Assembly (NCBI GenBank): GCA_013335405.1
Contig: JAAXVR010000003.1
Coordinates: forward strand, 1-64,000
Length of the DNA stretch: 64,000 bases
Reading direction: 5' to 3'
Origin: Chlorobiaceae bacterium
GTDB lineage: Bacteria > Bacteroidota > Chlorobiia > Chlorobiales > Chlorobiaceae
The translations under genes and the position numbers were made by a program. The notes beneath the pieces are model-generated. The model saw nothing but the letters and a program-made list of their open reading frames with translations, searched no databases and was not told where the DNA came from. The number at the start of each line of letters is the position of its first letter. Within the stretch, counting starts at the first letter, position 1. Positions 1-64,000 of this stretch are shown here, one piece after another.

Positions 1-163
1 ATGACGTTACCCCGCTGTCAGCACGATCATGCATTTCCCGACCCTCGGCAGTGTACATATTTTCGCTCCAGACCTGTTCAAGATGGATCAACGCACACTG
101 CCGGGGACAGAACACATAATGCTGCAAGGCGGACAGCGCTATGAACTCGGATTCGGCGTACAT
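1..163 (-). CDS. cas4: CRISPR-associated exonuclease Cas4, N-terminal fragment cut by the left edge
   Basis: Translating from the ATG at 163 on the minus strand gives 54 codons open to the window edge. They read [19 protein letters not shown], then an [10 protein letters not shown]-like stretch. This is the N-terminal signature of Cas4 (DUF83, RecB-type nuclease): the first Cys of the iron-sulfur cluster set lies in FCPRQC and the conserved His follows. Cas4 trims prespacers and helps select PAM-bearing spacers with Cas1-Cas2. It starts 21 nt after the cas7 stop in the same direction, the usual I-C order. Upstream in-frame TTG codons could also start it, but the ATG is preferred. The rest of the protein, cas1, cas2 and the repeat array would lie off the left edge. 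Confidence 0.88.
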
Positions 164-183
164 GAACAATGTATTATCTGATT

Positions 184-1029
184 TCAAAAACCAGGTATGG
201 GGTCAGGCTCCAAACCGTCTAGTTTATCCAGCCTGTACGATCCGTCATCATTTACATGAAGTGAACGATGCACTTTAGCGGAAGAATATTTGCCAGGCTT
301 GCTGCCATGTGCCCACCAGATAACGGAAACAACTTCCATACTGCCCTCAGGACGAGCCGATGAAGCATCATTTTCAAATAGTTTAGGGAGAATTGATTTG
401 ATCGCTTCTGCATCGGTATCACTAAATTCAGTGCGTTCGGCAAGCTGCGGGTTCATGCTCCCAAAAGTGATATAGATACCACGATCTACACGATGTTTCA
501 TACCCATTGTATCGGATGACCTTTTTCCATTTTTCCCTTCATTTCCGCTGACACTTTTGGTGATTTGAACACTTGAGACATTGACCGGTGTTAGCGTAAA
601 TGCCGATTGAATACTTACAGGTCCACGAATAGGAATGGAAAGCCCTGAACCTTCATCACCATCAAAAGCAAAAAGCTGTCCAAATGCACGAACATCAAAC
701 CATGTCTTACGCGCTTTTTCTATTGCCTCTGCCTCTTTTACATTCTTTCCAATAACACCTTCAAAACGTGCTTTAAGCGAAGTGTAAGCATCCCGTTTTC
801 TATCATCTGACTGAACAAAAATATCATACTTGTAGTCCCCATTATTGTCTTTCAATTCCATAATTCGATCACGAATCTTCCGCTTCAAACAAACATCTGT
901 CATCTCACCATGTCCATAAAGGTCTATCCGAGGACGATTACCATTGAGAGGATCGCCATTTGGGTTTGCGTTTTTTACACGCATAATAATGGCAAAATCG
1001 ATTTTCTGGCTGAGAGTACTCATAGTCAT
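184..1029 (-). CDS. cas7: Type I-C Cascade backbone protein Cas7 (Csd2)
   Basis: 281 aa, normal length for Csd2/Cas7 of type I-C. Cas7 polymerises along the crRNA to form the Cascade backbone. Visible family features are the N-terminal [18 protein letters not shown] stretch (NPNGDP is characteristic), a central segment with PVSIQSAF, and the [12 protein letters not shown] segment of the RRM-like fold. The start is ATG at 1029 (MTMSTLSQ); a second ATG lies at 1023. It sits 39 nt after cas8c and just before cas4. The gene is noticeably more AT-rich than the chromosome to its right, in keeping with horizontally moved cas modules. Confidence 0.95.
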
Positions 1030-1068
1030 TTCAATTGATGGTTTTTGTGATTAGCCTTCTTTCTTTTC

Positions 1069-2958
1069 TTAAGAATTGACTTCATTACTACCCTTTTCAA
1101 AAAAGTGTCGTCTCTGGCAATGGTATCCGAGAAGAAACTCTCCAGAAAGAGGTGTATTATTAGTGAAGTCATCTGCATTGAAAAGGCATTGAACCTCATC
1201 AAGCTTCTGGTCAAAAATAATTTTAAGCCCAGGTGCATTAGACTGAAGACGCACTTTGTAAGGAGCAAGAGAAAGTTCAATTGTTCGCCAAGTGCTAAAT
1301 GGGCGCTCGGCAAATTGTTGCATATATCGTTCTGCTGTTGTGCTCCGCTTTTCATTCGCAAAAGACAGCGCTTTCTTCTCAAGTAACTCAGCAATGGCAA
1401 GCAATCTGCCATAGAGATAGTCACGCGAGATTCGACTTTTCTCTAAATTCATTTTATAGTCCTCCTTTTTATTTTGATACCCTCGGAACATTGCGCAGGC
1501 AGTGCTCAGAGTGTTTTCCCAATCTTCTTTCTTCTTAAAACTTGTTGGTCTTGACGCTCTGTTACGAGCTGCGATGACAATGTCGAAAGAAACCATGCTA
1601 CCATCCACGATGCATGGCAAAAGCCGGTGAACAACTGAATGAATTATGTTATCATCAGCATCATTACCATAAATATCTTTGGCAATTTGTTCTGGAGACC
1701 GAACTCGAAGTAAAGAATAATCCTTCTTGTTAGGATAAAACCATGCATGGAGGGAATACCAACGCTCCAGTCGGTCGAGGAAGTCTGAACCTGTAAGTTC
1801 TCTGTAGTAGGTTAAAGCGGCACGGCCAGAAGTAGCTGCATCAAATGCGAGTACGACAATTCTTTCGGTTAAACCAAGTTTAGTGCGATAACCTGCAAGG
1901 CTGCTGCTAAATGCTTTCCCAAAGTCTTGACCGGCATCATAATCTTCATCTATTTCGGCATATAGGTCATAATCTTCTTCATCATACTGGTCAGTTCCTT
2001 CCATTATTTTAGGAATGGACTTCCCTGATACTGCCCATGCAACGATATTTTGTGCTCCGTTATGATAGCCTTGTCTATCAATAAGCCATGAAAGTGCATT
2101 GTGCATTTTCTGGCTTGCTTCGGCACTAATTGAACAGGCTTCATCAGCCGTTATAAACCGCCCAAGAAAGGTAAAGCCTCCTTCGTCATTGCTGGAAATA
2201 ATCTTCGCATTACTTGCCCCCTTTAGAATCTTTTTGGGATGCTGTTCGGCAGACACTGCATCTGATCTGCCACTTATAAAGCATAGTTTTGGCTGGAGTT
2301 TTCGGCTCTCATAGTAAGACATCCAAGCCTTATGTATTTCTTTATCCTTCCACAATGGCTCGGTTGGTTCACCTGCTATATGCACATTCCATCCAACGGT
2401 TGCGTCATTCACATTTTTTATGCTGTCAAATATGGGCGGCTTAGAATTCTTTTTTTCTTTATCCCATTCCTTGATCAGTATTCCATTGCTTTTAAAAAGA
2501 ACTCCGGCATTAATAAGGTCTTCAATCAGACTTTCCTTTTCTAGATAACACTTTACAGCACGAAGCTTATAGTTGTCAGGAAATGCTTCAGACCAAGCCT
2601 CCAACTGCTTAAAAAGTTGACAAAATGGTTCTTCAGGTTTTTTCTTAAAACCACTGGTAACATCGCCACCATACTGACGAAAATCACCCGCAACGTATTG
2701 CAACTTGTCGGAAAGAGGGTGGGCTTCCGGTTTTTTTCCAGATCGGCCTGCTGAAGATTCTGTGCAAGGAATAATTATTTTCTTTCCCTCACGAAACACG
2801 TCGGCTTGTATAAATTTCCCATTTTCATCAAGTGTAACTTCAATGTTGCAGGTCATTGTAGTGTGAAACAGTGGCAAAAGAATTGCCTCGTCGTTATAAT
2901 CCCCGACCTTATGCTGCACGTTATCATACGTTTCACAAAGAAGTTGCATCCAGCTCAT
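1069..2958 (-). CDS. cas8c: Type I-C Cascade large subunit Cas8c (Csd1)
   Basis: 629 aa from the ATG at 2958. A TTG six bases upstream would only add two residues, and the ATG overlaps the cas5 stop as ATGA, indicating translational coupling. Csd1/Cas8c recognises the PAM and contacts the crRNA 5' end. Family-like stretches are the N-terminal YNDEAILLPLFH, CFISGR near the middle with a downstream GGFTFLGRF, the NIVAWAVSG segment, and a C-terminal GYQNKKEDYKMNLEKSRISRDYLYGRLLAIAE. I-C systems often make a Cas11-like small subunit from an internal start in cas8c. I could not confirm such a start by eye. Confidence 0.93.
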   Translation of the reverse strand: MSWMQLLCETYDNVQHKVGDYNDEAILLPLFHTTMTCNIEVTLDENGKFIQADVFREGKKIIIPCTESSAGRSGKKPEAHPLSDKLQYVAGDFRQYGGDVTSGFKKKPEEPFCQLFKQLEAWSEAFPDNYKLRAVKCYLEKESLIEDLINAGVLFKSNGILIKEWDKEKKNSKPPIFDSIKNVNDATVGWNVHIAGEPTEPLWKDKEIHKAWMSYYESRKLQPKLCFISGRSDAVSAEQHPKKILKGASNAKIISSNDEGGFTFLGRFITADEACSISAEASQKMHNALSWLIDRQGYHNGAQNIVAWAVSGKSIPKIMEGTDQYDEEDYDLYAEIDEDYDAGQDFGKAFSSSLAGYRTKLGLTERIVVLAFDAATSGRAALTYYRELTGSDFLDRLERWYSLHAWFYPNKKDYSLLRVRSPEQIAKDIYGNDADDNIIHSVVHRLLPCIVDGSMVSFDIVIAARNRASRPTSFKKKEDWENTLSTACAMFRGYQNKKEDYKMNLEKSRISRDYLYGRLLAIAELLEKKALSFANEKRSTTAERYMQQFAERPFSTWRTIELSLAPYKVRLQSNAPGLKIIFDQKLDEVQCLFNADDFTNNTPLSGEFLLGYHCQRRHFFEKGSNEVNS

Positions 2959-3665
2959 AGCCAAACCTCCTCTTCGTTAATTACAGAACACTGGTTGTTA
3001 TCTATTCCAAAAGGTTTCGCAGTCATTTTGTGAAGCGGCTTTATAATCTCACACTGCTCTGGCCGAATGAATCTGATGATTCCATTGACCATTTTCGGGT
3101 TCCAGAAACGGCTTCTAAACATCTCCTGCCCTGTTTCGTCCGGGTAATCAAAGCCATGAAAGGTAAAACCAAATGCAAGCTCGGAAATACTGTCATACTC
3201 GCCCCTACCTTCCTCAAACTGACATGGTTCGACATATCCTTGACATTCTCTTGTTCCAAGAAAGATGTCCTGCCGACCGCCCTTTTCAAGTGCGCGTAGT
3301 GCAACACTGTAGTGTTTCCCATCAATGCAATCTTGAGCCAATTCGGGCCGATGTAGATTCCACTCAAAATGAGCGGCAACCTGATATTCAACATCATAGA
3401 GATAGTTGTAAATGGCTAAAGAATTTCCTTTCTCATGGTACTTTAGTGGCTTCAAACATTTCGTTTTCGTTCTAATAGGTTTCATAACCCTTACCTTGTC
3501 GATAACCCAGATAAAAGTCGGCTTCCAGTAGATGGACTTGGCTATCCCTTTGAGAGCTTCGTAGGTTGGGATATGATAACTGCACTTCTCCCCTCCTATT
3601 CTGGAAACCGGATCGGTGAACATGGCCTCGCGACCATAGACCTTAAACTCAATACTATTTTTCAT
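2955..3665 (-). CDS. cas5: Type I-C Cas5 (Cas5d) crRNA-processing endoribonuclease
   Basis: 236 aa, ATG at 3665. It begins NSIEFKVYGREAMFTDPVSRIGGEKCSYH, the conserved Cas5d N-terminus, followed by the YEALKGIAKSIYWKPTF helix. In type I-C, which lacks Cas6, Cas5d cleaves the pre-crRNA and stays on the 5' handle. The C-terminal G-rich region of the fold (FLGTRECQGYVEPC) is also present. It lies between cas3 (9 nt gap) and cas8c (ATGA overlap), the standard I-C order. Confidence 0.94.
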   Translation of the reverse strand: MKNSIEFKVYGREAMFTDPVSRIGGEKCSYHIPTYEALKGIAKSIYWKPTFIWVIDKVRVMKPIRTKTKCLKPLKYHEKGNSLAIYNYLYDVEYQVAAHFEWNLHRPELAQDCIDGKHYSVALRALEKGGRQDIFLGTRECQGYVEPCQFEEGRGEYDSISELAFGFTFHGFDYPDETGQEMFRSRFWNPKMVNGIIRFIRPEQCEIIKPLHKMTAKPFGIDNNQCSVINEEEVWL

Positions 3666-3674
3666 GTATGTACC

Positions 3675-6161
3675 TCACTGGATAAGCATGTCTGGTGAAA
3701 AGGTTGAGTTAGTATTTACACCGAAGTGATGATCATAAAAACTTTCGTAAAGAGCCTGAATCCCGCAGCTGTCACACAAGGATTCCAATGCATGTAAATT
3801 CTTTAGTTCTGTTAGCATGTGCGGAAAAATATTGACTGTGTAACGTTGTAAGCGTCGAAGTAAATAGCGCCGGAATTCTGTGGACATTGTATTGCGAAAT
3901 TGATTCAGTAACCCTCTCGCTTCATCATTATATGGAACCAAGATTCCTTGCGTATCTGAATTAATGACCTTGAACTCCCTTGCGGCTGTTGCAAAAGATT
4001 GACTCAAGATGTGGGGATAAGGTTGATCATTGTGAATCCGCGTATAGGCGCTAATCGCTTTAGAATTTAGAGAGAGTAGATTGACAAGATTATCTGACTC
4101 TATCTTGTAAGTCATTTCATCCCTCCGGCGGAAAAAGTAGTAGCTGAAATACCTTTTCATCACGGCCTCAGAGAGCAAGCTATTGTCAAACTTGTTTGGC
4201 GATTCCTTTAACTCTCGCAGAACAAGTTTGGCATTTTTTTGAGCCATCTCAATGTCTTGCAAGTTATTAAGATTCTCGCCAGAGATATTCAGGATATATA
4301 GGGGAGAATCCGCAGGCTTTTCACCATTTCTATTTACACGTCCGGCAGCCTGAGCTATTGAGTCTATCCCTGCCAAAGCACGGATGCCCGTATCAAAATC
4401 AATATCTACTCCGGCTTCTATTAATTGTGTGCTAACACAAATCACGGGTTGCTTATTGCGAAGAAGCATTTTCACCTCCGTTAGGGTATCCATCCTATGA
4501 GCGGCACACATGGCCGTGCTCAAGTGATGAGTCAGTTCTTCTCCATGACGTTTGTGGAGAAGTGTGTACAGTTTCCTTGCATCGGCTTTCGTGTTGAGAA
4601 TAACAAGGCAACTATTTCCTTGGTTGTGAATAATTGACACTTTGTCAGCAACTTCTTCATGTGTCCAGCCTTGAGGCTTGCATTCATCGATTACAGTGAC
4701 TCGTTTTAGTGATTCCGCTGAATCCATGCGGAATTTGTCGGGAAGGATTTGCGATTTTTCGGAGAGCGATAGAGCACCATTCTCTGCCGGTATCTCATGC
4801 AAAAGAGGCTGTGTGGCTGTGCATAAAACAGCAGTACAATTGCAATGTTCAACAAGGAAATTTACTGCATGGCAAAAAAGATGGAGGCAGTGAACCGGTA
4901 AAGTTTGCGCTTCATCAAAAATGATGATGGAATTAGCAATGTTGTGCAATTTTCGCGCGTTGCGAGTTCCTGCGCCGTAAAAAGCATCAAGAAATTGGAC
5001 ATTGGTTGTAAAAATGATCTGTGCATCCCAATTTTCCGCAAGAATGCTGTTGTTTCGGTTTTCTTCATTAGGTAACACACTGGAATGGCTCTCAAGAATC
5101 ATCTCGTTTAACACCTCTCTATCAAGCTGTGATGCGAACACATTCCGTACAGCTTGAGCATTCTGCTCAATGATGGTGGTGTAAGGGATAACATAGATAA
5201 TGCGTTTAACAGGGGCATGAGACTCTCTGCTGACAGCATGATGCAAAGCGAACCGAATGCTTGCAAGTGTTTTACCTCCTCCCGTTGGCACAGTGAGTAG
5301 GTAAGTTCCGGGTTGGCTGGCAGAGGCTTGAACACATTTATCAGAGATTCTTTTTCGTTCTGCATCTACTGAAGATATGTTTGGCAGCGTGTTCAGATAT
5401 CGTTCGACTATATCTCTCGATTCATCCCATTTTGGCAAATTTGGCAGATCTCTATTCTTGCGTCCTTCGTCATGAAAGCTGGCTGTGTCGGTATGATCAG
5501 CATCTACAAGGCAACTGAAGAGCATTTTTATCATTAGTCCTATTCTAAAACGCTCTAGCTTTTGTCGATTACGTTTATCATTAGCATTATCCCAGTATTT
5601 CTTCGCTTGAACTGAAATATTTCTAAAAAAAGAATCTATTTCAGCCACAAGATTGGGAGCATTCGAAATTTTGTTTACGTCACTGTTTAGTTCAGTATCA
5701 AAACGTAAGTTCTCCAAAGAATTCTTTAAGTTGGATTGATATTGATTGTTTTGTACAGCATTGATAAAATTGTCTTCTCCAAATTGATTTAAGCAATCCA
5801 CTAAGCCCCCATGATGGGAAATGACACACAAGGCTAAGCACTGAGCGGCCAACTGAGCAGGCTTGCTATTATTATTGATTTTTTCCCAAAGAAAGACGCC
5901 TCCGGTATGTTTGTGATCTGCCCTGATACTATCATCTTCAAGACGCATCTGGAATTGAGGTAAACTTTTACCAAGATCATGAACAAGTCCAAGCCAATAC
6001 CCACATTCGGTTAATCCAAAAGAAGCTGCATATTCCGACGCCAACTGAGCTGTCGCTACTGCGTGTGCTTGCAGTGTCTGCCACTGGTGCTTGTCTTGGA
6101 CGCCTTCAAGAGTATGAGCGTATATTTCCTTATTTACTTCACACATAATAGTGCAGATCAT
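3675..6161 (-). CDS. cas3: CRISPR-associated helicase-nuclease Cas3 (HD domain fused to helicase)
   Basis: 828 aa from the ATG at 6161. The frame is open further upstream but begins with TTG, and a second ATG lies at 6146. The N-terminal HD nuclease shows an early conserved His (LQAHAVAT) and the HD pair in GLVHDLGKSLPQF near residue 61. The SF2 helicase follows with Walker A VPTGGGKTLASIRF, a DEAQ-type motif II in IIIFDEAQTLP, STQLIEAGVDIDFD, and motif VI QAAGRVNRNG. Cas3 is recruited to the R-loop formed by Cascade and degrades the target DNA. It is the first cas gene of the operon and lies 60 nt after the WYL regulator on the same strand. Confidence 0.95.
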   Translation of the reverse strand: MICTIMCEVNKEIYAHTLEGVQDKHQWQTLQAHAVATAQLASEYAASFGLTECGYWLGLVHDLGKSLPQFQMRLEDDSIRADHKHTGGVFLWEKINNNSKPAQLAAQCLALCVISHHGGLVDCLNQFGEDNFINAVQNNQYQSNLKNSLENLRFDTELNSDVNKISNAPNLVAEIDSFFRNISVQAKKYWDNANDKRNRQKLERFRIGLMIKMLFSCLVDADHTDTASFHDEGRKNRDLPNLPKWDESRDIVERYLNTLPNISSVDAERKRISDKCVQASASQPGTYLLTVPTGGGKTLASIRFALHHAVSRESHAPVKRIIYVIPYTTIIEQNAQAVRNVFASQLDREVLNEMILESHSSVLPNEENRNNSILAENWDAQIIFTTNVQFLDAFYGAGTRNARKLHNIANSIIIFDEAQTLPVHCLHLFCHAVNFLVEHCNCTAVLCTATQPLLHEIPAENGALSLSEKSQILPDKFRMDSAESLKRVTVIDECKPQGWTHEEVADKVSIIHNQGNSCLVILNTKADARKLYTLLHKRHGEELTHHLSTAMCAAHRMDTLTEVKMLLRNKQPVICVSTQLIEAGVDIDFDTGIRALAGIDSIAQAAGRVNRNGEKPADSPLYILNISGENLNNLQDIEMAQKNAKLVLRELKESPNKFDNSLLSEAVMKRYFSYYFFRRRDEMTYKIESDNLVNLLSLNSKAISAYTRIHNDQPYPHILSQSFATAAREFKVINSDTQGILVPYNDEARGLLNQFRNTMSTEFRRYLLRRLQRYTVNIFPHMLTELKNLHALESLCDSCGIQALYESFYDHHFGVNTNSTFSPDMLIQ

Positions 6162-6221
6162 GTTCGAGCCACTCACCCAAGCTATTCTGACGAAGATGGG
6201 CAACGGGTTGTCTTGCGTTAT

Positions 6222-7235
6222 TCATAGTGTCTCTATTTGCATTCCGTTATTATGATCATCTCTGCCATACACCTCCCCCATCTCCTTCACCTCCATTCTC
6301 ACCATATCCCGCAGCTCTTTGGGTTCAAGGACTTCGGCCTGTGCTCCATAATGCATGATCCAGCGTTTGACCGCATCGAGCGCGCCGACGCTGAGCGAAA
6401 GTGTCAGCGAGCCGTCTTCATGCTCCTGTATTTTCTGGGAGGGGTGCCAACGGCGTTCCCTGATCCATTGGGACTGATATGGCGTGAATCTGACGGTAAT
6501 ATCGTATGACGCCGGTCCGACAGTCTGCTGGAAGGCTTTTCCGAGATACTGGTCTACGCTGAATGATTCCAGTATGGTAAAGTGTTCTTCTGTGTGTATC
6601 AGCCTCAGAATACGGCCGACGGCAAAGGTTCTGACGGTTTTGCGATATTCACAGTAACCGATGAGATACCATGTCCCGCCTGCCTGATCGTAATGAAGAC
6701 GATAGGGATGAACGATACGCTCGTTGACAGTTTGTACCGATAACGATTTATAGGTCATGGCAACTTTCCACCGGTTGCGCACAGCCTGTTCAATCAGGGT
6801 GAAGTATTCCTGATCGACACTGAACGCCGGAACAGGATTATCAAACGAATAGATGTCAAACAGACCGTTTCCATTGCAGGAAACCGGCAGGTATTGCATG
6901 AGTTTTTCAATCGCACGGGAAACTTCTTCGTAAAACGGCGTTCCCTGGTATTGGGCAAGTACTCTTGATGTTGCCGCAAGTGCTTCAACTTCCTGCCGGT
7001 TGAGAAACGACGATGGTTCGAAAGTCCAGGATTTCCGGTAGAAATAGCCTTTTTTACCGGGGTCATACTCGATAGGTGCATGAAGCATGTCACGCATAAA
7101 GTCGATATCCCGCTGGATGCTTTTGCTGCTGACTTCAAAGTGAAGGGCAATCCTTGAGCAGTTCGGATAGCTGTGATTCCGAAGTTCGCGGTCGATATGC
7201 TGCATGCGTGCAAGCGGTGGCCTCGATTGTCTCAT
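6222..7235 (-). CDS. WYL-domain transcriptional regulator with N-terminal HTH
   Basis: 337 aa, ATG at 7235. The N-terminus is a winged-helix HTH (SKSIQRDIDFMRDMLHAPI), the middle a WYL domain with the hallmark triad in GTWYLIGYCEYRKTVRTF, and the C-terminus a WCX-like dimer region (VRFTPYQSQWIRER). WYL regulators are ligand- or nucleic-acid-responsive and are repeatedly found leading CRISPR, CBASS and BREX loci. Here it lies directly upstream of cas3 in the same direction, so it probably sits at the head of the cas transcript and controls it. Whether it represses or activates cannot be told from sequence. Its own upstream region carries short dyads described separately. Confidence 0.88.
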   Translation of the reverse strand: MRQSRPPLARMQHIDRELRNHSYPNCSRIALHFEVSSKSIQRDIDFMRDMLHAPIEYDPGKKGYFYRKSWTFEPSSFLNRQEVEALAATSRVLAQYQGTPFYEEVSRAIEKLMQYLPVSCNGNGLFDIYSFDNPVPAFSVDQEYFTLIEQAVRNRWKVAMTYKSLSVQTVNERIVHPYRLHYDQAGGTWYLIGYCEYRKTVRTFAVGRILRLIHTEEHFTILESFSVDQYLGKAFQQTVGPASYDITVRFTPYQSQWIRERRWHPSQKIQEHEDGSLTLSLSVGALDAVKRWIMHYGAQAEVLEPKELRDMVRMEVKEMGEVYGRDDHNNGMQIETL

Positions 7236-7289
7236 TCCTGCATTGTTCAGAGTTCAGGAGCTTTACGGAACAACATAGTGAGGTACCTG

Positions 7290-7330
7290 GGACAAAAAGT
7301 GTCCGATACGAAAAAAAGTGCGACAGGCAC
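7290..7330. promoter_or_regulatory. Candidate operator upstream of the WYL regulator: two short dyads with a repeated box
   Basis: Sequence shows GGACA-5-TGTCC (7290-7304) and GTGC-5-GCAC (7318-7330). The box AAAAAGTG occurs twice, at 7294-7301 and 7313-7320, exactly 19 bp apart. They lie 55-95 bp upstream of the WYL gene start. Binding by the WYL protein is inference from position only. Confidence 0.35.
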
Positions 7331-7695
7331 CGTGAACGATGAGGAGGGTGGATGAATGCTTCCATTCCATTACATCAGTTGAAAACTTTTTTAAAAGTTA
7401 CGGGTAACTGACGAAAATCATGAACGGCAATCCGGTAGAACAGGGAAAAAGGGGATACACGTCACCGGCATCAACTATTTACAAAATAAACACATTACTG
7501 CCAATAGTTTTAAAAAAGCTATGGAGACGGTAATACTTATGGTCGGGGTTGCATCCGGGAAGTATTATTATTTAAATAGGGCAGGGGAGAAGTGATGCGA
7601 TTGCGAGGATGTTTCGCGTCTCTATATTGTCAAAGCGTGGGAACTCAAGAATAAATTCAAAGCACCCTCCAGAGCACCATCAAACGGCATAAAAC

Positions 7696-7727
7696 AAAAA
7701 AGACTTACAAGGTGATTCCTGTAAGTC
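7696..7727 (-). terminator. Rho-independent terminator of the tRNA operon
   Basis: On the minus strand, GACTTACA pairs with TGTAAGTC across a 10-nt loop and is followed by a run of six T. It starts about 12 nt beyond the tRNA-Arg CCA end, so it closes the three-tRNA transcript. Confidence 0.8.
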
Positions 7728-7739
7728 ATTGTTCTTGTA

Positions 7740-7816
7740 TGGTGCACCCGAGAGGAGTCGAACCTCTAACCGTCTGATCCGTAGTCAGATACTCTATCCA
7801 GTTGAGCTACGGGTGC
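7740..7816 (-). tRNA. tRNA-Arg (anticodon ACG)
   Basis: Cloverleaf on the minus strand: acceptor GCACCCG/CGGGTGC, D arm GCTCAACTGGATAGAGT, anticodon loop CTACGGA giving ACG (decodes CGU/CGC/CGA after A34 deamination), TPsiC loop GGTTCGACTCC, discriminator A, and an encoded CCA at 7740-7742. Last gene of the tRNA operon; the terminator follows. Confidence 0.95.
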
Positions 7817-7822
7817 AGTATG

Positions 7823-7896
7823 TAGCGTGTACGGGATTCGAACCCGTGATCTTCGCCTTGAGAGGGCGATGTCCTGGGCCACTAGACGAACACGCC
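7823..7896 (-). tRNA. tRNA-Glu (anticodon CTC)
   Basis: Acceptor GGCGTGT/ACACGCT with a G-U first pair, D arm GTCTAGTGGCCCAGGAC typical of tRNA-Glu, anticodon loop CTCTCAA giving CTC (reads GAG), T loop GGTTCGAATCC, discriminator A. The bases after the discriminator are CAT, so CCA is not encoded, unlike both neighbours, and must be added by the CCA enzyme. Only 6 nt separate it from the tRNA-Arg gene. Confidence 0.95.
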
Positions 7897-7931
7897 AGGT
7901 AAAGTTGCCATGAATTAGAGCTTTACGGCTC

Positions 7932-8008
7932 TGGTGGGCCCTGTAGGACTTGAACCTACGACCCAGCGATTATGAGTCGCTTGCTCTGACCAACTGAGCT
8001 AAGGGCCC
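7932..8008 (-). tRNA. tRNA with anticodon CAT, probably tRNA-Ile2 (lysidine-modified) rather than Met
   Basis: Acceptor GGGCCC/GGGCCC, D arm TTAGCTCAGTTGGTCAGAGC, anticodon loop CTCATAA (CAT), and CCA encoded at 7932-7934. The anticodon stem-loop GCGACTCATAATCGC and the TTAGCTCAG context match my recollection of E. coli tRNA-Ile2 and not the elongator Met stem, so the C34 is probably converted to lysidine by TilS to read AUA. It lacks the initiator C1-A72 mismatch and the three G-C pairs. The tRNA call is certain; the Ile2 identity is inferred. Confidence 0.85.
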
Positions 8009-8033
8009 TCAATCCTTGGCTTTAGAGGCTGTC

Positions 8034-8061
8034 AATATAAAGCTTTGTGCTGAATATGCAA
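8034..8061 (-). promoter_or_regulatory. Candidate promoter of the tRNA operon
   Basis: On the minus strand TTGCAT (8056-8061) is separated by 16 nt from TATATT (8034-8039), some 26 nt before the first tRNA. Two other candidate promoters in the window use the same TTGC/16/TAnATT layout. Confidence 0.4.
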
Positions 8062-8097
8062 AGCATACGAAACCATTTTTTTTCCTTTTTTCTCCGA

Positions 8098-9372
8098 TTA
8101 CTCGAATTCTTTGTACTGTTCACGCCTGATATCGGCACCGAGGCTCTGCAGCTTCGTTTCAATCTTCTCATATCCCCTGTCGAGGTGGTAGACCCTCAGT
8201 ACTTCTGTTGTCCCTTCTGCCACAAGGCCGGCAAGGACAAGGCTTGCCGATGCCCTGAGGTCCGTCGACATGACCTTGGTGCCCGAAAGTGGGCGGTGTC
8301 CGTGAACGACAGCCTGATTTTTGCGGATTTCGATATGGGCGCCGAGCCGGTTCAGCTCCGGGATGTGGTTGAACCGTTCATGGTAGATCTTGTCGGTGAT
8401 ATGGCTTGTTCCTTCCGCGCGGGTCATCAGGGCAATCCACTGGGCCTGCATGTCGGTCGGGAACGACGGGTAGGGTTTTGCCGTCACGTCTGTCGGGATG
8501 AGCTTTTCCGGGCTTTTCAGCGTCACGCTGTTTTCCGTGCTGTGAACGGTGCATCCGGCATGCACGAATTTTTTCAGCACCGATCTGAGCTGTTCCGGTA
8601 TCACGCCGTTGACGGTGATTTCTCCACCGGTTATCGCAGCGGCCGCGAGCAGCGTTCCCGCTTCGATCCTGTCGAAAATATTATGGAACTCAGTTGCCCT
8701 GAGGCTCTCTTTTCCGGTGATTTCAAGCTCGGTCGTTCCGGTTCCCCTGATATCCGCACCCATTGCGATGAGGAACCTGCAGAGCGATTCGATTTCAGGT
8801 TCCATGGCTGCGTTGCCGATGGTTGTCGTCCCCTCTGCCAGAACGGCTGCCATCAGGGCGTTTCCGGTAGCGCCGACAGAGGATATCGGGAAATCGATAT
8901 GACCGCCGCGGAGTTTTCCTCCTTCAACGGAGGCATCGATGTATCCGGTTTCGATCGTTATCCTGGCGCCGAGCTTTTCCATTGCCATGAGGTGGAGGTC
9001 GATGGGTCTCGGGCCGAAAGCGCAGCCTCCGGGCAGTGAGACCCTTGCCGAACCGAAGCGGGCGAGCATGGGGCCGAGCACATAGATGGAGGCCCTCATT
9101 TTTTTCACCAGTTCATAAGGAGCCTGAACGTTCATCACCTTTGCCGTCGATACTTCCAGAGTGTTGCCGGAAAACCGTGTTTCGGCACCGAGGTGTTGCA
9201 GGAGCTGGGTGAACGTCTTGATATCCTGCAGGTCGGGAATGTTATGCAGGACAAACGTCCCGTTTCCGGTAAGCAGTGTGGCGGCTATGATCGGCAGTGA
9301 CGAGTTTTTCGAACCTGATGCGGTGACGGTTCCCGAGAGGCGCCTTCCCCCCTGAATGACAAGCTTGTTCAT
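8098..9372 (-). CDS. murA: UDP-N-acetylglucosamine 1-carboxyvinyltransferase MurA
   Basis: 424 aa, the family's usual length, ATG at 9372. MurA transfers enolpyruvate from PEP to UDP-GlcNAc, the first committed step of peptidoglycan synthesis in the cytoplasm. Visible signatures are the N-terminal [16 protein letters not shown], the active-site loop [14 protein letters not shown] carrying the catalytic (fosfomycin-target) Cys, [13 protein letters not shown], and [12 protein letters not shown]. The gene stands alone, divergent from the EnvC-like gene, suggesting wall synthesis and hydrolysis genes share this intergenic region. Confidence 0.97.
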
Positions 9373-9596
9373 GGATGCAATCGCTGTTGAAAAAACCGAT
9401 ATTTACCAATATTTCCGGTTAAGAAAAACAAATTATTTTTTCCGCCCTCTTTGCGAAGAAATGTTTTTTATGCTTTACCTTGCATAATCCGCAGCCAACT
9501 CCATGGACAGGTTTGCCATAGTTGCCGGTTCGGCGAGGATGCAATTATTACGTCCCTGTTTTTTTTATGAAAGTCAATGTTTTTTTCGAACGGTGC

Positions 9597-11000
9597 ATGT
9601 CCTTCATAAGGAAAGGGGCGGTTACGTTCCTGCTTGCTTTACTACCGGCGTTTTTTCTTGTTCCTGCGCAGCTTGACGGGGCTCCTCCCGTGAACTCCGA
9701 AATTTCCAGGATCATGAAGGAGCGCAGCGAGGTTGAAAAAACCCTCCGGGGCCTGCGCGAGCAACTCCGGGAATACCAGTCGAAGCTGGGGCAGACAAAG
9801 CGGCAGGAGTCGCGATCGCTCAAGGCGCTGGAAAATATCAGGACACAGATCATTCTGCTCGAGAAAATGATTGCCGAAAACCAGCGTTACCTTGAGAAGC
9901 TCGATGCCGATATAGGCAGGCTCCGCAAGGAATACGAGGGCAACCGCGCAAGGTACGGCAAGGTTTCCGACGAGTTTCGCAAGACAGCAATTTCAATATA
10001 CAAGTACGGCGGCACCCGCGGCCTCGAACATGTATTCGCTTCCGCATCCCTGCATGACGCGCTTGTCAGGGCGCAGTACATGGGTTGCTTTTCCCATGCC
10101 GTCAGTCGGGATGTCCAGAACCTTCAGGATGCTGCCATGAAACTCCGGAGCAGCCGTGCAGCACTGGAGGAGAGCTTCCGGCAGAAAGCACAGGCCGTCA
10201 GGGAGCAGGAGATCCAGCTGAAGACCTATGCCCGAAGCAAAAAAGAAAAAGAGATCATCCTTGACCGTCTGAAAAAAAACAAGGAGGAGTATTCCACCAG
10301 GATCGAAGCGGCAAAACTCAAGCGAAGGCAGCTGCAGTCGAGGATAGAGTCCCTGATCATGGCGGAGCAGCGGGTTATCGAGGCCGAACGGGCCAGGCGC
10401 AGAAAGCTGCTCGAAGCGAGACGTCTTGAGGCAGCAGGAAAGCTTTCGATCAAAAAACAGGTCGGTGCCCAAAAGCAGCCGCCCCGAACCGGAGAGGCAG
10501 TGCCCTCGGAGCAAACACGACCGGTGAAAAGGGAAAAGGAGAGCTTGACCATGGTTCCCGACCAGGGCATGATTGACCTTGAAAGGGTATCAGCCAACTT
10601 CGACAGGGCATACGGTTCGCTGCCATGGCCGGTTCAGCGAGGTGTCGTGACCCGGAAATTCGGTACGCTCGCCGACAAGGAGCTGGCAATAGTCACCACC
10701 AGCAACGGCATCGATATTTCAGTTCCCCCGAACACCCAGGTTCGTGCCGTATCCGGAGGCAAAGTCGCGCAGATCGCTTTTCTTCCCACATTCGGCAACA
10801 TCGTCATCATAAGGCATCCGAACTCCTACCTGACCGTATATGCCAACCTCGGTCAGCTCAATGTCGTCAAGGACGAGCTCATCAAGTCCCAGCAGCTTGT
10901 CGGACTGGCAGGCAGGAATCCCGAGGGAGGAGCGGTCGTTCATTTCGAGATATGGAAAGGCCGTGTTAAACAGAACCCTGAGAATTGGCTCAGAAGATAA
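9597..11000 (+). CDS. EnvC-like murein hydrolase activator (coiled coil plus degenerate M23/LytM domain)
   Basis: 467 aa from the ATG at 9597, which leaves a compact signal peptide (MSFIRKG, hydrophobic core, then AQLDGAPP). An ATG at 9567 adds ten residues, and the longer open frame starts at TTG. After the signal come long charged coiled coils rich in Arg, Lys, Glu and Gln (about residues 40-290), a linker, and a C-terminal LytM fold. The metal ligands look lost: the first His region reads SNGIDIS, and the HxH motif reads VHFEI. A LytM domain without ligands is the hallmark of EnvC/NlpD-type activators that switch on amidases at division. A partner amidase is not visible in this window. Confidence 0.85.
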   Translation: MSFIRKGAVTFLLALLPAFFLVPAQLDGAPPVNSEISRIMKERSEVEKTLRGLREQLREYQSKLGQTKRQESRSLKALENIRTQIILLEKMIAENQRYLEKLDADIGRLRKEYEGNRARYGKVSDEFRKTAISIYKYGGTRGLEHVFASASLHDALVRAQYMGCFSHAVSRDVQNLQDAAMKLRSSRAALEESFRQKAQAVREQEIQLKTYARSKKEKEIILDRLKKNKEEYSTRIEAAKLKRRQLQSRIESLIMAEQRVIEAERARRRKLLEARRLEAAGKLSIKKQVGAQKQPPRTGEAVPSEQTRPVKREKESLTMVPDQGMIDLERVSANFDRAYGSLPWPVQRGVVTRKFGTLADKELAIVTTSNGIDISVPPNTQVRAVSGGKVAQIAFLPTFGNIVIIRHPNSYLTVYANLGQLNVVKDELIKSQQLVGLAGRNPEGGAVVHFEIWKGRVKQNPENWLRR

Positions 11001-11007
11001 ATACACT

Positions 11008-11565
11008 ATGGGTCCAAGAGAACTTTTTTCTGAAATAATCGCGGTACTTTTCCGTTACCGCACGTTCTGGAGCAGACTGAAGGAGAACCCTCCCGCCGAT
11101 GAAACTTCGCTCCTCAGAGAGTATGCGGTGCCGGTCATCGCGCTCGTGCAGCTTGCAAAATTTCCCCTTATCGGTGTCCCGCGGACAGCCATGTTCTATG
11201 CCATCGCGAATTTTCTGATCGATGTCGCCGCACTCTATATCTTTGTCGGTGCGGCAACGTACCTTGCAGAACATGACCGTTCAGCAAACAGCCCTTCAGG
11301 GATCCTCGCCGTTATCTCATTTTCGATGACTCCTGTCTGGATTTCCGAACTTTTATATTTCGCAGGCCCCTGGAGCTGGCTTTCCGCAGCCGTCGGCATC
11401 CTCTATGCCATCGTCATCAGTCGTCATGGCCTTGTTGCCTATAGTGGCCTTGAACCCGGTGTGTCGGGTAACGCAATGCGCAATATCACTCTCATGCAGC
11501 TGCTGACCGGCGGGACTCTGTTTCTTGTTCTCAGGGCTGTCATGCGTCTGTTCAATTTCATCTGA
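11008..11565 (+). CDS. Yip1/DUF1282-like integral membrane protein
   Basis: 185 aa starting at ATG 11008 ([17 protein letters not shown]), 7 nt after the EnvC-like gene, so probably cotranscribed. The N-terminal amphipathic [12 protein letters not shown] segment followed by about five hydrophobic helices fits the Yip1 family. Examples of the helices are [33 protein letters not shown] and [15 protein letters not shown]. The molecular role of these bacterial proteins is not established. The family call rests on topology and length, and another small membrane family is possible. Confidence 0.6.
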
Positions 11566-11575
11566 CCTGCTTTTC

Positions 11576-12409
11576 ATGACCGAACAGGATCTGCATTTCG
11601 ACTACGGGATAGTCGAGGATATTCTTGCCTCGTTTCTTCTGAACGAAACCCGCAAGTTCGGGTTTTCTTCGCTGGTGCTCGGCCTTTCGGGCGGAATCGA
11701 CTCCGCCGTGGTCTGCGACCTCGCCGTGAGGGCGCTTGGCAGGGAACATGTGCTTGCGCTGATGATGCCATATGAAACCAGCAGCCCGGAAAGTCTCTCC
11801 GACGCAGAACTCCTGGCGGAGAAGCTCGGCATAAGGGCTGAGCAGATTCCGGTCACGCCGGTTGTCGACGCCTTTCTCGTCTCCATTCCAGAGGACCAGC
11901 TTCTCAGGAGGGGGAACGTCATGGCCAGGACCAGAATGGTTTACCTCTATGACGTTTCGGCCAGGGACGGCAGGCTTGTTGCCGGTACGAGCAATAAAAC
12001 AGAGCTGCTTCTTGGTTACGGAACGATATTCGGGGACATGGCATCGGCGATCAACCCGATAGGCGATCTGTACAAGACCCAGGTGCGGGGGCTAGCCCGT
12101 CATCTCGGAATTCCCGAAAGGATAACGGACAAGGTTCCTTCGGCGGATCTCTGGCAGGGTCAGAGCGACGAAGCCGATCTCGGCTTCAGTTACGGCGAAG
12201 TGGATCTTCTGCTCTACATGATGCTGGAAAAAAGGATGGACAGGAGCGAGGTGCTCGCCGAAGGCGTTCCGGCGGCTTTTTACGACAGGGTCCGCAAGAT
12301 GGTCGTGCGCAACCAGTACAAGAGGATGATGCCGGTTATCGCCAAGATTTCCGGCAGGACTCCCGGCATCGATTTCCGCTATGCCAGGGACTGGCAGGAA
12401 CTGAAATGA
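11576..12409 (+). CDS. nadE: Ammonia-dependent NAD+ synthetase NadE
   Basis: 277 aa from the ATG at 11576 ([11 protein letters not shown]), 10 nt after the Yip1-like gene. NadE amidates nicotinic acid adenine dinucleotide to NAD+ using ATP. The PP-loop is [12 protein letters not shown], and the conserved [26 protein letters not shown] and [18 protein letters not shown] segments are all present. There is no N-terminal glutaminase domain, so it belongs to the short NH3-using class. A terminator follows directly. With nadA and nadB elsewhere in the window, the de novo NAD pathway is nearly complete here; nadC and nadD are not seen. Confidence 0.95.
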
Positions 12410-12412
12410 AGT

Positions 12413-12456
12413 GCTGCTCAGGGACACACAGCGTGGAGCCCTGCAGCTTTTTTTTT
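12413..12456 (+). terminator. Rho-independent terminator after nadE
   Basis: GCTG-CT-CAGGG pairs with CCCTG-CAGC (two-base bulge), followed by a run of nine T at 12448-12456. It lies 3 nt beyond the nadE stop and faces the end of nadB. Confidence 0.75.
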
Positions 12457-12471
12457 CAGGGATGCTCCTTG

Positions 12472-14067
12472 CTAAAAGGACCTGAGTACGGTGTCCTGCA
12501 GGAAATGTTTGTCGTCCGGCTCAGGGTAATCCGTCGTGAAATGCAGCCCCCTCGATTCGCGCCGCTTGATGGCGCTTTCGATGATGATGCTTGAAACCTT
12601 GATAAGGTTGCGAAGTTCGAGGACCTGCGTGGTGATCTTGGTTTTTTTGTAATAGGCTTCTGTTTCCTCCTTGAGGAAATCCATCCTTCTTTTTGCCCGC
12701 TGCAGGCGAAGGTCGCTTCGCACGATACCCACATAGTCATTCATGACCTGCTGCGCTTCGCGCTTGTTGTGCGAAACGAGGATCCACTCTTCGGGGCTGA
12801 CGGTTCCCGTATCGTCCCAATCGGGAAAATCAACCGAATTGGAGAGCGAAGGGAGCCGGTCGCGGATCTCCATGCAGGATCTCCATGCGAACACCAGCGC
12901 TTCGAGAAGGGAATTGCTCGCCAGGCGGTTTGCACCGTGGACTCCGGTGCAGCTTGTTTCTCCACAGGCATACAGGCGGTTGAGGGTGGTGCGGCCCCGG
13001 CTGTCGACGCGGATCCCCCCGCAGGAATAGTGGGCGGCCGGGACCACCGGGATCATCTCCCTCGTCATGTCGATGCCGAATCCCAGGCAGGTTTCATGGA
13101 TATTCGGAAAGTGCTCTATCGTCTTGTCCGGATCGATGTGGGTTACATCGAGGAAAACGCACTCTTCGCCGCTTTTCTTTATTTCGGAGTCGATCGCTCT
13201 TGCGACGATATCCCTTGGAGCAAGGTTCTCCCGGCTATCGTATTTGTGCATGAACTCTTTGCCGTTCTTAAGGCGCAGGACACCGCCGAAGCCTCTGACC
13301 GCCTCAGAAATCAGGAAAGATTTCGCTTTCGGATGGTAGAGTGAGGTCGGATGGAACTGGATGAACTCCATGTTGGCGATTTCCGCTCCGGCCCTGTAGC
13401 CCATCGCGACTCCGTCACCTGTAGCGATATCCGGATTTGTGGTATAGGGATAGACATGGCCGAGTCCTCCCGATGCCAGCATGGTTATTCTGGCGAGGAT
13501 TTTTTTCGGCTGTCTCTGCAGCGAGTCAAGCACGTAAGCCCCGTAACAGGTGATGTCATTGGTTTTGATGCCAAGATGGTGCTCGGTGAGGAGCTCGATG
13601 GCAAAATGGTGTTCCAGCAGGGTGATGTTCGGATGGTTTTCCACCTTCTCCAGAAGGGCGGTTTCCACTTCACGGCCTGTCAGGTCCTTGGCGTGCACGA
13701 TTCTGTTCCTTGAGTGCCCGCCCTCCTTGCCGAGATGCAGCGAGTCACCTTCGGAGGTCGTGAAATTGACGCCGAGTTCCATGAGGCGCGAGATGTGCCC
13801 GGGACCTTCCGTGACCATGAGCTTCACCATTTCCCTGTCGCACAGTCCGGCTCCGGCAATGAGCGTGTCCGAGAGATGCAGATCGGCGCTGTCGCTGCTG
13901 TCTATGGTGGCTGCGATGCCGCCCTGCGCCCAGTTGGTGTTCGAAGTCGAACTCTCTTTCTTGGTAATGATCGTTACACGGGCATGTTCTGCCATGTGGA
14001 CGGCGAAATAAAGGCCACCTATACCGCTGCCGATGACAAGCACATCGGTTTTGATCACTTCGGTCAT
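12472..14067 (-). CDS. nadB: L-aspartate oxidase NadB
   Basis: 531 aa, ATG at 14067. NadB is the flavoenzyme that oxidises aspartate to iminoaspartate for quinolinate synthesis with NadA. The N-terminal FAD-binding motif is [14 protein letters not shown]. The fumarate reductase-like core includes [38 protein letters not shown] and [10 protein letters not shown], and the C-terminal helical domain has [18 protein letters not shown]. In anaerobes fumarate serves as acceptor instead of O2. It converges on nadE and stands alone; nadA lies about 9 kb to the right. Confidence 0.96.
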
Positions 14068-14155
14068 ATCGGACGATGCTCCGGGTTAAGAAGGTTACAA
14101 TCTGAAAAATACCATCGCGAAGAGAATATTCCCCGGCATGGTCCTCAAAAGAGGA

Positions 14156-14782
14156 CTACAGGCTCTTTTTTTTCTTATTCAGCAGTTTCAGGTTTTTCAG
14201 TGAGCTCATGACGATCAGGATGATGCCCGCGAAGATGAGCATATGGAAATAGCTGACGATATCGGGGAACGCATGGGCGATAAAATAGCCGATCAGCGTG
14301 AAGACGACCACCCAGGCAACCGCCCCTGTGACACTGAAAAACAGGAAGATCGGGTAGGGCATTGCGGCAACACCGGCAAGCGATGCGGCAAAACTGCGCA
14401 CGAAAGGGACGAAACGTGCGAGAAAAACGGCTTTGGCGCCATGTTTCCGGTAGAAATCACGGGTCTTGTCGAGGTATTCGGGATGGAAGAACCGTGATTC
14501 CTTTTTTTCGAAGATCTTTTTATCCAGCTGCCTTCCGATGAGATAGCCCGTGGTATCGCCGCAGACAGCTCCGCACGAGAGCGTCGTGATGACCAGGAGA
14601 ATATCGAGTTCGCCCGAAGCGGCGATGAGCCCGGAGGTGATGAGAAGGGAATCCCCCGGAAGGAAGAACCCCGCGAACAGTCCGGTTTCCGCGAAAACGA
14701 TGATGAACAGCAGCAGATAGCCGCCCCAGAGGATCGCTTCATCAAGGGTAGGGATCTGCTGGAAGGCATCGAGAATGCTCAT
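14156..14782 (-). CDS. DedA-family (VTT domain) membrane protein
   Basis: 208 aa, ATG at 14782. Multi-pass protein with the DedA/SNARE-associated signatures [33 protein letters not shown] and [24 protein letters not shown]. The last holds the conserved Arg pair and Gly of the re-entrant loop. DedA proteins are thought to flip polyprenyl- or phospholipids; the substrate here is unknown. A short Lys-rich C-terminus (LLNKKKKSL) follows the last helix. No obvious operon partner. Confidence 0.9.
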
Positions 14783-14943
14783 TGGCTGTACCCGTGAATC
14801 AGGAGGGTTATCTTTGTAAGCTGCGGCGAGAAACGGGAAACGGCATAATGAAACCGTTTCCCGTTCACGTATTATTTTCAGGCTGTTTGCCGTTCCGTCG
14901 GTGTTTTTCGGAAAGAATTCCCCCCGGACCGGACAGGATGCGG

Positions 14944-15489
14944 TTACGGAAGGAGCACCGCGCAGGAAATGACTGTCGTCCAGAGACCGTTTTCCCCCTC
15001 TGCCGACTGGGTGATATTGTAGGAGTTGATGATCTTTCCGCTCATCTTGTAGATGCCTTCACGTTCGTCCCAGTCCTGGTTCGGATCGAACGCGATGCCG
15101 AGGGTGGTGGCAAGCATGGTTGCCGCGAGATCTTCGGCATATTCACCGGACTGTTCGGCGGATTCACCGAATGGATGATGCTCTGAAAGATATCCGTACT
15201 GCGATTCGTCAGCAGGAATGGCCACGCCGACCGATGCGGCGATAAGCCTGTTGAATTCGTTGGTGGAGTTCCGGGCCAGGACTGCGAAGGTGATCTGGCC
15301 TGGTGAAAGGAGTTTCAGGCCTTCTTCAACGCTTATGCGCTGGCAGTGCGGGGGAAAAATGCTCGATACGGTAACGAGATTGCATTTTTCGATTTTGGCA
15401 TCTCTCAAAGCAAGCTCGAAAGAGGAGAGATACTCTTTGTGCCTTCCCACACCTTTGGTGAAGAAAACTTTTGTCGGGACAAATGACAA
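14944..15489 (-). CDS. Pyruvoyl-dependent arginine decarboxylase
   Basis: 181 aa. Start is TTG at 15489, chosen because AGGAGG lies 7 nt upstream and no in-frame ATG precedes the conserved N-terminus. The enzyme decarboxylates arginine to agmatine for polyamine synthesis. It is made as a proenzyme that self-cleaves at a Ser-Ser pair, here in [11 protein letters not shown], turning the second Ser into the pyruvoyl cofactor. Other conserved parts are [25 protein letters not shown] and YGYLSEHH. The family is best known from archaea and also occurs in Chlorobi and Chlamydiae. It lies 81 nt after tyrS on the same strand and may be read through from that operon. Confidence 0.93.
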
Positions 15490-15570
15490 CGACGTTCCTC
15501 CTGATTGGATTAGTTTTTCAAAGGTTTTCCAGTTGCAAACTTGAGCAATTATAGGAAAAAGCGTTCGTAT

Positions 15571-16788
15571 TCAAAATGTTTTTTTTACGGCCACTTTAAA
15601 AAACCGCCGTTTGCCGGCCCTGATGGTTTTCGGTTCGCTGTCGAGTTCGAGGATGGCGTTCGTATCGACGATTTTTTCCTCCCCGACAGTGACGGCATTC
15701 TGCTGTATCATCCTCCTCGCATCGCTTTTCGAAGAAGCCGCGCCGGCGGAAACCAGGATTTCCACAAGGGTCAACGAAGGGCTGTCGAACTCGACAAGCT
15801 CGATGTTTTCAGGAGCCTTGCGGTGTACGAACACATGGTCGAAATGCGTTTCGGCTTCAACGGCGGCTTCACGTGTGTAATACTGTTCGACGATCTGTCT
15901 CGCCAGTGTTCTTTTCGCGCTTCTCGGGTCGTTTTGCCGATTTTCAAGAATGGTTTCCCTCTCTTCGCGATCATGGGGAACAAGCAGTCTGCAGTAGGTT
16001 TCGATGAGTGCGTCCGGGATGGAGAGCATCTTGCCGTACATATCATGGGGCGGGTCGTTGAAGCAGATGGCGTTACCGAGCGATTTGGACATTTTTTCCT
16101 CACCCGCCGTGCCGACAAGAAGGGGCATCGTGATGCAAACCTGCGGTTCGATGCCGTATTCACGCTGCAGATCCCTGCCGACGAGCAGGTTGAACTTCTG
16201 GTCGGTGCCGCCGAGCTCGACGTCGTTTTTCAGGTGGACCGAATCCATGCCCTGCGCGAGGGGATAGAGAAATTCGTGCACCGAGATAGGTTCCTGCGAT
16301 CGGTAGCGGCGTTCGAAATCGTCCCGTTCAAGCATCCGCGCGACCGTATAGTGGCTCGATAACCGGATGACGTCGGCGAACTTCATGCAGCCGAGCCAGT
16401 CGGAGTTGTAGCAGATAACGGTTTTTGCGGGGTCCAGGATTTTCGATGCCTGTTCGAAGTAGCTCATGCCGTGCTCACGGGTCTCTTCAGCAGTAAGCTG
16501 CGGCCTTGTCTTGCTTTTTCCCGACGGGTCGCCGATCATTGCCGTGAAGTCGCCGATGATGAGAATGGCCTCATGTCCCAGGTCCTGGAACTCCCTCAGT
16601 TTGCGGAGCACGACCGAATGCCCGAGATGGAGGTCCGGCCTCGATGGATCGGCCCCGAGCTTGATTTTCAGCGGTGTACGCGTCGTCAGGCTTCTGCCGA
16701 GCTTCCGTTCGAGTTCGTCTGTACTGATGATTTCAACGATGTTTCCGGTTATGATATCGATCTGTTCCTGTACTGATGGAAAATGCAT
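15571..16788 (-). CDS. tyrS: Tyrosyl-tRNA synthetase
   Basis: 405 aa, ATG at 16788. Class I synthetase with the HIGH-type motif [14 protein letters not shown], the KMSKS motif in [12 protein letters not shown], and a C-terminal S4 RNA-binding domain ([22 protein letters not shown]). It charges tRNA-Tyr in the cytoplasm. Length and motif spacing fit the TyrZ-like subgroup. It follows smpB by 21 nt and is the last clear member of the mreC-to-tyrS transcript. Confidence 0.96.
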
Positions 16789-16809
16789 TGCAGAACGTTG
16801 TTTTATGGT

Positions 16810-17301
16810 TCAGTATTGTTTTTTCAGTTGCTGCAGCTGGCGTTCGTTTTCCCTCGACTTTATGGTCTCCCGCTTGTCGTAGAGTTTTTTCCCTTTTGCC
16901 AACGCGATCTCGATTTTCAGGAGGCCTTTCGCATTGAAGAACGCCTTGAGCGGGACGAGGGTCAGTCCTTTTTCGTTCATTTTCGACTGGATCCTTCGGA
17001 TTTCTTCCTTGTGCATGAGCAGTTTGCGGCTTCGCTTCGGTTCGAGCTTCGTGAGATGATCGTGCTCATAGGGGGTGATCTGCATATTTTCAAGCCATAC
17101 CTCTCCGTGATGGATCATGGCGAAACTGTCGCTGAGACTCGCTTTGCCGAGACGGACGGATTTCACTTCGCTGCCGAGCAGCTGGATACCGGCAACGAAG
17201 GTATCGAGGATGGTATATTCAAAACGGGCCTTCCTGTTCTGGATGGCCTGCACATATTCCGGGCTGTTCTGTTTCTTCGCCACCTTGCTTCCCTGATTCA
17301 C
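16810..17301 (-). CDS. smpB: SsrA-binding protein SmpB
   Basis: 163 aa with a GTG start at 17301 that overlaps the preceding stop as GTGA; GGGAA lies just upstream. SmpB binds tmRNA and delivers it to stalled ribosomes for trans-translation. Conserved features are [39 protein letters not shown] and the Lys/Arg-rich C-terminal tail [17 protein letters not shown] second GTG at 17283 could also start it. The tmRNA gene itself was not found in the window. Confidence 0.96.
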
Positions 17302-18785
17302 TGTTTTCCCGCGAAGAGATATCCCGCAGGCACGATGTTGCCGATGTTGAGCCGCAGATGCGGATCGAGGTATTTCTTCACCCTTGCCATTTCCCTGATG
17401 CCGCTTTCCCCGTACATTTCAGCGAGGTATTCGACCTTGAGCTTGCCGATGCCGTGTTCCGCAGAGACGGTTCCTCCCAGTTCGATAGCCTTCGCGACGA
17501 ATTTCCTGTAGAGTGCTTTTGCCTCGAGGAACTCATCATGGTTGCGCGGCAGGATGTTCAGGTGCACGTGGGAGTTGCCTATATGACCGAAAATAATATA
17601 GACAAAGCCGTGCCGTTCACAAGAAGCGCGGTAAAAATCGAACAGTTCCCGGAATTTTCCGTCCGGTACGGCCATATCCGTGCTGATTTTACTTTCCTGC
17701 TGCCTGCTGAGCCAATCGTTTACGAGCAGCGGCAGGGCATGCCGGAACGCCCTCAGCTTCTCCTGCTCGTCCCTGTCGAGGGCCATCCATGAGTCGTCGG
17801 ACATTGCACCGCAGGTTTCCGTCATCCCGAAAAGCACTTCGAGAGCCTGTTCTTCTCTTTCCATTGTTGTTTCGATCTCCAGGAACACCGCTCCGCGGGC
17901 TTCCTGAGGCACTTGCGGATATTTCGACGAGAGGAAGCGCAGGGAGTGCTCATCGAAAAATTCAACAGCCCTCGTTGACAGGGTGTTGTGGGCATCCTTC
18001 AGCATATGCGTGAAACGGAACAGGTCATCGGGTTCCGAAAAATAGATGAGACAGGAGATGACGGCTTCAGGAAGGGGGATCAGCATGAGATCGGCTTCGA
18101 CAATGACGCCCAGCGTCCCCTCCGATCCGATGAAGAGATCGAGGAGGTCCATCCCTTCCCGCGAGTAGTAACCAGCATTGTGCTTGGAGGTATCGGGCAT
18201 ACGGTACGATGGCCTCCTGAATTCGAGGCGGCCGGCAAGTGGCAGGTCGAGTCGGAAAAAACCGTCACTGTCGGCAACATACCGCCCTCTCGGCAGGTCG
18301 AGCATATCGCCTGTCGGCATGACCACCAGTATCCGGGAAATATGCTCCCTCGTCGGTCCGTACTTGAATGTCCTTGCTCCGGACGAATTGTTGGCTATGG
18401 TGCTGCCGATGAAGCAGAGTTTTTCCGTAGGGTCAGGAGGGTAGAACCAGCCATCGGCTTCAGTTCTTTTCTGGATTTCTTCGAGGAGCGCCCCGGCCTG
18501 TACGGTGAGTGATGCCCTGCCGGGGGCGGTTTGACGGATTTCACCGATGCTTCCGAGTTTTTCGAGGGAAATGACGTAATCGCCCATTGGAATTCTGCCG
18601 CCGGTGGTGCCCGTGCCGTTTCCGGCGATGGTGAAACGGCGGTTTGTGCCTGCCGCCTCGCGAAGGAGCATGGAGATCTCTTCAGGCGACTCAGGGAAGT
18701 AAACGCCGGGAGTATGCCCTGTCCTGATATTGCTGGTATCTTCCAGGAAGCTTTTCAGGGATGACGGATCGTCCTTGTAGATCAT
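17298..18785 (-). CDS. FAD-linked oxidase of the GlcD / D-lactate dehydrogenase type
   Basis: 495 aa, ATG at 18785 coupled to the mrdA stop (ATGA). The FAD-binding type 4 (PCMH) half includes [12 protein letters not shown] and [18 protein letters not shown]. The C-terminal FAD-oxidase half includes [15 protein letters not shown] and [18 protein letters not shown]. Such enzymes oxidise 2-hydroxyacids such as glycolate or D-lactate; substrate cannot be assigned from sequence. No Fe-S or GlcE/GlcF partner lies next to it. Its place between a cell-shape gene and smpB is odd but clearly operonic. Confidence 0.88.
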
Positions 18786-20866
18786 TCCGTCTCTTCTTCC
18801 GTTTTATTTCCGGTTGTTCCCTGTTGGTCCTCCACGATGGCAGGCTGCTGGTCCTGAGCCGGTTCGGAAGGCTTCGGGCGGGTTTTTGCCGCCGCAGGCT
18901 TCACCGTGGTTTTCATTGCAGCAGGTTGAGCTGCGGGTTTTGAGGGGACCGCAGGTGTCAGGGATTTCGGAGCGGGCACCGGAGCCGCAGGTTTCGCTGG
19001 GGCGGGTCGTGCTGCAGCGGGCTGGAGCGGCTGAACGTTCTTTTTGAGGCTGTCGGTCTGCGGGAGTGCAGGGGCGGTTCCTGTCGAGTCGGTTCCTTCC
19101 GCGCGGGGGGGCTTGTCACCGATGATGTAGTATTTTATGAGCTCGCGGGCTATCGGTGCTGAGATGGTTCCGCCGAATCCGGCATTTTCAACAAGTACAG
19201 CCAGTGCTATTTTCGGGTTTTCCGCTGGTGCGTACGCAATGAACCAGGCATGGTCCCTGCCGTGGGGGTTCTGTGCCGTGCCGGTTTTTCCGGCAACGGT
19301 CAGGTCGGGAATTTTTGCGAGTGTTCCGGTCCCATGCTCGACGACACCGAGCATGCCGGCATGGATCAGGTCGAACGTCGGCGTGGAGATCGGCAGTTTG
19401 CGTTTCGCATAGGAAAACGGGATATATCTGCCGGATTCCGAATCACGGTAACCGTTCACGACATGGGGTTGCAGAAGGGTACCCCTGTTGCCGATGGCGG
19501 CGGCGTAGGTCGCGAGCTGGACAGGTGTGGTATTGACCTCGCCCTGCCCGATGCCGAGGCTGACGAGGTATCCTTTCGTCCACTTGTTTTTGCCGTATCG
19601 TTTGTCGTAATATTCAGTCGAAGGCAGGATGCCCGAGCGTTCATTCGGAAGGTCGACCCCTGATTTCTGGCCGAATCCGAACATCCTTCCGTATTTCGTC
19701 CAGTTCTCGAACCCGATGTTGAAGATCAGGCCATAGAAGTAGACGTTTGAAGAAACAGAAATCGCTTCCTGCATGTCGACGACACCATGGCCCCTGCCTT
19801 CGTTGCTGAGAAATCTCCTGTTGCCGAAGACGAAGACACCGGTATCGTTGATTTTCTTTTTGGGATCCATGGTTTTTTCTTCCAGGGCAGCCATTGCGGA
19901 AACCATCTTGAAGGTCGACCCGGGTGGGTAGGCAGCCTGTACAGCCCTGTTGATCAGGGGTTTCATGGGAGAGGTGAGGATAGCCTTCCAGCCAGCCCTG
20001 TCGGTAGAACCGTTGAAAATGTCAAGACTGAAATCAGGGGCGCTGGCAAGAGCCAGGATTCCGCCGGTAGCAGGGTCGATGGCAACGACAGCGCCGGATT
20101 TTCCTGTTTTCCTCAGAAGCTGTTCTGCGCGCTTCTGCAGCCCTTCGTCAATAGAAAGATAGAGATCGTCTCCCCTCACGCTGGGCAGATCGTTCCTGCC
20201 CTCATTGTATTTTCCGGCGAATTTCCCGAAAGGGGTGACCATTTCATACTGGACGCCCTTGATCCCTTTCAGCCGCTCCTCGTAGGTTTTTTCCAGGCCG
20301 CTGAACCCGATTTTGTCATCGAGGACATACCCCTGTTCCGCAAGTTCTTCGAGCTTGTTTTTCGGTATCGAGCGACAATAGCCGAACAGGTGCGCGCCGT
20401 TCAGTGAGTCGGCGTATTTGCGTTTGTTGTCGGTTTCGATGATGACTCCCGGGAGTTGCCAGAGGTTTTCACTCAGGCGCGCCACTGCTACAGGATTCAG
20501 GTTGAAGGTTATCGTTGCCGGTGTGAAACGGTTGAAGGCGATTCCCTTGCGGACTTTGTCCGTTATCTCCTCCTGGCTCATTTCAATGAGTTTTGCCAGA
20601 TAGGGCAGCGTCTCTTTCCTGAATTCGTCCGGGATGATCTTGACGGTGTAGAGCGGCTGGTTGTCGACGAGAACGTTGCCGTTGCGGTCTAACATCCGGC
20701 CTCTGGGAGGCTCAGCCCACACCCGCCTGATGCTGTTGATTGCGGAAAGCGAGCCGAGTTTCTGGAAATCGATGACCTGCAGGTAGAAGAGCCGGCCGAA
20801 CAGAACGCCGAAAATGGCTACAACGAGGTATGATATGAGAGCGGTGCTTCGCTGAAGCTTGTCCAT
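18782..20866 (-). CDS. mrdA: Penicillin-binding protein 2 (MrdA) with a long Pro/Ala-rich tail
   Basis: 694 aa, ATG at 20866. Cell-elongation transpeptidase: one N-terminal membrane helix ([19 protein letters not shown]), a dimerisation domain ([17 protein letters not shown]), and the penicillin-binding domain. Its three motifs are SxxK in PPGSTFKM, SxN in SSNVYFYG and KTG in AGKTGTAQ. After [13 protein letters not shown] comes a low-complexity tail of about 110 residues rich in Pro, Ala, Lys and Gln, longer than the end of typical PBP2. Gene order mreC-mreD-mrdA is the classical elongasome order. MreB and RodA are not in this window. Confidence 0.94.
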
Positions 20867-20870
20867 CGAT

Positions 20871-21374
20871 TCAGTCCAGAAGAGATTTTTTCAGAATCAC
20901 AATGTTCGCAAGAAATGCAAGGATTACCGTCAGGAGCGTTTTCAGGAGCCCGAGAACAACGATGCGGATGAGAGGGGAAAACCCGAGAGGGTTGTAGACC
21001 GCAGAGACGATGAAGCCTGAAAGGAGTCCCGATATGATGATTGCGTTGTAGATACGCCTGTTTTTCTGTTTCGTTGTGGCATGGCTGTTCTCCGGAATGT
21101 TGAAGAAGCCCGCGATAAACCCCTCGACTGTTCGTGAAAGCATTATCCAGCCCATCACCATTCCGGTGTTTTCCGAAAATATGCCGAGGACGATACCCGC
21201 GGCAAAACCGAAGGTGGTGCTTGCCCGCTGGCTGAGAGTCACTCCAGCGAGGGCTATGAAAATGGTCACTGCATCCGGGGTAACATTGAAGACCCTGATG
21301 TATGAGAGGCCGAAAACCTGGACGAGCAGGACAATGCAGAACAGTATGATCAGGGATGGTATGTTTCTTGTCAC
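20871..21374 (-). CDS. mreD: Rod shape-determining protein MreD
   Basis: 167 aa with a GTG start at 21374 preceded by AGGA. Hydrophobic protein with about five membrane helices, e.g. SLIILFCIVLLVQVFGLSYI and IRIVVLGLLKTLLTVILAFLANIVI. Position between mreC (19 nt) and mrdA (4 nt) supports the call, since MreD sequences are poorly conserved. It is part of the inner-membrane elongation complex. Confidence 0.88.
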   Translation of the reverse strand: MTRNIPSLIILFCIVLLVQVFGLSYIRVFNVTPDAVTIFIALAGVTLSQRASTTFGFAAGIVLGIFSENTGMVMGWIMLSRTVEGFIAGFFNIPENSHATTKQKNRRIYNAIIISGLLSGFIVSAVYNPLGFSPLIRIVVLGLLKTLLTVILAFLANIVILKKSLLD

Positions 21375-21393
21375 AAATCAGTTCCTGTAAGGG

Positions 21394-22257
21394 TTATTTA
21401 ATTTCTTCAACCGCGGTTTCTCCGGTCGATTGCAGAAGCTGGATTTTTTCCGGTTCGATTTTCAGCGGGGTGACAAGAACGTGTGTGAGCCTGGAGAAAT
21501 CGACGCCAAGCTTCACTTCCACCGTGTAGAAAAGCTTGTCTGGCCTCAGGCTGATGATTCTTCCCACCGGTATTCCAGATACAGAAAAGGTGCTGAAGTC
21601 TGAAGTGCTGATCTGTTCGTTGAGCTTTACCGGGCTGCTGATCGGAATATGTTCGAGCTGCGCGATGTCTTCACGGCCTCCGCTCCAGCTCAGGATACCC
21701 ATGGTGTTCGTCACGCCGGAGGTGACGATGACCTTGAATTCATGGTGTATGAGCGGCATGACCTTTGAATAATGGGCTGAAACGTAGGTTACCCTGCCAA
21801 CCAGTCCTTCCGGGGAGAGAACGGTCATGTTCGGCCTGATCCCCCGGTTGCGACCCGCATCGATGAGCAGCATGTTTTCCCTGTCGCTGAACTTCCTTCC
21901 GACAACTTTCGCCATGATGTACCTGGACGCATCGATCGTCGTATCGGCGAGCACCTTCTCTCTGTTCCTCGATTCGGTTACGGCGGATTCAAGAGAAATG
22001 ACCCTGGAAACAAGCGTCGCATTGATCTTCATGAGCCGGCCGTTCTCTTCGCTCATCCTGAAGAACTCGCTCACTCCTGTTGCCTTGTCTGAAAGGAAAG
22101 AGCTTATTTCTATGCACCCTGAACGCAACGTGTTCAGGGTGTCCTGACCCTGAAGTCTGATGAAAAGCGCTGAAATCCCGCAGTACAGGAGAAAAAGCAG
22201 GAACGTGTTGTGCTTGATGAAAAAAGAAAAATATTTCCTCAGTTTATCGACTTCCAT
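21394..22257 (-). CDS. mreC: Rod shape-determining protein MreC
   Basis: 287 aa, ATG at 22257. A cytoplasmic N-terminus and one membrane helix (FLLFLLYCGISALFIRL) are followed by a periplasmic coiled coil (EFFRMSEENGRLMKINATLVSRVISLE) and the beta domain with SDRENMLLIDAGRNRGIRPNMTVL and GLVGRVTYVSAHYSKVMPLI. MreC links MreB to PBP2 and RodA. It is the first gene of the mreC-mreD-mrdA-oxidase-smpB-tyrS transcript and is divergent from the GroES-like gene. Confidence 0.93.
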   Translation of the reverse strand: MEVDKLRKYFSFFIKHNTFLLFLLYCGISALFIRLQGQDTLNTLRSGCIEISSFLSDKATGVSEFFRMSEENGRLMKINATLVSRVISLESAVTESRNREKVLADTTIDASRYIMAKVVGRKFSDRENMLLIDAGRNRGIRPNMTVLSPEGLVGRVTYVSAHYSKVMPLIHHEFKVIVTSGVTNTMGILSWSGGREDIAQLEHIPISSPVKLNEQISTSDFSTFSVSGIPVGRIISLRPDKLFYTVEVKLGVDFSRLTHVLVTPLKIEPEKIQLLQSTGETAVEEIK

Positions 22258-22403
22258 GTTGGACGTTTGAGCGTTTCTTGTTCGGCGAAAGCCGGTCAGG
22301 GCTCCCTGTGGACCGTGGTCCGGCTTCTGTTTGTATCGGGTATCGGGTCACTTCCATCTCCGGGGGATCGGTGAGCGGGCCTGTCCGCTTTCCCCGAGCT
22401 GAT

Positions 22404-22431
22404 TTGCCTGACCCATAAATTTTCTTACATT
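22404..22431 (+). promoter_or_regulatory. Candidate promoter of the GroES-like gene
   Basis: TTGCCT (22404-22409), 16-nt spacer, TACATT (22426-22431), about 50 nt before the start codon. Same layout as the candidate tRNA and peroxiredoxin promoters. Confidence 0.38.
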
Positions 22432-22482
22432 TTCCTCAAAGATCGGAAGGCAATACATGTCCAATGCGTCAAGTGCAAAAGT

Positions 22483-22872
22483 ATGACACAAAATGCAAAT
22501 ATAACAGATAAATTTATTGTTGTCGGTGACAGAGTTCTGATCAAGCCGAAATCTTTTGACGAAAGAACGAAATCGGGGATATACCTTCCGCCGGGAGTCC
22601 AGGAAAAAGAGAAAGTCCAGAGCGGTTATGTCATCAAAACAGGGCCGGGATATCCGGTCGGTCCTCCTCCGGAGAACGACGAGCCCTGGAAGGAACGGGT
22701 TTCCGTCGCACAGTACATTCCTCTCCAGGCAAAAGTCGGTGATCTTGCAATATTCATCCAGAACAGTTCCTTCGAGATAGAATACGAGGAGGAACGGTAT
22801 ATCATTGTTCCCAACTCGGCGATTCTCCTCCTCATAAGGGAAGATGACGATCTCGATTACTACCTGAAGTGA
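22483..22872 (+). CDS. GroES/Cpn10-like co-chaperone paralogue
   Basis: 129 aa, ATG at 22483. The start IVVGDRVLIKPKSFDERTKSGIYLPPGVQEKEKVQSG matches the Cpn10 beta-barrel entry (GDRVLIKP..., SGIYLP..., G.V...G). It is longer than GroES (about 97 aa), with an insert of acidic and Pro-rich residues (GPPPENDEPWKERV) and a tail ending in acidic residues (REDDDLDYYLK). No groEL follows. Similar GroES-related proteins occur in Bacteroidetes/Chlorobi next to unrelated genes, and their function is not known to me. Whether it caps GroEL is open; the mobile-loop region is hard to align by eye. Confidence 0.75.
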   Translation: MTQNANITDKFIVVGDRVLIKPKSFDERTKSGIYLPPGVQEKEKVQSGYVIKTGPGYPVGPPPENDEPWKERVSVAQYIPLQAKVGDLAIFIQNSSFEIEYEEERYIIVPNSAILLLIREDDDLDYYLK

Positions 22873-22975
22873 CCGGTCGCGCTTTTCCTTTTTCCGCCCT
22901 CCTGTCCGGGGCTTTGCCAGGCTCCGGGTCTCCGGCACCTTCATTTTCAGAAACCCTTATGCAGTATCTCAAACC

Positions 22976-23950
22976 ATGACCAGCGATATTTCTACCGGGA
23001 GCGTCATTCCGGGAGTCCTTTCGAACGACGAACTTTTTTCAAAGGTCCACCGGCTCAAAAAAGAGATGAATGCCCTGATCCTTGCGCATTACTATACCCT
23101 TCCCGAAATACAGCAGGCCGCCGATATCGTCGGCGACAGTCTCGCGCTCGCCAGGGCGGCCGAGAAAAACGATGCCGAGGTGATTGTTTTCGCCGGGGTT
23201 TACTTCATGGCGGAAACCGCCAAGATCCTCAACCCTTCGAAACTTGTGCTCATGCCCGACGAATATGCCGGCTGCCCGCTCGCAGACAGCTGTCCCACGG
23301 ATGATTTCCGGGCTTTCAGGGAGCGCTGGCCCGAAGCTGTCGTGATCACGTATATCAATTCTTCGGCGGAGATCAAGGCTCTCTCCGATATCACCTGCAC
23401 ATCATCCAACGCGGAACACATCGTCCGTCAGATCCCCGCCGATCGCCAGATCATTTTCGGCCCGGACAGGAACCTGGGAGGTTATATCGCACGGAAGACC
23501 GGGCGGGAGATGATCCTCTGGCAGGGTTACTGCTATGTCCATGATGCCTTCAGCGAAAGCGCCATACTCGATGCATGCAGGCAATATCCCGATGCGGAGC
23601 TGATAGCCCATCCGGAATGCCGGGAGGAAGTCCTCCGCCACGCAGCGTTCACAGGTTCGACGCAAAAACTTCTGGACTACACCGTTTCCAGCCCGAGCCG
23701 CAGTTTCATCATTGCGACAGAGCCGGGCATCATCTACGAGATGCAGAAGCGTTCTCCTGACAAGAAGTTCATACCTGCTCCGAAAGATCCGGACAATCCG
23801 CGCAGCGTCTGCAAGCAGATGAAGCAGAATACCCTGGGGAAACTGTACCAGTGCATGCTCGAACGCAAACCCGAAATCCTGGTCGGGGAAAAGCTCCGCA
23901 ACGAGGCGCTCGGTTCCATCCGGCGCATGCTTGAAATGTCTCCGTCCTGA
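22976..23950 (+). CDS. nadA: Quinolinate synthase NadA
   Basis: 324 aa, ATG at 22976. NadA condenses iminoaspartate with dihydroxyacetone phosphate to give quinolinate, using a [4Fe-4S] cluster. Core motifs are ILAHYYTLPEIQQAAD, FAGVYFMAETAKIL, INSSAEIKALSDITCTSSNA, FGPDRNLG and AHPECREEVL. Near the C-terminus SVCKQMKQNTL carries the third ligand. The cluster Cys in CTSSNA, HPEC and VCKQM are all there. It works with NadB, encoded near 13 kb. Confidence 0.97.
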   Translation: MTSDISTGSVIPGVLSNDELFSKVHRLKKEMNALILAHYYTLPEIQQAADIVGDSLALARAAEKNDAEVIVFAGVYFMAETAKILNPSKLVLMPDEYAGCPLADSCPTDDFRAFRERWPEAVVITYINSSAEIKALSDITCTSSNAEHIVRQIPADRQIIFGPDRNLGGYIARKTGREMILWQGYCYVHDAFSESAILDACRQYPDAELIAHPECREEVLRHAAFTGSTQKLLDYTVSSPSRSFIIATEPGIIYEMQKRSPDKKFIPAPKDPDNPRSVCKQMKQNTLGKLYQCMLERKPEILVGEKLRNEALGSIRRMLEMSPS

Positions 23951-24068
23951 CCCGCAAGATACCTGTATACCATTACATGGTTTGTCGTAAAGGATGAAAA
24001 GGTTCGTATCTTTCGTGAGCCGCGTGCAGCTTTTTAATCAATCCGGGATTATAACAAAGGAGACAGCA

Positions 24069-24782
24069 ATGAAGGGTTCAGCGAAGGCAATAGCGTTCAT
24101 TTCGGCGACAGTTACCTGTATTCTTTCATCGTTGCAGGCATATGCCTGGCATGACCAGACCCACCTCGCCATAGCGCAGGCCGCGGGGTTCGATCGCTGG
24201 TACAGCGCCGCCGCCCCTGATGTCGCCAAGTCGAAGGAGCAGTTCAGGCCGATCGAGGAAAAAAATCACTATTTCAACAACAATGCCGGACGGAAGGTTA
24301 CCGCGGAAATGGTGATGGAGCAGGCTGGAAGATATAACGTGTCCGAGGATGCCGAAGGCCATCTGTACGGCGCGATCATCGGTTCGGTGCGCGATTACCG
24401 CGCCTTGAAGGCGACGGGCAAATATGCCGATTACCCTCTCGTCTTCTGCGCCCACTATGTCGGCGATCTTTCGATGCCGCTGCACAACACCGTCTATGAT
24501 GCCTTCAACAGGGAACGCCACTCGGCGAACGACGGCGTGATCGAGAGGAATGCACTGAACAATATCGGCTATATCCAGAGAAACATGGTTGAAATCCGCA
24601 TCGTAAACGAGGATGACCTCGCCCGTGCAATCGCACGTGTTGCCGAAGCCAGCCGAGATCTCGGAGCGGTGATCCGGAAGGAAAACAGGGATATGACGCA
24701 GGATGAGGCATATGCCCGGATAATCCAGAGTGCATCGCTTTTCAGGGCGATCCTGGTTTATGCCGGAAAAAATCCTGACTGA
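24069..24782 (+). CDS. Exported S1/P1 nuclease / zinc phospholipase C superfamily protein
   Basis: 237 aa from the ATG at 24069, chosen because AAAGGAG lies just upstream and it gives a clean signal peptide cut after QAYA. The mature protein would begin WHDQTH. An N-terminal Trp whose amino group binds zinc is the hallmark of this superfamily. Further likely ligands are NHYFNN, the His and Asp of FCAHYVGDLSMPLHN, and later His/Asp. The family hydrolyses phosphodiesters in nucleic acids or phospholipids in the periplasm; substrate here is unknown. It lies 20 nt before the pentapeptide gene, so the two are probably cotranscribed. Confidence 0.75.
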   Translation: MKGSAKAIAFISATVTCILSSLQAYAWHDQTHLAIAQAAGFDRWYSAAAPDVAKSKEQFRPIEEKNHYFNNNAGRKVTAEMVMEQAGRYNVSEDAEGHLYGAIIGSVRDYRALKATGKYADYPLVFCAHYVGDLSMPLHNTVYDAFNRERHSANDGVIERNALNNIGYIQRNMVEIRIVNEDDLARAIARVAEASRDLGAVIRKENRDMTQDEAYARIIQSASLFRAILVYAGKNPD

Positions 24783-24802
24783 CGGGAATCGGGAGCGGGG
24801 CG

Positions 24803-25894
24803 ATGAGGGAGATGACGGAAAAAGGGCACGGGGAAGTGCTCGAAAAGGGGGTGGAGCACTGGAACCGCTGGAGGAAGGAGCATCCTGACGTCAGGCCCCT
24901 GCTCGACGGGGCAAGGCTTTCAGGCCGGAACCTCCGGGGTGTGGATTTTCAGGCTGTGAAACTCGGGTATGCCGATCTTTCCGGCGCCGATCTCGGCGGT
25001 GCCGATCTGAGAGGTGCCGATCTCAGGGGAGCCGATCTCAGGGGAGCTGATTTTGGAGGTGCCACCCTCAGCAAATGTTCGATCGATGCCTCGACAAGGT
25101 ATGACGATATCAGGGGGTGCGAGATAGGCGTGAACGGATTTTATTCCGCAGAAACAGACTCTGCGGCCCTCATGCGGATCGACCCGCCGGGCAACACCAT
25201 GCAGGGAGCGAATGTCGATGCCGTGCTCGAAAGTCTCAGGCATGCCCGCAAGCTGCATACCTTTTCGCTCGTCCTGTCCGGTATCGCCCTGCTCTTCATC
25301 ATCATCAAGCCGACGTCGGTCACCCTTCCCTATCTCGCCGGCTCGTTCAAGTTCGATGATCTGAGTTATGCATTTCTTGCAACCTTTTTTTCCAGCGGCC
25401 TGCTTTCGCTGGTATCGATTTTTCTCGATTCCGCCCTCCAGGGAGCACGGTATCTCAATGACAGGCGGGCAGCAGTACTGGTCGGCCATTTTCCCTGGCT
25501 CATGTCCAAGTACGAACACGATCCCCGTGTTAAAAAGCAGTCAAGGGTAATGCGTTTGTTCCTGAGCTTCCATCCTGTCATCTATCTGTATTTTTTCGTG
25601 AAATGGGATGCCCTGTTCATCGGGAACTGGGAAGAGGTGATAAGGTTTTACAAAGAGTTGCCGGTTTTTCTCGGGGAGCTGCTCATGCCGGTTTTCTATG
25701 TTATCCTCCTGAGGTTGAGCCTGAACATTTTCAGGATTTCTGAAGGGTTTCAGAAACCCGTCCTTTTCGATACCGAAACCGAACTGGCCCGGCGTTCGGA
25801 AATGGAGCGGCTGGCCGAAGCGGTGGAGAAACAGGCTGCCCGGACCGCAGAACTGGTTGAACTGGTTCGCCGAAGGGAATTGAACAACAAATGA
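24803..25894 (+). CDS. Pentapeptide-repeat protein with four-helix membrane region
   Basis: 363 aa, ATG at 24803. About residues 32-90 form roughly ten consecutive A(D/N)LxG-type pentapeptides (LSGADLGGADLRGADLRGA), which fold as a right-handed beta helix. A linker leads to helices around LHTFSLVLSGIALLFIII, LSYAFLATFFSSGLLSLVSIF, FHPVIYLYFFVKWDALFIG and LLMPVFYVILLRLSLNIF, then a charged C-terminal coiled coil (ELARRSEMERLAEAVEKQAARTAELVELV). Function is not known. It starts 20 nt after the nuclease-like gene and overlaps pepD by ATGA, so the three genes form one unit. Confidence 0.8.
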   Translation: MREMTEKGHGEVLEKGVEHWNRWRKEHPDVRPLLDGARLSGRNLRGVDFQAVKLGYADLSGADLGGADLRGADLRGADLRGADFGGATLSKCSIDASTRYDDIRGCEIGVNGFYSAETDSAALMRIDPPGNTMQGANVDAVLESLRHARKLHTFSLVLSGIALLFIIIKPTSVTLPYLAGSFKFDDLSYAFLATFFSSGLLSLVSIFLDSALQGARYLNDRRAAVLVGHFPWLMSKYEHDPRVKKQSRVMRLFLSFHPVIYLYFFVKWDALFIGNWEEVIRFYKELPVFLGELLMPVFYVILLRLSLNIFRISEGFQKPVLFDTETELARRSEMERLAEAVEKQAARTAELVELVRRRELNNK

Positions 25895-27375
25895 ACGATC
25901 AGGGTTCTCTTGCCATGGAAAGTATTCTCAAGCTTCAGCCCCGACTGATCTGGAAAAATTTTCACACCCTTACCCGCATTCCCCGCCCATCGGGAAAAGA
26001 AGGGAAGGTGAAGGAGTTCATCTGCAGTTTTTCGAAAGGGCTCGGGCTCGAAACCACTGAAGACCGTGCAGGAAACCTCATTGTCCGCAAACCGGCAACA
26101 CCGGGCATGGAAAGCAGAAAAGGGGTTGTTCTTCAGGCGCATCTCGATATGGTGCCACAGAAAAACAGCGGCAATACTCATGATTTCGGGCTCGATCCGA
26201 TCGAAACGATCGTCGACGGAGAGTGGGTCCGTGCGGACGGGACGACCCTCGGTGCCGATAACGGCATCGGGGTGGCTGCCGCGATGTCCGTGCTCGAAGC
26301 GGAAGATATCCATCACGGTCCCATCGAAGCGCTGTTCACCGTTGACGAGGAAAGCGGCATGAGCGGCGCCTCCGGTCTTCTGCCGGGAGTGTTGCTGGGA
26401 GAAATTCTCCTGAACCTCGATTCCGAAGACGAAGGTGAGCTGTTTATCGGCTGTGCCGGAGCGATGAACGCCGTTTTTTCCTTTCCCATCGACGACGAAA
26501 CTCTTCCCTTTGGGTACAGTGGCTTCATAATCTCCGTTTCCGGCCTCAAGGGCGGTCATAGCGGCATGGATATTCATCTTGGAAGAGGAAACGCCAACAA
26601 GGTCATGAACCGGCTCCTTCACCACGCATTCCTCCATCATGGTCTCCGTCTGGCATCGATCGAAGGAGGAAGCCTTCGCAATGCCATACCCCGTGAGTCC
26701 CGGGCCCGCATTGCCATCGAGCGCGACCGCAGCGAGGCTTTCCTTCGGGACTTCAGGGCGCAGGCCATCCTGATTCAGCAAGAACTCATGCAGGCCGACC
26801 CCGATCTGCAGATAGACGTACTGCCTGGGGGGCTGCCTGAAACGGTGTTCGAAGAGCATGCGCTTTCCAGGTTCCTCAGGGCCGTCCATGCCTGCCCCGA
26901 CGGGGTGATGCGCATGAGCGGAGAGATGACGGGGCTTGTGGAGACCTCGAACAATCTTGCCATCGTCAAATCCCTTCCCGGCACCGTCACGATCGAATGC
27001 CTCCTGAGAAGTTCGGTCGATTCATCCAGGGATGACCTGCAGATGACGATGCAGAGTCTTTTCGAACTCGCTGGCGCACTGCCGTCATTCAGCGGGGGGT
27101 ATCCCGGCTGGAAACCGGACAGGGCTTCCCCTGTGCTGAAGACCATGCAGGCTGTCTATGAAAAAGTGTTCGGCGAAAAGCCGAGGGTAAGCGCGGTCCA
27201 TGCAGGGCTTGAATGCGGCCTGATCGGCGCGGCATATCCCGGACTCGACATGATTTCGTTCGGTCCGACAATCCGTCATCCTCATTCGCCAGGGGAAAAG
27301 GTCCATATCGGTTCGGTTGCAAAATTCTGGACCTTTCTGGTCGAAACGCTTGCGGAAATTCCCGGGAAGAGCTGA
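25891..27375 (+). CDS. pepD: Cytosolic Xaa-His / nonspecific dipeptidase PepD (M20 family)
   Basis: 494 aa, ATG at 25891 overlapping the previous stop. An internal ATG (MESILKLQP) eight codons in is an alternative. The M20C metallopeptidase features are present: VVLQAHLDMVPQK (first zinc His), TTLGADNGIGVAAAM (bridging Asp), FTVDEESGMSGASGL (catalytic Glu-Glu), and HAGLECGLIG plus a late His in TIRHPHSPGEKV. It hydrolyses dipeptides, including beta-alanyl-His type, with Zn2+. The overlap with the pentapeptide gene suggests coupled translation. Confidence 0.93.
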   Translation: MNDQGSLAMESILKLQPRLIWKNFHTLTRIPRPSGKEGKVKEFICSFSKGLGLETTEDRAGNLIVRKPATPGMESRKGVVLQAHLDMVPQKNSGNTHDFGLDPIETIVDGEWVRADGTTLGADNGIGVAAAMSVLEAEDIHHGPIEALFTVDEESGMSGASGLLPGVLLGEILLNLDSEDEGELFIGCAGAMNAVFSFPIDDETLPFGYSGFIISVSGLKGGHSGMDIHLGRGNANKVMNRLLHHAFLHHGLRLASIEGGSLRNAIPRESRARIAIERDRSEAFLRDFRAQAILIQQELMQADPDLQIDVLPGGLPETVFEEHALSRFLRAVHACPDGVMRMSGEMTGLVETSNNLAIVKSLPGTVTIECLLRSSVDSSRDDLQMTMQSLFELAGALPSFSGGYPGWKPDRASPVLKTMQAVYEKVFGEKPRVSAVHAGLECGLIGAAYPGLDMISFGPTIRHPHSPGEKVHIGSVAKFWTFLVETLAEIPGKS

Positions 27376-27496
27376 GGGGTCTGGGAACTGGGGTCTGGGG
27401 TCTGGGATGTATTAAGCTCCGCAGGAGCGGCAAATCGGGAGCGCGGGGTGAAACCCCCTGGTAGAGGATCAAACAACCAACGGGTTTCAGTACCCG
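27376..27496. repeat. Structured intergenic repeat-like element after pepD
   Basis: A tandem GGGGTCTG motif (27376-27408, three copies with one interruption) is followed by GCTCCGCAGGAGC (27416-27428), GGGGT-GAA-ACCCC (27445-27457) and CGGGT-TTCAGT-ACCCG (27481-27496). Three small perfect dyads in a row without coding look like a dispersed REP-type element. That it is multicopy in the genome is inference. Confidence 0.5.
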
Positions 27497-27689
27497 ACCT
27501 GTCGGAAGCATTCATCCCTGATTTTTCTCACCTATTGTTCATCCGATTCCGTGTTTTTTTCAAGACAGTCGCGAGGTCAGGTCCAACGGCTGTTCTGTCA
27601 TGAAGCCCTGAAGTCAAGATGTATTACTCATGGGACGAACGCTTGAGTTTCAAGTTCAGACAGAAATTTTCATAAATAAATTTATCTTG

Positions 27690-27724
27690 AAAGATGCTGC
27701 TGACAAAGCAGCCCCATCTTTTTT
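27690..27724 (+). terminator. Terminator hairpin between pepD and nrdJ
   Basis: AAAGATG-CTGC pairs with GCAG-(CCC bulge)-CATCTTT across a 7-nt loop, running into six T. It lies 315 nt after pepD and only 48 nt before nrdJ, so it either ends the pepD transcript late or attenuates nrdJ. Confidence 0.65.
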
Positions 27725-27772
27725 ACTGATCAGCTAAATGATTAATTAAAAATATTATACCCCTAAGTTCCC

Positions 27773-30700
27773 ATGAAAATATCCCGTTTGTTCACTGCTG
27801 CCGGCGAGAACGTCTATGACCGGTTCGAATACACGACGAGGAGTTCGGTGCTGCGTAATCCCGACGGTTCGAAAGTGTTCGAAATGACCGATATCGAAGT
27901 TCCGAAGCACTGGTCGCAGGTTGCCGCGGATATTCTCGCACAGAAGTATTTCCGCAAGACGGGAGTGCCCCAGCGCAACGAGAACGGTGAGCCGGTGCTG
28001 GACAACGATGGTACCCCGGTGACCGGGAGCGAGCATTCCATCAGGGAGGTGGTTCACCGGCTTGCAGGGTGCTGGAGGGAGTGGGGCGAAAAGAACGGTT
28101 ATTTCGATACTCCCGGGGATGCGCAGGCGTTTTACGACGAAGTGGCCTGCATGATGCTCGGGCAGATGGGCGCGCCGAACTCGCCGCAGTGGTTCAATAC
28201 CGGCCTGAATTTCGCTTACGGCATCACGGGTCCCGCACAGGGCCATTACCATGTGGACCCGCTCACCCGTGAAGTCAGGGAGTCCGAAGATGCATACAGC
28301 CGTCCGCAGGCACATGCCTGCTTCATCCAGTCGATCAAGGACGACCTCGTAAACGAAGGAGGCATTTTCGATCTCGCCATTCGCGAGGCAAGGGTGTTCA
28401 AGTTTGGCAGCGGCTCGGGCACCAACTATTCAAACCTTCGTTCTTCCGGCGAGAAACTCAGTGGCGGGGGCAGTTCTTCCGGTCTGATGAGCTTTCTGAA
28501 AATTTTCGATTCGGCCGCAGGAGCCATCAAGTCCGGCGGAACGACCCGCCGTGCGGCGAAGATGGTCATTGTCGATATCGACCATCCGGATGTGGAGAAA
28601 TTCATCGAGTGGAAAGCCCGCGAAGAGGACAAGGTCGCTTCGCTCGTAGCCGGATCGAGGATCTGTTCGCGCTTCCTTCAGGCCATCCTCGAAGAAGCCG
28701 TTGCGAACGGCGCCGACCGCAAGGAGAACCCGAGGCTGCAGAAACTCATACAGAACGCGCTTGCCAGGGCGGTTCCGATGAGCTATATCCTGAGGGTGCT
28801 CGCTCTGGTGGAGCAGGGTTACACTTCGCTCGATTTCGATGAGTACAACGCAAACTATGAATCCGAGGCCTATCATACGGTGGGCGGGCAGAACTCGAAC
28901 AATACCGTCCGGATAACGAACGAATTCATGAAAGCTGTCGAAAACGACGACCTCTGGCAGCTCAGGGAGCGTATCACCGGCAAGATTTCCAAAGCGGTCA
29001 GGGCTCGAGACCTCTGGGAGAAAATCGTAATGAGCGCATGGAAGTGCGCCGATCCCGGTCTGCAGTTCGACAGCACGATCAACGAGTGGCATACCTGCCC
29101 TGCAGGCGGGCGCATCAATGCGAGCAACCCGTGTTCGGAATACATGTTCCTCGACGATACGGCCTGCAATCTCGCCAGTCTGAACCTCATCCACTTCATC
29201 GACGAAGTATCCGGCAACGTGAAGATCCGCGAACTTCGCCATGCTTCGAGCCTCTGGACCATAGTGCTCGAAATTTCCGTTCTGATGGCACATTTCCCTT
29301 CGAAGGAGATTGCCCGGCTGAGCTACGAGTACAGAACGCTCGGTCTTGGATTCGCCAATCTCGGGACGGTCCTGATGGTACTCGGCATACCGTACGATTC
29401 GCCGAAAGCGCTTGCCCTCGCAGGGTCGATATCGGCCATCATGACAGGTCAGGCTTACGTGACTTCGGCTGAAATGGCCCGCGATCTCGGGCCGTTCGAT
29501 GGCTACAGGGCGAACGCGGACGACATGCTCCGCGTCATCCGCAACCACCGCCGGGCTGCACACAACATTTCCGAGGAGGAATACGAAGGTCTTGCGGTGA
29601 AGCCGCGCGGCATCGATTCGGAATACTGCCCGAGGGAGCTCTTCGAAGCTGCAGGCAGTGTCTGGGACGAAGCGCTCCAGGCGGGAGAGATCTATGGTTA
29701 CCGCAACGCCCAGGTCAGCGTCATTGCGCCTACCGGGACCATCGGGCTTGTCATGGATTGCGATACCACCGGCATCGAACCGGAGTTCGCCATCGTCAAG
29801 TTCAAGAAACTTGCCGGCGGAGGATATTTCAAGATCGTCAACCAGTCGGTGCACAAGGCGCTTGAACGTCTTGGCTACAATGCTTCCCAGATAGATGCTA
29901 TCGAGCATTACTGCAAAGGGCACGGCACGCTTGCCGGTTCACCCGGCATCAATCGCCAGTGGCTGAAATCGAGGGGGTTCAGCGACGACAAGATCGAAGC
30001 TGTCGAATCGCAGCTCGAGACGGTGTTCGATATCCGGTTCGCATTCAATAAATGGATCCTCGGCGATGATTTCTGCATCTCGCTCGGGTTCAGCGAACAG
30101 CAGCTTGGCGATCCTGACTTCGATATGCTGCAGGCCCTCGGTGCGACGCCGGAAGATGCCGATGCGGCCAACGACTATGTCTGCGGGACCATGACTATCG
30201 AAGGAGCCCCTCATCTCAGGCTCGGGGACCTGTCCGTGTTCGACTGCGCAAGCAGATGCGGCAAGAAAGGCAAGCGTTACATCGCCCATATGGCCCATGT
30301 CCGCATGATGTCCGCGGTACAGCCCTTCATCTCCGGAGCCATTTCCAAAACGGTCAACATGCCAGGTACCGCCACCACGAACGAGATCGGGGAAGTATAT
30401 TTGTCAGCCTGGCAGCACATGGTCAAAGCCATCACGATCTACCGCGACGGTTCGAAGCTTTCACAGCCCCTCAACATTTCGAGCTACCAGGACCTCGATG
30501 AGGTCGTTATGCTCGGCAACGAGGAGACGCTGGATGAAACCAGGGGACCGAAGGAAGTGCAGGAACGCATCGTCGAGCGGATATATCATCGTTCCGAGCG
30601 CAGGCACCTGCCGAAACGCAGGAAAGGGTATATCCGGGAGGCATACGTCGGCGGCCACAAGGTCTTTCTCCGGACCGGGGAGTACGAAGACGGCTCACTC

Positions 30701-31225
30701 GGCGAAATTTTCATCGACATGTACAAGGAGGGTGCTTCCTTCAAAGGTCTCCTGAACTGTTTCGCCGTGCTTTCCTCGAAAGCGCTGCAGTACGGAATGC
30801 CGCTCGAGGAGCTTGTCGACAGCTTCACCTTCACGAGGTTCGAGCCTGCAGGCACCGTCCAGGGGCACAATGCGATCAAGAACTCGACATCTATCCTCGA
30901 TTACGTCTTCCGCTCGATCGGATACGATTACCTTGGCCGCAAGGATTTCGTCCATGTGAAGGCGGTTGATGAAGTGCCCGAAACCGATGGCGAAACGAAC
31001 CTGAAAACCAACGGAGTCTCTCCTGTACGGGCGGATCTCTTCGAACCTGAAATTATTGCCCAGGAGCAGCCTGGAGGGTCGGCTGTCCGCAAAAGCCAGG
31101 TCTACCAGGCGAAGGTTCAGGGATATACCGGTGAGCAGTGCGAAAACTGCGGCTCGATGCGCGTCAAGCAGAACGGCACCTGCAAGGTGTGCGAGGATTG
31201 CGGGATGACCACCGGGTGTTCGTAA
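27773..31225 (+). CDS. nrdJ: Adenosylcobalamin-dependent class II ribonucleotide reductase
   Basis: 1150 aa, ATG at 27773. Reduces ribonucleotides to deoxyribonucleotides using a radical from adenosylcobalamin, with or without O2. Typical class II segments are GQMGAPNSPQWFNTGL, FKFGSGSGTNYSNLRSSGE, KSGGTTRRAAKMV, NPCSEYMFLDDTACNLASLNL and AQVSVIAPTGTIGLVMDCDTTGIEP. The C-terminus has a TSCPD-type region and a Zn-ribbon CENCGSMRVKQNGTCKVCEDCG with redox Cys. Length fits the large NrdJ type. The gene stands alone and converges on ftsE. Ribosome-binding sequence is weak. Confidence 0.96.
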   Translation: MKISRLFTAAGENVYDRFEYTTRSSVLRNPDGSKVFEMTDIEVPKHWSQVAADILAQKYFRKTGVPQRNENGEPVLDNDGTPVTGSEHSIREVVHRLAGCWREWGEKNGYFDTPGDAQAFYDEVACMMLGQMGAPNSPQWFNTGLNFAYGITGPAQGHYHVDPLTREVRESEDAYSRPQAHACFIQSIKDDLVNEGGIFDLAIREARVFKFGSGSGTNYSNLRSSGEKLSGGGSSSGLMSFLKIFDSAAGAIKSGGTTRRAAKMVIVDIDHPDVEKFIEWKAREEDKVASLVAGSRICSRFLQAILEEAVANGADRKENPRLQKLIQNALARAVPMSYILRVLALVEQGYTSLDFDEYNANYESEAYHTVGGQNSNNTVRITNEFMKAVENDDLWQLRERITGKISKAVRARDLWEKIVMSAWKCADPGLQFDSTINEWHTCPAGGRINASNPCSEYMFLDDTACNLASLNLIHFIDEVSGNVKIRELRHASSLWTIVLEISVLMAHFPSKEIARLSYEYRTLGLGFANLGTVLMVLGIPYDSPKALALAGSISAIMTGQAYVTSAEMARDLGPFDGYRANADDMLRVIRNHRRAAHNISEEEYEGLAVKPRGIDSEYCPRELFEAAGSVWDEALQAGEIYGYRNAQVSVIAPTGTIGLVMDCDTTGIEPEFAIVKFKKLAGGGYFKIVNQSVHKALERLGYNASQIDAIEHYCKGHGTLAGSPGINRQWLKSRGFSDDKIEAVESQLETVFDIRFAFNKWILGDDFCISLGFSEQQLGDPDFDMLQALGATPEDADAANDYVCGTMTIEGAPHLRLGDLSVFDCASRCGKKGKRYIAHMAHVRMMSAVQPFISGAISKTVNMPGTATTNEIGEVYLSAWQHMVKAITIYRDGSKLSQPLNISSYQDLDEVVMLGNEETLDETRGPKEVQERIVERIYHRSERRHLPKRRKGYIREAYVGGHKVFLRTGEYEDGSLGEIFIDMYKEGASFKGLLNCFAVLSSKALQYGMPLEELVDSFTFTRFEPAGTVQGHNAIKNSTSILDYVFRSIGYDYLGRKDFVHVKAVDEVPETDGETNLKTNGVSPVRADLFEPEIIAQEQPGGSAVRKSQVYQAKVQGYTGEQCENCGSMRVKQNGTCKVCEDCGMTTGCS

Positions 31226-31244
31226 TGAATCGGCCTGTTCTTGA

Positions 31245-31270
31245 GGCAATCAGCTTTCGGGCTGATTGCC
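31245..31270. terminator. Perfect hairpin between convergent nrdJ and ftsE, overlapping the ftsE 3' end
   Basis: GGCAATCAGC-TTTCGG-GCTGATTGCC, ten perfect pairs. The right half encodes the last ftsE codons. No T-run follows on either strand, so intrinsic termination is uncertain; it may act as a 3' stabiliser. Confidence 0.4.
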
Positions 31271-31960
31271 CGCAACGGGCCTGAAACCGGTTGCCGATGG
31301 TTCGATGGTGGTTTCCGCCAGGGTGAAATTCGCTATCTGCAGGGTTCTCGAAGGGGAGTGGCGCACCAGTTCGTAGTCGTGTGTGCCGATGAGTACGGTG
31401 ATGCCCTGCTGGTTGATACGCTTCAGGTATTCGAGGATCTCGATGGAGGTATCGGGGTCGAGGTTTCCCGTCGGCTCGTCGGCGATGACCACGAGCGGTT
31501 CCCTTATGATCGCACGCGCGATGGCCACCCTCTGCTGTTCTCCGCCCGAAAGGCAGTACGGCATCACGCTCGCCGCATGTTCCAGACCAACGTTTGCCAG
31601 GGCATGCATCACTTTGCCTCTGATGAGGTTTTCGGGCGTACCGGTCACCATCAGCACGAACGCGAGGTTTTCATAGACATTGCGGTCTTCGAGCAGGCGG
31701 AAATCCTGGAAAACGATACCGAGCTTTCTTCTCAGCATCGGGATATCCTTTTTTCTGATGGTGCGGGAATTGTACCCTGCAATGTGGATTTCTCCCTTTT
31801 TCGGCCTGATATCCATGTACAGCGACTTGAAAAGCGTTGTCTTTCCGCTGCCGCTCCTTCCTACCAGATAGACAAGTTCTCCCGGCTGGATACTGAGGTT
31901 CAGGTTTTTCAGGACCGTTTTGCTCTGCAGTTCGAGATCGACGCCGATGAATGAAATCAT
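31250..31960 (-). CDS. ftsE: FtsE-type ABC transporter ATPase
   Basis: 236 aa, ATG at 31960 overlapping the pdxA stop (ATGA). ABC ATPase with Walker [13 protein letters not shown]-loop GIVFQDFRLLEDRNVYENLAF (the FRLL wording is typical of FtsE), signature [15 protein letters not shown], Walker B VVIADEPTGNLD and H-loop GTHDYELV. FtsE pairs with membrane protein FtsX to activate periplasmic amidase activators of the EnvC type, and an EnvC-like gene is present near 10 kb. No ftsX is adjacent, so the partner must be elsewhere. A LolD-like role is less likely. Confidence 0.8.
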   Translation of the reverse strand: MISFIGVDLELQSKTVLKNLNLSIQPGELVYLVGRSGSGKTTLFKSLYMDIRPKKGEIHIAGYNSRTIRKKDIPMLRRKLGIVFQDFRLLEDRNVYENLAFVLMVTGTPENLIRGKVMHALANVGLEHAASVMPYCLSGGEQQRVAIARAIIREPLVVIADEPTGNLDPDTSIEILEYLKRINQQGITVLIGTHDYELVRHSPSRTLQIANFTLAETTIEPSATGFRPVAGNQPES

Positions 31961-32970
31961 GATTGGAGGCTTGATTGTTTTCTGTTTGCAGCGATCGAGA
32001 GCGCAAGACGTGTCGCTTCGAGGAAGCTCCGTTCCGAGGCGCAGCCTTTGCCGGCTATGTCGAAGCTCGTTCCATGGTCAGGAGAGGTTCGCACAACAGG
32101 AAGACCGAGCGTGACGTTCACGCCCGTATCGAAGGCAAGCAGCTTGAAGGGCAGGAGGCCCTGGTCGTGGTACATCGCCACGATGATGTCGAAGTTGCGG
32201 AAATTTCCTGAACCGAAAAACCCGTCTGCCGCAAAAGGCCCTTCGATGTGCAGCCGTGATGCGAGTCGGCTGATGCACGGCGATATGATATCACGCTCTT
32301 CACTGCCCATCACGCCTCCGTCGGATGCGTGGGGATTCAGGCCGAGCAACGCGATGCGCGGTGCAGGCAGCAGAAAATCCTTTTGCAGCGAATCGGCCAG
32401 ATCACAGAGGAACCCGTCGAGGTCCATTTTTTTCAGAAGTGACGGTACCCGTTCGAGTGCCACGTGAATTGTGGCAAGAGCGACTTTCAACCCTGAAACC
32501 GGGTCGGCGAACATCATGCAGGGCGACGGGACCCCGAACATGGAGGCGAGGAAGCCGGTGTGGCCGGTTTCCCGATATCCCGCGAGCGAAACGGCTTCCT
32601 TGTGCAGCGGTGCAGTCACGAGAGCGTCGCAAACGCCCATTTCGCAGAGTTCTGCCGCAGCCCTGAGCGATTCCATGGCGATTTTTCCGGCCTCGGCAGA
32701 GATGGTTCCCGGCGTGATGTTCCCTGGTTCGGCTATGCTGAGCACCGGAAGGACGCAATTCCCGTCACGTTCACGCTCATGAAGCATGGCTGGCGTGGTG
32801 AGGTATTCAAGGGTTACGGGAATATCCAGCTTCCGGCGGTAATAATCCATGACCGAATACGAACCGGCAACAATAAACGAGTGTCCCGAAGTGTTCAGTT
32901 TCAGGAAACTTTTCAGCATGATCTCCGGGCCGATGCCGTGCGGGTCACCTGCCGACCAGACGATGCGCAT
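31957..32970 (-). CDS. pdxA: 4-hydroxythreonine-4-phosphate dehydrogenase PdxA
   Basis: 337 aa, ATG at 32970. NAD-dependent step of pyridoxal 5'-phosphate synthesis (DXP-dependent route). Signatures: GDPHGIGPEI at the N-terminus, ALVTAPLHKEAV, GHTGFLASMFG, LLGLNPHASDGGVMG and ATSTS-region equivalent AMYHDQGLLPFKLLAFDTGVNVTLGLP, with the metal-binding His residues. It lies 2 nt after the DUF4293 gene and overlaps ftsE, forming a three-gene operon. Confidence 0.95.
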   Translation of the reverse strand: MRIVWSAGDPHGIGPEIMLKSFLKLNTSGHSFIVAGSYSVMDYYRRKLDIPVTLEYLTTPAMLHERERDGNCVLPVLSIAEPGNITPGTISAEAGKIAMESLRAAAELCEMGVCDALVTAPLHKEAVSLAGYRETGHTGFLASMFGVPSPCMMFADPVSGLKVALATIHVALERVPSLLKKMDLDGFLCDLADSLQKDFLLPAPRIALLGLNPHASDGGVMGSEERDIISPCISRLASRLHIEGPFAADGFFGSGNFRNFDIIVAMYHDQGLLPFKLLAFDTGVNVTLGLPVVRTSPDHGTSFDIAGKGCASERSFLEATRLALSIAANRKQSSLQS

Positions 32971-32972
32971 GG

Positions 32973-33443
32973 TTAGAGCCTTTTGTAAGCAGTGGCAATT
33001 TTCTCGTCCTTTTTCACGCCTTTCAAGCCCAGAAAAAGAAGCAGGGGCTCGGGGAGCATGATATAGAGGCCTGCGCCGGGAGCGTGGGTCACAATCGTGC
33101 CTGCAGCCAGGAAATGCCGGTTCATGAAATGCGAAGCAGCCAGCCCGGAAAAGAGATCGAGGGCGAAGAGCGCAATTGCCCCAAGAATGAGGGTTGTCTG
33201 CAGGGTACGGTTTTTATAGAGGAAAACGGCCGCAAGGCTCAAGACCGCAGTCAGGGGGGAAAAAGCGGTGCCTGCAAAGCAGGCGATCGTGTAGGTTACA
33301 TCTGCAATCCGGGCTGCCCCGAAGTCCGAAATAATGAAGATTTGGTCCGAACTGAAGCTCCAGAACGGGAAAAACATGCTGGCCGAGGCCAGCAGCGAGG
33401 CAAGCAAAAGGTAGAGTGTCTGGATTCTTGCTAACATGGTCAT
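32973..33443 (-). CDS. DUF4293 family membrane protein
   Basis: 156 aa, ATG at 33443 (a second ATG lies two codons in). It begins MLARIQTLYLLLASLLASASMFFPFW, the typical start of DUF4293 proteins of Bacteroidetes and Chlorobi. Four hydrophobic segments follow the family topology (for example LTAVLSLAAVFLYKN and LILGAIALFALDLFSGL). No function is known. First gene of the DUF4293-pdxA-ftsE operon. Confidence 0.8.
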   Translation of the reverse strand: MTMLARIQTLYLLLASLLASASMFFPFWSFSSDQIFIISDFGAARIADVTYTIACFAGTAFSPLTAVLSLAAVFLYKNRTLQTTLILGAIALFALDLFSGLAASHFMNRHFLAAGTIVTHAPGAGLYIMLPEPLLLFLGLKGVKKDEKIATAYKRL

Positions 33444-33501
33444 TGGGATTTAAAATCTGGGCAACTATCCACATGAATATAACATAATCAGTGAAAAAGA
33501 G

Positions 33502-33544
33502 TCCTTGTCGGAAAAGAGCCGGTACGTTTCTTTTCTGACAAGGA
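33502..33544 (-). terminator. Terminator of the LuxR-type regulator gene
   Basis: 16-bp stem with one G-T pair: TCCTTGTCGGAAAAGA at 33502-33517 with TCTTTTCTGACAAGGA at 33529-33544. On the minus strand it is followed by CTCTTTTTC. It lies 43 nt beyond the regulator stop codon. Confidence 0.7.
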
Positions 33545-33587
33545 ACGATATAACCGGATCAATGGGGGATGGAAACCGGAAAGGGGG

Positions 33588-34796
33588 TCAGCTGGCGGAG
33601 ATGAATCGGGAAAGGTAGGCCTTGATCGACTGGTGCTTGCCGAGACCGAGTTTTTTGTGCAGGCGGTAACGGATGCTTTCCATCCCTCTTTTTGTTATTT
33701 CGAGCGATCGGCTTATCTCGTCGGTGTCGTAATTCTGCCTTACGAGCAGACAGATTTTCAGTTCCCGCTGGGTGAGGCCGGGATGCCTGGTCTGCAGGGC
33801 ATTGAGAAAATCCGATTCCTGTTCCGACAGGTCGTTCTGCAGGTTTTTTTCCATAGCTTCTGTATCAAGCAGGCACTGGCAGAGGGCCTGCATTTTCTTT
33901 TTCTGCCGGGCGTCGATGTCGACGTTCCGGATATGTTCGAGAAGTTTGCGCAGTGCGGTCATTTTTTCATTGAAAGAACCGGACAATCTCGAAAGTTCGG
34001 TTTCATGCGAAGCGATAATGCCTTTCAGTTCCCGTATCTGCTTTTCGTGGTTCTGTGTGGTTTTCTTGTTCAGTTCCGCCTGTGCATTCATTTTGATGTT
34101 CATGTGGCCTATACGGTTTTCGAACTCTTTTTTCATTGCCTGAATTTCCTTCCTTTTATCCGTTTCCTTTGACAGAAGGTCGGAGCGGATTTCGTCCAGT
34201 GCCCTGAAATAAGGGTAATACTTGTTATCGAAAGCAGGGACAGGGACCGGTTCCTCAAGCATGTTCAGCCAGGTAAACTTCGCAACTGATTCCAGGAAAC
34301 GGTGTTTCATCTGGTCATCTTCGTTTCTGCTTTCAAGGACATGAAGGTCGTTGCGGCCGGAAAGCACTTTTTCCACGATCTCCTCGTAGGAGTCGGCGAT
34401 GATGAACTGCACATTCTGGGGCACAACGGCTGCCAGGGATTCGATAAGGATGCCTATCGGCCTGCTGACATTGAAGAGCCCAACCGTCCGGAGCGGCGGT
34501 TTCCAGTTGTAGAGGAGGTTTGCAATGGAGTGTTTGTAATTGCAGGTAACTTCACGGACACATGCCAGGTCCATGATAACATTGAAAGGCCTGAGATGGA
34601 GACCGGTTTCATTCAGTACCGTTTCCAGCAGGTCATTATCGACCGAATTGAGGATGACTTCCTGGTCGGTTTCAAACCAGTAATGGATAATATTGCCGTT
34701 AATGACGTTTATGCGTTTTATACAACCCTCTTCCGGGTGGTTTTTACGCCAGTGTTGCTTGTCGGTGATATGCAGCTTCCCGTTGTTGTTGATCAT
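33588..34796 (-). CDS. LuxR-type HTH protein with a novel N-terminal domain and coiled coil
   Basis: 402 aa, ATG at 34796. Three parts are visible. Residues about 29-147 form an alpha/beta domain (FNVIMDLACVREVTC, VQFIIADSYEEIVEKVLSG). Residues about 205-290 form a charged coiled coil (KEIQAMKKEFENRIGHMN). Residues about 339-400 form a GerE/LuxR-type DNA-binding domain (LTQRELKICLLVRQNYDTDEI, then KKLGLGKHQSIKAYL). There is no receiver or autoinducer domain I recognise. The N-terminal domain resembles that of the hybrid kinase at 37.5-39.6 kb. Function unknown; a transcription factor with its own sensing and dimerisation parts is inferred. Confidence 0.78.
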   Translation of the reverse strand: MINNNGKLHITDKQHWRKNHPEEGCIKRINVINGNIIHYWFETDQEVILNSVDNDLLETVLNETGLHLRPFNVIMDLACVREVTCNYKHSIANLLYNWKPPLRTVGLFNVSRPIGILIESLAAVVPQNVQFIIADSYEEIVEKVLSGRNDLHVLESRNEDDQMKHRFLESVAKFTWLNMLEEPVPVPAFDNKYYPYFRALDEIRSDLLSKETDKRKEIQAMKKEFENRIGHMNIKMNAQAELNKKTTQNHEKQIRELKGIIASHETELSRLSGSFNEKMTALRKLLEHIRNVDIDARQKKKMQALCQCLLDTEAMEKNLQNDLSEQESDFLNALQTRHPGLTQRELKICLLVRQNYDTDEISRSLEITKRGMESIRYRLHKKLGLGKHQSIKAYLSRFISAS

Positions 34797-35143
34797 CGGT
34801 TCTCTTTCCTGGTTTTCAATGGTTGTCGATTAGCTGCCGAAAACACTTCTCTGGGGAGTGCGCCACCCTGATGCGCGCTTGCGTGTATGGCGGGCATGGC
34901 TTTTCCCTTTCCGTGCCATACCTGGTGACGGATACCGTGTTTCTTCCGGGCAGGTGATACAGGTGTAATAACGTGATTTCTTTCGAAAAGAACAACGCTG
35001 ATATTACTTTTCAGTATCGTCAAAAATACGTATTATCTGTGATAATACGTCACCTGCCCGGATTCTGCAGGAAGTGTCACGGCGGTTTATCAGATGCAGG
35101 TATGGCGCGTGCTGCGGATGGGGTGCGCCGAGGATATTCGGGA
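34797..35143. other. Gene-free tract between the regulator and waaA
   Basis: About 350 bases between two minus-strand genes. It contains the nested inverted repeats and otherwise nothing I can identify. Short frames here show no family signature. Confidence 0.6.
34945..35062. promoter_or_regulatory. Nested inverted repeats upstream of the LuxR-type regulator
   Basis: Outer arms of 13 bp (TCCGGGCAGGTGA at 34945-34957 and its exact complement at 35050-35062) enclose a perfect 10-bp dyad, ACGTATTATC-TGT-GATAATACGT at 35028-35050. The inner dyad abuts the right outer arm. Placed 150-265 bp before the regulator start, it could be an operator, though a mobile-element remnant is possible. Confidence 0.5.
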
Positions 35144-36421
35144 TCAGCGGGGAAGAAGGTTCTCGATGCTGTTTACGATGATTGACGTTGCGCCTTTTCT
35201 TTCATCGACGAACCGTGCTGCTGCATTTCCGGCGCTATTTCTGCGGTGCGGATCCGTCGTGAAGGATTCAAGTTTTTCCGAAAGCTGATCCATGGATTCC
35301 ACGATGGTCCCGCCACCGCATTCGAAAAGAGCTTCGGCTTCCGGGGAGTTATGGATACGAGGTCCGAAAAGGACCGGGATGCCGTAGACCGCGGGTTCCA
35401 GCGTGTTGTGCACATTGACGCCGAAACCGCCGCCTACATAGGCGTAGGATGCAAGAGCGTAGAGTTCCGCCAGGTAGCCGGCCTGATCGATGACAAGCAC
35501 CGTTCGGGCGGGGTCGAAGGAGCTGTCGATTTCCGAAACCAGGGTGAACGGGATCGACAGGGAATCAAGAAAACGGCACAGGCGGCTGATGTTTTCAGGA
35601 TCTACCTTGTGCGGGACAATGATCAGATCGGGTTTTATTTCGAGCCTTTTCCAAGCCGGAAGCAGCAGCAGTTCGTCCTTGTCCCACAGGCTGCCTGCGA
35701 CCAGCACGGTGCGGTTGTCGAAAAAAGGTCTGAACCTTTCGATGCTACCGGTTTCCAGGCTTCTGCGGATGACCTGGTCGAAACGGGGATCTCCCGCGGT
35801 TTCAGCCTGTCGGCAGCCGAACAGCAGCCTGAATGCGGTGGTATCCTTTTCCGAGACGGTCCAGATGCGGTCGAAAAGAGAGAATACCTCCCGGTAAAAG
35901 TTTTTCAACAGAGGTTTGAGGTATGGTGAACCGCTCTGCAGAACTGCCGCTGCAAGCACCAGCTTCGCCCCGTGATTTTTTGCCTCGAGCAGATGGTTGG
36001 GCCAGAAATCATAACGCATCAGCAGGAGGATATCGGGGGAGAGCAGCGCAACCAGCCGCCTTGCATTCGACTTTGTATCCGCAGGAAGGTAGAATACCGC
36101 CGCTGCGTCGGGGAAATTTTTTCTGGCGTCGTAGCCCGATTCTGAAAAAAACGAAACGAAAACCCTCAAATCAGGGTCTTTTTCCTTCAAAGCCTTGATG
36201 ACGGGTCTCGCCTGCTCGAATTCACCGACCGAAGCGGCATGGATCCAGAGCCTCTTTCCGGAAGGGGAGAGAGAGGAAAGCTTCAGTTCGAGGTCACTGA
36301 TCAAACCGTCCCGGAAGGAAAAAAAATGACGCAGCTTCGGCACCAAAGGGGCAAAAAGCCTGGCGGTCCGGAGCATTACAGGGAAAAGCAGCGAATAGAA
36401 GAAAAGAAAGGGGCTCTGCAT
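35144..36421 (-). CDS. waaA: 3-deoxy-D-manno-octulosonic acid transferase (WaaA/KdtA)
   Basis: 425 aa, ATG at 36421. Adds Kdo to lipid A precursor at the inner membrane, an essential step of lipopolysaccharide synthesis. The N-terminal membrane anchor (FLFFYSLLFPVMLRTARLF) is followed by the GT30 glycosyltransferase with RLWIHAASVGEFEQARPVI, the characteristic Glu in VGEFEQ, RYDFWPNHLLEAKNHGAKLVLA, and the donor-site region YVGGGFGVNVHNTLEPAVYG. Divergent from the aldo/keto reductase gene. Confidence 0.94.
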   Translation of the reverse strand: MQSPFLFFYSLLFPVMLRTARLFAPLVPKLRHFFSFRDGLISDLELKLSSLSPSGKRLWIHAASVGEFEQARPVIKALKEKDPDLRVFVSFFSESGYDARKNFPDAAAVFYLPADTKSNARRLVALLSPDILLLMRYDFWPNHLLEAKNHGAKLVLAAAVLQSGSPYLKPLLKNFYREVFSLFDRIWTVSEKDTTAFRLLFGCRQAETAGDPRFDQVIRRSLETGSIERFRPFFDNRTVLVAGSLWDKDELLLLPAWKRLEIKPDLIIVPHKVDPENISRLCRFLDSLSIPFTLVSEIDSSFDPARTVLVIDQAGYLAELYALASYAYVGGGFGVNVHNTLEPAVYGIPVLFGPRIHNSPEAEALFECGGGTIVESMDQLSEKLESFTTDPHRRNSAGNAAARFVDERKGATSIIVNSIENLLPR

Positions 36422-36575
36422 GGCAATGGTATGGTTACAGGCGACTGCTCCAAGGTAACAAATATTTCTTTCTGTCGGATGGCTCCTCAGGTCGGGAACA
36501 AAAAGACCGCCGGACGGCTTGTTCCTTCATGAAGCGTTTCGATTTATGACCGTAACCGATAAAGGAACCTGGTCC

Positions 36576-37535
36576 ATGCAAAAAAAAGCGTTAGGTGATA
36601 CCGATATGCAGATTACGCCCATCGGTTTCGGGAGCTGGGCGATCGGCGGCGCGAACTGGGCTTATGCCTGGGGTCCTCAGGATGATGGTGAAGCGATCGA
36701 TGCAATTCTGAAAGCTCTCGATATCGGCATCAACTGGATTGATACCGCGGCGGTCTACGGCCTTGGTCATTCGGAAGAGCTTGTCGGAAATGCTGTTTCG
36801 GGTTTGAAAGAACGGCCTTACCTCTTCACGAAATGTTCCCTGGTCCAGGACGGTTCAGGGAAGCTCCGGAGCTGTCTCGATGCCGGATCGCTCAGGCGAG
36901 AATGCGAAGCGAGCCTGAAAAGGCTGGGGGTCGATTCGATCGATCTCTATCAGATCCACTGGCCTGATCCCGACAAGGATATCGAGCAGGGGTGGGAGGA
37001 ACTGGTTCGTCTCAGGGAGGAAGGGCTTGTACGCCATATCGGGGTATCGAATTTCAATGTCAGTCAGCTCCGCCGGGTGATGGCCATAGCGCCTCCGGCA
37101 TCGCTGCAGCCACCCTATTCGATGCTCAGGCCGGCTGTAGAGAGGGAAATACTTCCTTTCTGCCGGGAACACAACATCGGGGTGATTGTTTATTCTCCCA
37201 TGCTTTCCGGAATGCTCAGCGGATCGATGAGCCGTGAAAGGGCCGAGGCCTTGCCTCCGGACGACTGGCGCAGGAATAACAGGGAGTTCCAGGAACCCCG
37301 CCTCTCCGCCAATCTTGAGCTTGTGGAGCTTTTGAAGCAAATCGGCAGGAAACACGGGCGTTCGGCCGGGGAGGCAGCCATTGCCTGGACTCTGCGCCAT
37401 CCGGCTGTCACAGGTGCGATCGTCGGCGGACGCAATGCCCGCCAGGTTGAAGGAATTGCAGGAGCAGGGGATTTCAGTCTCGACGATGCGGATATCGATG
37501 CGATAGAACGGTTTATCGCAGGCATGCCGGTTTAA
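36576..37535 (+). CDS. Aldo/keto reductase
   Basis: 319 aa from the ATG at 36576, preceded by AAAGGA; an ATG at 36546 is an alternative. TIM-barrel NADPH-dependent oxidoreductase with the catalytic tetrad visible: Asp in NWIDTAAVYG, Tyr in the same motif, Lys in LFTKCSL, His in DLYQIHWPDPD. GVSNFNVSQL and the C-terminal AIAWTLRHPAVTGAIVGGRNARQV cofactor loop are present. Closest general type is the AKR11/YdhF-IolS group; substrate unknown. Confidence 0.93.
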   Translation: MQKKALGDTDMQITPIGFGSWAIGGANWAYAWGPQDDGEAIDAILKALDIGINWIDTAAVYGLGHSEELVGNAVSGLKERPYLFTKCSLVQDGSGKLRSCLDAGSLRRECEASLKRLGVDSIDLYQIHWPDPDKDIEQGWEELVRLREEGLVRHIGVSNFNVSQLRRVMAIAPPASLQPPYSMLRPAVEREILPFCREHNIGVIVYSPMLSGMLSGSMSRERAEALPPDDWRRNNREFQEPRLSANLELVELLKQIGRKHGRSAGEAAIAWTLRHPAVTGAIVGGRNARQVEGIAGAGDFSLDDADIDAIERFIAGMPV

Positions 37536-37538
37536 GCT

Positions 37539-39581
37539 TCATACAGGGATCTCGATATCCGGCAGCCATTTCTGCAGCACCTCCTTCAATGACTGGATCA
37601 GGAACGGTTTTGTAAGAAAATCGTTCATTCCGGCCTTGAGGCAGTTTTTCCTGTCTTCTTCGGTCGCATTGGCGGTCATGGCAATGATCGGGACATTCCT
37701 GCCGAGGATCCCGTTTCCGGTTTTCCGGATCTCCCTCGTTGCTTCGATTCCCCCCATGACGGGCATCTGCACATCCATGACAACAAGATCGTACACGCCC
37801 GTTTTCATGGCTTCGATCGCTTCCATTCCGTTGGATGCCACTTCGACCTTGCAGGGGAGCTTTCCGAACATTGCAAGCGCGACCTGCTGGTTGATAACAT
37901 TATCCTCAACAAGCAGAATGACCGCATCCTTCCTGATGGATTGTTTTCCTGCAGATGCCTTTTCCGGCGTCTGCCCGGGGGAGTCTGCCTTAAAACCGTT
38001 GCCGGCAATGGCAGGTTTTCCCGCTTTCAGCGGTTCGGTGAACGGAATCAGGAACCAGAAATCCGAGCCTTCGTTTTCCCGGCTTTCCAGATTGAGCTTT
38101 CCGCCCATGAACTCGATGAGCTGTTTCGAAATGGCGAGGCCGAGCCCGGCTCCGCCTTCCTTTCTCGTGGAAGAGGCATCGAGCTGGGTGAAACGCTGGC
38201 TGATCAGATCCTTTTTTTCTTCCGGGATACCGATACCGGTATCTTTTACGGAGAAGCGGAGGATGATCTCTCCGTCAGCCCTGGATTCAACGTTGACACT
38301 GATGGTGATGCTTCCCTTGTACGTGAACTTGACGGCATTCTGCACAAGGTTGATGAGCACCTGCCTCAGGTAGACCGGGTAACCTGACAGCATATCCGGG
38401 ATATCTTCGGCAATCCTTGTTTCGAGCAGAAGGTTTTTTTTCTGCGCGTTGCTGTAGAGGAGGGAGGCTATTTCCCTGCAGAGGGTTTTGACATTGAGAG
38501 GAGATTGTTCTTTTTCGATCTGGCCGGACTCAATCCTGCTGAGGTCCAGGATGTCGCTGATAAGCTGGTGAAGCTGCTTTGTGCTTATCTGGATTGTTTC
38601 CGAGTAATGTTTCTGTTCCCGGTTCAGGGTCGTGCCGAGCAGGAGTTCGGTCATGCCGATGATCGCGTGCAGAGGTGTGCGGATCTCGTGGGACATGTTG
38701 GCGACAAACTCGCTTTTGGCCTTGCTCGCTGTTTCCGCCTCAATTCTGGCTTTTTTGAGGGTTTCGATCAGTATCTGCTGGATCTGTTCTTTTTCCTCGA
38801 CATTTTTTTTCTCTTCGGAGAGTCTTTTGTTGAGATCGCGGGCGTTCGTCAGCGCCGCCTCGATTTTTTTCTTCTGTTCTTTCTCGTTTTTCTGATGTTC
38901 CCTCAGGTCGTTGTTGAGCAGGGAGATGATGGTATAGAGATCGTAGAGGGGATGCCCGGGTGAGACGAAGCTTTTTTTCTCGTCTACGGTGTAGAACTCA
39001 TCGAACAGTATGTGACCGCACATTGCGGCGAAGTTGTCGATCTCTTCCTGCGATATGGTGATGGGCCTGGCCTTGTCGGCAAAATCAAGTCCTCTGCCGG
39101 AGTTGATGAGGTTCAGCGCTTCGTCGATGGTGGAAACGTAGACGAACTTCTGCCTGACATAAGATGCGAAAAGCCGCAGCATGGTTTTCAGCAGAAGCGA
39201 GGCTCCGCAGATGTAGGTTACGAGAGGACGGCAATGGTAGTCGTCGTTCAGCCGGTTCAGTGTATTGGCGTAAAGCTTTCTTGTACTGATGCTCGCTTTC
39301 GTTACCGCGCTGTAATCGGCAATCCTGATGTAGTCGCAATTGCGCAGCACGCCGCTTTTAAAGACAAGCTCGAGGGCTTCGAGGGCTTTTTTCGCGCTAT
39401 CGAGTTCTATGTTTCCTCCGAGAAACGTCACGAACAGAGTACCGGGAATAACGCCGTTCCTGTAGAATACGCCTGTCAAGGGATCTTCATACTGCCATTC
39501 CGGCCTGAATTCGACCATTTCCAGGGTCACAGGCAGGCCTGGGATATTGATTCCGGGTTCGGGGTTCATGGCATTGTTCAT
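37539..39581 (-). CDS. Hybrid histidine kinase with receiver domain and unusual N-terminal domain
   Basis: 680 aa from the ATG at 39581; the frame opens nine codons earlier at TTG, and another ATG lies at 39569. The N-terminal domain (about residues 20-165; [33 protein letters not shown]) resembles the one in the LuxR-type protein at 33.6 kb. A coiled coil (about 230-290) leads to HisKA with the phosphorylated His in [16 protein letters not shown] (about 299), HATPase ([28 protein letters not shown]) and a receiver (VEDNVINQQ, phospho-Asp in [12 protein letters not shown] near 603, TANAT, TKPF). Cytosolic, with no membrane helix visible. Signal and output are unknown. Confidence 0.93.
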
Positions 39582-39899
39582 TTGCACGATAGCTGCTCTG
39601 TACGGCAAAGTCGAGGTCTCTTGTCCGGGACCGATCGTATAGCTGACGGTACCCGGGCCGATAACCGCCTGATTGCCTGATGCGACGCTCTACGGCTGAT
39701 ATTTCTCCAGGTCTGCAATGGGTGAAGCGATTCCTGCATGGATGGGCGGGGGCCGCTTCCGTTCTGTCCGGGACGCCCTGTACAGGGGGGACTTCCTGGA
39801 CTTGTTCCGGGTGAATTGCATATTCACCGTAATGTAATGTAAAAAATCCAAAAAAGACAGAAAGGCCCTGTTTGATTTCGGGATCCGATGCGGTAAGCT
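39582..39899. other. Gene-free tract between the hybrid kinase and nifA
   Basis: About 320 bases between two minus-strand genes. I see no terminator with a clear T-run, no obvious promoter pair and no open frame with a family signature. Confidence 0.5.
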
Positions 39900-41528
39900 T
39901 CAGAGGCGGAACTTGCGGTAGTCGATTTCGAACTTCTTGACGCGAAGCCCCATGATGCGGTCGGAAAGGCCGAGCTGGCTGGCCGCGCGGGACATGTTTC
40001 CTTTCGTGCGCTTGAGCGCTTCGATGATCATCTCCTTTTCGATGGCATCCAGCTTCTGCTGCAGCGAGCCGGTATAGGGAGTGCCGCTCGATTCGGCTGT
40101 CTGCAGTGTGGGCGGAAGGTGGTATCCGTGGATCACGTTGTCCTCGCTCAGAATTACCGCCCTTTCGATGCAGTTCTGCAGCTCCCTTACATTTCCGGGC
40201 CAGTGATAGCGCATGAGCATGTCTATCGAGGTGGTGGAAATCCGGCGAATGCCTTTGTGGTTCATGGTGTTGTATTTCTCGACGAAATAATCCGCAAGGA
40301 GCAGGATGTCGGTCTTGCGTTCACGAAGAGGAGGTACGGTTATCGGGAAGATGTTGAGCCTGTAATAGAGGTCTTCACGGAAAAGCCCCTGACGGGTGAG
40401 CTCTTCGATATTGCGGTTCGTGGCGGCGATTATCCTGACATCTGTCTTGATCGTCTTCGAACCGCCGACCCGTTCGAACTCCTTTTCCTGCAGTATCCTC
40501 AGGAGCTTGGCCTGAACAGGCAGGCTCAATTCTCCGACTTCGTCAAGAAAGATGGTGCCGGTATGGGCAAGCTCGAACCGTCCTCTGCGTGTCGCAGCAG
40601 CTCCGGTGAAAGCGCCTTTTTCATGCCCGAAAAGTTCGCTTTCCACGATGCTTTCGGGAAGGGCGGCACAGTTGAATTTGATGAATGGCTTGTCGGAACG
40701 GCGGCTTTTATAATGGATGGCGCTTGCAACGAGCTCCTTGCCGACACCGCTTTCCCCGAGCACCAGGGCCGTTGCACTGGTTTTTGCGATCTTTTCGATC
40801 ATCCTGTAGAGGGCGAGCATCGGTTTTGCATTTCCGATGATATTCTCCGGTCTCGACGTATCCGTTGCGTTTTCTTCATCATGCTCGTTTGAGATGATCT
40901 GCTGGACCGAGGGCTTCGAAATCCTGTTTTCACTGGTAACTATCGTGCTTTCTTCGAAGGCCAGCTGTTTGAGACGGACCGCCTGGGAGATCATGGATGC
41001 GATGATCGAAAGCTGATCGACATAGTGCTGCAGCAGGTCCATGCGGGCTTCATGGATTTTCGATTTTTTTATGTTTTCGAGCAGAGACGGATCGTTCAGC
41101 TGATGGTCTGCGCTGAGAGTGCCGATGATCTCCATTCCCGCCTTGATGGGAATGCAGATGAAACACAATCCGTCTTTTTTGGCCCTGGCCCTCGAACGGG
41201 TTCTGTCGAGAAAAAGCGGTTCCTCGTTGATGTTCGGGACAATTACGGTTTTGCCGTTTTTTACGACCTGTCCGGTAATGCCTTCTCCTATGCGGTAGCG
41301 CCCCCGCTCCATTTCTTCCTGTGACAGTCCGAATGATTCATTGATGACGATTTCCCCTGTCTGACGGTTGAGTATCGTGATCATGCCCCGCAGCATGTTC
41401 AGGTGCTCGGACATGATGAAGAGCACAAGCCTCAGAACCTTGCTGATGTCCTGCTCGTTCGAGATCGTCCGGCTGACTTCCGCAAGCAGGCTTATGGTGT
41501 CGTAGTCCTGTTCCCTCGTTAAAAGCAT
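39900..41528 (-). CDS. nifA: Sigma-54-dependent nif transcription activator NifA
   Basis: 542 aa, ATG at 41528. Order: GAF domain (about 20-165; GITGQVVKNGKTVIVPN), AAA+ sigma-54 activator domain with Walker A LGESGVGKELVASAIHY, the sigma-54 contact loop ELFGHEKGAFTGA, Walker B GTIFLDEVGELS, IIAATNRNIEEL, then a Fis-type HTH (GNMSRAASQLGLSDRIMGLRVKKF). The C-terminal helix matches the NifA recognition helix wording, and nifV follows 18 nt upstream on the same strand. It activates nitrogenase genes with RpoN. No nif structural genes are in the window. Confidence 0.9.
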   Translation of the reverse strand: MLLTREQDYDTISLLAEVSRTISNEQDISKVLRLVLFIMSEHLNMLRGMITILNRQTGEIVINESFGLSQEEMERGRYRIGEGITGQVVKNGKTVIVPNINEEPLFLDRTRSRARAKKDGLCFICIPIKAGMEIIGTLSADHQLNDPSLLENIKKSKIHEARMDLLQHYVDQLSIIASMISQAVRLKQLAFEESTIVTSENRISKPSVQQIISNEHDEENATDTSRPENIIGNAKPMLALYRMIEKIAKTSATALVLGESGVGKELVASAIHYKSRRSDKPFIKFNCAALPESIVESELFGHEKGAFTGAAATRRGRFELAHTGTIFLDEVGELSLPVQAKLLRILQEKEFERVGGSKTIKTDVRIIAATNRNIEELTRQGLFREDLYYRLNIFPITVPPLRERKTDILLLADYFVEKYNTMNHKGIRRISTTSIDMLMRYHWPGNVRELQNCIERAVILSEDNVIHGYHLPPTLQTAESSGTPYTGSLQQKLDAIEKEMIIEALKRTKGNMSRAASQLGLSDRIMGLRVKKFEIDYRKFRL

Positions 41529-41546
41529 TGCGTTGGTATATGGGTG

Positions 41547-42698
41547 TCAGTGTTTCTGCAAATGTTTCCTGTAGATGATTTCAAGCTCGTCCGGACTGAG
41601 TGTGCGCTTTTTTTCACCGGCACTCTTTCTTACCGTTTCAAGGAGGCTGCCTGCTTCATTTCTCGAAATCGAGATGCCCCTCGAAGAAAAAAAATGCTGC
41701 AGGGAAGCACTTCCGGAGTGTTTTCCGATGACGAGCTCATGACTCTGGCGGCCGACTTCGGCAGGCAGGAAAGGCTGGTATGCCAGAGGGTTTTTCAGCA
41801 ATGCCGCGCAGTGTATGCCCGATTCATGCAGGAATGCGGATTTACCGATAACGGGCTTCTGGTCGACAATGATCCTTCCGGCAGCTTTGCTGACTGTCGA
41901 GCACAAGCGGGAAAGCTTTCGGGTATCGATAGACGAGTCATATCCTCCGGATAGCTTCAGGGCCATTGCCAGCTCTTCGAGCGCCGCGTTGCCCGCCCTC
42001 TCGCCGAGTCCGGTTACCGAAACGCTGACAGCCCTGCAGCCGGCTTCGAGCGCGGTGAAGGCATTTGCGGAAGCCATCCCGATATCGTTGTGGGCATGGA
42101 ACTCGATAGGGGTTTTGAGGACTGATAGCAAGTGCTTTACGGACGAAATGACGGACGTTGGGGTGGCGATTCCGACGGTGTCGGCGATCCTCACCCTCTG
42201 TGCGCCGCAGGCTTCGGCATCGAGAAAGAAGCTTTTCAGCGCGTCCGGTTCCGCTCGAGTGGCGTCCTGGGCACCGATGCTGACGAAGGAAAAACATTTT
42301 TTTGCTTCGGTTACAAGAAGCGCGAGTTGCCGGTGCAGCCAGCTCCTGTCCTTCTGCATGAGCTGCAGGTAGAGATCCGAAACAGGGAAGCTGATATGCA
42401 GAGCTTCAGTGCCGCACGAGGCCGCATCCCTGATGTCTTCGATCCTTGACCGGGCCCAGCATGTAAGTCGGGCGTGAAGGTTCATCGAAGCTATCCGCCG
42501 TATCGATATCCGTTCTTCTTCACCGATTGCGGGGTAGCCGATTTCGATTTCATTGACGCCCGCATCGGCGAGCAGAAAGGCGATTTCAGTTTTTTCTTCA
42601 CGGCTGAAAGCGACGCCGGGGGCCTGTTCTCCGTCGCGGAGTGTCGTATCGATGATCCACGGGGTCCGGTGAGTGTTTTTCATCATCTTTTCGGGCAT
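41547..42698 (-). CDS. nifV: Homocitrate synthase NifV
   Basis: 383 aa, ATG at 42698. Condenses acetyl-CoA and 2-oxoglutarate to homocitrate, the organic ligand of FeMo-co. DRE-TIM fold motifs: IIDTTLRDGEQAPGVAFS, the metal-binding HAHNDIGMASANAFTALEAG, SVTGLGERAGNAALEE. The SGIHCAALLKNPLAYQPF stretch is NifV-like rather than LeuA-like. It is 18 nt before nifA and so cotranscribed. I found no -24/-12 sigma-54 promoter upstream by eye. Confidence 0.92.
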   Translation of the reverse strand: MPEKMMKNTHRTPWIIDTTLRDGEQAPGVAFSREEKTEIAFLLADAGVNEIEIGYPAIGEEERISIRRIASMNLHARLTCWARSRIEDIRDAASCGTEALHISFPVSDLYLQLMQKDRSWLHRQLALLVTEAKKCFSFVSIGAQDATRAEPDALKSFFLDAEACGAQRVRIADTVGIATPTSVISSVKHLLSVLKTPIEFHAHNDIGMASANAFTALEAGCRAVSVSVTGLGERAGNAALEELAMALKLSGGYDSSIDTRKLSRLCSTVSKAAGRIIVDQKPVIGKSAFLHESGIHCAALLKNPLAYQPFLPAEVGRQSHELVIGKHSGSASLQHFFSSRGISISRNEAGSLLETVRKSAGEKKRTLSPDELEIIYRKHLQKH

Positions 42699-42755
42699 AT
42701 CAATTCCTGTACTGTTGTTGCGGCTTACGATTCCGGGTCTCTGTCAGGTGTCTTT

Positions 42756-42831
42756 ATTTAAGTGCATTCGGTCTGAATCCTAAAAATATAAGGACAATAT
42801 AGTGATTTATAATATTAATTCAGACTTAAAT
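42756..42831. repeat. Bulged inverted repeat upstream of nifV
   Basis: ATTTAAGT (42756-42763), a 9-nt insertion, then CTGAAT (42773-42778) pair with ATTCAGACTTAAAT at 42818-42831. Fourteen base pairs form if the 9-nt stretch is looped out. Could be an operator or a folded leader of nifV; inferred only. Confidence 0.4.
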
Positions 42832-42977
42832 GTATGAAATAGTTCGATATTTTTGTTTTTCCCGTTGCTGTGGACCGCTTATTCCGGACTGAACGTGCAG
42901 AGGCGGACAGTTGTCCATCGTTCATCAGCATCCTCCTCCTGTATTTCCGGAATAGCGCAAAACGAACGTTTTTCCTT

Positions 42978-43005
42978 TTGCACATCAAGAAAAATGTTCT
43001 ATATT
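42978..43005 (+). promoter_or_regulatory. Candidate promoter of the peroxiredoxin gene
   Basis: TTGCAC (42978-42983), 16-nt spacer, TATATT (43000-43005), 58 nt before the start codon; GGGGAG follows as ribosome-binding site 7 nt before ATG. Confidence 0.5.
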
Positions 43006-43063
43006 GGACATAAATAGTCTTATTTAATTTCTTGGTAAATGCTATCATAACGGGGAGAATGAC

Positions 43064-43654
43064 ATGAGTGTACTGGTTGGCCGAAAGGCGCCTGATTTCG
43101 ATGTTGCTGCAGTTGTGAGCGGATCACAGTTTGTTGATTCCTGCAAGCTTTCAGACTACAAAGGCAGATATGTGGTGCTGTTCTTTTATCCTCTCGACTT
43201 CACCTTCGTCTGTCCGACGGAACTGCATGCTTTTCAGGACAAGCTCGATGAATTCAAAAAGAGAAATGTGGAACTTCTCGGCTGCTCGGTCGATTCGAAG
43301 TTCTCGCACCATGCGTGGCTGCGTACGCCAAGGAACAGAGGCGGTATCGAGGGTGTGACCTATACATTGCTTTCAGACATCAACAAGACGGTTTCCCGTG
43401 ATTACGACGTGCTGCTCGAAGATGCGGGGGTTTCGCTCAGGGGATTGTTTCTCATCGACAGGGATGGAGTTGTTCGCCACCAGGTCGTCAACGATCTTCC
43501 GCTTGGTCGAAATGTGGACGAGGTGCTCAGGATGATCGATGCGCTTCAGTTCACCGAGGAATTCGGCGAGGTCTGCCCTGCCAACTGGAGCAAGGGAGGC
43601 AAGACGATGAAGCCTGACGATGAGGGACTCAAGGAATTCTTCAAGGACGCCTGA
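43064..43654 (+). CDS. Typical 2-Cys peroxiredoxin (AhpC/Prx1 family)
   Basis: 196 aa, ATG at 43064. Reduces H2O2 and organic peroxides. The peroxidatic Cys is in LDFTFVCPTELHAF and the resolving Cys in FGEVCPANWSKGGKTMKP near the C-terminus. The Thr in the CPTE motif and a structural Arg are kept. Length and the CPANW ending match Prx1-type enzymes. Single gene with its own promoter and terminator. In a strict anaerobe it would defend against oxygen exposure, and the Fur/PerR gene near 62.5 kb is a possible but unproven regulator. Confidence 0.95.
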   Translation: MSVLVGRKAPDFDVAAVVSGSQFVDSCKLSDYKGRYVVLFFYPLDFTFVCPTELHAFQDKLDEFKKRNVELLGCSVDSKFSHHAWLRTPRNRGGIEGVTYTLLSDINKTVSRDYDVLLEDAGVSLRGLFLIDRDGVVRHQVVNDLPLGRNVDEVLRMIDALQFTEEFGEVCPANWSKGGKTMKPDDEGLKEFFKDA

Positions 43655-43723
43655 CCGCTTTTCGGTCTGAAGGCTTCCGGGCAAAAGGTTACCTCTGTTC
43701 CAATCCGGTGAATGGAGGTCCGT

Positions 43724-43769
43724 ATTCCGGAAATTCCACGATCGGCGGGAATTTCCGGAATCAATTTTT
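43724..43769 (+). terminator. Rho-independent terminator after the peroxiredoxin gene
   Basis: ATTCCGGAAATTCC pairs perfectly with GGAATTTCCGGAAT over a 10-nt loop, followed by CAATTTTTA. Seventy nt after the stop, facing the end of proS. Confidence 0.8.
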
Positions 43770-43789
43770 ACTGAGGTTCTGCAGGCCGG

Positions 43790-45235
43790 TCAATAGGCTT
43801 TGGCGAAGACCGCCTTGCGTGCGGCGGGTTTTCCGGAATAAATACAGGTGCCCGGTTTGTCGATTTCGTAGCGTAAAACATACTCTTCTTCTTCCGGAAG
43901 CACTCTGATTGTCGCTTTCGTCTCCTCCTTGATTTTCGTTTCCGTCTCAGCGGTGCCATCCCAGTGCGCGATGACAAATCCTTTTTCGACTTTTTCTTTG
44001 AACTCCCCGTAGCTTTTCACCTCAAAGGTATTCTCTTTACGGAACAGCAGTGCCTTGTCGAACATGCTCTGCTGGATGGTATTGAGGATTTCGGTGATAT
44101 TGGTAATCAGTGAGTCGTCAAGGGCAAGCGTTGTTTTTTCAAGAGTATCGCGCCGTGCGACGATACAGGTGTTTTTTTCGATATCCCTGGGTCCGAGTTC
44201 GATGCGAAGAGGGATACCCTGCAGCTCATATTCGGCAAATTTCCATCCGGGCGAATTCTGTTCGCTGCTGTCGACAAAAGCCGGGATGCCGCTTTTTTTC
44301 AGGGAAATGGCAAGATTTTCGGCATACTCGAGCACGGCAGCCTTGTCGCCTTTCAGGATAGGGATGATCACGACCTGCCTTGCAGCCAGTTTGGGCGGAA
44401 GCACGAGCCCGCGGTCGTCCGAATGCGCCATGATCAAGGCACCGATAAGCCTCGTCGATACTCCCCAGCTTGTAGCCCAGACGTAATCGAGTTTTCCTTC
44501 CTTCGTCTGGAACTGGCAATCGAAGGCTTTTGCGAAATTCTGGCCGAGGTTGTGGGAGGTGCCGGCCTGGAGGGCTTTTGTATCCTGCATCATCGCTTCG
44601 ATACACCACGTTTCAACGGCTCCAGCAAACTTTTCACTGTCGCTTTTTCTGCCCATGATGACCGGCATCGCCATATACTCTTCGGCGAATGTTTTGTAGA
44701 CCTGGATCATGCGGAGCACTTCTTCCTGCGCTTCTTCAGGAGTGGCATGGGCGGTGTGGCCTTCCTGCCAGAGAAATTCCGTTGTCCTCAGGAACAGGCG
44801 TGTTCTCAATTCCCAGCGGACGACGTTTGCCCACTGGTTGATGAGAATTGGCAGGTCGCGGTAAGACTGGATCCATTTTTTATAGGATGACCAGATAATG
44901 GTTTCGGACGTGGGACGCACATAGAGTTTTTCAGCGAGTTCTTCACCGCCGCCGTGCGTTACGACCGCACATTCCGGTGCGAAACCCTCGATATGTTCGG
45001 CTTCTTTCGCGATGAAGCTTTCGGGAATGAAGAGCGGGAAATAGGCATTCACATGACCGGTCTCCTTGAACATCCTGTCAAGGGCTGCCTGCATTTTTTC
45101 CCAGATTGCATAACCGTTGGGCCGTATGACCATACAGCCCCTGACATCGGAATAATCCGCGAGTTTTGCCGATCGGACCAGGTCGATGTACCACTGGGAA
45201 TAATCCTCGCTTCTTGATGTGATCTTTTCTGCCAC
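43790..45235 (-). CDS. proS: Prolyl-tRNA synthetase, archaeal/eukaryotic type
   Basis: 481 aa with a GTG start at 45235. Class II synthetase lacking the bacterial INS editing domain. It begins with [21 protein letters not shown], then has motif 1 [16 protein letters not shown], motif 2 [26 protein letters not shown] and motif 3 near [27 protein letters not shown]. The C-terminal anticodon-binding domain and a short extension ending in Tyr are typical of the type 3 enzyme. It charges tRNA-Pro; this type is seen in some bacterial phyla in place of the E. coli form. Confidence 0.95.
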
Positions 45236-45347
45236 GTTGCCGGTAGATAATGGTTGTTGAAAGGCGGCGCTTTTCCCGGACAGCCGATAGCTCTCCGTAC
45301 AGGAGCGTCATAGCGTGCCGGGCCAGGTTGAGCGGGAAATATATACT

Positions 45348-46088
45348 CTACTGTTCAAATTTTTTCATCTTTTCCATAAGGGACTTCAGGTGTTCTTTCT
45401 CTGATCTGTCAAGCGGTTTCTGGTTTCCGGACACTTTCCTGAACCCTTCCGGAGCTTCGAACAGTGTCGGCGAAACGGTTTTCTGCTGTATCGTCCTGAC
45501 CTCCATGGTCGAGGAACCGCTCGAGTTCTTCTGGATGATTTTTACCGGGAATCCTTCCACACCCTCGTTCTTGAGCGTTTTTACAAGGGCGCTGTTCGAA
45601 AGGCGGGGGTTCTGTGATTGAAGGATCCTGAATGTCGAAAAATCGCCGAGGTCTCGCGATACCCACATTTCAAGTTTTTCTGTGGTGCTCGTAAGGTTTA
45701 TATGTTCGCAGGAATAACCCTTGATGGTCTCCCTGCCGAGCCGTGCGATCCTGTAGTTGCTGTCGAAATCGAGGAGTGTTGCGTTTTCGGCGGCTGTTCT
45801 CAGGCTGACGGATGCATAGCTCCTTGCCTGGTAATTCACGACGAGGGCCAGGTCAGGGCTGGCGGCTTTCGTTATGACGGTGGTTTTCAGCGGGTCGGGG
45901 ATTTTGTTCATTTTCATGACCATATCCATCCGCTGTGCATTGTTGCCGAAATAGTAGGTGACGTCTGCGGTGCCGTTCGGCATGCCCAGCGCCATTTCCA
46001 TGACGCCGGTGAATCTGGAAGCGGCTGAAGCGTTGTTGAAAACCAGCAGATGCAGAAGAATCAGAAAGAAGAGCTGTTTTTTTTTCAT
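45348..46088 (-). CDS. Exported DUF4412-domain protein
   Basis: 246 aa, ATG at 46088. Signal peptide MKKKQLFFLILLHLLVFNNASA. The mature part opens with SRFTGVMEMALGMPNGTADVTYYFGNNAQRMDM, then repeated beta-strand segments (IKGYSCEHINLTSTTEKLEMWVSRDLG) that match DUF4412, a lipoprotein-localisation-like fold common in Bacteroidetes/Chlorobi. It ends in a basic helix (EKEHLKSLMEKMKKFEQ). Periplasmic role unknown. No operon partner. Confidence 0.78.
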   Translation of the reverse strand: MKKKQLFFLILLHLLVFNNASAASRFTGVMEMALGMPNGTADVTYYFGNNAQRMDMVMKMNKIPDPLKTTVITKAASPDLALVVNYQARSYASVSLRTAAENATLLDFDSNYRIARLGRETIKGYSCEHINLTSTTEKLEMWVSRDLGDFSTFRILQSQNPRLSNSALVKTLKNEGVEGFPVKIIQKNSSGSSTMEVRTIQQKTVSPTLFEAPEGFRKVSGNQKPLDRSEKEHLKSLMEKMKKFEQ

Positions 46089-46270
46089 CGTATCCTGTTG
46101 TTGGCAGTTCCTTGATTGTATCGTTTCGCGTCACGAAGAGCGCAGCCTGTCAAGTTACATGACAAGGTTCTTTTTAAAAAGAGCATGCGCATATGCATAT
46201 TAACATTTTTACGATTCCTTCGGCGATAAGCCGGAATGGTTTCGTTTCATGAAGCAACAGGAAAACCGGC

Positions 46271-47161
46271 ATGGAAGAACCCAGAGAGTGGCTTGTTCTG
46301 GAGCTGCTGAAGACAACCGCAGATTTTTTTTCAGCCAGATCGGTCGATGAGCCCAGACGAAGTGCCGAACTTCTTCTCGGGCACGTCCTCGGACAGAGCA
46401 GGCTGGAGCTCTACCTGAATCATAATCGGCCAGTATACCGTGATGAGCTCGAACGCTTCAGGGTTCTTTGCCGCCGCCGGCTCGAAGGCTGCCCCGTGCA
46501 GTATCTTGCAGGGGAGCAATTTTTCTACGGCATGCGTTTTGCTGTTGATGAACGGGTATTGATTCCCCGACCCGAAACCGAACTGCTTGTCGAGCATGCC
46601 GTGGAGAGCCTCGGCGATATCGGGCCGGCAGACGCAGAAAGAACGGTGCTCGATATCGGGACAGGAAGCGGATGCATAGCGGTGACCATGGCCAGGCTCA
46701 GCCCTTTCGCGAGATTCACCGCTGTCGACAAATCCGCATCAGCACTTGAGCTGGCAAGATTGAACGCAGAAAGCCATGGCGTTCTTTCGAAGATCTCCTT
46801 CATCGAGGCCGATATGTTTGACAGGGGGTTTCTGTCGAAGCTGCCGGAAACCCGTTATGATATGATTGTTTCCAATCCGCCCTATATACCGGTTGCCGAG
46901 TGGGAAGATCTGCCGCGTGAAGTGATGGCCTATGAGCCTTCGATGGCCCTCACGGTTTCCGAGGGGTTTGAATGTTACCGTGCGATTGCCGGACTGGGCA
47001 GGTCCCTGCTCGGGCCGGGGGGAAGGATCTGCCTCGAAATCCATGCGGACGGCACACTCGGGGTTAGCGCAATCCTTGAAGACTGCGGGTTTGAGGGCAT
47101 TTCGACGATGAAGGATTATTCCGGCCACGACAGGATTGTTTCGGCCCTTCTGAAGCGCTGA
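46271..47161 (+). CDS. prmC: Release factor glutamine methyltransferase PrmC
   Basis: 296 aa, ATG at 46271. Methylates the GGQ glutamine of RF1/RF2. An N-terminal helical domain (SAELLLGHVLGQSRLELYLN) precedes the Rossmann methyltransferase with VLIPRPETELLVEHA, SAM motif VLDIGTGSGCIAVTMA, and the catalytic YDMIVSNPPYIPVAE. The PRPETE and NPPY pair identifies the family. About 200 nt separate it from hrcA. Confidence 0.95.
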   Translation: MEEPREWLVLELLKTTADFFSARSVDEPRRSAELLLGHVLGQSRLELYLNHNRPVYRDELERFRVLCRRRLEGCPVQYLAGEQFFYGMRFAVDERVLIPRPETELLVEHAVESLGDIGPADAERTVLDIGTGSGCIAVTMARLSPFARFTAVDKSASALELARLNAESHGVLSKISFIEADMFDRGFLSKLPETRYDMIVSNPPYIPVAEWEDLPREVMAYEPSMALTVSEGFECYRAIAGLGRSLLGPGGRICLEIHADGTLGVSAILEDCGFEGISTMKDYSGHDRIVSALLKR

Positions 47162-47373
47162 AATTAACAGGCGGCCGAAGTTGTTAGTGATTGGATATAA
47201 AACGCCGACAGCCATGCCTTGTCGCTGTCAGGGGTCCTTGATGCAAATTCGGGAACGGCGTCTCTATGCTATTGTTACAATGTTTTCTTATAATAGGGGT
47301 TTGCAGTGAGCCGAAAAGATTTGTTTCTTTTACATTCAGTTTGTCTGTGCCGCTGCAGGGCATTGCAATTATC

Positions 47374-48453
47374 ATGGTATACCAAAAGATGGCCTCAAGA
47401 GAACTCAGCTTCAGGGAACGCCAGGTCCTTGGCATCATCATTCAGTCGTATGTCGTAACCGCAGCTCCCGTGGGCTCAAGGTCTATAGCGAAAAATTACA
47501 ATCTTGGTCTCTCCGATGCCACGATCCGCAATGTCATGGCCGAACTCGAGGACGAAGGCTACATAAGCCAGCCTCATACGTCAGCCGGGAGGATTCCGAC
47601 CGACAAGGGCTACCGGTATTATGTCGATCTCATCATGACGGTCAGGGGCATCGACGAGCAGGAGAAAAGAACGATAGATGCCAATTTCGGCCAGACCGGT
47701 ATCGAGAGGACGGGAACAACATCCGATGTCCTGCTTTCGGCCGTAAAGGTGCTCGGCTCCATTTCACGACAGCTGAGCGTGGTGCTCTCTCCGACGCTTT
47801 CCAACGCGACCTTCGAGAAGCTCGATATCGTCCTGCTCAGTTCGACCAGGATGATGGTGATCCTCTCCATCCAGTCTCTGTTTGTGAAAACCATCGTCAT
47901 GGAGTTCGATATCGAAGTTTCCAGGCAGAAGGTCGATGATGTCGTCGTTATCCTCAACCAGCGCCTTTCCGGGCTGACGCTTGCAGAAATCCGGCACTCC
48001 ATTGCCGGGCGTCTCCGGGATTGTCCGTGCGACGAGTCGCTGAAAAACCTGATTGTGCGATCGGCAGGTAAATTGTTTGACGAATCGCCGATCGTCGAAA
48101 GGCTCTATATTTCAGGCACGGAGTATATTGTCGAACAGCCTGAGTTCCAGCAGCCTGAAAAGGTTCGCGAACTTATCGGCATGATCGAGGACAAATTCAG
48201 CATTGCCAAACTGGTTGAGATCCCCGACGATGGTCCGAGGCTTCCGGGTAAGGAGGTTACCATCAGTATAGGAAAGGAGAACAGGGAGCGGCATGCGGAG
48301 GATCTCACCATCGTGTCCACTCCGTATTATGTCGGCAACATGGTCGGAAAGATCGGTATATTCGGCCCAAAAAGAATGGATTACGTGCATGCCGTCAGGG
48401 TGCTGAATTATATGGCAGGCAGCCTTGGCGCAACGCTATCGAATGTAAATTAA
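47374..48453 (+). CDS. hrcA: Heat-inducible transcription repressor HrcA
   Basis: 359 aa from ATG at 47374 ([19 protein letters not shown]); a later ATG at 47389 is equally possible, and upstream residues in the open frame look non-native. The N-terminal winged helix carries [56 protein letters not shown], quoted here only as landmarks, and the C-terminal GAF-like domain shows [20 protein letters not shown]. HrcA represses groESL and dnaK operons through CIRCE. No CIRCE palindrome was visible upstream of this gene. First of hrcA-grpE-dnaJ. Confidence 0.94.
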
Positions 48454-48469
48454 AAAAGTTCACAGGTTT

Positions 48470-49120
48470 ATGATCAGAAAAACTTCCGATAAGAAAGAAC
48501 AAGGCAGGGAGAACGCCGGAGAGAAAGTGAAACTGCATATTCCCGTTACCGGGAAAGACGGGGATACAGTCCGGAATGAAGAGTTTGCTGAAGGCGCTGC
48601 CGCGGGGCAGCAGGAATCGCAGGAGACAGACCGGCTCAGATCGAGAATTGAAGAGCTTGAAGGAGAACTGTTAAAGCAGCAGGAGCAGGCGGGAAAATTT
48701 CGTGATGAGCTGTTGCGCAAGGCGGCGGAATTTGAAAATTTCCGCAAACAGAAGGAACGCGAGGTGGTGATGTCATCCTTGAGGGCGCTCGAAAATACCA
48801 TCAGGGAACTCCTGCCCCTGGTCGACGATCTGAACAGGGTTCTTGCCCATTTGCCGTCTGATCCGGAAAAAACCGGTGACATGAAACCGTTTATCGACGG
48901 AGTGGAACTTATCAGGAAAAACCTTGACAAGTGGCTTCTCGAAAAAGGCGTCAAAGCTATCGAATCGAAAGGGCAGAAGCTCGACGTGAATTACCATGAA
49001 GCGATATCGCAGATAGACCATCCCGATGCAGAACCGGAAACCATCATCGAGGAATACCAGACCGGTTATCTCCTGGGGGAGAAAGTTATCAGGCATGCCA
49101 AGGTAATTGTCGCCAGGTAG
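48470..49120 (+). CDS. grpE: Nucleotide exchange factor GrpE
   Basis: 216 aa, ATG at 48470, 16 nt after hrcA. Releases ADP from DnaK. Acidic, charged N-terminus, a long coiled coil ([17 protein letters not shown]), then the conserved [21 protein letters not shown] and the C-terminal beta wing ([42 protein letters not shown] region). DnaK itself is not in the window. Confidence 0.96.
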
Positions 49121-49168
49121 CGTTATGCAGGTAATACAGGAACGATATGAATTCATGCAGATCCAATT

Positions 49169-50371
49169 ATGAAAAGAGACTACTATGAAATTCTTGGTGT
49201 GGCACGTACTGCGACCAAGGACGAGATAAAAAAAGCCTACAGGAAACTTGCCCTGCAGTACCATCCGGACAAGAACCCCGATAACAAGGATGCGGAGGAA
49301 CACTTCAAGGAAGTGAACGAGGCTTACGAAGTTTTGAGCAATGACGACAAACGGCGCCGTTACGACCAGTTCGGCCATGCCGGTGTCGGTTCTTCAGCCG
49401 CTTCGGGGGCCGGCGGAGGAGGTTTCCAGGGTGGCGGTGCTGCCGATTTCAACGACATCTTCAGTGCTTTCAATGATATGTTCGGTGGCGGCAGAGGGCG
49501 TTCGGGCGGTTCGCCGTTCGGGTTCGAGGAGGTATTCGGCGGCGGTGGACAGAGAAGGGGCCGTGCATCCGCAGGCATACCCGGCACCGATCTGAAGATA
49601 AGGCTCAAACTTACTCTCGAGGAGATCGCGAAGGGTGTCGAAAAAACCATAAAGATAAAAAAACAGATTGCCTGCAAGGAGTGCAACGGAACCGGATCGA
49701 AATCAGGGGCCACTGAGACCTGCCAGACCTGCCATGGATCGGGCGAGGTACGCCAGGCATCGAAAACCATGTTCGGCCAGTTCGTCAACATCGCTGCATG
49801 TCCGACCTGCGGTGGAGAAGGGCGGGTGATAAAGGACCGCTGCACTGCCTGTTACGGCGAAGGTATAAAGCAGGGAGAAGTGACGGTGAAAGTTACCGTT
49901 CCCGCGGGAGTACAGGACGGCAATTACCTCACGCTACGCGGTCAGGGTAATGCCGGTCCGAGGGGTGGTGCTCCGGGCGACCTCATCGTGGTGATCGAGG
50001 AAAAGCCGCATGAGCTGTTCATCCGCGAAGGCGACGATGTGATCTACAATCTGGCAGTGAGTTTTCCGGATCTCGTGCTTGGAACGAAGATCGATGTCCC
50101 GACGCTTGACGGCCCCATCAAGCTTACCATTCCGCCCTCGACACAACCCGAGACAAGGCTTCGCATCGCAGGGCACGGTATCGGCCACCTGAGGGGTTCA
50201 TCGCGCGGCGATCAGTACGTACGGGTCAATGTCTTTGTTCCCAGAGAGTTGTCGCACCAGGACAAGGAGATGCTCAGGGAGCTCAAGAAATCCCAGACCA
50301 TCGCTCCTTCAGGTCACCATGACCAGAACTCGAAAAGTTTTTTTGAGAAAGCCCGGGATATTTTCAGCTGA
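49169..50371 (+). CDS. dnaJ: Chaperone DnaJ (type I, Hsp40)
   Basis: 400 aa, ATG at 49169. J domain with [20 protein letters not shown] and HPD in YHPDKNPDN; Gly/Phe-rich region with many Gly-Gly pairs ([15 protein letters not shown]); four zinc motifs [33 protein letters not shown]-terminal substrate domains with [21 protein letters not shown]. It delivers clients to DnaK. A strong hairpin terminator follows. Coupled with grpE (48 nt gap). Confidence 0.97.
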
Positions 50372-50384
50372 GAGATCCCTGATC

Positions 50385-50429
50385 ACTGCAAAAAGAAAAG
50401 GCCCGGAAAAGGCCTTTTCTTTTTGCAGT
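50385..50429. terminator. Bidirectional terminator between dnaJ and the flavodoxin gene
   Basis: Perfect 19-bp stem: ACTGCAAAAAGAAAAGGCC at 50385-50403, 7-nt loop CGGAAAA, complement at 50411-50429. A GC core flanked by A-tract and T-tract suits termination on both strands of these convergent genes. Confidence 0.85.
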
Positions 50430-50448
50430 TCCTTTCTGTCTCGGAATT

Positions 50449-50889
50449 CTACTGGCAGGCTTTCCAGAAATCGTCCACGAATTTTCCGATAATCCCTTCG
50501 TCGGTCAACTGTTGCGGGGCCAGCACCCTTTCCGTGAGAATGGTTGTCCCTGCCAGATTGATTTTGAGCTGGGGCAGGTAAAGCATGTTCGCCATGGGCT
50601 CCGGGCTGCCGCAGGCGAGAAAGAGCCCGATTTTCTTGCCCTGCAGGGCTTCCCTGAGGTTGCTCTGCACGAGCGCTCCGAGGAGTTGTGAGGAAACGAC
50701 GAGATAATAGATCGGCGCGCCGAGTATCACGACGTCGAAATCCCTGACGAAGCTGTAATCCCCGTTGCTTTTACATTTCGCCTTTTCGACATAGGCCCCT
50801 TTTTCGGCGAGTTTTCTGCCGACCATATCCACGAACTTGTCGGTGGAGCCGCCAGCCGTCCGGCTGTCATAAAGGATAATGGCTTTCAT
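50449..50889 (-). CDS. Flavodoxin-fold protein
   Basis: 146 aa, ATG at 50889. FMN-binding-like start MKAIILYDSRTAGGSTDKFVDMVGRKLAEKGA (phosphate loop S-R-T-A-G-G-S-T), then the second FMN loop in VVILGAPIYYL and GKKIGLFLACGSPEP. Matches flavodoxin-domain oxidoreductases close to the protoporphyrinogen oxidase HemG and WrbA-like group, but too short to choose. Electron carrier or NAD(P)H:quinone type role is inferred. Alone on the minus strand. Confidence 0.8.
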   Translation of the reverse strand: MKAIILYDSRTAGGSTDKFVDMVGRKLAEKGAYVEKAKCKSNGDYSFVRDFDVVILGAPIYYLVVSSQLLGALVQSNLREALQGKKIGLFLACGSPEPMANMLYLPQLKINLAGTTILTERVLAPQQLTDEGIIGKFVDDFWKACQ

Positions 50890-51025
50890 GGATTCAGGTG
50901 AGGATGTATTGGTGAAAACGTGCTGTTCTTTACCATGGAGAATATGATCTCCAGATGCTCGATAAAGGGAAAGTACGCTAAAAAAGGTTAAGAGCGTGGT
51001 GTGGAGCGTATTAATTCACTACGGT

Positions 51026-51059
51026 AAAAAAAAAAGCGTTCCGGGGGGGAACGCTTTTT
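51026..51059 (-). terminator. Rho-independent terminator of gapA
   Basis: AAAAAGCGTTCC pairs with GGAACGCTTTTT over GGGGG. On the minus strand it runs into ten T (51026-51035 on the plus strand are A). About 20 nt past the gapA stop. Confidence 0.85.
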
Positions 51060-51079
51060 GATTGTTATCCACGAAAACC

Positions 51080-52159
<1,080 letters not shown>

Positions 52160-52189
52160 TCACTGTATATCGGATTTCACAATCGGTAT

Positions 52190-53620
52190 TCAGGAATATT
52201 TTTTAAAACGCTCGACAAGCAGGTTTCTCAGGTTCCCGAAACTTCCGTTGCTGAGGAGGACAATGACGTCCCCGGTATCGATGCACTCTTCAAGGAACCT
52301 GAGGATGTCCATGGGATAATCATCTGTTCCCCGGGCGGCCATGAATACGATTTTACCCTGTTTTTCCAGTTCCGTTTTCAGCAGATCAATGTCGAGCAGT
52401 AGATCCGGGCTGTAGCGTTCAGGGCGGTGAACCTTTCCGAAAACCACCACCGATGCGGGTGAGAAGCATTCCGAGAGCTCTTTCTGGAAAATGTTCCGTG
52501 TTGTTGTATTGGACCGGGGCTCGAAACAGGTGACGATTCTGCGTCCTTCGTAAAGCTGGCCGATAGCTTCGAGCGTAACCCTGACCGCTGTTGGATGGTG
52601 AGCGAAATCTTCCACGAGCGTGATGTTTCGGCCGTAGGTACCGATCACTTCCATCCTGCGTTTGGGTCGACGGAAGAGCGCGAGGCCCTTCGATACCGCT
52701 TCGAAAGAGAGGCCGGCCGCCATCGCTGCGGCAACAGCTGCCAGGCTGTTCATGATATTGTAATTGCCGAAAAGGGGAACCTTCACGTTTCCCTCGAAAG
52801 CTTCGTTGTGAAGGATATCGAACGAGGAACCGTCATGATCCGAATTGATATTGACCGCACGCCATTCGCAGCTTTCCGACAAACCGAACCGTTCAACCCT
52901 GCAGAATGCTTTCGATGCCACTTCGATGGCGACAGGATCTTCTCCGTTGATTATCAGTCTGCCGTTACGAGGAATGAGATTCACAAAAAGACGGAAGCTT
53001 TTGCGGATATCCTCGAGCGAGCTGAAAATATCGGCATGGTCGAACTCGATGTTGTTGATGATCGCTATGTCAGGGCGGTAATGCAGGAATTTGCTCCGTT
53101 TGTCGAAAAATGCCGTGTCGTATTCGTCTCCCTCGCTGACGAAGAAGCCGTCGCTTTCCCTTCCCGATGCCCTGCACCCTACCGAGAAATTCTCGGGAAT
53201 CCCGCCCACAAGGAACCCGGGTCTGAGTCCGCCGTTTTCCAGAAGCCATGCCAGAAGGGACGTTGTCGTCGTTTTTCCGTGGGTGCCTGTCACGACGATG
53301 GAGGTGTTGGAGCCGATAAGGGTCCTGCGAACCAGGTCAGGCATGGAAACAAGTTCGAGACGATGCTCAAGCGCGTATTCGAGTTCGGGGTTTCCTCTGC
53401 TGATCGCATTGCCGACAACGATGAAGTCCGGTGAAGCGCTTTGGATGTTATGCTCTGAGAAGCCGTTGAAATACCTGATGTTATGTTCGTCGAGGTAAGT
53501 GCTCATGGGAGGGTAGAGCTGCGTGTCCGAGCCGGTGATCGCATGGCCTGAACGGGAAAGGGCGACCGCGGTCGATGCCATCGCCGTTCCCCCGATGCCG
53601 ATAAAGTAAATGGAGCTCAT
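52190..53620 (-). CDS. mpl: UDP-N-acetylmuramate:L-Ala-gamma-D-Glu-meso-Dap ligase Mpl
   Basis: 476 aa, ATG at 53620. Mur ligase that reattaches recycled tripeptide to UDP-MurNAc. N-terminal Rossmann GIGGTAMASTAVALSRSGHAITGSD, ATP loop VVTGTHGKTTTTSLLAWLL, EGDEYDTAFFDKRSKFLHYRPDIAIINNIEFDHADIF (landmark positions about 155-190), and VEDFAHHPTAV near the C-terminal domain. EGDEYDTAFFDKRSKF is the Mpl-versus-MurC distinguishing wording. With murA and the EnvC-like protein it covers wall turnover. Confidence 0.92.
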   Translation of the reverse strand: MSSIYFIGIGGTAMASTAVALSRSGHAITGSDTQLYPPMSTYLDEHNIRYFNGFSEHNIQSASPDFIVVGNAISRGNPELEYALEHRLELVSMPDLVRRTLIGSNTSIVVTGTHGKTTTTSLLAWLLENGGLRPGFLVGGIPENFSVGCRASGRESDGFFVSEGDEYDTAFFDKRSKFLHYRPDIAIINNIEFDHADIFSSLEDIRKSFRLFVNLIPRNGRLIINGEDPVAIEVASKAFCRVERFGLSESCEWRAVNINSDHDGSSFDILHNEAFEGNVKVPLFGNYNIMNSLAAVAAAMAAGLSFEAVSKGLALFRRPKRRMEVIGTYGRNITLVEDFAHHPTAVRVTLEAIGQLYEGRRIVTCFEPRSNTTTRNIFQKELSECFSPASVVVFGKVHRPERYSPDLLLDIDLLKTELEKQGKIVFMAARGTDDYPMDILRFLEECIDTGDVIVLLSNGSFGNLRNLLVERFKKYS

Positions 53621-53773
53621 CTGAACGGATTGTGTTTCGATTTATGAGTAACCGGATGTCAAGGGTATATACATAAAAACAGGAGAAACTTCATCGATGG
53701 CGGCGGAAGGGTTATTTATCCGGATGAACATCGGGAATGCATGCCTGGCAGGGGATCGGGATGGACGGGTTTG

Positions 53774-53808
53774 CCGGGGAAGCCCGGAATAGGGCTGGGT
53801 TTCCCCGG
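53774..53808. other. GC-rich hairpin after the PagL-like gene
   Basis: CCGGGGAA and TTCCCCGG (8 bp) enclose a smaller GCCC/GGGC stem. There is no T-run on either strand, so a terminator call is weak. Confidence 0.35.
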
Positions 53809-53820
53809 AGACAACCATGT

Positions 53821-54342
53821 TCAGAAAGAAAATGCGACGGTGGCATGTGTCACGTCAATATTTGCAGAGTGATCGTCGTTTTGTCCATTTGAAATATGGT
53901 AGAAGCCGCCGCCGATTTTGATTTCACTTGTGACGGGAAGCATGACGTCAAAACCTGTCCTGAACTGCAGCAGTTGCTTGCTTTCCCAATGGGATCCTAT
54001 TTCTCTCTGGTAGAGGGCCGGTCCGATAAATGGAGTGATTTGAACAGGTCCGATCTTGTAATCCTTGCGGATGCCGAATGCTGTATACACTGCACCGTCA
54101 GTAGAAAATCCAAAGGCATATGACGATTTGAATTTCCAGAAGAGATAGTTATCCGGACGGTAATCAGCTGAAATAAAGGCATCTTTTCCCGGTCCGGTAC
54201 TGCCGCATTTGCTGTTACTTCCATACGTGATCATCAACGCATCCTTATGAATCGGAGAGATTTCATCGGACGGTTTGACGAAAATCAAAACGCCGGCTGT
54301 TAAAGCGACATAGGTTGCATAAGACAGTCCGAGGACAGACAT
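53821..54342 (-). CDS. PagL-like outer-membrane acyloxyacyl hydrolase homologue
   Basis: 173 aa, ATG at 54342. Short hydrophobic N-terminus (TYVALTAGVLIF), then alternating beta-strands typical of a small barrel. The C-terminus reads GGGFYHISNGQNDDHSANIDVTHATVAFSF, ending in Phe like outer-membrane barrels. HxSN is the catalytic His-Ser motif of PagL lipid A 3-O-deacylase. At the position of the PagL catalytic Glu (in IESYSL) this protein has Asp (IDVTHA), as judged by eye. It may modify lipid A; activity is unproven. Confidence 0.62.
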   Translation of the reverse strand: MSVLGLSYATYVALTAGVLIFVKPSDEISPIHKDALMITYGSNSKCGSTGPGKDAFISADYRPDNYLFWKFKSSYAFGFSTDGAVYTAFGIRKDYKIGPVQITPFIGPALYQREIGSHWESKQLLQFRTGFDVMLPVTSEIKIGGGFYHISNGQNDDHSANIDVTHATVAFSF

Positions 54343-54440
54343 AAGGTGATGTGATTAATAGTTGTTATGGATGGAATGAGGTTTCCGATATTGCAATATA
54401 GAGTTAAACCCTGAAAAAACACTGCCCGGTAATTGTAATT

Positions 54441-55751
54441 TCATTGCTCATTGCTCATTGCATCATGGGGGAACGTGACACGTACGTAGATCCCCGCAAG
54501 CATGACAAGGGCGTTGATGGCACCAACGACGATAAACGGTGCTTTGGGGCTCATGGAATCGAACAGTCTTCCTCCGATAGTGGTTATGAGCAGGATGCCG
54601 AATGCGCCGAAAATATTGAACATGCCGATTACCGATCCGCGTTCCGCTTTCGGGGCTTCCTGACCGATCAGCGACTGGGCACCGAGGAAAGAGCTGATCT
54701 GGCCAATACCGAGGAGGATGAAAAATATTATTGATCCTGTTTCAAGCGGATTGCCGATCAGCCCGAGTGACAGATATCCAGCACTGGCAAGGGCCATGCA
54801 GACGACGAGGGCGGTCACCCGGTTCCATCGGTCGATGAAGGGGCCGATGACGGGAGCCCAGAGCAGGGCTGCCGACTGTGAGATAATGAAGATCATCATG
54901 CCTTTTTTTACCGCTTCGGCAGGAGGCATGCCGCAAGCGATGCCGGTCGTGGTGCCCCAGAGGGGCAGAAAGGTGCCGATGATGGACTGGTCACCCCTGG
55001 CAACGAATGCGGCACCATAGGAAAGCAGTATTTTCGGGTTACGGGTATGACTGATCCCGCTCTTGAACAGGGTGCGCAAATCCGGACGATCCTTTTTTTC
55101 TGCAGGAGTGCCGCTTTTAAGGCCTTTCCATAAGACTGCGGCACTGATAATGGCGGCCAGGGAGATGGAGAGGTGCGTATAGATGCCGGCTTCATGTCCG
55201 CTGAATCCTTTTGCAGCAAGCAGGTGCGGTAAACCGCCGAAAAAACGGTTCAATATCACGATACCCAGACCGTTGAGCAAACCGGTAATTGCAATGAATT
55301 TGCCACGAGAACGGTCGGCGGGGTAGTCGGTCAGGACGGTTGCCAGTGCTCCTGTCACCGCCACGATCCCGAGGGCGTAAATCATCCTGTAGATCGTCAG
55401 TTCTCCGAGTGTGCGGGAGAACGGATAGAGGGCATAGGAAAGAGCGACGATTATCAGGCCGGCCGTATAGACTGGTTTTCGGCCTATACGGTCCATCAGT
55501 ACACCGGCGGGTATGAAAAACAGGAGGGTGACAATTTCGGTCCAGAATACGAGGTTTCCGCTGATGGTGCCCTGCTGCGATATCGGAATTTTCAGGTTTT
55601 CGTTGAGAATGTATGCCTGGCCGATTGAAACGAACGTCACAAAGCCGATGGAGACAAATGCGGCGAAAAAGAATGTCCAGCCGTGGTGCGGAAGGACAGA
55701 CGGCGCCAGCGTAACCGGCCCGATTTTATGTGAAATTTGCTGTTCGTTCAT
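54441..55751 (-). CDS. Major facilitator superfamily transporter
   Basis: 436 aa from ATG at 55751, which overlaps the lolD stop as ATGA; the longer open frame upstream is inside lolD. About twelve hydrophobic helices. Typical MFS loop GVLMDRIGRKPVYTAGLII between helices 2 and 3, and PVIGPFIDRWNRVTALVV in the second half. Substrate unknown; related proteins are annotated as drug or sugar exporters. It ends the proB-proA-lolD-MFS operon. Confidence 0.88.
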   Translation of the reverse strand: MNEQQISHKIGPVTLAPSVLPHHGWTFFFAAFVSIGFVTFVSIGQAYILNENLKIPISQQGTISGNLVFWTEIVTLLFFIPAGVLMDRIGRKPVYTAGLIIVALSYALYPFSRTLGELTIYRMIYALGIVAVTGALATVLTDYPADRSRGKFIAITGLLNGLGIVILNRFFGGLPHLLAAKGFSGHEAGIYTHLSISLAAIISAAVLWKGLKSGTPAEKKDRPDLRTLFKSGISHTRNPKILLSYGAAFVARGDQSIIGTFLPLWGTTTGIACGMPPAEAVKKGMMIFIISQSAALLWAPVIGPFIDRWNRVTALVVCMALASAGYLSLGLIGNPLETGSIIFFILLGIGQISSFLGAQSLIGQEAPKAERGSVIGMFNIFGAFGILLITTIGGRLFDSMSPKAPFIVVGAINALVMLAGIYVRVTFPHDAMSNEQ

Positions 55752-56461
55752 TGCATGAGGGTTTGATGGCCGCATTCCTGAAGCACACCGTCCTGCATGT
55801 GCAGGCATCGGCCGGAAAGCGAAGCGTATTCTTCGTTGTGGGTCACGATCACAAAGGAGGTTCTGCGTTCCCTGCAGAGGTTTGCCATCAGTTCGTAAAG
55901 CAGGTGGCTGTTCCTGCTGTCGAGATTCCCGCTCGGTTCATCGGCCAGGACAAGTTTCGGGTTGTTCATGAGGGCCCGGGCGATTGCCACGCGCTGCTGT
56001 TCTCCGCCTGAGAGTTCCGATGGAAGGTGGTCGAGGCGTTCGCCGAGCCCGAACTCCTTGAGGAGTTGCTCCGCACGCTTTTTTGCTGGAGGCAGTTTGC
56101 CTGTCGCGATGAATTCCGGCATGGAGACGTTCTCGAGTGCGGTGAAATCCGAAAGCAGATGGTGGAACTGGAAAACGAATCCTATTTTTCTGTTTCTGAA
56201 GCGTGCAAGCTCTTTTTGGGAGAGGGTGTATTTTTTATCCCTGAAAAGATGTCCTCCCTCGAAAAGGATTTCTCCGCTGTCGGGGCTGTCGAGAGTACCG
56301 AGGAGGTTAAGGAGCGTCGTTTTTCCGCTTCCCGATGCTCCGATGACCGTGATCATTTCCCCTTCTCCAACCGAGAAGTTGATCCCCCGAAGGATCTGCA
56401 GTTTCTGCCTTCCCGGAATGACATAGGATTTGTCAAGATTTCGCGCTTCAAGCATGGTCAT
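55748..56461 (-). CDS. lolD: Lipoprotein-releasing ABC transporter ATPase LolD
   Basis: 237 aa from ATG at 56461, coupled by ATGA to the proA stop (another ATG lies at 56455). Walker [20 protein letters not shown]-loop [25 protein letters not shown] (the LolD-type wording), signature [15 protein letters not shown], Walker [15 protein letters not shown]-loop VTHNEEYA. It powers release of lipoproteins to the outer membrane with LolC/LolE, which are not adjacent. A MacB-like role is less likely from the Q-loop. Confidence 0.88.
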
Positions 56462-57714
56462 TGAGGCCGTATCTGGCCTTCCCCTTCGATAAGCCATTTG
56501 TAAGTCGTAAGCTCCCTGAGTGCCATCGGTCCCCTCGCATGCAGTTTCTGCGTGGAGATGCCGATTTCGGCGCCAAGCCCGAACTGAGCCCCGTCAGTGA
56601 ACGCGGTTGATGTGTTCGTGTAGACGACAGCCGCATCGACCCTTTTCAGGAACGTTTCTTTCGCTGCAGGATCGGCCGCGATTATAGCTTCGCTGTGCTT
56701 CGAACTGTAACGGTCGATATGTTCCAGTGCCTCCTCAAGCGAAGAGACTGTTTTTATCGACATCTTCAGTGAGAGAAACTCGGTTCCGTAATGTTCGGGT
56801 TCAGCTCTGTGCAGCAGTGTTTCAGGGTAAAAACCTTTCAGGGCGGCATAGGCCTCTTCGTCTGCATAGAGCACGACATTTTTTTCCCCGAGCGGATCGA
56901 GCAGATGGGCGAGGTCGCCGAGCCGGTCGCGATGGATGACGAGCGTGTCAAGGGCATTGCAGACGCTCGGGCGGCGGGTTTTCGCATTGCATATGACCTT
57001 TTTACCAAGATCGAGTTCGCCGCTGCGGTCGAAATAGGTATGTACAATTCCGGCCCCGGTTTCGATAACGGGCACTCTTGCGTTGTCCCTCACGAAATCG
57101 ATGAGTTTCTGGCTTCCGCGAGGAATGATCATGTCGATATGGCCGACGGCGTTCATCATTATCCCGGCGGCTTCACGCTCGGCAGGAAGCAGGTAAAGGG
57201 TATCGGTGCTTATCGAATGATCCCTGAGCACCCTGTGGATCAGGTCAGCTATTGCGATATTCGAATACATGGCGTCGCTGCCGCCTTTGAGGACGGTTGC
57301 GTTGCCTGATTTAAGGCAGAGCGTAAAGACATCGAACGTCACGTTCGGTCTTGCCTCGTAGATGATGCCGATAACACCGATCGGTACGGTCACTTTCCTC
57401 AGTTCAAGGCCGTTGGGAAGCGTACGCTCTTCGATGATATGGCCCAGCGGCGAGGGGAGTGAAGCGACATTGCGGATATCGCCGGAAATTCCGTCGAGGC
57501 GGCTCTCATTCAGGAGCAGTCTGTCGTACATGGGGTTTGAAGGGTCCATCCTTTCGAGGTCCTTCCTGTTCGCTTCCAGCAACGCATCGCGGTGGAGGGG
57601 TATCCTGTCCGCCAGATCAGACAGAAGGTTGTCGATGGTCTCTCCGCTCAGCATCACGATTTGCCTGCTTGCCTGCCTGACGGCTTCCAGCCGGCGTATG
57701 ATGGTTTCCTGCAT
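56458..57714 (-). CDS. proA: Gamma-glutamyl phosphate reductase ProA
   Basis: 418 aa, ATG at 57714, 17 nt after proB; an upstream TTG overlaps the proB stop. Aldehyde-dehydrogenase-fold enzyme reducing gamma-glutamyl phosphate in proline synthesis. Landmarks are [38 protein letters not shown], the catalytic Cys in [16 protein letters not shown], and [25 protein letters not shown] at the C-terminus. It follows proB, the usual pairing, and is coupled to lolD. Confidence 0.96.
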
Positions 57715-57731
57715 GACGGTTCTATGAATTT

Positions 57732-58820
57732 TCAAGGTGTCAGATAAAGGTAATCATAATGGACCAGAGGTTTCTGGTCTTTCTGTCCCATCAGTGAGAT
57801 CGTTTTTTCGGAACTGTACTGAGCCATGCCGTACCCGAGTACGTTTCTATTCTCTGAATATATTTTTATGATGTCGCCTTTCAGGAACCGGCCTTCCACC
57901 GACATGACACCGACCGGCAGGAGGCTGTTGGCCCTTGTATCGGCAACGAGTGCCGTTTCCGCCCCTCTGTTTATGGTTACGGAGCCTTTTTCAAGGCCCT
58001 CGCTCGTGGCGATCCAGCGTTTGGGTCCATGCGTGGTTTTCTCGGCAAGGAATTTCGTGCCGATTTTTTCGCCCTCGAGAAGCGAGAGCAGAATCCCCGG
58101 TGTACGACCGTTGGCGATATGGACCGTGATGCCGAGTCTGGAGAGCTTGTGTGCGATATGGCATTTGGTCAGCATCCCCCCCCTCCCGAACTCCGATTTG
58201 CCGGGACTGATATACTGATGAAAATGTTTTGTCGATGGATCGATTTCACTGATCACTGTTCCGTCATCCTTTGAAAGATCGAACAGACCGTCAACGTGTG
58301 AAAGAATGATATAGCCTTCGACGTCCATCATCGAAGCGATAAGACCCGACAGTTCGTCGTTGTCGGTGAACATCAGTTCAGTGACCGAAACCGCATCGTT
58401 TTCATTCACGACGGGGATGATGTTCTGCTGCAGGAGCGAAGCAAAGCAGGTTTGCATGTTCAGGTAGTGGAGACGGTCCCTGAAATCACTTTTCGTTACG
58501 AGTATCTGAGCGGTTATCAGGCCGTTACGCGCAAAAAGTTCGGTGTAGGTGCTGATGAGCTTGATCTGGCCTGTCGATGCAAGCACCTGCCTCGCTGCCA
58601 CCGGGGTAAGGTTGCGTGATGGTTTTACAAGGGATCTCCCGGCACCGACGGCACCTGATGAAACGAGGATGATCGCGATGCCTTTTTTCCGGAGCAGGGC
58701 AATCTGGGATGTCAGGCTTTCCAGGATATCCAGGTCGAGTTCACCGGTTTTTGACGTGATGACGTTTGTACCGACCTTGACGACTATTTTTCTATAGAGG
58801 GGTTGCTGTAAATGTCTCAT
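57732..58820 (-). CDS. proB: Glutamate 5-kinase ProB with PUA domain
   Basis: 362 aa, ATG at 58820. Phosphorylates glutamate in the first proline step. Amino-acid kinase fold with [60 protein letters not shown] (landmark near residues 140-170) and [15 protein letters not shown]. The C-terminal PUA domain ([25 protein letters not shown]) gives the long form. First gene of the proB-proA-lolD-MFS operon. Proline feedback inhibition is family knowledge. Confidence 0.96.
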
Positions 58821-59561
58821 ACGATGTTACCGTGTCTATCAGACAGTGACGTTCTGCAGAAGCGTGTTCCCTGATTGCCTTGAAAGTTGTAACGACTAAG
58901 ATAAAAAATAGGATCAAACCCCGGCATCTTCCCTCGGGTTCCCGGCACGATTTTTTTCTTCGACGGCAAGAGGTTTCTGTCATGGAATCCGAGCAAAGCG
59001 AGTTTCAATGCTGAAGCTTTTCGTCCAGGAAGAACGAAGGAAAAGCTGATACATTTATTGAAAATCGATCATGGTCTTCCGATTATTCTTCAGTTTTTTT
59101 CTGCGGCAGTTCTCTGATCATTCCGATAAAAAATCAACCAGCCGGGAAACAGGTACAAGGCATCGCTACCGAAATTACCATGCATTTGTCATCAGAGGTT
59201 TCAAGGAAGGGATAAACGGCGTTAAAACAACGTATGAAAATTTGTTCTGACCGCAAAGAACCATTATGCAGGGACAATGGCAGCTGCAGACTGTTGTTCC
59301 ATTGTTCAGCCGGTGGATATGCTTTATGGCAACCAGACAGGTTGTACCATATCCTGCCATGATGACATGATTTCATGTTCCGGTTCACAGTTTCACATCA
59401 AATCAGTTCAGAAAAAGAGTTGCGATTGAACCTCCTCCAACAGGAAACACAACCGATTTCCCTTTATTGCTACATGCATCTGCCCCTGGAAACCCTCTGT
59501 GTAACAAAGACCAATAATGTTGGTATGTTGTTGGCTGTTGTGTTGATGATTTGTTGGTAAC

Positions 59562-59641
59562 TTGTTGACAGGGTGTTTATATGTTGTTGATGAGTCATTG
59601 TTTGTTGACAGGAAAAATTGTTTATATGGTTGTTTTAAAAT
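59562..59641 (+). repeat. Imperfect 40-bp tandem direct repeat in a C-poor tract
   Basis: TTGTTGACAGG occurs at 59562 and again at 59602. Each copy is followed by GTTTATATG a few bases later, giving a 40-nt period. The surrounding 59520-59670 plus strand is rich in T and G and almost free of C. Confidence 0.55.
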
Positions 59642-59912
59642 AATTTGATGTTTTATGAGTAATTTGTTTTCCGGTTATGCGGCTCTCTTTTCGTTCGTGA
59701 CGTTATTTCTGTTCTGTTTGAGATTGAAAGGCATTTCCGTTTCTCTGACAGCATGCTGTTCATATCAGAAAAAATGAATAAACTGAGGGAGGTATCTATT
59801 TGAAGGATGATTTTATTTTTTAGAATTCATTATTGTAAAAAAACGGTATTTTTTGACAGATACAGAACCCGCAACACGGTTCACATTTCGGAAAGTGAAG
59901 GTGAAAACAAGA

Positions 59913-59938
59913 GTTTCCGTGTGTAACGGGATTGAAAC
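59913..59938 (+). repeat. Isolated CRISPR-repeat-like 26-mer
   Basis: Starts GTTTC, ends GAAAC, and contains AACGGGATTGAAAC, the 3' end common to many bacterial CRISPR repeats. Only one copy is present, with no spacer periodicity and no cas genes nearby. Could be a vestigial repeat or chance. Confidence 0.25.
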
Positions 59939-60305
59939 AATCTGCCTTTGGCTGAAATTTTTCTGCCTGTATTGATGATTTTTTTAAGCAATCAGGTGGC
60001 GGTTGAGACGGTATGCATCCGGTAAATAAGTGACGGGATAGGCGTAGTGTTTGCGGGGCTTTGACGCAGTTTTGGTTCAATTGAAAAGAAATGCATATTT
60101 CACAAGCAGACATGGTGTTACCGTCAAATCCGGTTGACGTGCCGACGCCTGAAATCTCACGCGGTGAAGAGAAACGGTTTCCAGAATTCCATTGTCCGTT
60201 ATCCGACCTGAATTCCTATTTATCCGTCTGTGAGGAAGGTCTGATCGATCGCTGAAAAACGTATCGCTGTGAAGAACTTTCGGATTGAATCTATCGATAT
60301 TGTCG

Positions 60306-62471
60306 ATGAGCCCGTTTGCCATACCTCTTCCATTGAAGAATCCGGTACTGCAGTTTTCACTGATATTGTTCATCATTCTGTTTGTCCCGCTTTTTTTCAA
60401 ACGCCTGAAAATTCCGAGCCTGGTCAGTCTGATCATTGCCGGAGCGGTCGTCGGACCGAACGGCCTGAACCTCATGCTGCGTGACAGCAGTATTCTCCTG
60501 TTCGGAACGGTCGGGCTTCTCTATATCATGTTTCTTGCAGGCCTCGAGATCGATGTAGAGGATTTCCGAAAAAACAGTGTTAAAAGCACCCTGTTCGGCC
60601 TCTATACATTTTTCATTTCGATAACGCTGGGTATTGTCGTCGGGATTTATCTTCTCCATTTTTCACTGCTTTCATCAATCCTCATCGGCAGTATTTTCGC
60701 TTCGCATACTCTTATTCTCTATCCGCTGATCAGCAAACTTGGCATCGCGAAGGACAAGGCGGTCAACATATCGATCGGTGGTACACTGGTCACCGATACC
60801 CTCGCGCTTCTTGTTCTTGCGGTTGTTGCAGGCATTTCGAACGGCGAGATAACCGGTGTTTTCTGGATCAGGCTGTTTCTGGGGATTACGTGTTTCAGCG
60901 GCATCGTGCTGCTGCTCTTTCCGATAATAGCCCGCTGGTTTTTCAAACGCTTCGATGACAGTGTTCTGCAATACCTTTTCGTGCTGGCCCTCGTCTTTTT
61001 CAGCGGCTTTCTTGCGGAAGCGGCAGGGGTTGAAGCTATCATCGGGGCTTTTCTTGGCGGCCTTGCCCTGAACAGGCTGATTGCGAGGACCTCTCCGCTC
61101 ATGAATCGTATCCGGTTCGTCGGAAATGCGATTTTTATTCCGTTTTTCCTGATCGGTGTCGGCATGCTCATCGATATCAGGGCGGTATTCAAGGATTATG
61201 AAACGATCCGGGTGGCTGTTGTCATTACTGTTGCCGCCTCTGCAGCAAAATATGTTTCCGCCTGGATCACACAGAAATTTTTCGGTTTTTCTCTCGATCA
61301 GCGGCGGCTTATTTTCGGGCTGATCAGTGCGCATGCCGCTGTCGCACTCGCCACCGTGCTAATCGGTTACAATATCGTCACTGGTACCGCTCCTGACGGT
61401 ACTCCACAGAGACTGCTGAACGAACCGGTGCTGAACGGAACCATTCTGTTCATTCTCGTTACCTGTATTCTCGCTACCGTTGTGGGACAGAAAGGAGCGC
61501 ACAATATCGCCCTGGCCGAATCGGCGGAAGAAGCGGCCGAAAGAGGGACCGACAGCGATGAGGAGCGGATCCTGATTCCGCTGGGCGACGCCGGTATTGT
61601 CGACGAACTTGTAAACCTCGGGGTAACGGTTAAATCGCAGAAAAGCCGGAACGGTATTTATGCCCTCCATGTCGCACATTATGGATTGTCCGAAGAGAGC
61701 GTGAAAAAAAACGCAGGAAGCATTCTTGAAAAAGCCGAGGTAGCCGCTTCTTCCACTGACAATACACTTACTTCAATTCTGCGTTATGACTGTGATGTGG
61801 TCAACGGTATAGCGGGAGTGATAAAAGAGAGGAAAATCACCGACCTCATCATGGGCTTTCAACAAAAGAACAGCGTCACGGAAAGTATCACGGGCTGTTC
61901 TTCCGAGGATATTCTTGGACGCTGCAATGTTACGACGTTCATTTACAAACCGTTTCAGCCACTGGCCACGATCAGGAGGACTATCCTTGTCATTCCTGCG
62001 GAAGGAGAGAATGAACCGGGATTCATGTTATGGATGCGGAAAGTCGTCAATATCGTCAGACATACAGGGTCCAGGCTTCTCGTTTATGCTCAGAAGCAGA
62101 CCATAGCAGGCATGAGGAATACCGATGCATGGAAAGAGATCATTTCCGATTACCGGGTATTCAGGGACTGGGATGATTTTCCATCGCTCGCACGCGAAAT
62201 AAGAAGTGACGACAATGTCCTCATCGTGATGAGCAGGAAGGGTCACCTCTCCTATCATCACAAAATGGACAAAATTTCCTATTACCTGAACAGATACTTC
62301 CGGGAGAACAGCTTCATCCTGATTTACCCGGTGCAGGCAGGGATGCCGGAACCGGAATGCGCAAAACCTTCTGATGAGCCAGTAAGGACAGTATTCATTC
62401 AGTTGCGTGATTTGGGCAGGCAACTTGGCAGAATCTACCGGAAACCGGAAGGTGAATCCGAAGGAAAATGA
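60306..62471 (+). CDS. CPA2-family Na+(K+)/H+ antiporter with C-terminal Usp-like region
   Basis: 721 aa from the ATG at 60306; the open frame starts seven codons earlier at TTG. Residues about 1-400 are the antiporter core with about a dozen helices, including LIIAGAVVGPNGLNL, LFLAGLEIDVEDFRKN, AAGVEAIIGAFLGGLALNRLI and RLIFGLISAHAAVALATVLIG. The soluble half (about 410-721) has two alpha/beta repeats: ERILIPLGDAGIVDELVNLG and later RTILVIPAEGENEPG, resembling universal-stress-protein folds. It probably exchanges cations for protons; the cytoplasmic part would sense nucleotide or redox state. No partner gene is adjacent except the convergent fur. Confidence 0.85.
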   Translation: MSPFAIPLPLKNPVLQFSLILFIILFVPLFFKRLKIPSLVSLIIAGAVVGPNGLNLMLRDSSILLFGTVGLLYIMFLAGLEIDVEDFRKNSVKSTLFGLYTFFISITLGIVVGIYLLHFSLLSSILIGSIFASHTLILYPLISKLGIAKDKAVNISIGGTLVTDTLALLVLAVVAGISNGEITGVFWIRLFLGITCFSGIVLLLFPIIARWFFKRFDDSVLQYLFVLALVFFSGFLAEAAGVEAIIGAFLGGLALNRLIARTSPLMNRIRFVGNAIFIPFFLIGVGMLIDIRAVFKDYETIRVAVVITVAASAAKYVSAWITQKFFGFSLDQRRLIFGLISAHAAVALATVLIGYNIVTGTAPDGTPQRLLNEPVLNGTILFILVTCILATVVGQKGAHNIALAESAEEAAERGTDSDEERILIPLGDAGIVDELVNLGVTVKSQKSRNGIYALHVAHYGLSEESVKKNAGSILEKAEVAASSTDNTLTSILRYDCDVVNGIAGVIKERKITDLIMGFQQKNSVTESITGCSSEDILGRCNVTTFIYKPFQPLATIRRTILVIPAEGENEPGFMLWMRKVVNIVRHTGSRLLVYAQKQTIAGMRNTDAWKEIISDYRVFRDWDDFPSLAREIRSDDNVLIVMSRKGHLSYHHKMDKISYYLNRYFRENSFILIYPVQAGMPEPECAKPSDEPVRTVFIQLRDLGRQLGRIYRKPEGESEGK

Positions 62472-62487
62472 ACGGAAGCGGATTGTG

Positions 62488-62985
62488 TCATGTTTTTTTC
62501 ATTCTTTCCTGCAGATCCTTGTGCCTGGTGCACTTGCCGAAAAGTTGAAGGGTAAAGCCATCAGGCTCGAAACCATTTTCCCTGCAGAGGGCATCGAGCT
62601 TTTCAGAGAGTGTCGTATCGGTTATTTCCATCACTTTGCCGCATTCGTTGCAAACCATGTGCAGGTGATTTTCCACACCGTAGGCTTTTTCGTAATGGGT
62701 ATGCTTGTGGCCGAGGTCGGTTCTGGAGACCAGGTGGAATTTCAGGAGCAGGTCGAGGGTATGGTAAACCGTCGCACGGGATATGCCGACCCCCCGGTTT
62801 TTCAGCTTGACGAAAAGTTCGTCTGCATCGAGATGGGTATTGGAGCGGTAAATTTCCTGCAGTACCTCGATACGTTCGGATGTACATCGGAGCCCGTTTT
62901 CTTTCATTCCGACACGGAACTGGGCTTCGGCCAGCCTTGTGACGTTCCTGGTTTTATCCTTTTTTTCTGACGCGGAAGCGGACAT
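62488..62985 (-). CDS. Fur/PerR-family metalloregulator
   Basis: 165 aa from the ATG at 62985; an in-frame ATG at 63072 would add 29 residues without family similarity. Winged helix with CTSERIEVLQEIYRSNTHLDADELFVKLKNRGVGISRATVYHTLDLL (landmarks about residues 35-80), then HKHTHYEKAYGVENHLHMVCNECGKVMEI with regulatory-metal His and the structural zinc CxxC. The second CxxC of PerR/Fur is replaced by CTRH near the C-terminus. It represses iron or peroxide genes; which one is open. Convergent with the antiporter. Confidence 0.87.
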   Translation of the reverse strand: MSASASEKKDKTRNVTRLAEAQFRVGMKENGLRCTSERIEVLQEIYRSNTHLDADELFVKLKNRGVGISRATVYHTLDLLLKFHLVSRTDLGHKHTHYEKAYGVENHLHMVCNECGKVMEITDTTLSEKLDALCRENGFEPDGFTLQLFGKCTRHKDLQERMKKT

Positions 62986-63148
62986 CTGGCTGATTTTTCT
63001 GAATATGATTACGAGTCGGGGCTGCATCAGCTGCGGGACTGAGTGTCCCCGTGTCCCCGGGAATTTCTCCATGAAGTTACAAATTCAGGAATACCCTTGC
63101 AACGCAGGGTTCCTTTCACGGCCGGTTGTGAGCCGGGAATATTCTTGG

Positions 63149-64000
63149 TTATTTATCGTTCAGAGACCTTATCATATCGAGCAGCTCGCTTTTTCTGACG
63201 GGTTTTGCCAGGAACCCGTCGCATCCCGCATAAAATGCTTTTTCCCTGTCTTCGGGTGATGCGAAAGCAGTCTGGGCGATGACCAGCAGATCAGGTCGCA
63301 TCTGCTTGATAAGCCGTGTTGCTTCAAAACCGTTCATATCGGGCATTTTGATGTCCATCAGCACAAGGTTGGTTCCGGGGTGCTGCCTTACCAGTTCCAC
63401 AGCTTCCCTGCCGTTCGAAGCGATCATGATGTTGATGTTTTCATGTTTCAGTGATTTTTTCAGCAGGAGAGCGCTTACTTCGTCGTCTTCGGCGATGACG
63501 ATGGTCATCACAGGCTTTTCCGGGGATTCTGAGGCTACCGGGTGAACGGGGTCCGTATGCCGTTCGGGAGTACAGGGGAGCGTGAAATAGAACCTGCTGC
63601 CTCCTGATATGCCGGGCTCGACATGGATGATACCGCCAAGCATTTCGATATATGATTTCGTTATGCTCAGCCCGAGTCCTGCACCATCATGCATGCGGGA
63701 GAGGGTGTTGTCGACCTGGTTGAAGCGTTCGAAGATTTTTTCCTTCATTCCGGACGGAATTCCTACGCCGGTATCGACGACATAAAACTCCAGCAGGTTC
63801 TCCTTTTTTTCACATCCGAAATCGATATCCCCTTCCGGAGTGAACTTCATGGCATTCTCCAGCAGATTCGACATGATCAGTTCAAGTTTCGCCCCGTCGG
63901 TTATTATGAGGCTTTCTTCATCTGAAAGTCCGGATTTCCAGGTCAGCTGCAATCCTTTTTTTTCGGCATCGGCGGAGAATTTCTCATAGAGATAGCCAAG
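63149..64000 (-). CDS. Hybrid histidine kinase, C-terminal part cut by the right edge
   Basis: 284 codons are open to the window edge on the minus strand. The first visible residues (LGYLYEKFSADAEKKGLQLTW) belong to the kinase linker; HisKA is off-window. HATPase boxes are SNLLENAMKFTPEG, VDTGVGIPSGMKEKIFERF and HDGAGLGLSITKS. The receiver shows VIAEDDEVSALLL, the phospho-Asp in NLVLMDIKMPDMNGFEATRLI, AQTAFA and LAKPVRKSELL. The TATA-box-free gap to fur is 76 nt on the same strand and may be cotranscribed. Signal unknown because the N-terminus is missing. Confidence 0.92.
   Translation of the reverse strand, partial: LGYLYEKFSADAEKKGLQLTWKSGLSDEESLIITDGAKLELIMSNLLENAMKFTPEGDIDFGCEKKENLLEFYVVDTGVGIPSGMKEKIFERFNQVDNTLSRMHDGAGLGLSITKSYIEMLGGIIHVEPGISGGSRFYFTLPCTPERHTDPVHPVASESPEKPVMTIVIAEDDEVSALLLKKSLKHENINIMIASNGREAVELVRQHPGTNLVLMDIKMPDMNGFEATRLIKQMRPDLLVIAQTAFASPEDREKAFYAGCDGFLAKPVRKSELLDMIRSLNDK

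Follow-up and report, generated by a model that had tools for sequence, protein, structure and literature searches.

A LuxR-type regulator and a nifA-adjacent hybrid histidine kinase of Chlorobiaceae probably share a STAS-type N-terminal module

The window analysed here is a 64,000-nucleotide stretch of contig C62 from a 2.47 Mb Chlorobiaceae genome (G000), and two genes of interest, together with the nifA and nifV homologues beside one of them, lie on its minus strand. The first of the two (33588..34796) is intact and encodes a putative LuxR-type (GerE) regulator of 402 aa with a STAS-fold module at its N-terminus. The predicted STAS-fold domain, delimited by AlphaFold2 and VIA-align, spans residues 17–152 (34341..34748), with W16 just ahead of it, and leads into a helix and linker of the pattern P..YPYF.ALD.mR.DL (residues 155–213, 34158..34334) that profile comparison places in common with the kinase described below. 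A predicted long helix or coiled coil (residues 214–335, 33792..34157; the model reaches residue 232) connects this region to a GerE helix-turn-helix (residues 341–387, 33636..33776, PF00196), and in the AlphaFold2 model of residues 8–232 the coil helix is unbroken up to the last residue. PF00196 scored 24.7 bits in one search and 20.9 in another, against a cut-off of 23.5. The coil and helix-turn-helix (about residues 235–398) resemble the C-termini of much larger Bacteroidota regulators, with roughly 23–36% identity and matches in 48 of the 117 non-Chlorobiaceae genomes, but the N-termini of those proteins showed no match, and the regulator has the STAS module instead. Its neighbours are housekeeping genes, which give no hint of what it does.

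Several variants of the regulator were seen along the way. Paralogues of ~170 aa with the coil and helix-turn-helix but without the STAS module occur in the same genome (G000:C21:66660-67157 and G000:C56:5673-6176, L002), and such short forms are present in several Chlorobiaceae genomes; they might mix with the long regulators via the coil. Regulator genes also occur as tandem pairs in several Chlorobiaceae loci (L123, L135, L141, L144, L149 and others), where the STAS sequence of the upstream copy is altered and marks it as a subtype of its own. One paralogue is interrupted in G052 (C8:59032-59735).

The second gene (37539..39608), also intact, encodes a STAS-fold hybrid histidine kinase of 689 aa when read from a TTG; an ATG at 39581, chosen in an earlier sequence-only reading of this DNA, is an equally possible start. 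The predicted STAS-fold domain (residues 38–174, 39087..39497; AlphaFold2 and VIA-align) starts at the invariant W38 and is followed by a helix and a 17-residue linker (residues 180–238, 38895..39071) that profile comparison finds in common with the regulator. The remainder of the protein consists of a HisKA domain (residues 297–362, 38523..38720; PF00512, 2.8e-23) with the phospho-acceptor H307, a HATPase_c domain (residues 411–524, 38037..38378; PF02518, 1.4e-28) and a receiver (residues 564–678, 37575..37919; PF00072, 2.3e-27) with the phospho-acceptor D612. These three domains and their catalytic residues, identified by Pfam and by alignment, define a hybrid histidine kinase, and the two outputs foreseen by the sequence-only reading, a coiled coil with a DNA-binding domain in one protein and a kinase with a receiver in the other, are those found. 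In an alignment of 20 related sequences (one, L133, ends ahead of the kinase part), the H, N, G1 and G2 motifs and the receiver D, T and K are conserved among the full-length kinases, while the H-box Arg is replaced by Ile (SHEIITPL) in nine of them, including L126, L130 and L134, and the residues flanking the N-box Asn differ in a few. With both phospho-acceptors and the N, G1, G2, T and K motifs in place, the protein is probably an active phosphorelay kinase, as judged from its sequence. Its best NCBIfam matches are TorS and BarA, both below their equivalog cut-offs; it shares the HisKA–HATPase–receiver layout of hybrid kinases of the TorS, BarA and ArcB type but differs from them in having a STAS-fold input and no HPt domain. 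Pfam revealed no PAS or HAMP input in the kinase, and since neither a PAS domain nor a membrane input came to light, the STAS module is likely to serve as its input. In G063 (C52:7534-8258) a stop or a change of frame disrupts the STAS region of a related kinase gene, and an apparent partial hybrid kinase (ATPase and receiver, by translation alone) lies near the edge of the window at 63149-63952.

BLASTP gave no match between the two N-termini, and they were compared as profiles. Relatives were collected from 148 genomes and then from named genomes, in which the scan returned 48 loci, all from Chlorobiaceae, Chlorobium, Chlorobaculum, Chlorobiales or Chlorobiota. The resulting alignments held 41 regulator and 20 kinase N-termini, one kinase locus (L140) being omitted with its domain cut off. 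Shallow first profiles reached a P of only 0.0069, yet already in the register that the sequence-only reading had proposed. With the deeper profiles extended to the coiled coil, hhalign returned a mutual match with a probability of 87% and a P of 3.7e-6 over 207 collinear columns, confirming that register: IMDLACVREVT of the regulator stands opposite an 11-residue segment of the kinase and VQFIIADSYEEIVEKVLSG opposite an 18-residue segment, as had been claimed. The match also runs past the limits set in that reading, pairing the regulator linker YYPYFRALDEIRSDL with the 17-residue linker of the kinase. In a merged alignment of 23 rows, W16 of the regulator pairs with W38 of the kinase and both are invariant, as is the D of the linker DL.

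The predicted structures give the two domains one fold. The AlphaFold2 model of regulator residues 8–232 has a pLDDT of 90.9 and a pTM of 0.80, and that of kinase residues 14–262, which is of moderate confidence only, has a pLDDT of 79.8 and a pTM of 0.65. The order of elements matches in both models, with strands followed by helix, strand, helix, strand, helix, strand, two further helices and the coil helix. A STAS domain ranked first among PDB entries in Foldseek for each model (4xs5 for the regulator, E 0.0021; 4hyl for the kinase, E 2.1e-4), and VIA-align gave Z-scores of 10.9 to 2q3l_B (113 residues, 2.9 Å) and 10.5 to SpoIIAA 1tid_D for the regulator, and of 11.9 to 1tid_D for the kinase (118 residues, 3.0 Å); these exceed the Z of 7–8 that is common by the tool's own account. 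Both models cover the same chain range of 1tid_D, residue −1 to 116, so that structure and profiles point to one register. In their predicted structures both N-termini therefore have the STAS topology, in line with the STAS-like strand and helix noted from the letters alone.

Their relationship to recognised STAS families is less direct. The two domains share the fold of SpoIIAA, RsbS/RsbR, the SLC26 STAS domains and DUF3478, to which the best superpositions are those given above, but identity is about 10%, and neither PF01740 nor PF11964 matches above cut-off. No Pfam or NCBIfam model exceeds its cut-off on either N-terminal domain, and at E 10 PF01740 appeared for neither of the two proteins; the genome itself has five PF01740 matches, none of them on contig C62. 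The domain had been described as uncharacterised, which holds for the family models but not for the fold. CRAL_TRIO_2 and SpoIIAA-like were considered as identities for the domain and set aside, as the former matched 5 of 10 members and the latter 1 of 42, always below cut-off; they indicate the same fold class, which is no proof. A profile search of PDB sequences found nothing for the kinase domain, and the six matches of the regulator domain look like chance (the best at E 0.094); comparisons of both domains with sets of canonical STAS and SpoIIAA-like relatives (P 0.02–0.75) were uninformative either way. The column that we presume to hold the phospho-serine of SpoIIAA, placed by eye in both alignments, is variable in the 41 regulators and 20 kinases. 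Near this column, at the start of helix 2, lies an invariant basic residue, K88 in the regulator (41 of 41) and R110 in the kinase (20 of 20), which could bind an anionic ligand.

The profile signal is unevenly spread over the N-terminal region, with the bulk of it in the 32-column linker behind the STAS domain. This linker alone gives a P of 1.2e-5, whereas the best of 133 decoy windows reached 0.0012 and the best of 200 shuffles 0.0033. A region ending with the STAS domain gave a P of 0.0044; adding the linker and removing most of the coil raised the match to a score of 37.7 (P 6.2e-5), compared with 30.3 (P 0.00095) for the best of 100 column shuffles and a P of about 0.04–0.05 for reversed profiles. 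The STAS cores alone yield a P of 0.14, within the range of decoys, among which unrelated families reach 0.003–0.005; the case for homology therefore rests on the fold, the register and the linker. Such cores would be expected if two unrelated STAS domains had been recruited separately and the linkers had converged because each feeds a coiled coil, and STAS domains are common enough for this, canonical ones being present in 25 of 26 genomes searched. Against separate recruitment, however, the linker match beats every decoy window and shuffle while the coil regions give no match of that level (P 0.03 or worse), and a single register runs through all 207 columns with an aligned invariant Trp ahead of the domain. 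We consider separate recruitment unlikely and a shared STAS-type module at the two N-termini likely.

Within the phylum genomes sampled, this module appears to be a Chlorobiaceae feature. Among 296 genomes of the phylum, the kinase domain was found in 27, all Chlorobiaceae, with one further weak match, and the regulator domain in 58 Chlorobiaceae, with four further weak matches. A merged profile run against 345 phylum genomes returned 71 Chlorobiaceae and 17 weak matches outside the family (E 0.008–0.48), the latter taken as chance. Neither domain was detected outside Chlorobiaceae in the phylum genome sample, and no relative of either was found in plasmids or in IMG/VR viral contigs. Similar N-terminal domains may also exist in kinases of Desulfobacterota.

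The sequence-only reading had gone on to call the two proteins a new signalling pair, and the window does place their genes about 2.7 kb from each other, in a contig order that recurs in G302 and G237. A true two-protein circuit, in which the kinase and the regulator either exchange signals or respond as a pair to one stimulus, would account for this proximity. Across 86 Chlorobiaceae genomes, however, the regulator is present in 78, the kinase in 31 and both in 28, against 28.1 expected, and because co-occurrence equals expectation the two genes occur independently; within this set the profile of neither family finds the other. Three genomes (G137, G173 and G193) carry the kinase without the regulator, a distance of about 4 kb or less between the genes is confined to G000, G302 and G237, with about 117 kb separating them in G010, and the regulator has no receiver domain. 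A circuit of this kind is improbable, and the claim of a pair is not supported, with the kinase gene tied to nifA instead.

Directly upstream of the kinase gene lies a nifA homologue (39900..41528; TIGR01817, 514.4 bits, cut-off 528.85), preceded by a nifV homologue for homocitrate synthase (41547..42698; TIGR02660, 459.2 bits, cut-off 462.9); both score slightly below the curated NCBIfam cut-offs. While nifA is present in 79 of the 86 Chlorobiaceae genomes, the kinase is confined to 31, and in all 29 of these that could be tested it follows nifA directly, both on one contig and one strand, the kinase-domain match starting 183–425 bp after the nifA match ends. In the other two (G295 and G309) the kinase match starts at contig base 1 or 3 and the linkage is untestable. 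One genome (G177) has a second STAS–kinase copy away from nifA (C7:15254-15994), and in G145 the kinase gene is divided between two contigs. The order nifV–nifA–kinase was recovered by an automatic gene picker in 17 of 20 named kinase loci; of the remaining three, L133 stops within the kinase, L140 starts within it, and in L154 the nifA slot was assigned to the opposite strand. Eight kinase loci run on into genes of nifH–nifI–nifI–nifD clusters, in which NifH scores above its cut-off and the truncated NifD below, with the nifI genes assigned by size and position.

Twenty nifA loci without the kinase were taken, of which 19 were readable and one lay on too short a contig; by BLASTP none of the 19 carried a replacement or remnant of the kinase, and nifA was followed by other genes. 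On a quickly built NifA tree of 39 rows the kinase label needs at least five changes, against 13.3 by shuffling, and kinase-bearing rows occur in both genera and on either side of the deepest split, which is how an old gene that was lost several times would be distributed. The best explanation is that the kinase gene belongs to a nifV–nifA–kinase set of green sulfur bacteria. Because the gene lies directly behind nifA, this arrangement suggests that the kinase helps to control nitrogen fixation, and on sequence grounds a nif role is probable. The kinase could instead act on something other than the nif genes and merely sit within a conserved stretch of chromosome, as it is dispensable (many genomes keep nifA and nifV but lack it), its receiver has no output of its own, and further flanking genes, including those for adenosine deaminase and HGPRTase, have no connection with nitrogen fixation. 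A non-nif target is a minority possibility in our judgement, however, given that position and strand behind nifA are constant in every testable genome and in both genera despite differing outer genes.

Adjacency to nifA invites comparison with NifL. NifL is likewise a histidine-kinase-like protein encoded beside nifA, but it senses by PAS domains, whereas the kinase described here has a STAS fold, an intact H-box and a receiver. NifL is not known to have kinase activity. In none of the 86 Chlorobiaceae genomes did any of the best 15 candidates per genome reach the cut-off of the NifL model TIGR02938, a search in which no positive control matched. The part of the NifL literature consulted describes H and GHKL effector domains and contact with NifA (PMC3466315). 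The protein is best read as a phosphorelay kinase gated by its STAS module and serving nif control, somewhat NifL-like but not NifL.

On the computed fold, collinearity, linker match, nifA linkage and intact catalytic residues we build the following scheme, in which we infer the ligand, the direction of control and the phosphate route. Both proteins would run from a Trp-bearing strand through the STAS-fold domain, the helix and the conserved linker into a coiled coil, which in the regulator leads to the GerE DNA-binding domain and in the kinase to the HisKA–HATPase–receiver part. The module probably responds to a cytosolic ligand or a partner protein, and the signal probably travels down the coil as a change in helix register or dimer state. 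The kinase is likely to autophosphorylate on H307 and hand the phosphate to D612, thereby tuning nif expression together with NifA, either by way of an HPt protein encoded elsewhere or by contacting NifA as NifL does. The regulator would be a separate and commoner user of the module, not a partner of the kinase. This combination of a shared STAS module, a kinase in nif control and a separate regulator is the best overall explanation, and we regard it as reasonably likely. A bolder version, in which the kinase is an active NifL analogue that is co-transcribed with nifA and sets the activity of NifA, and the same module and metabolic signal also drive the family-wide LuxR-type regulator, so that two proteins answer to one ligand, seems to us doubtful; if it were true, nitrogen fixation and a wider regulon would obey one ligand through two separate proteins.

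In a literature search that left subscription journals mostly outside, we found no paper describing the nifV–nifA–kinase set, and none on NifA control in green sulfur bacteria. In the portions available, one study places PII genes beside Chlorobi nifHDK and mentions no kinase there (PMC7341956), and another lists nifA and nifV among Prosthecochloris genes (PMC5473276). With its constant place behind nifA, the kinase gene offers a concrete candidate for NifA control in green sulfur bacteria, and the module that it probably shares with the LuxR-type regulator would give two unassigned Chlorobiaceae regulators a named input domain.
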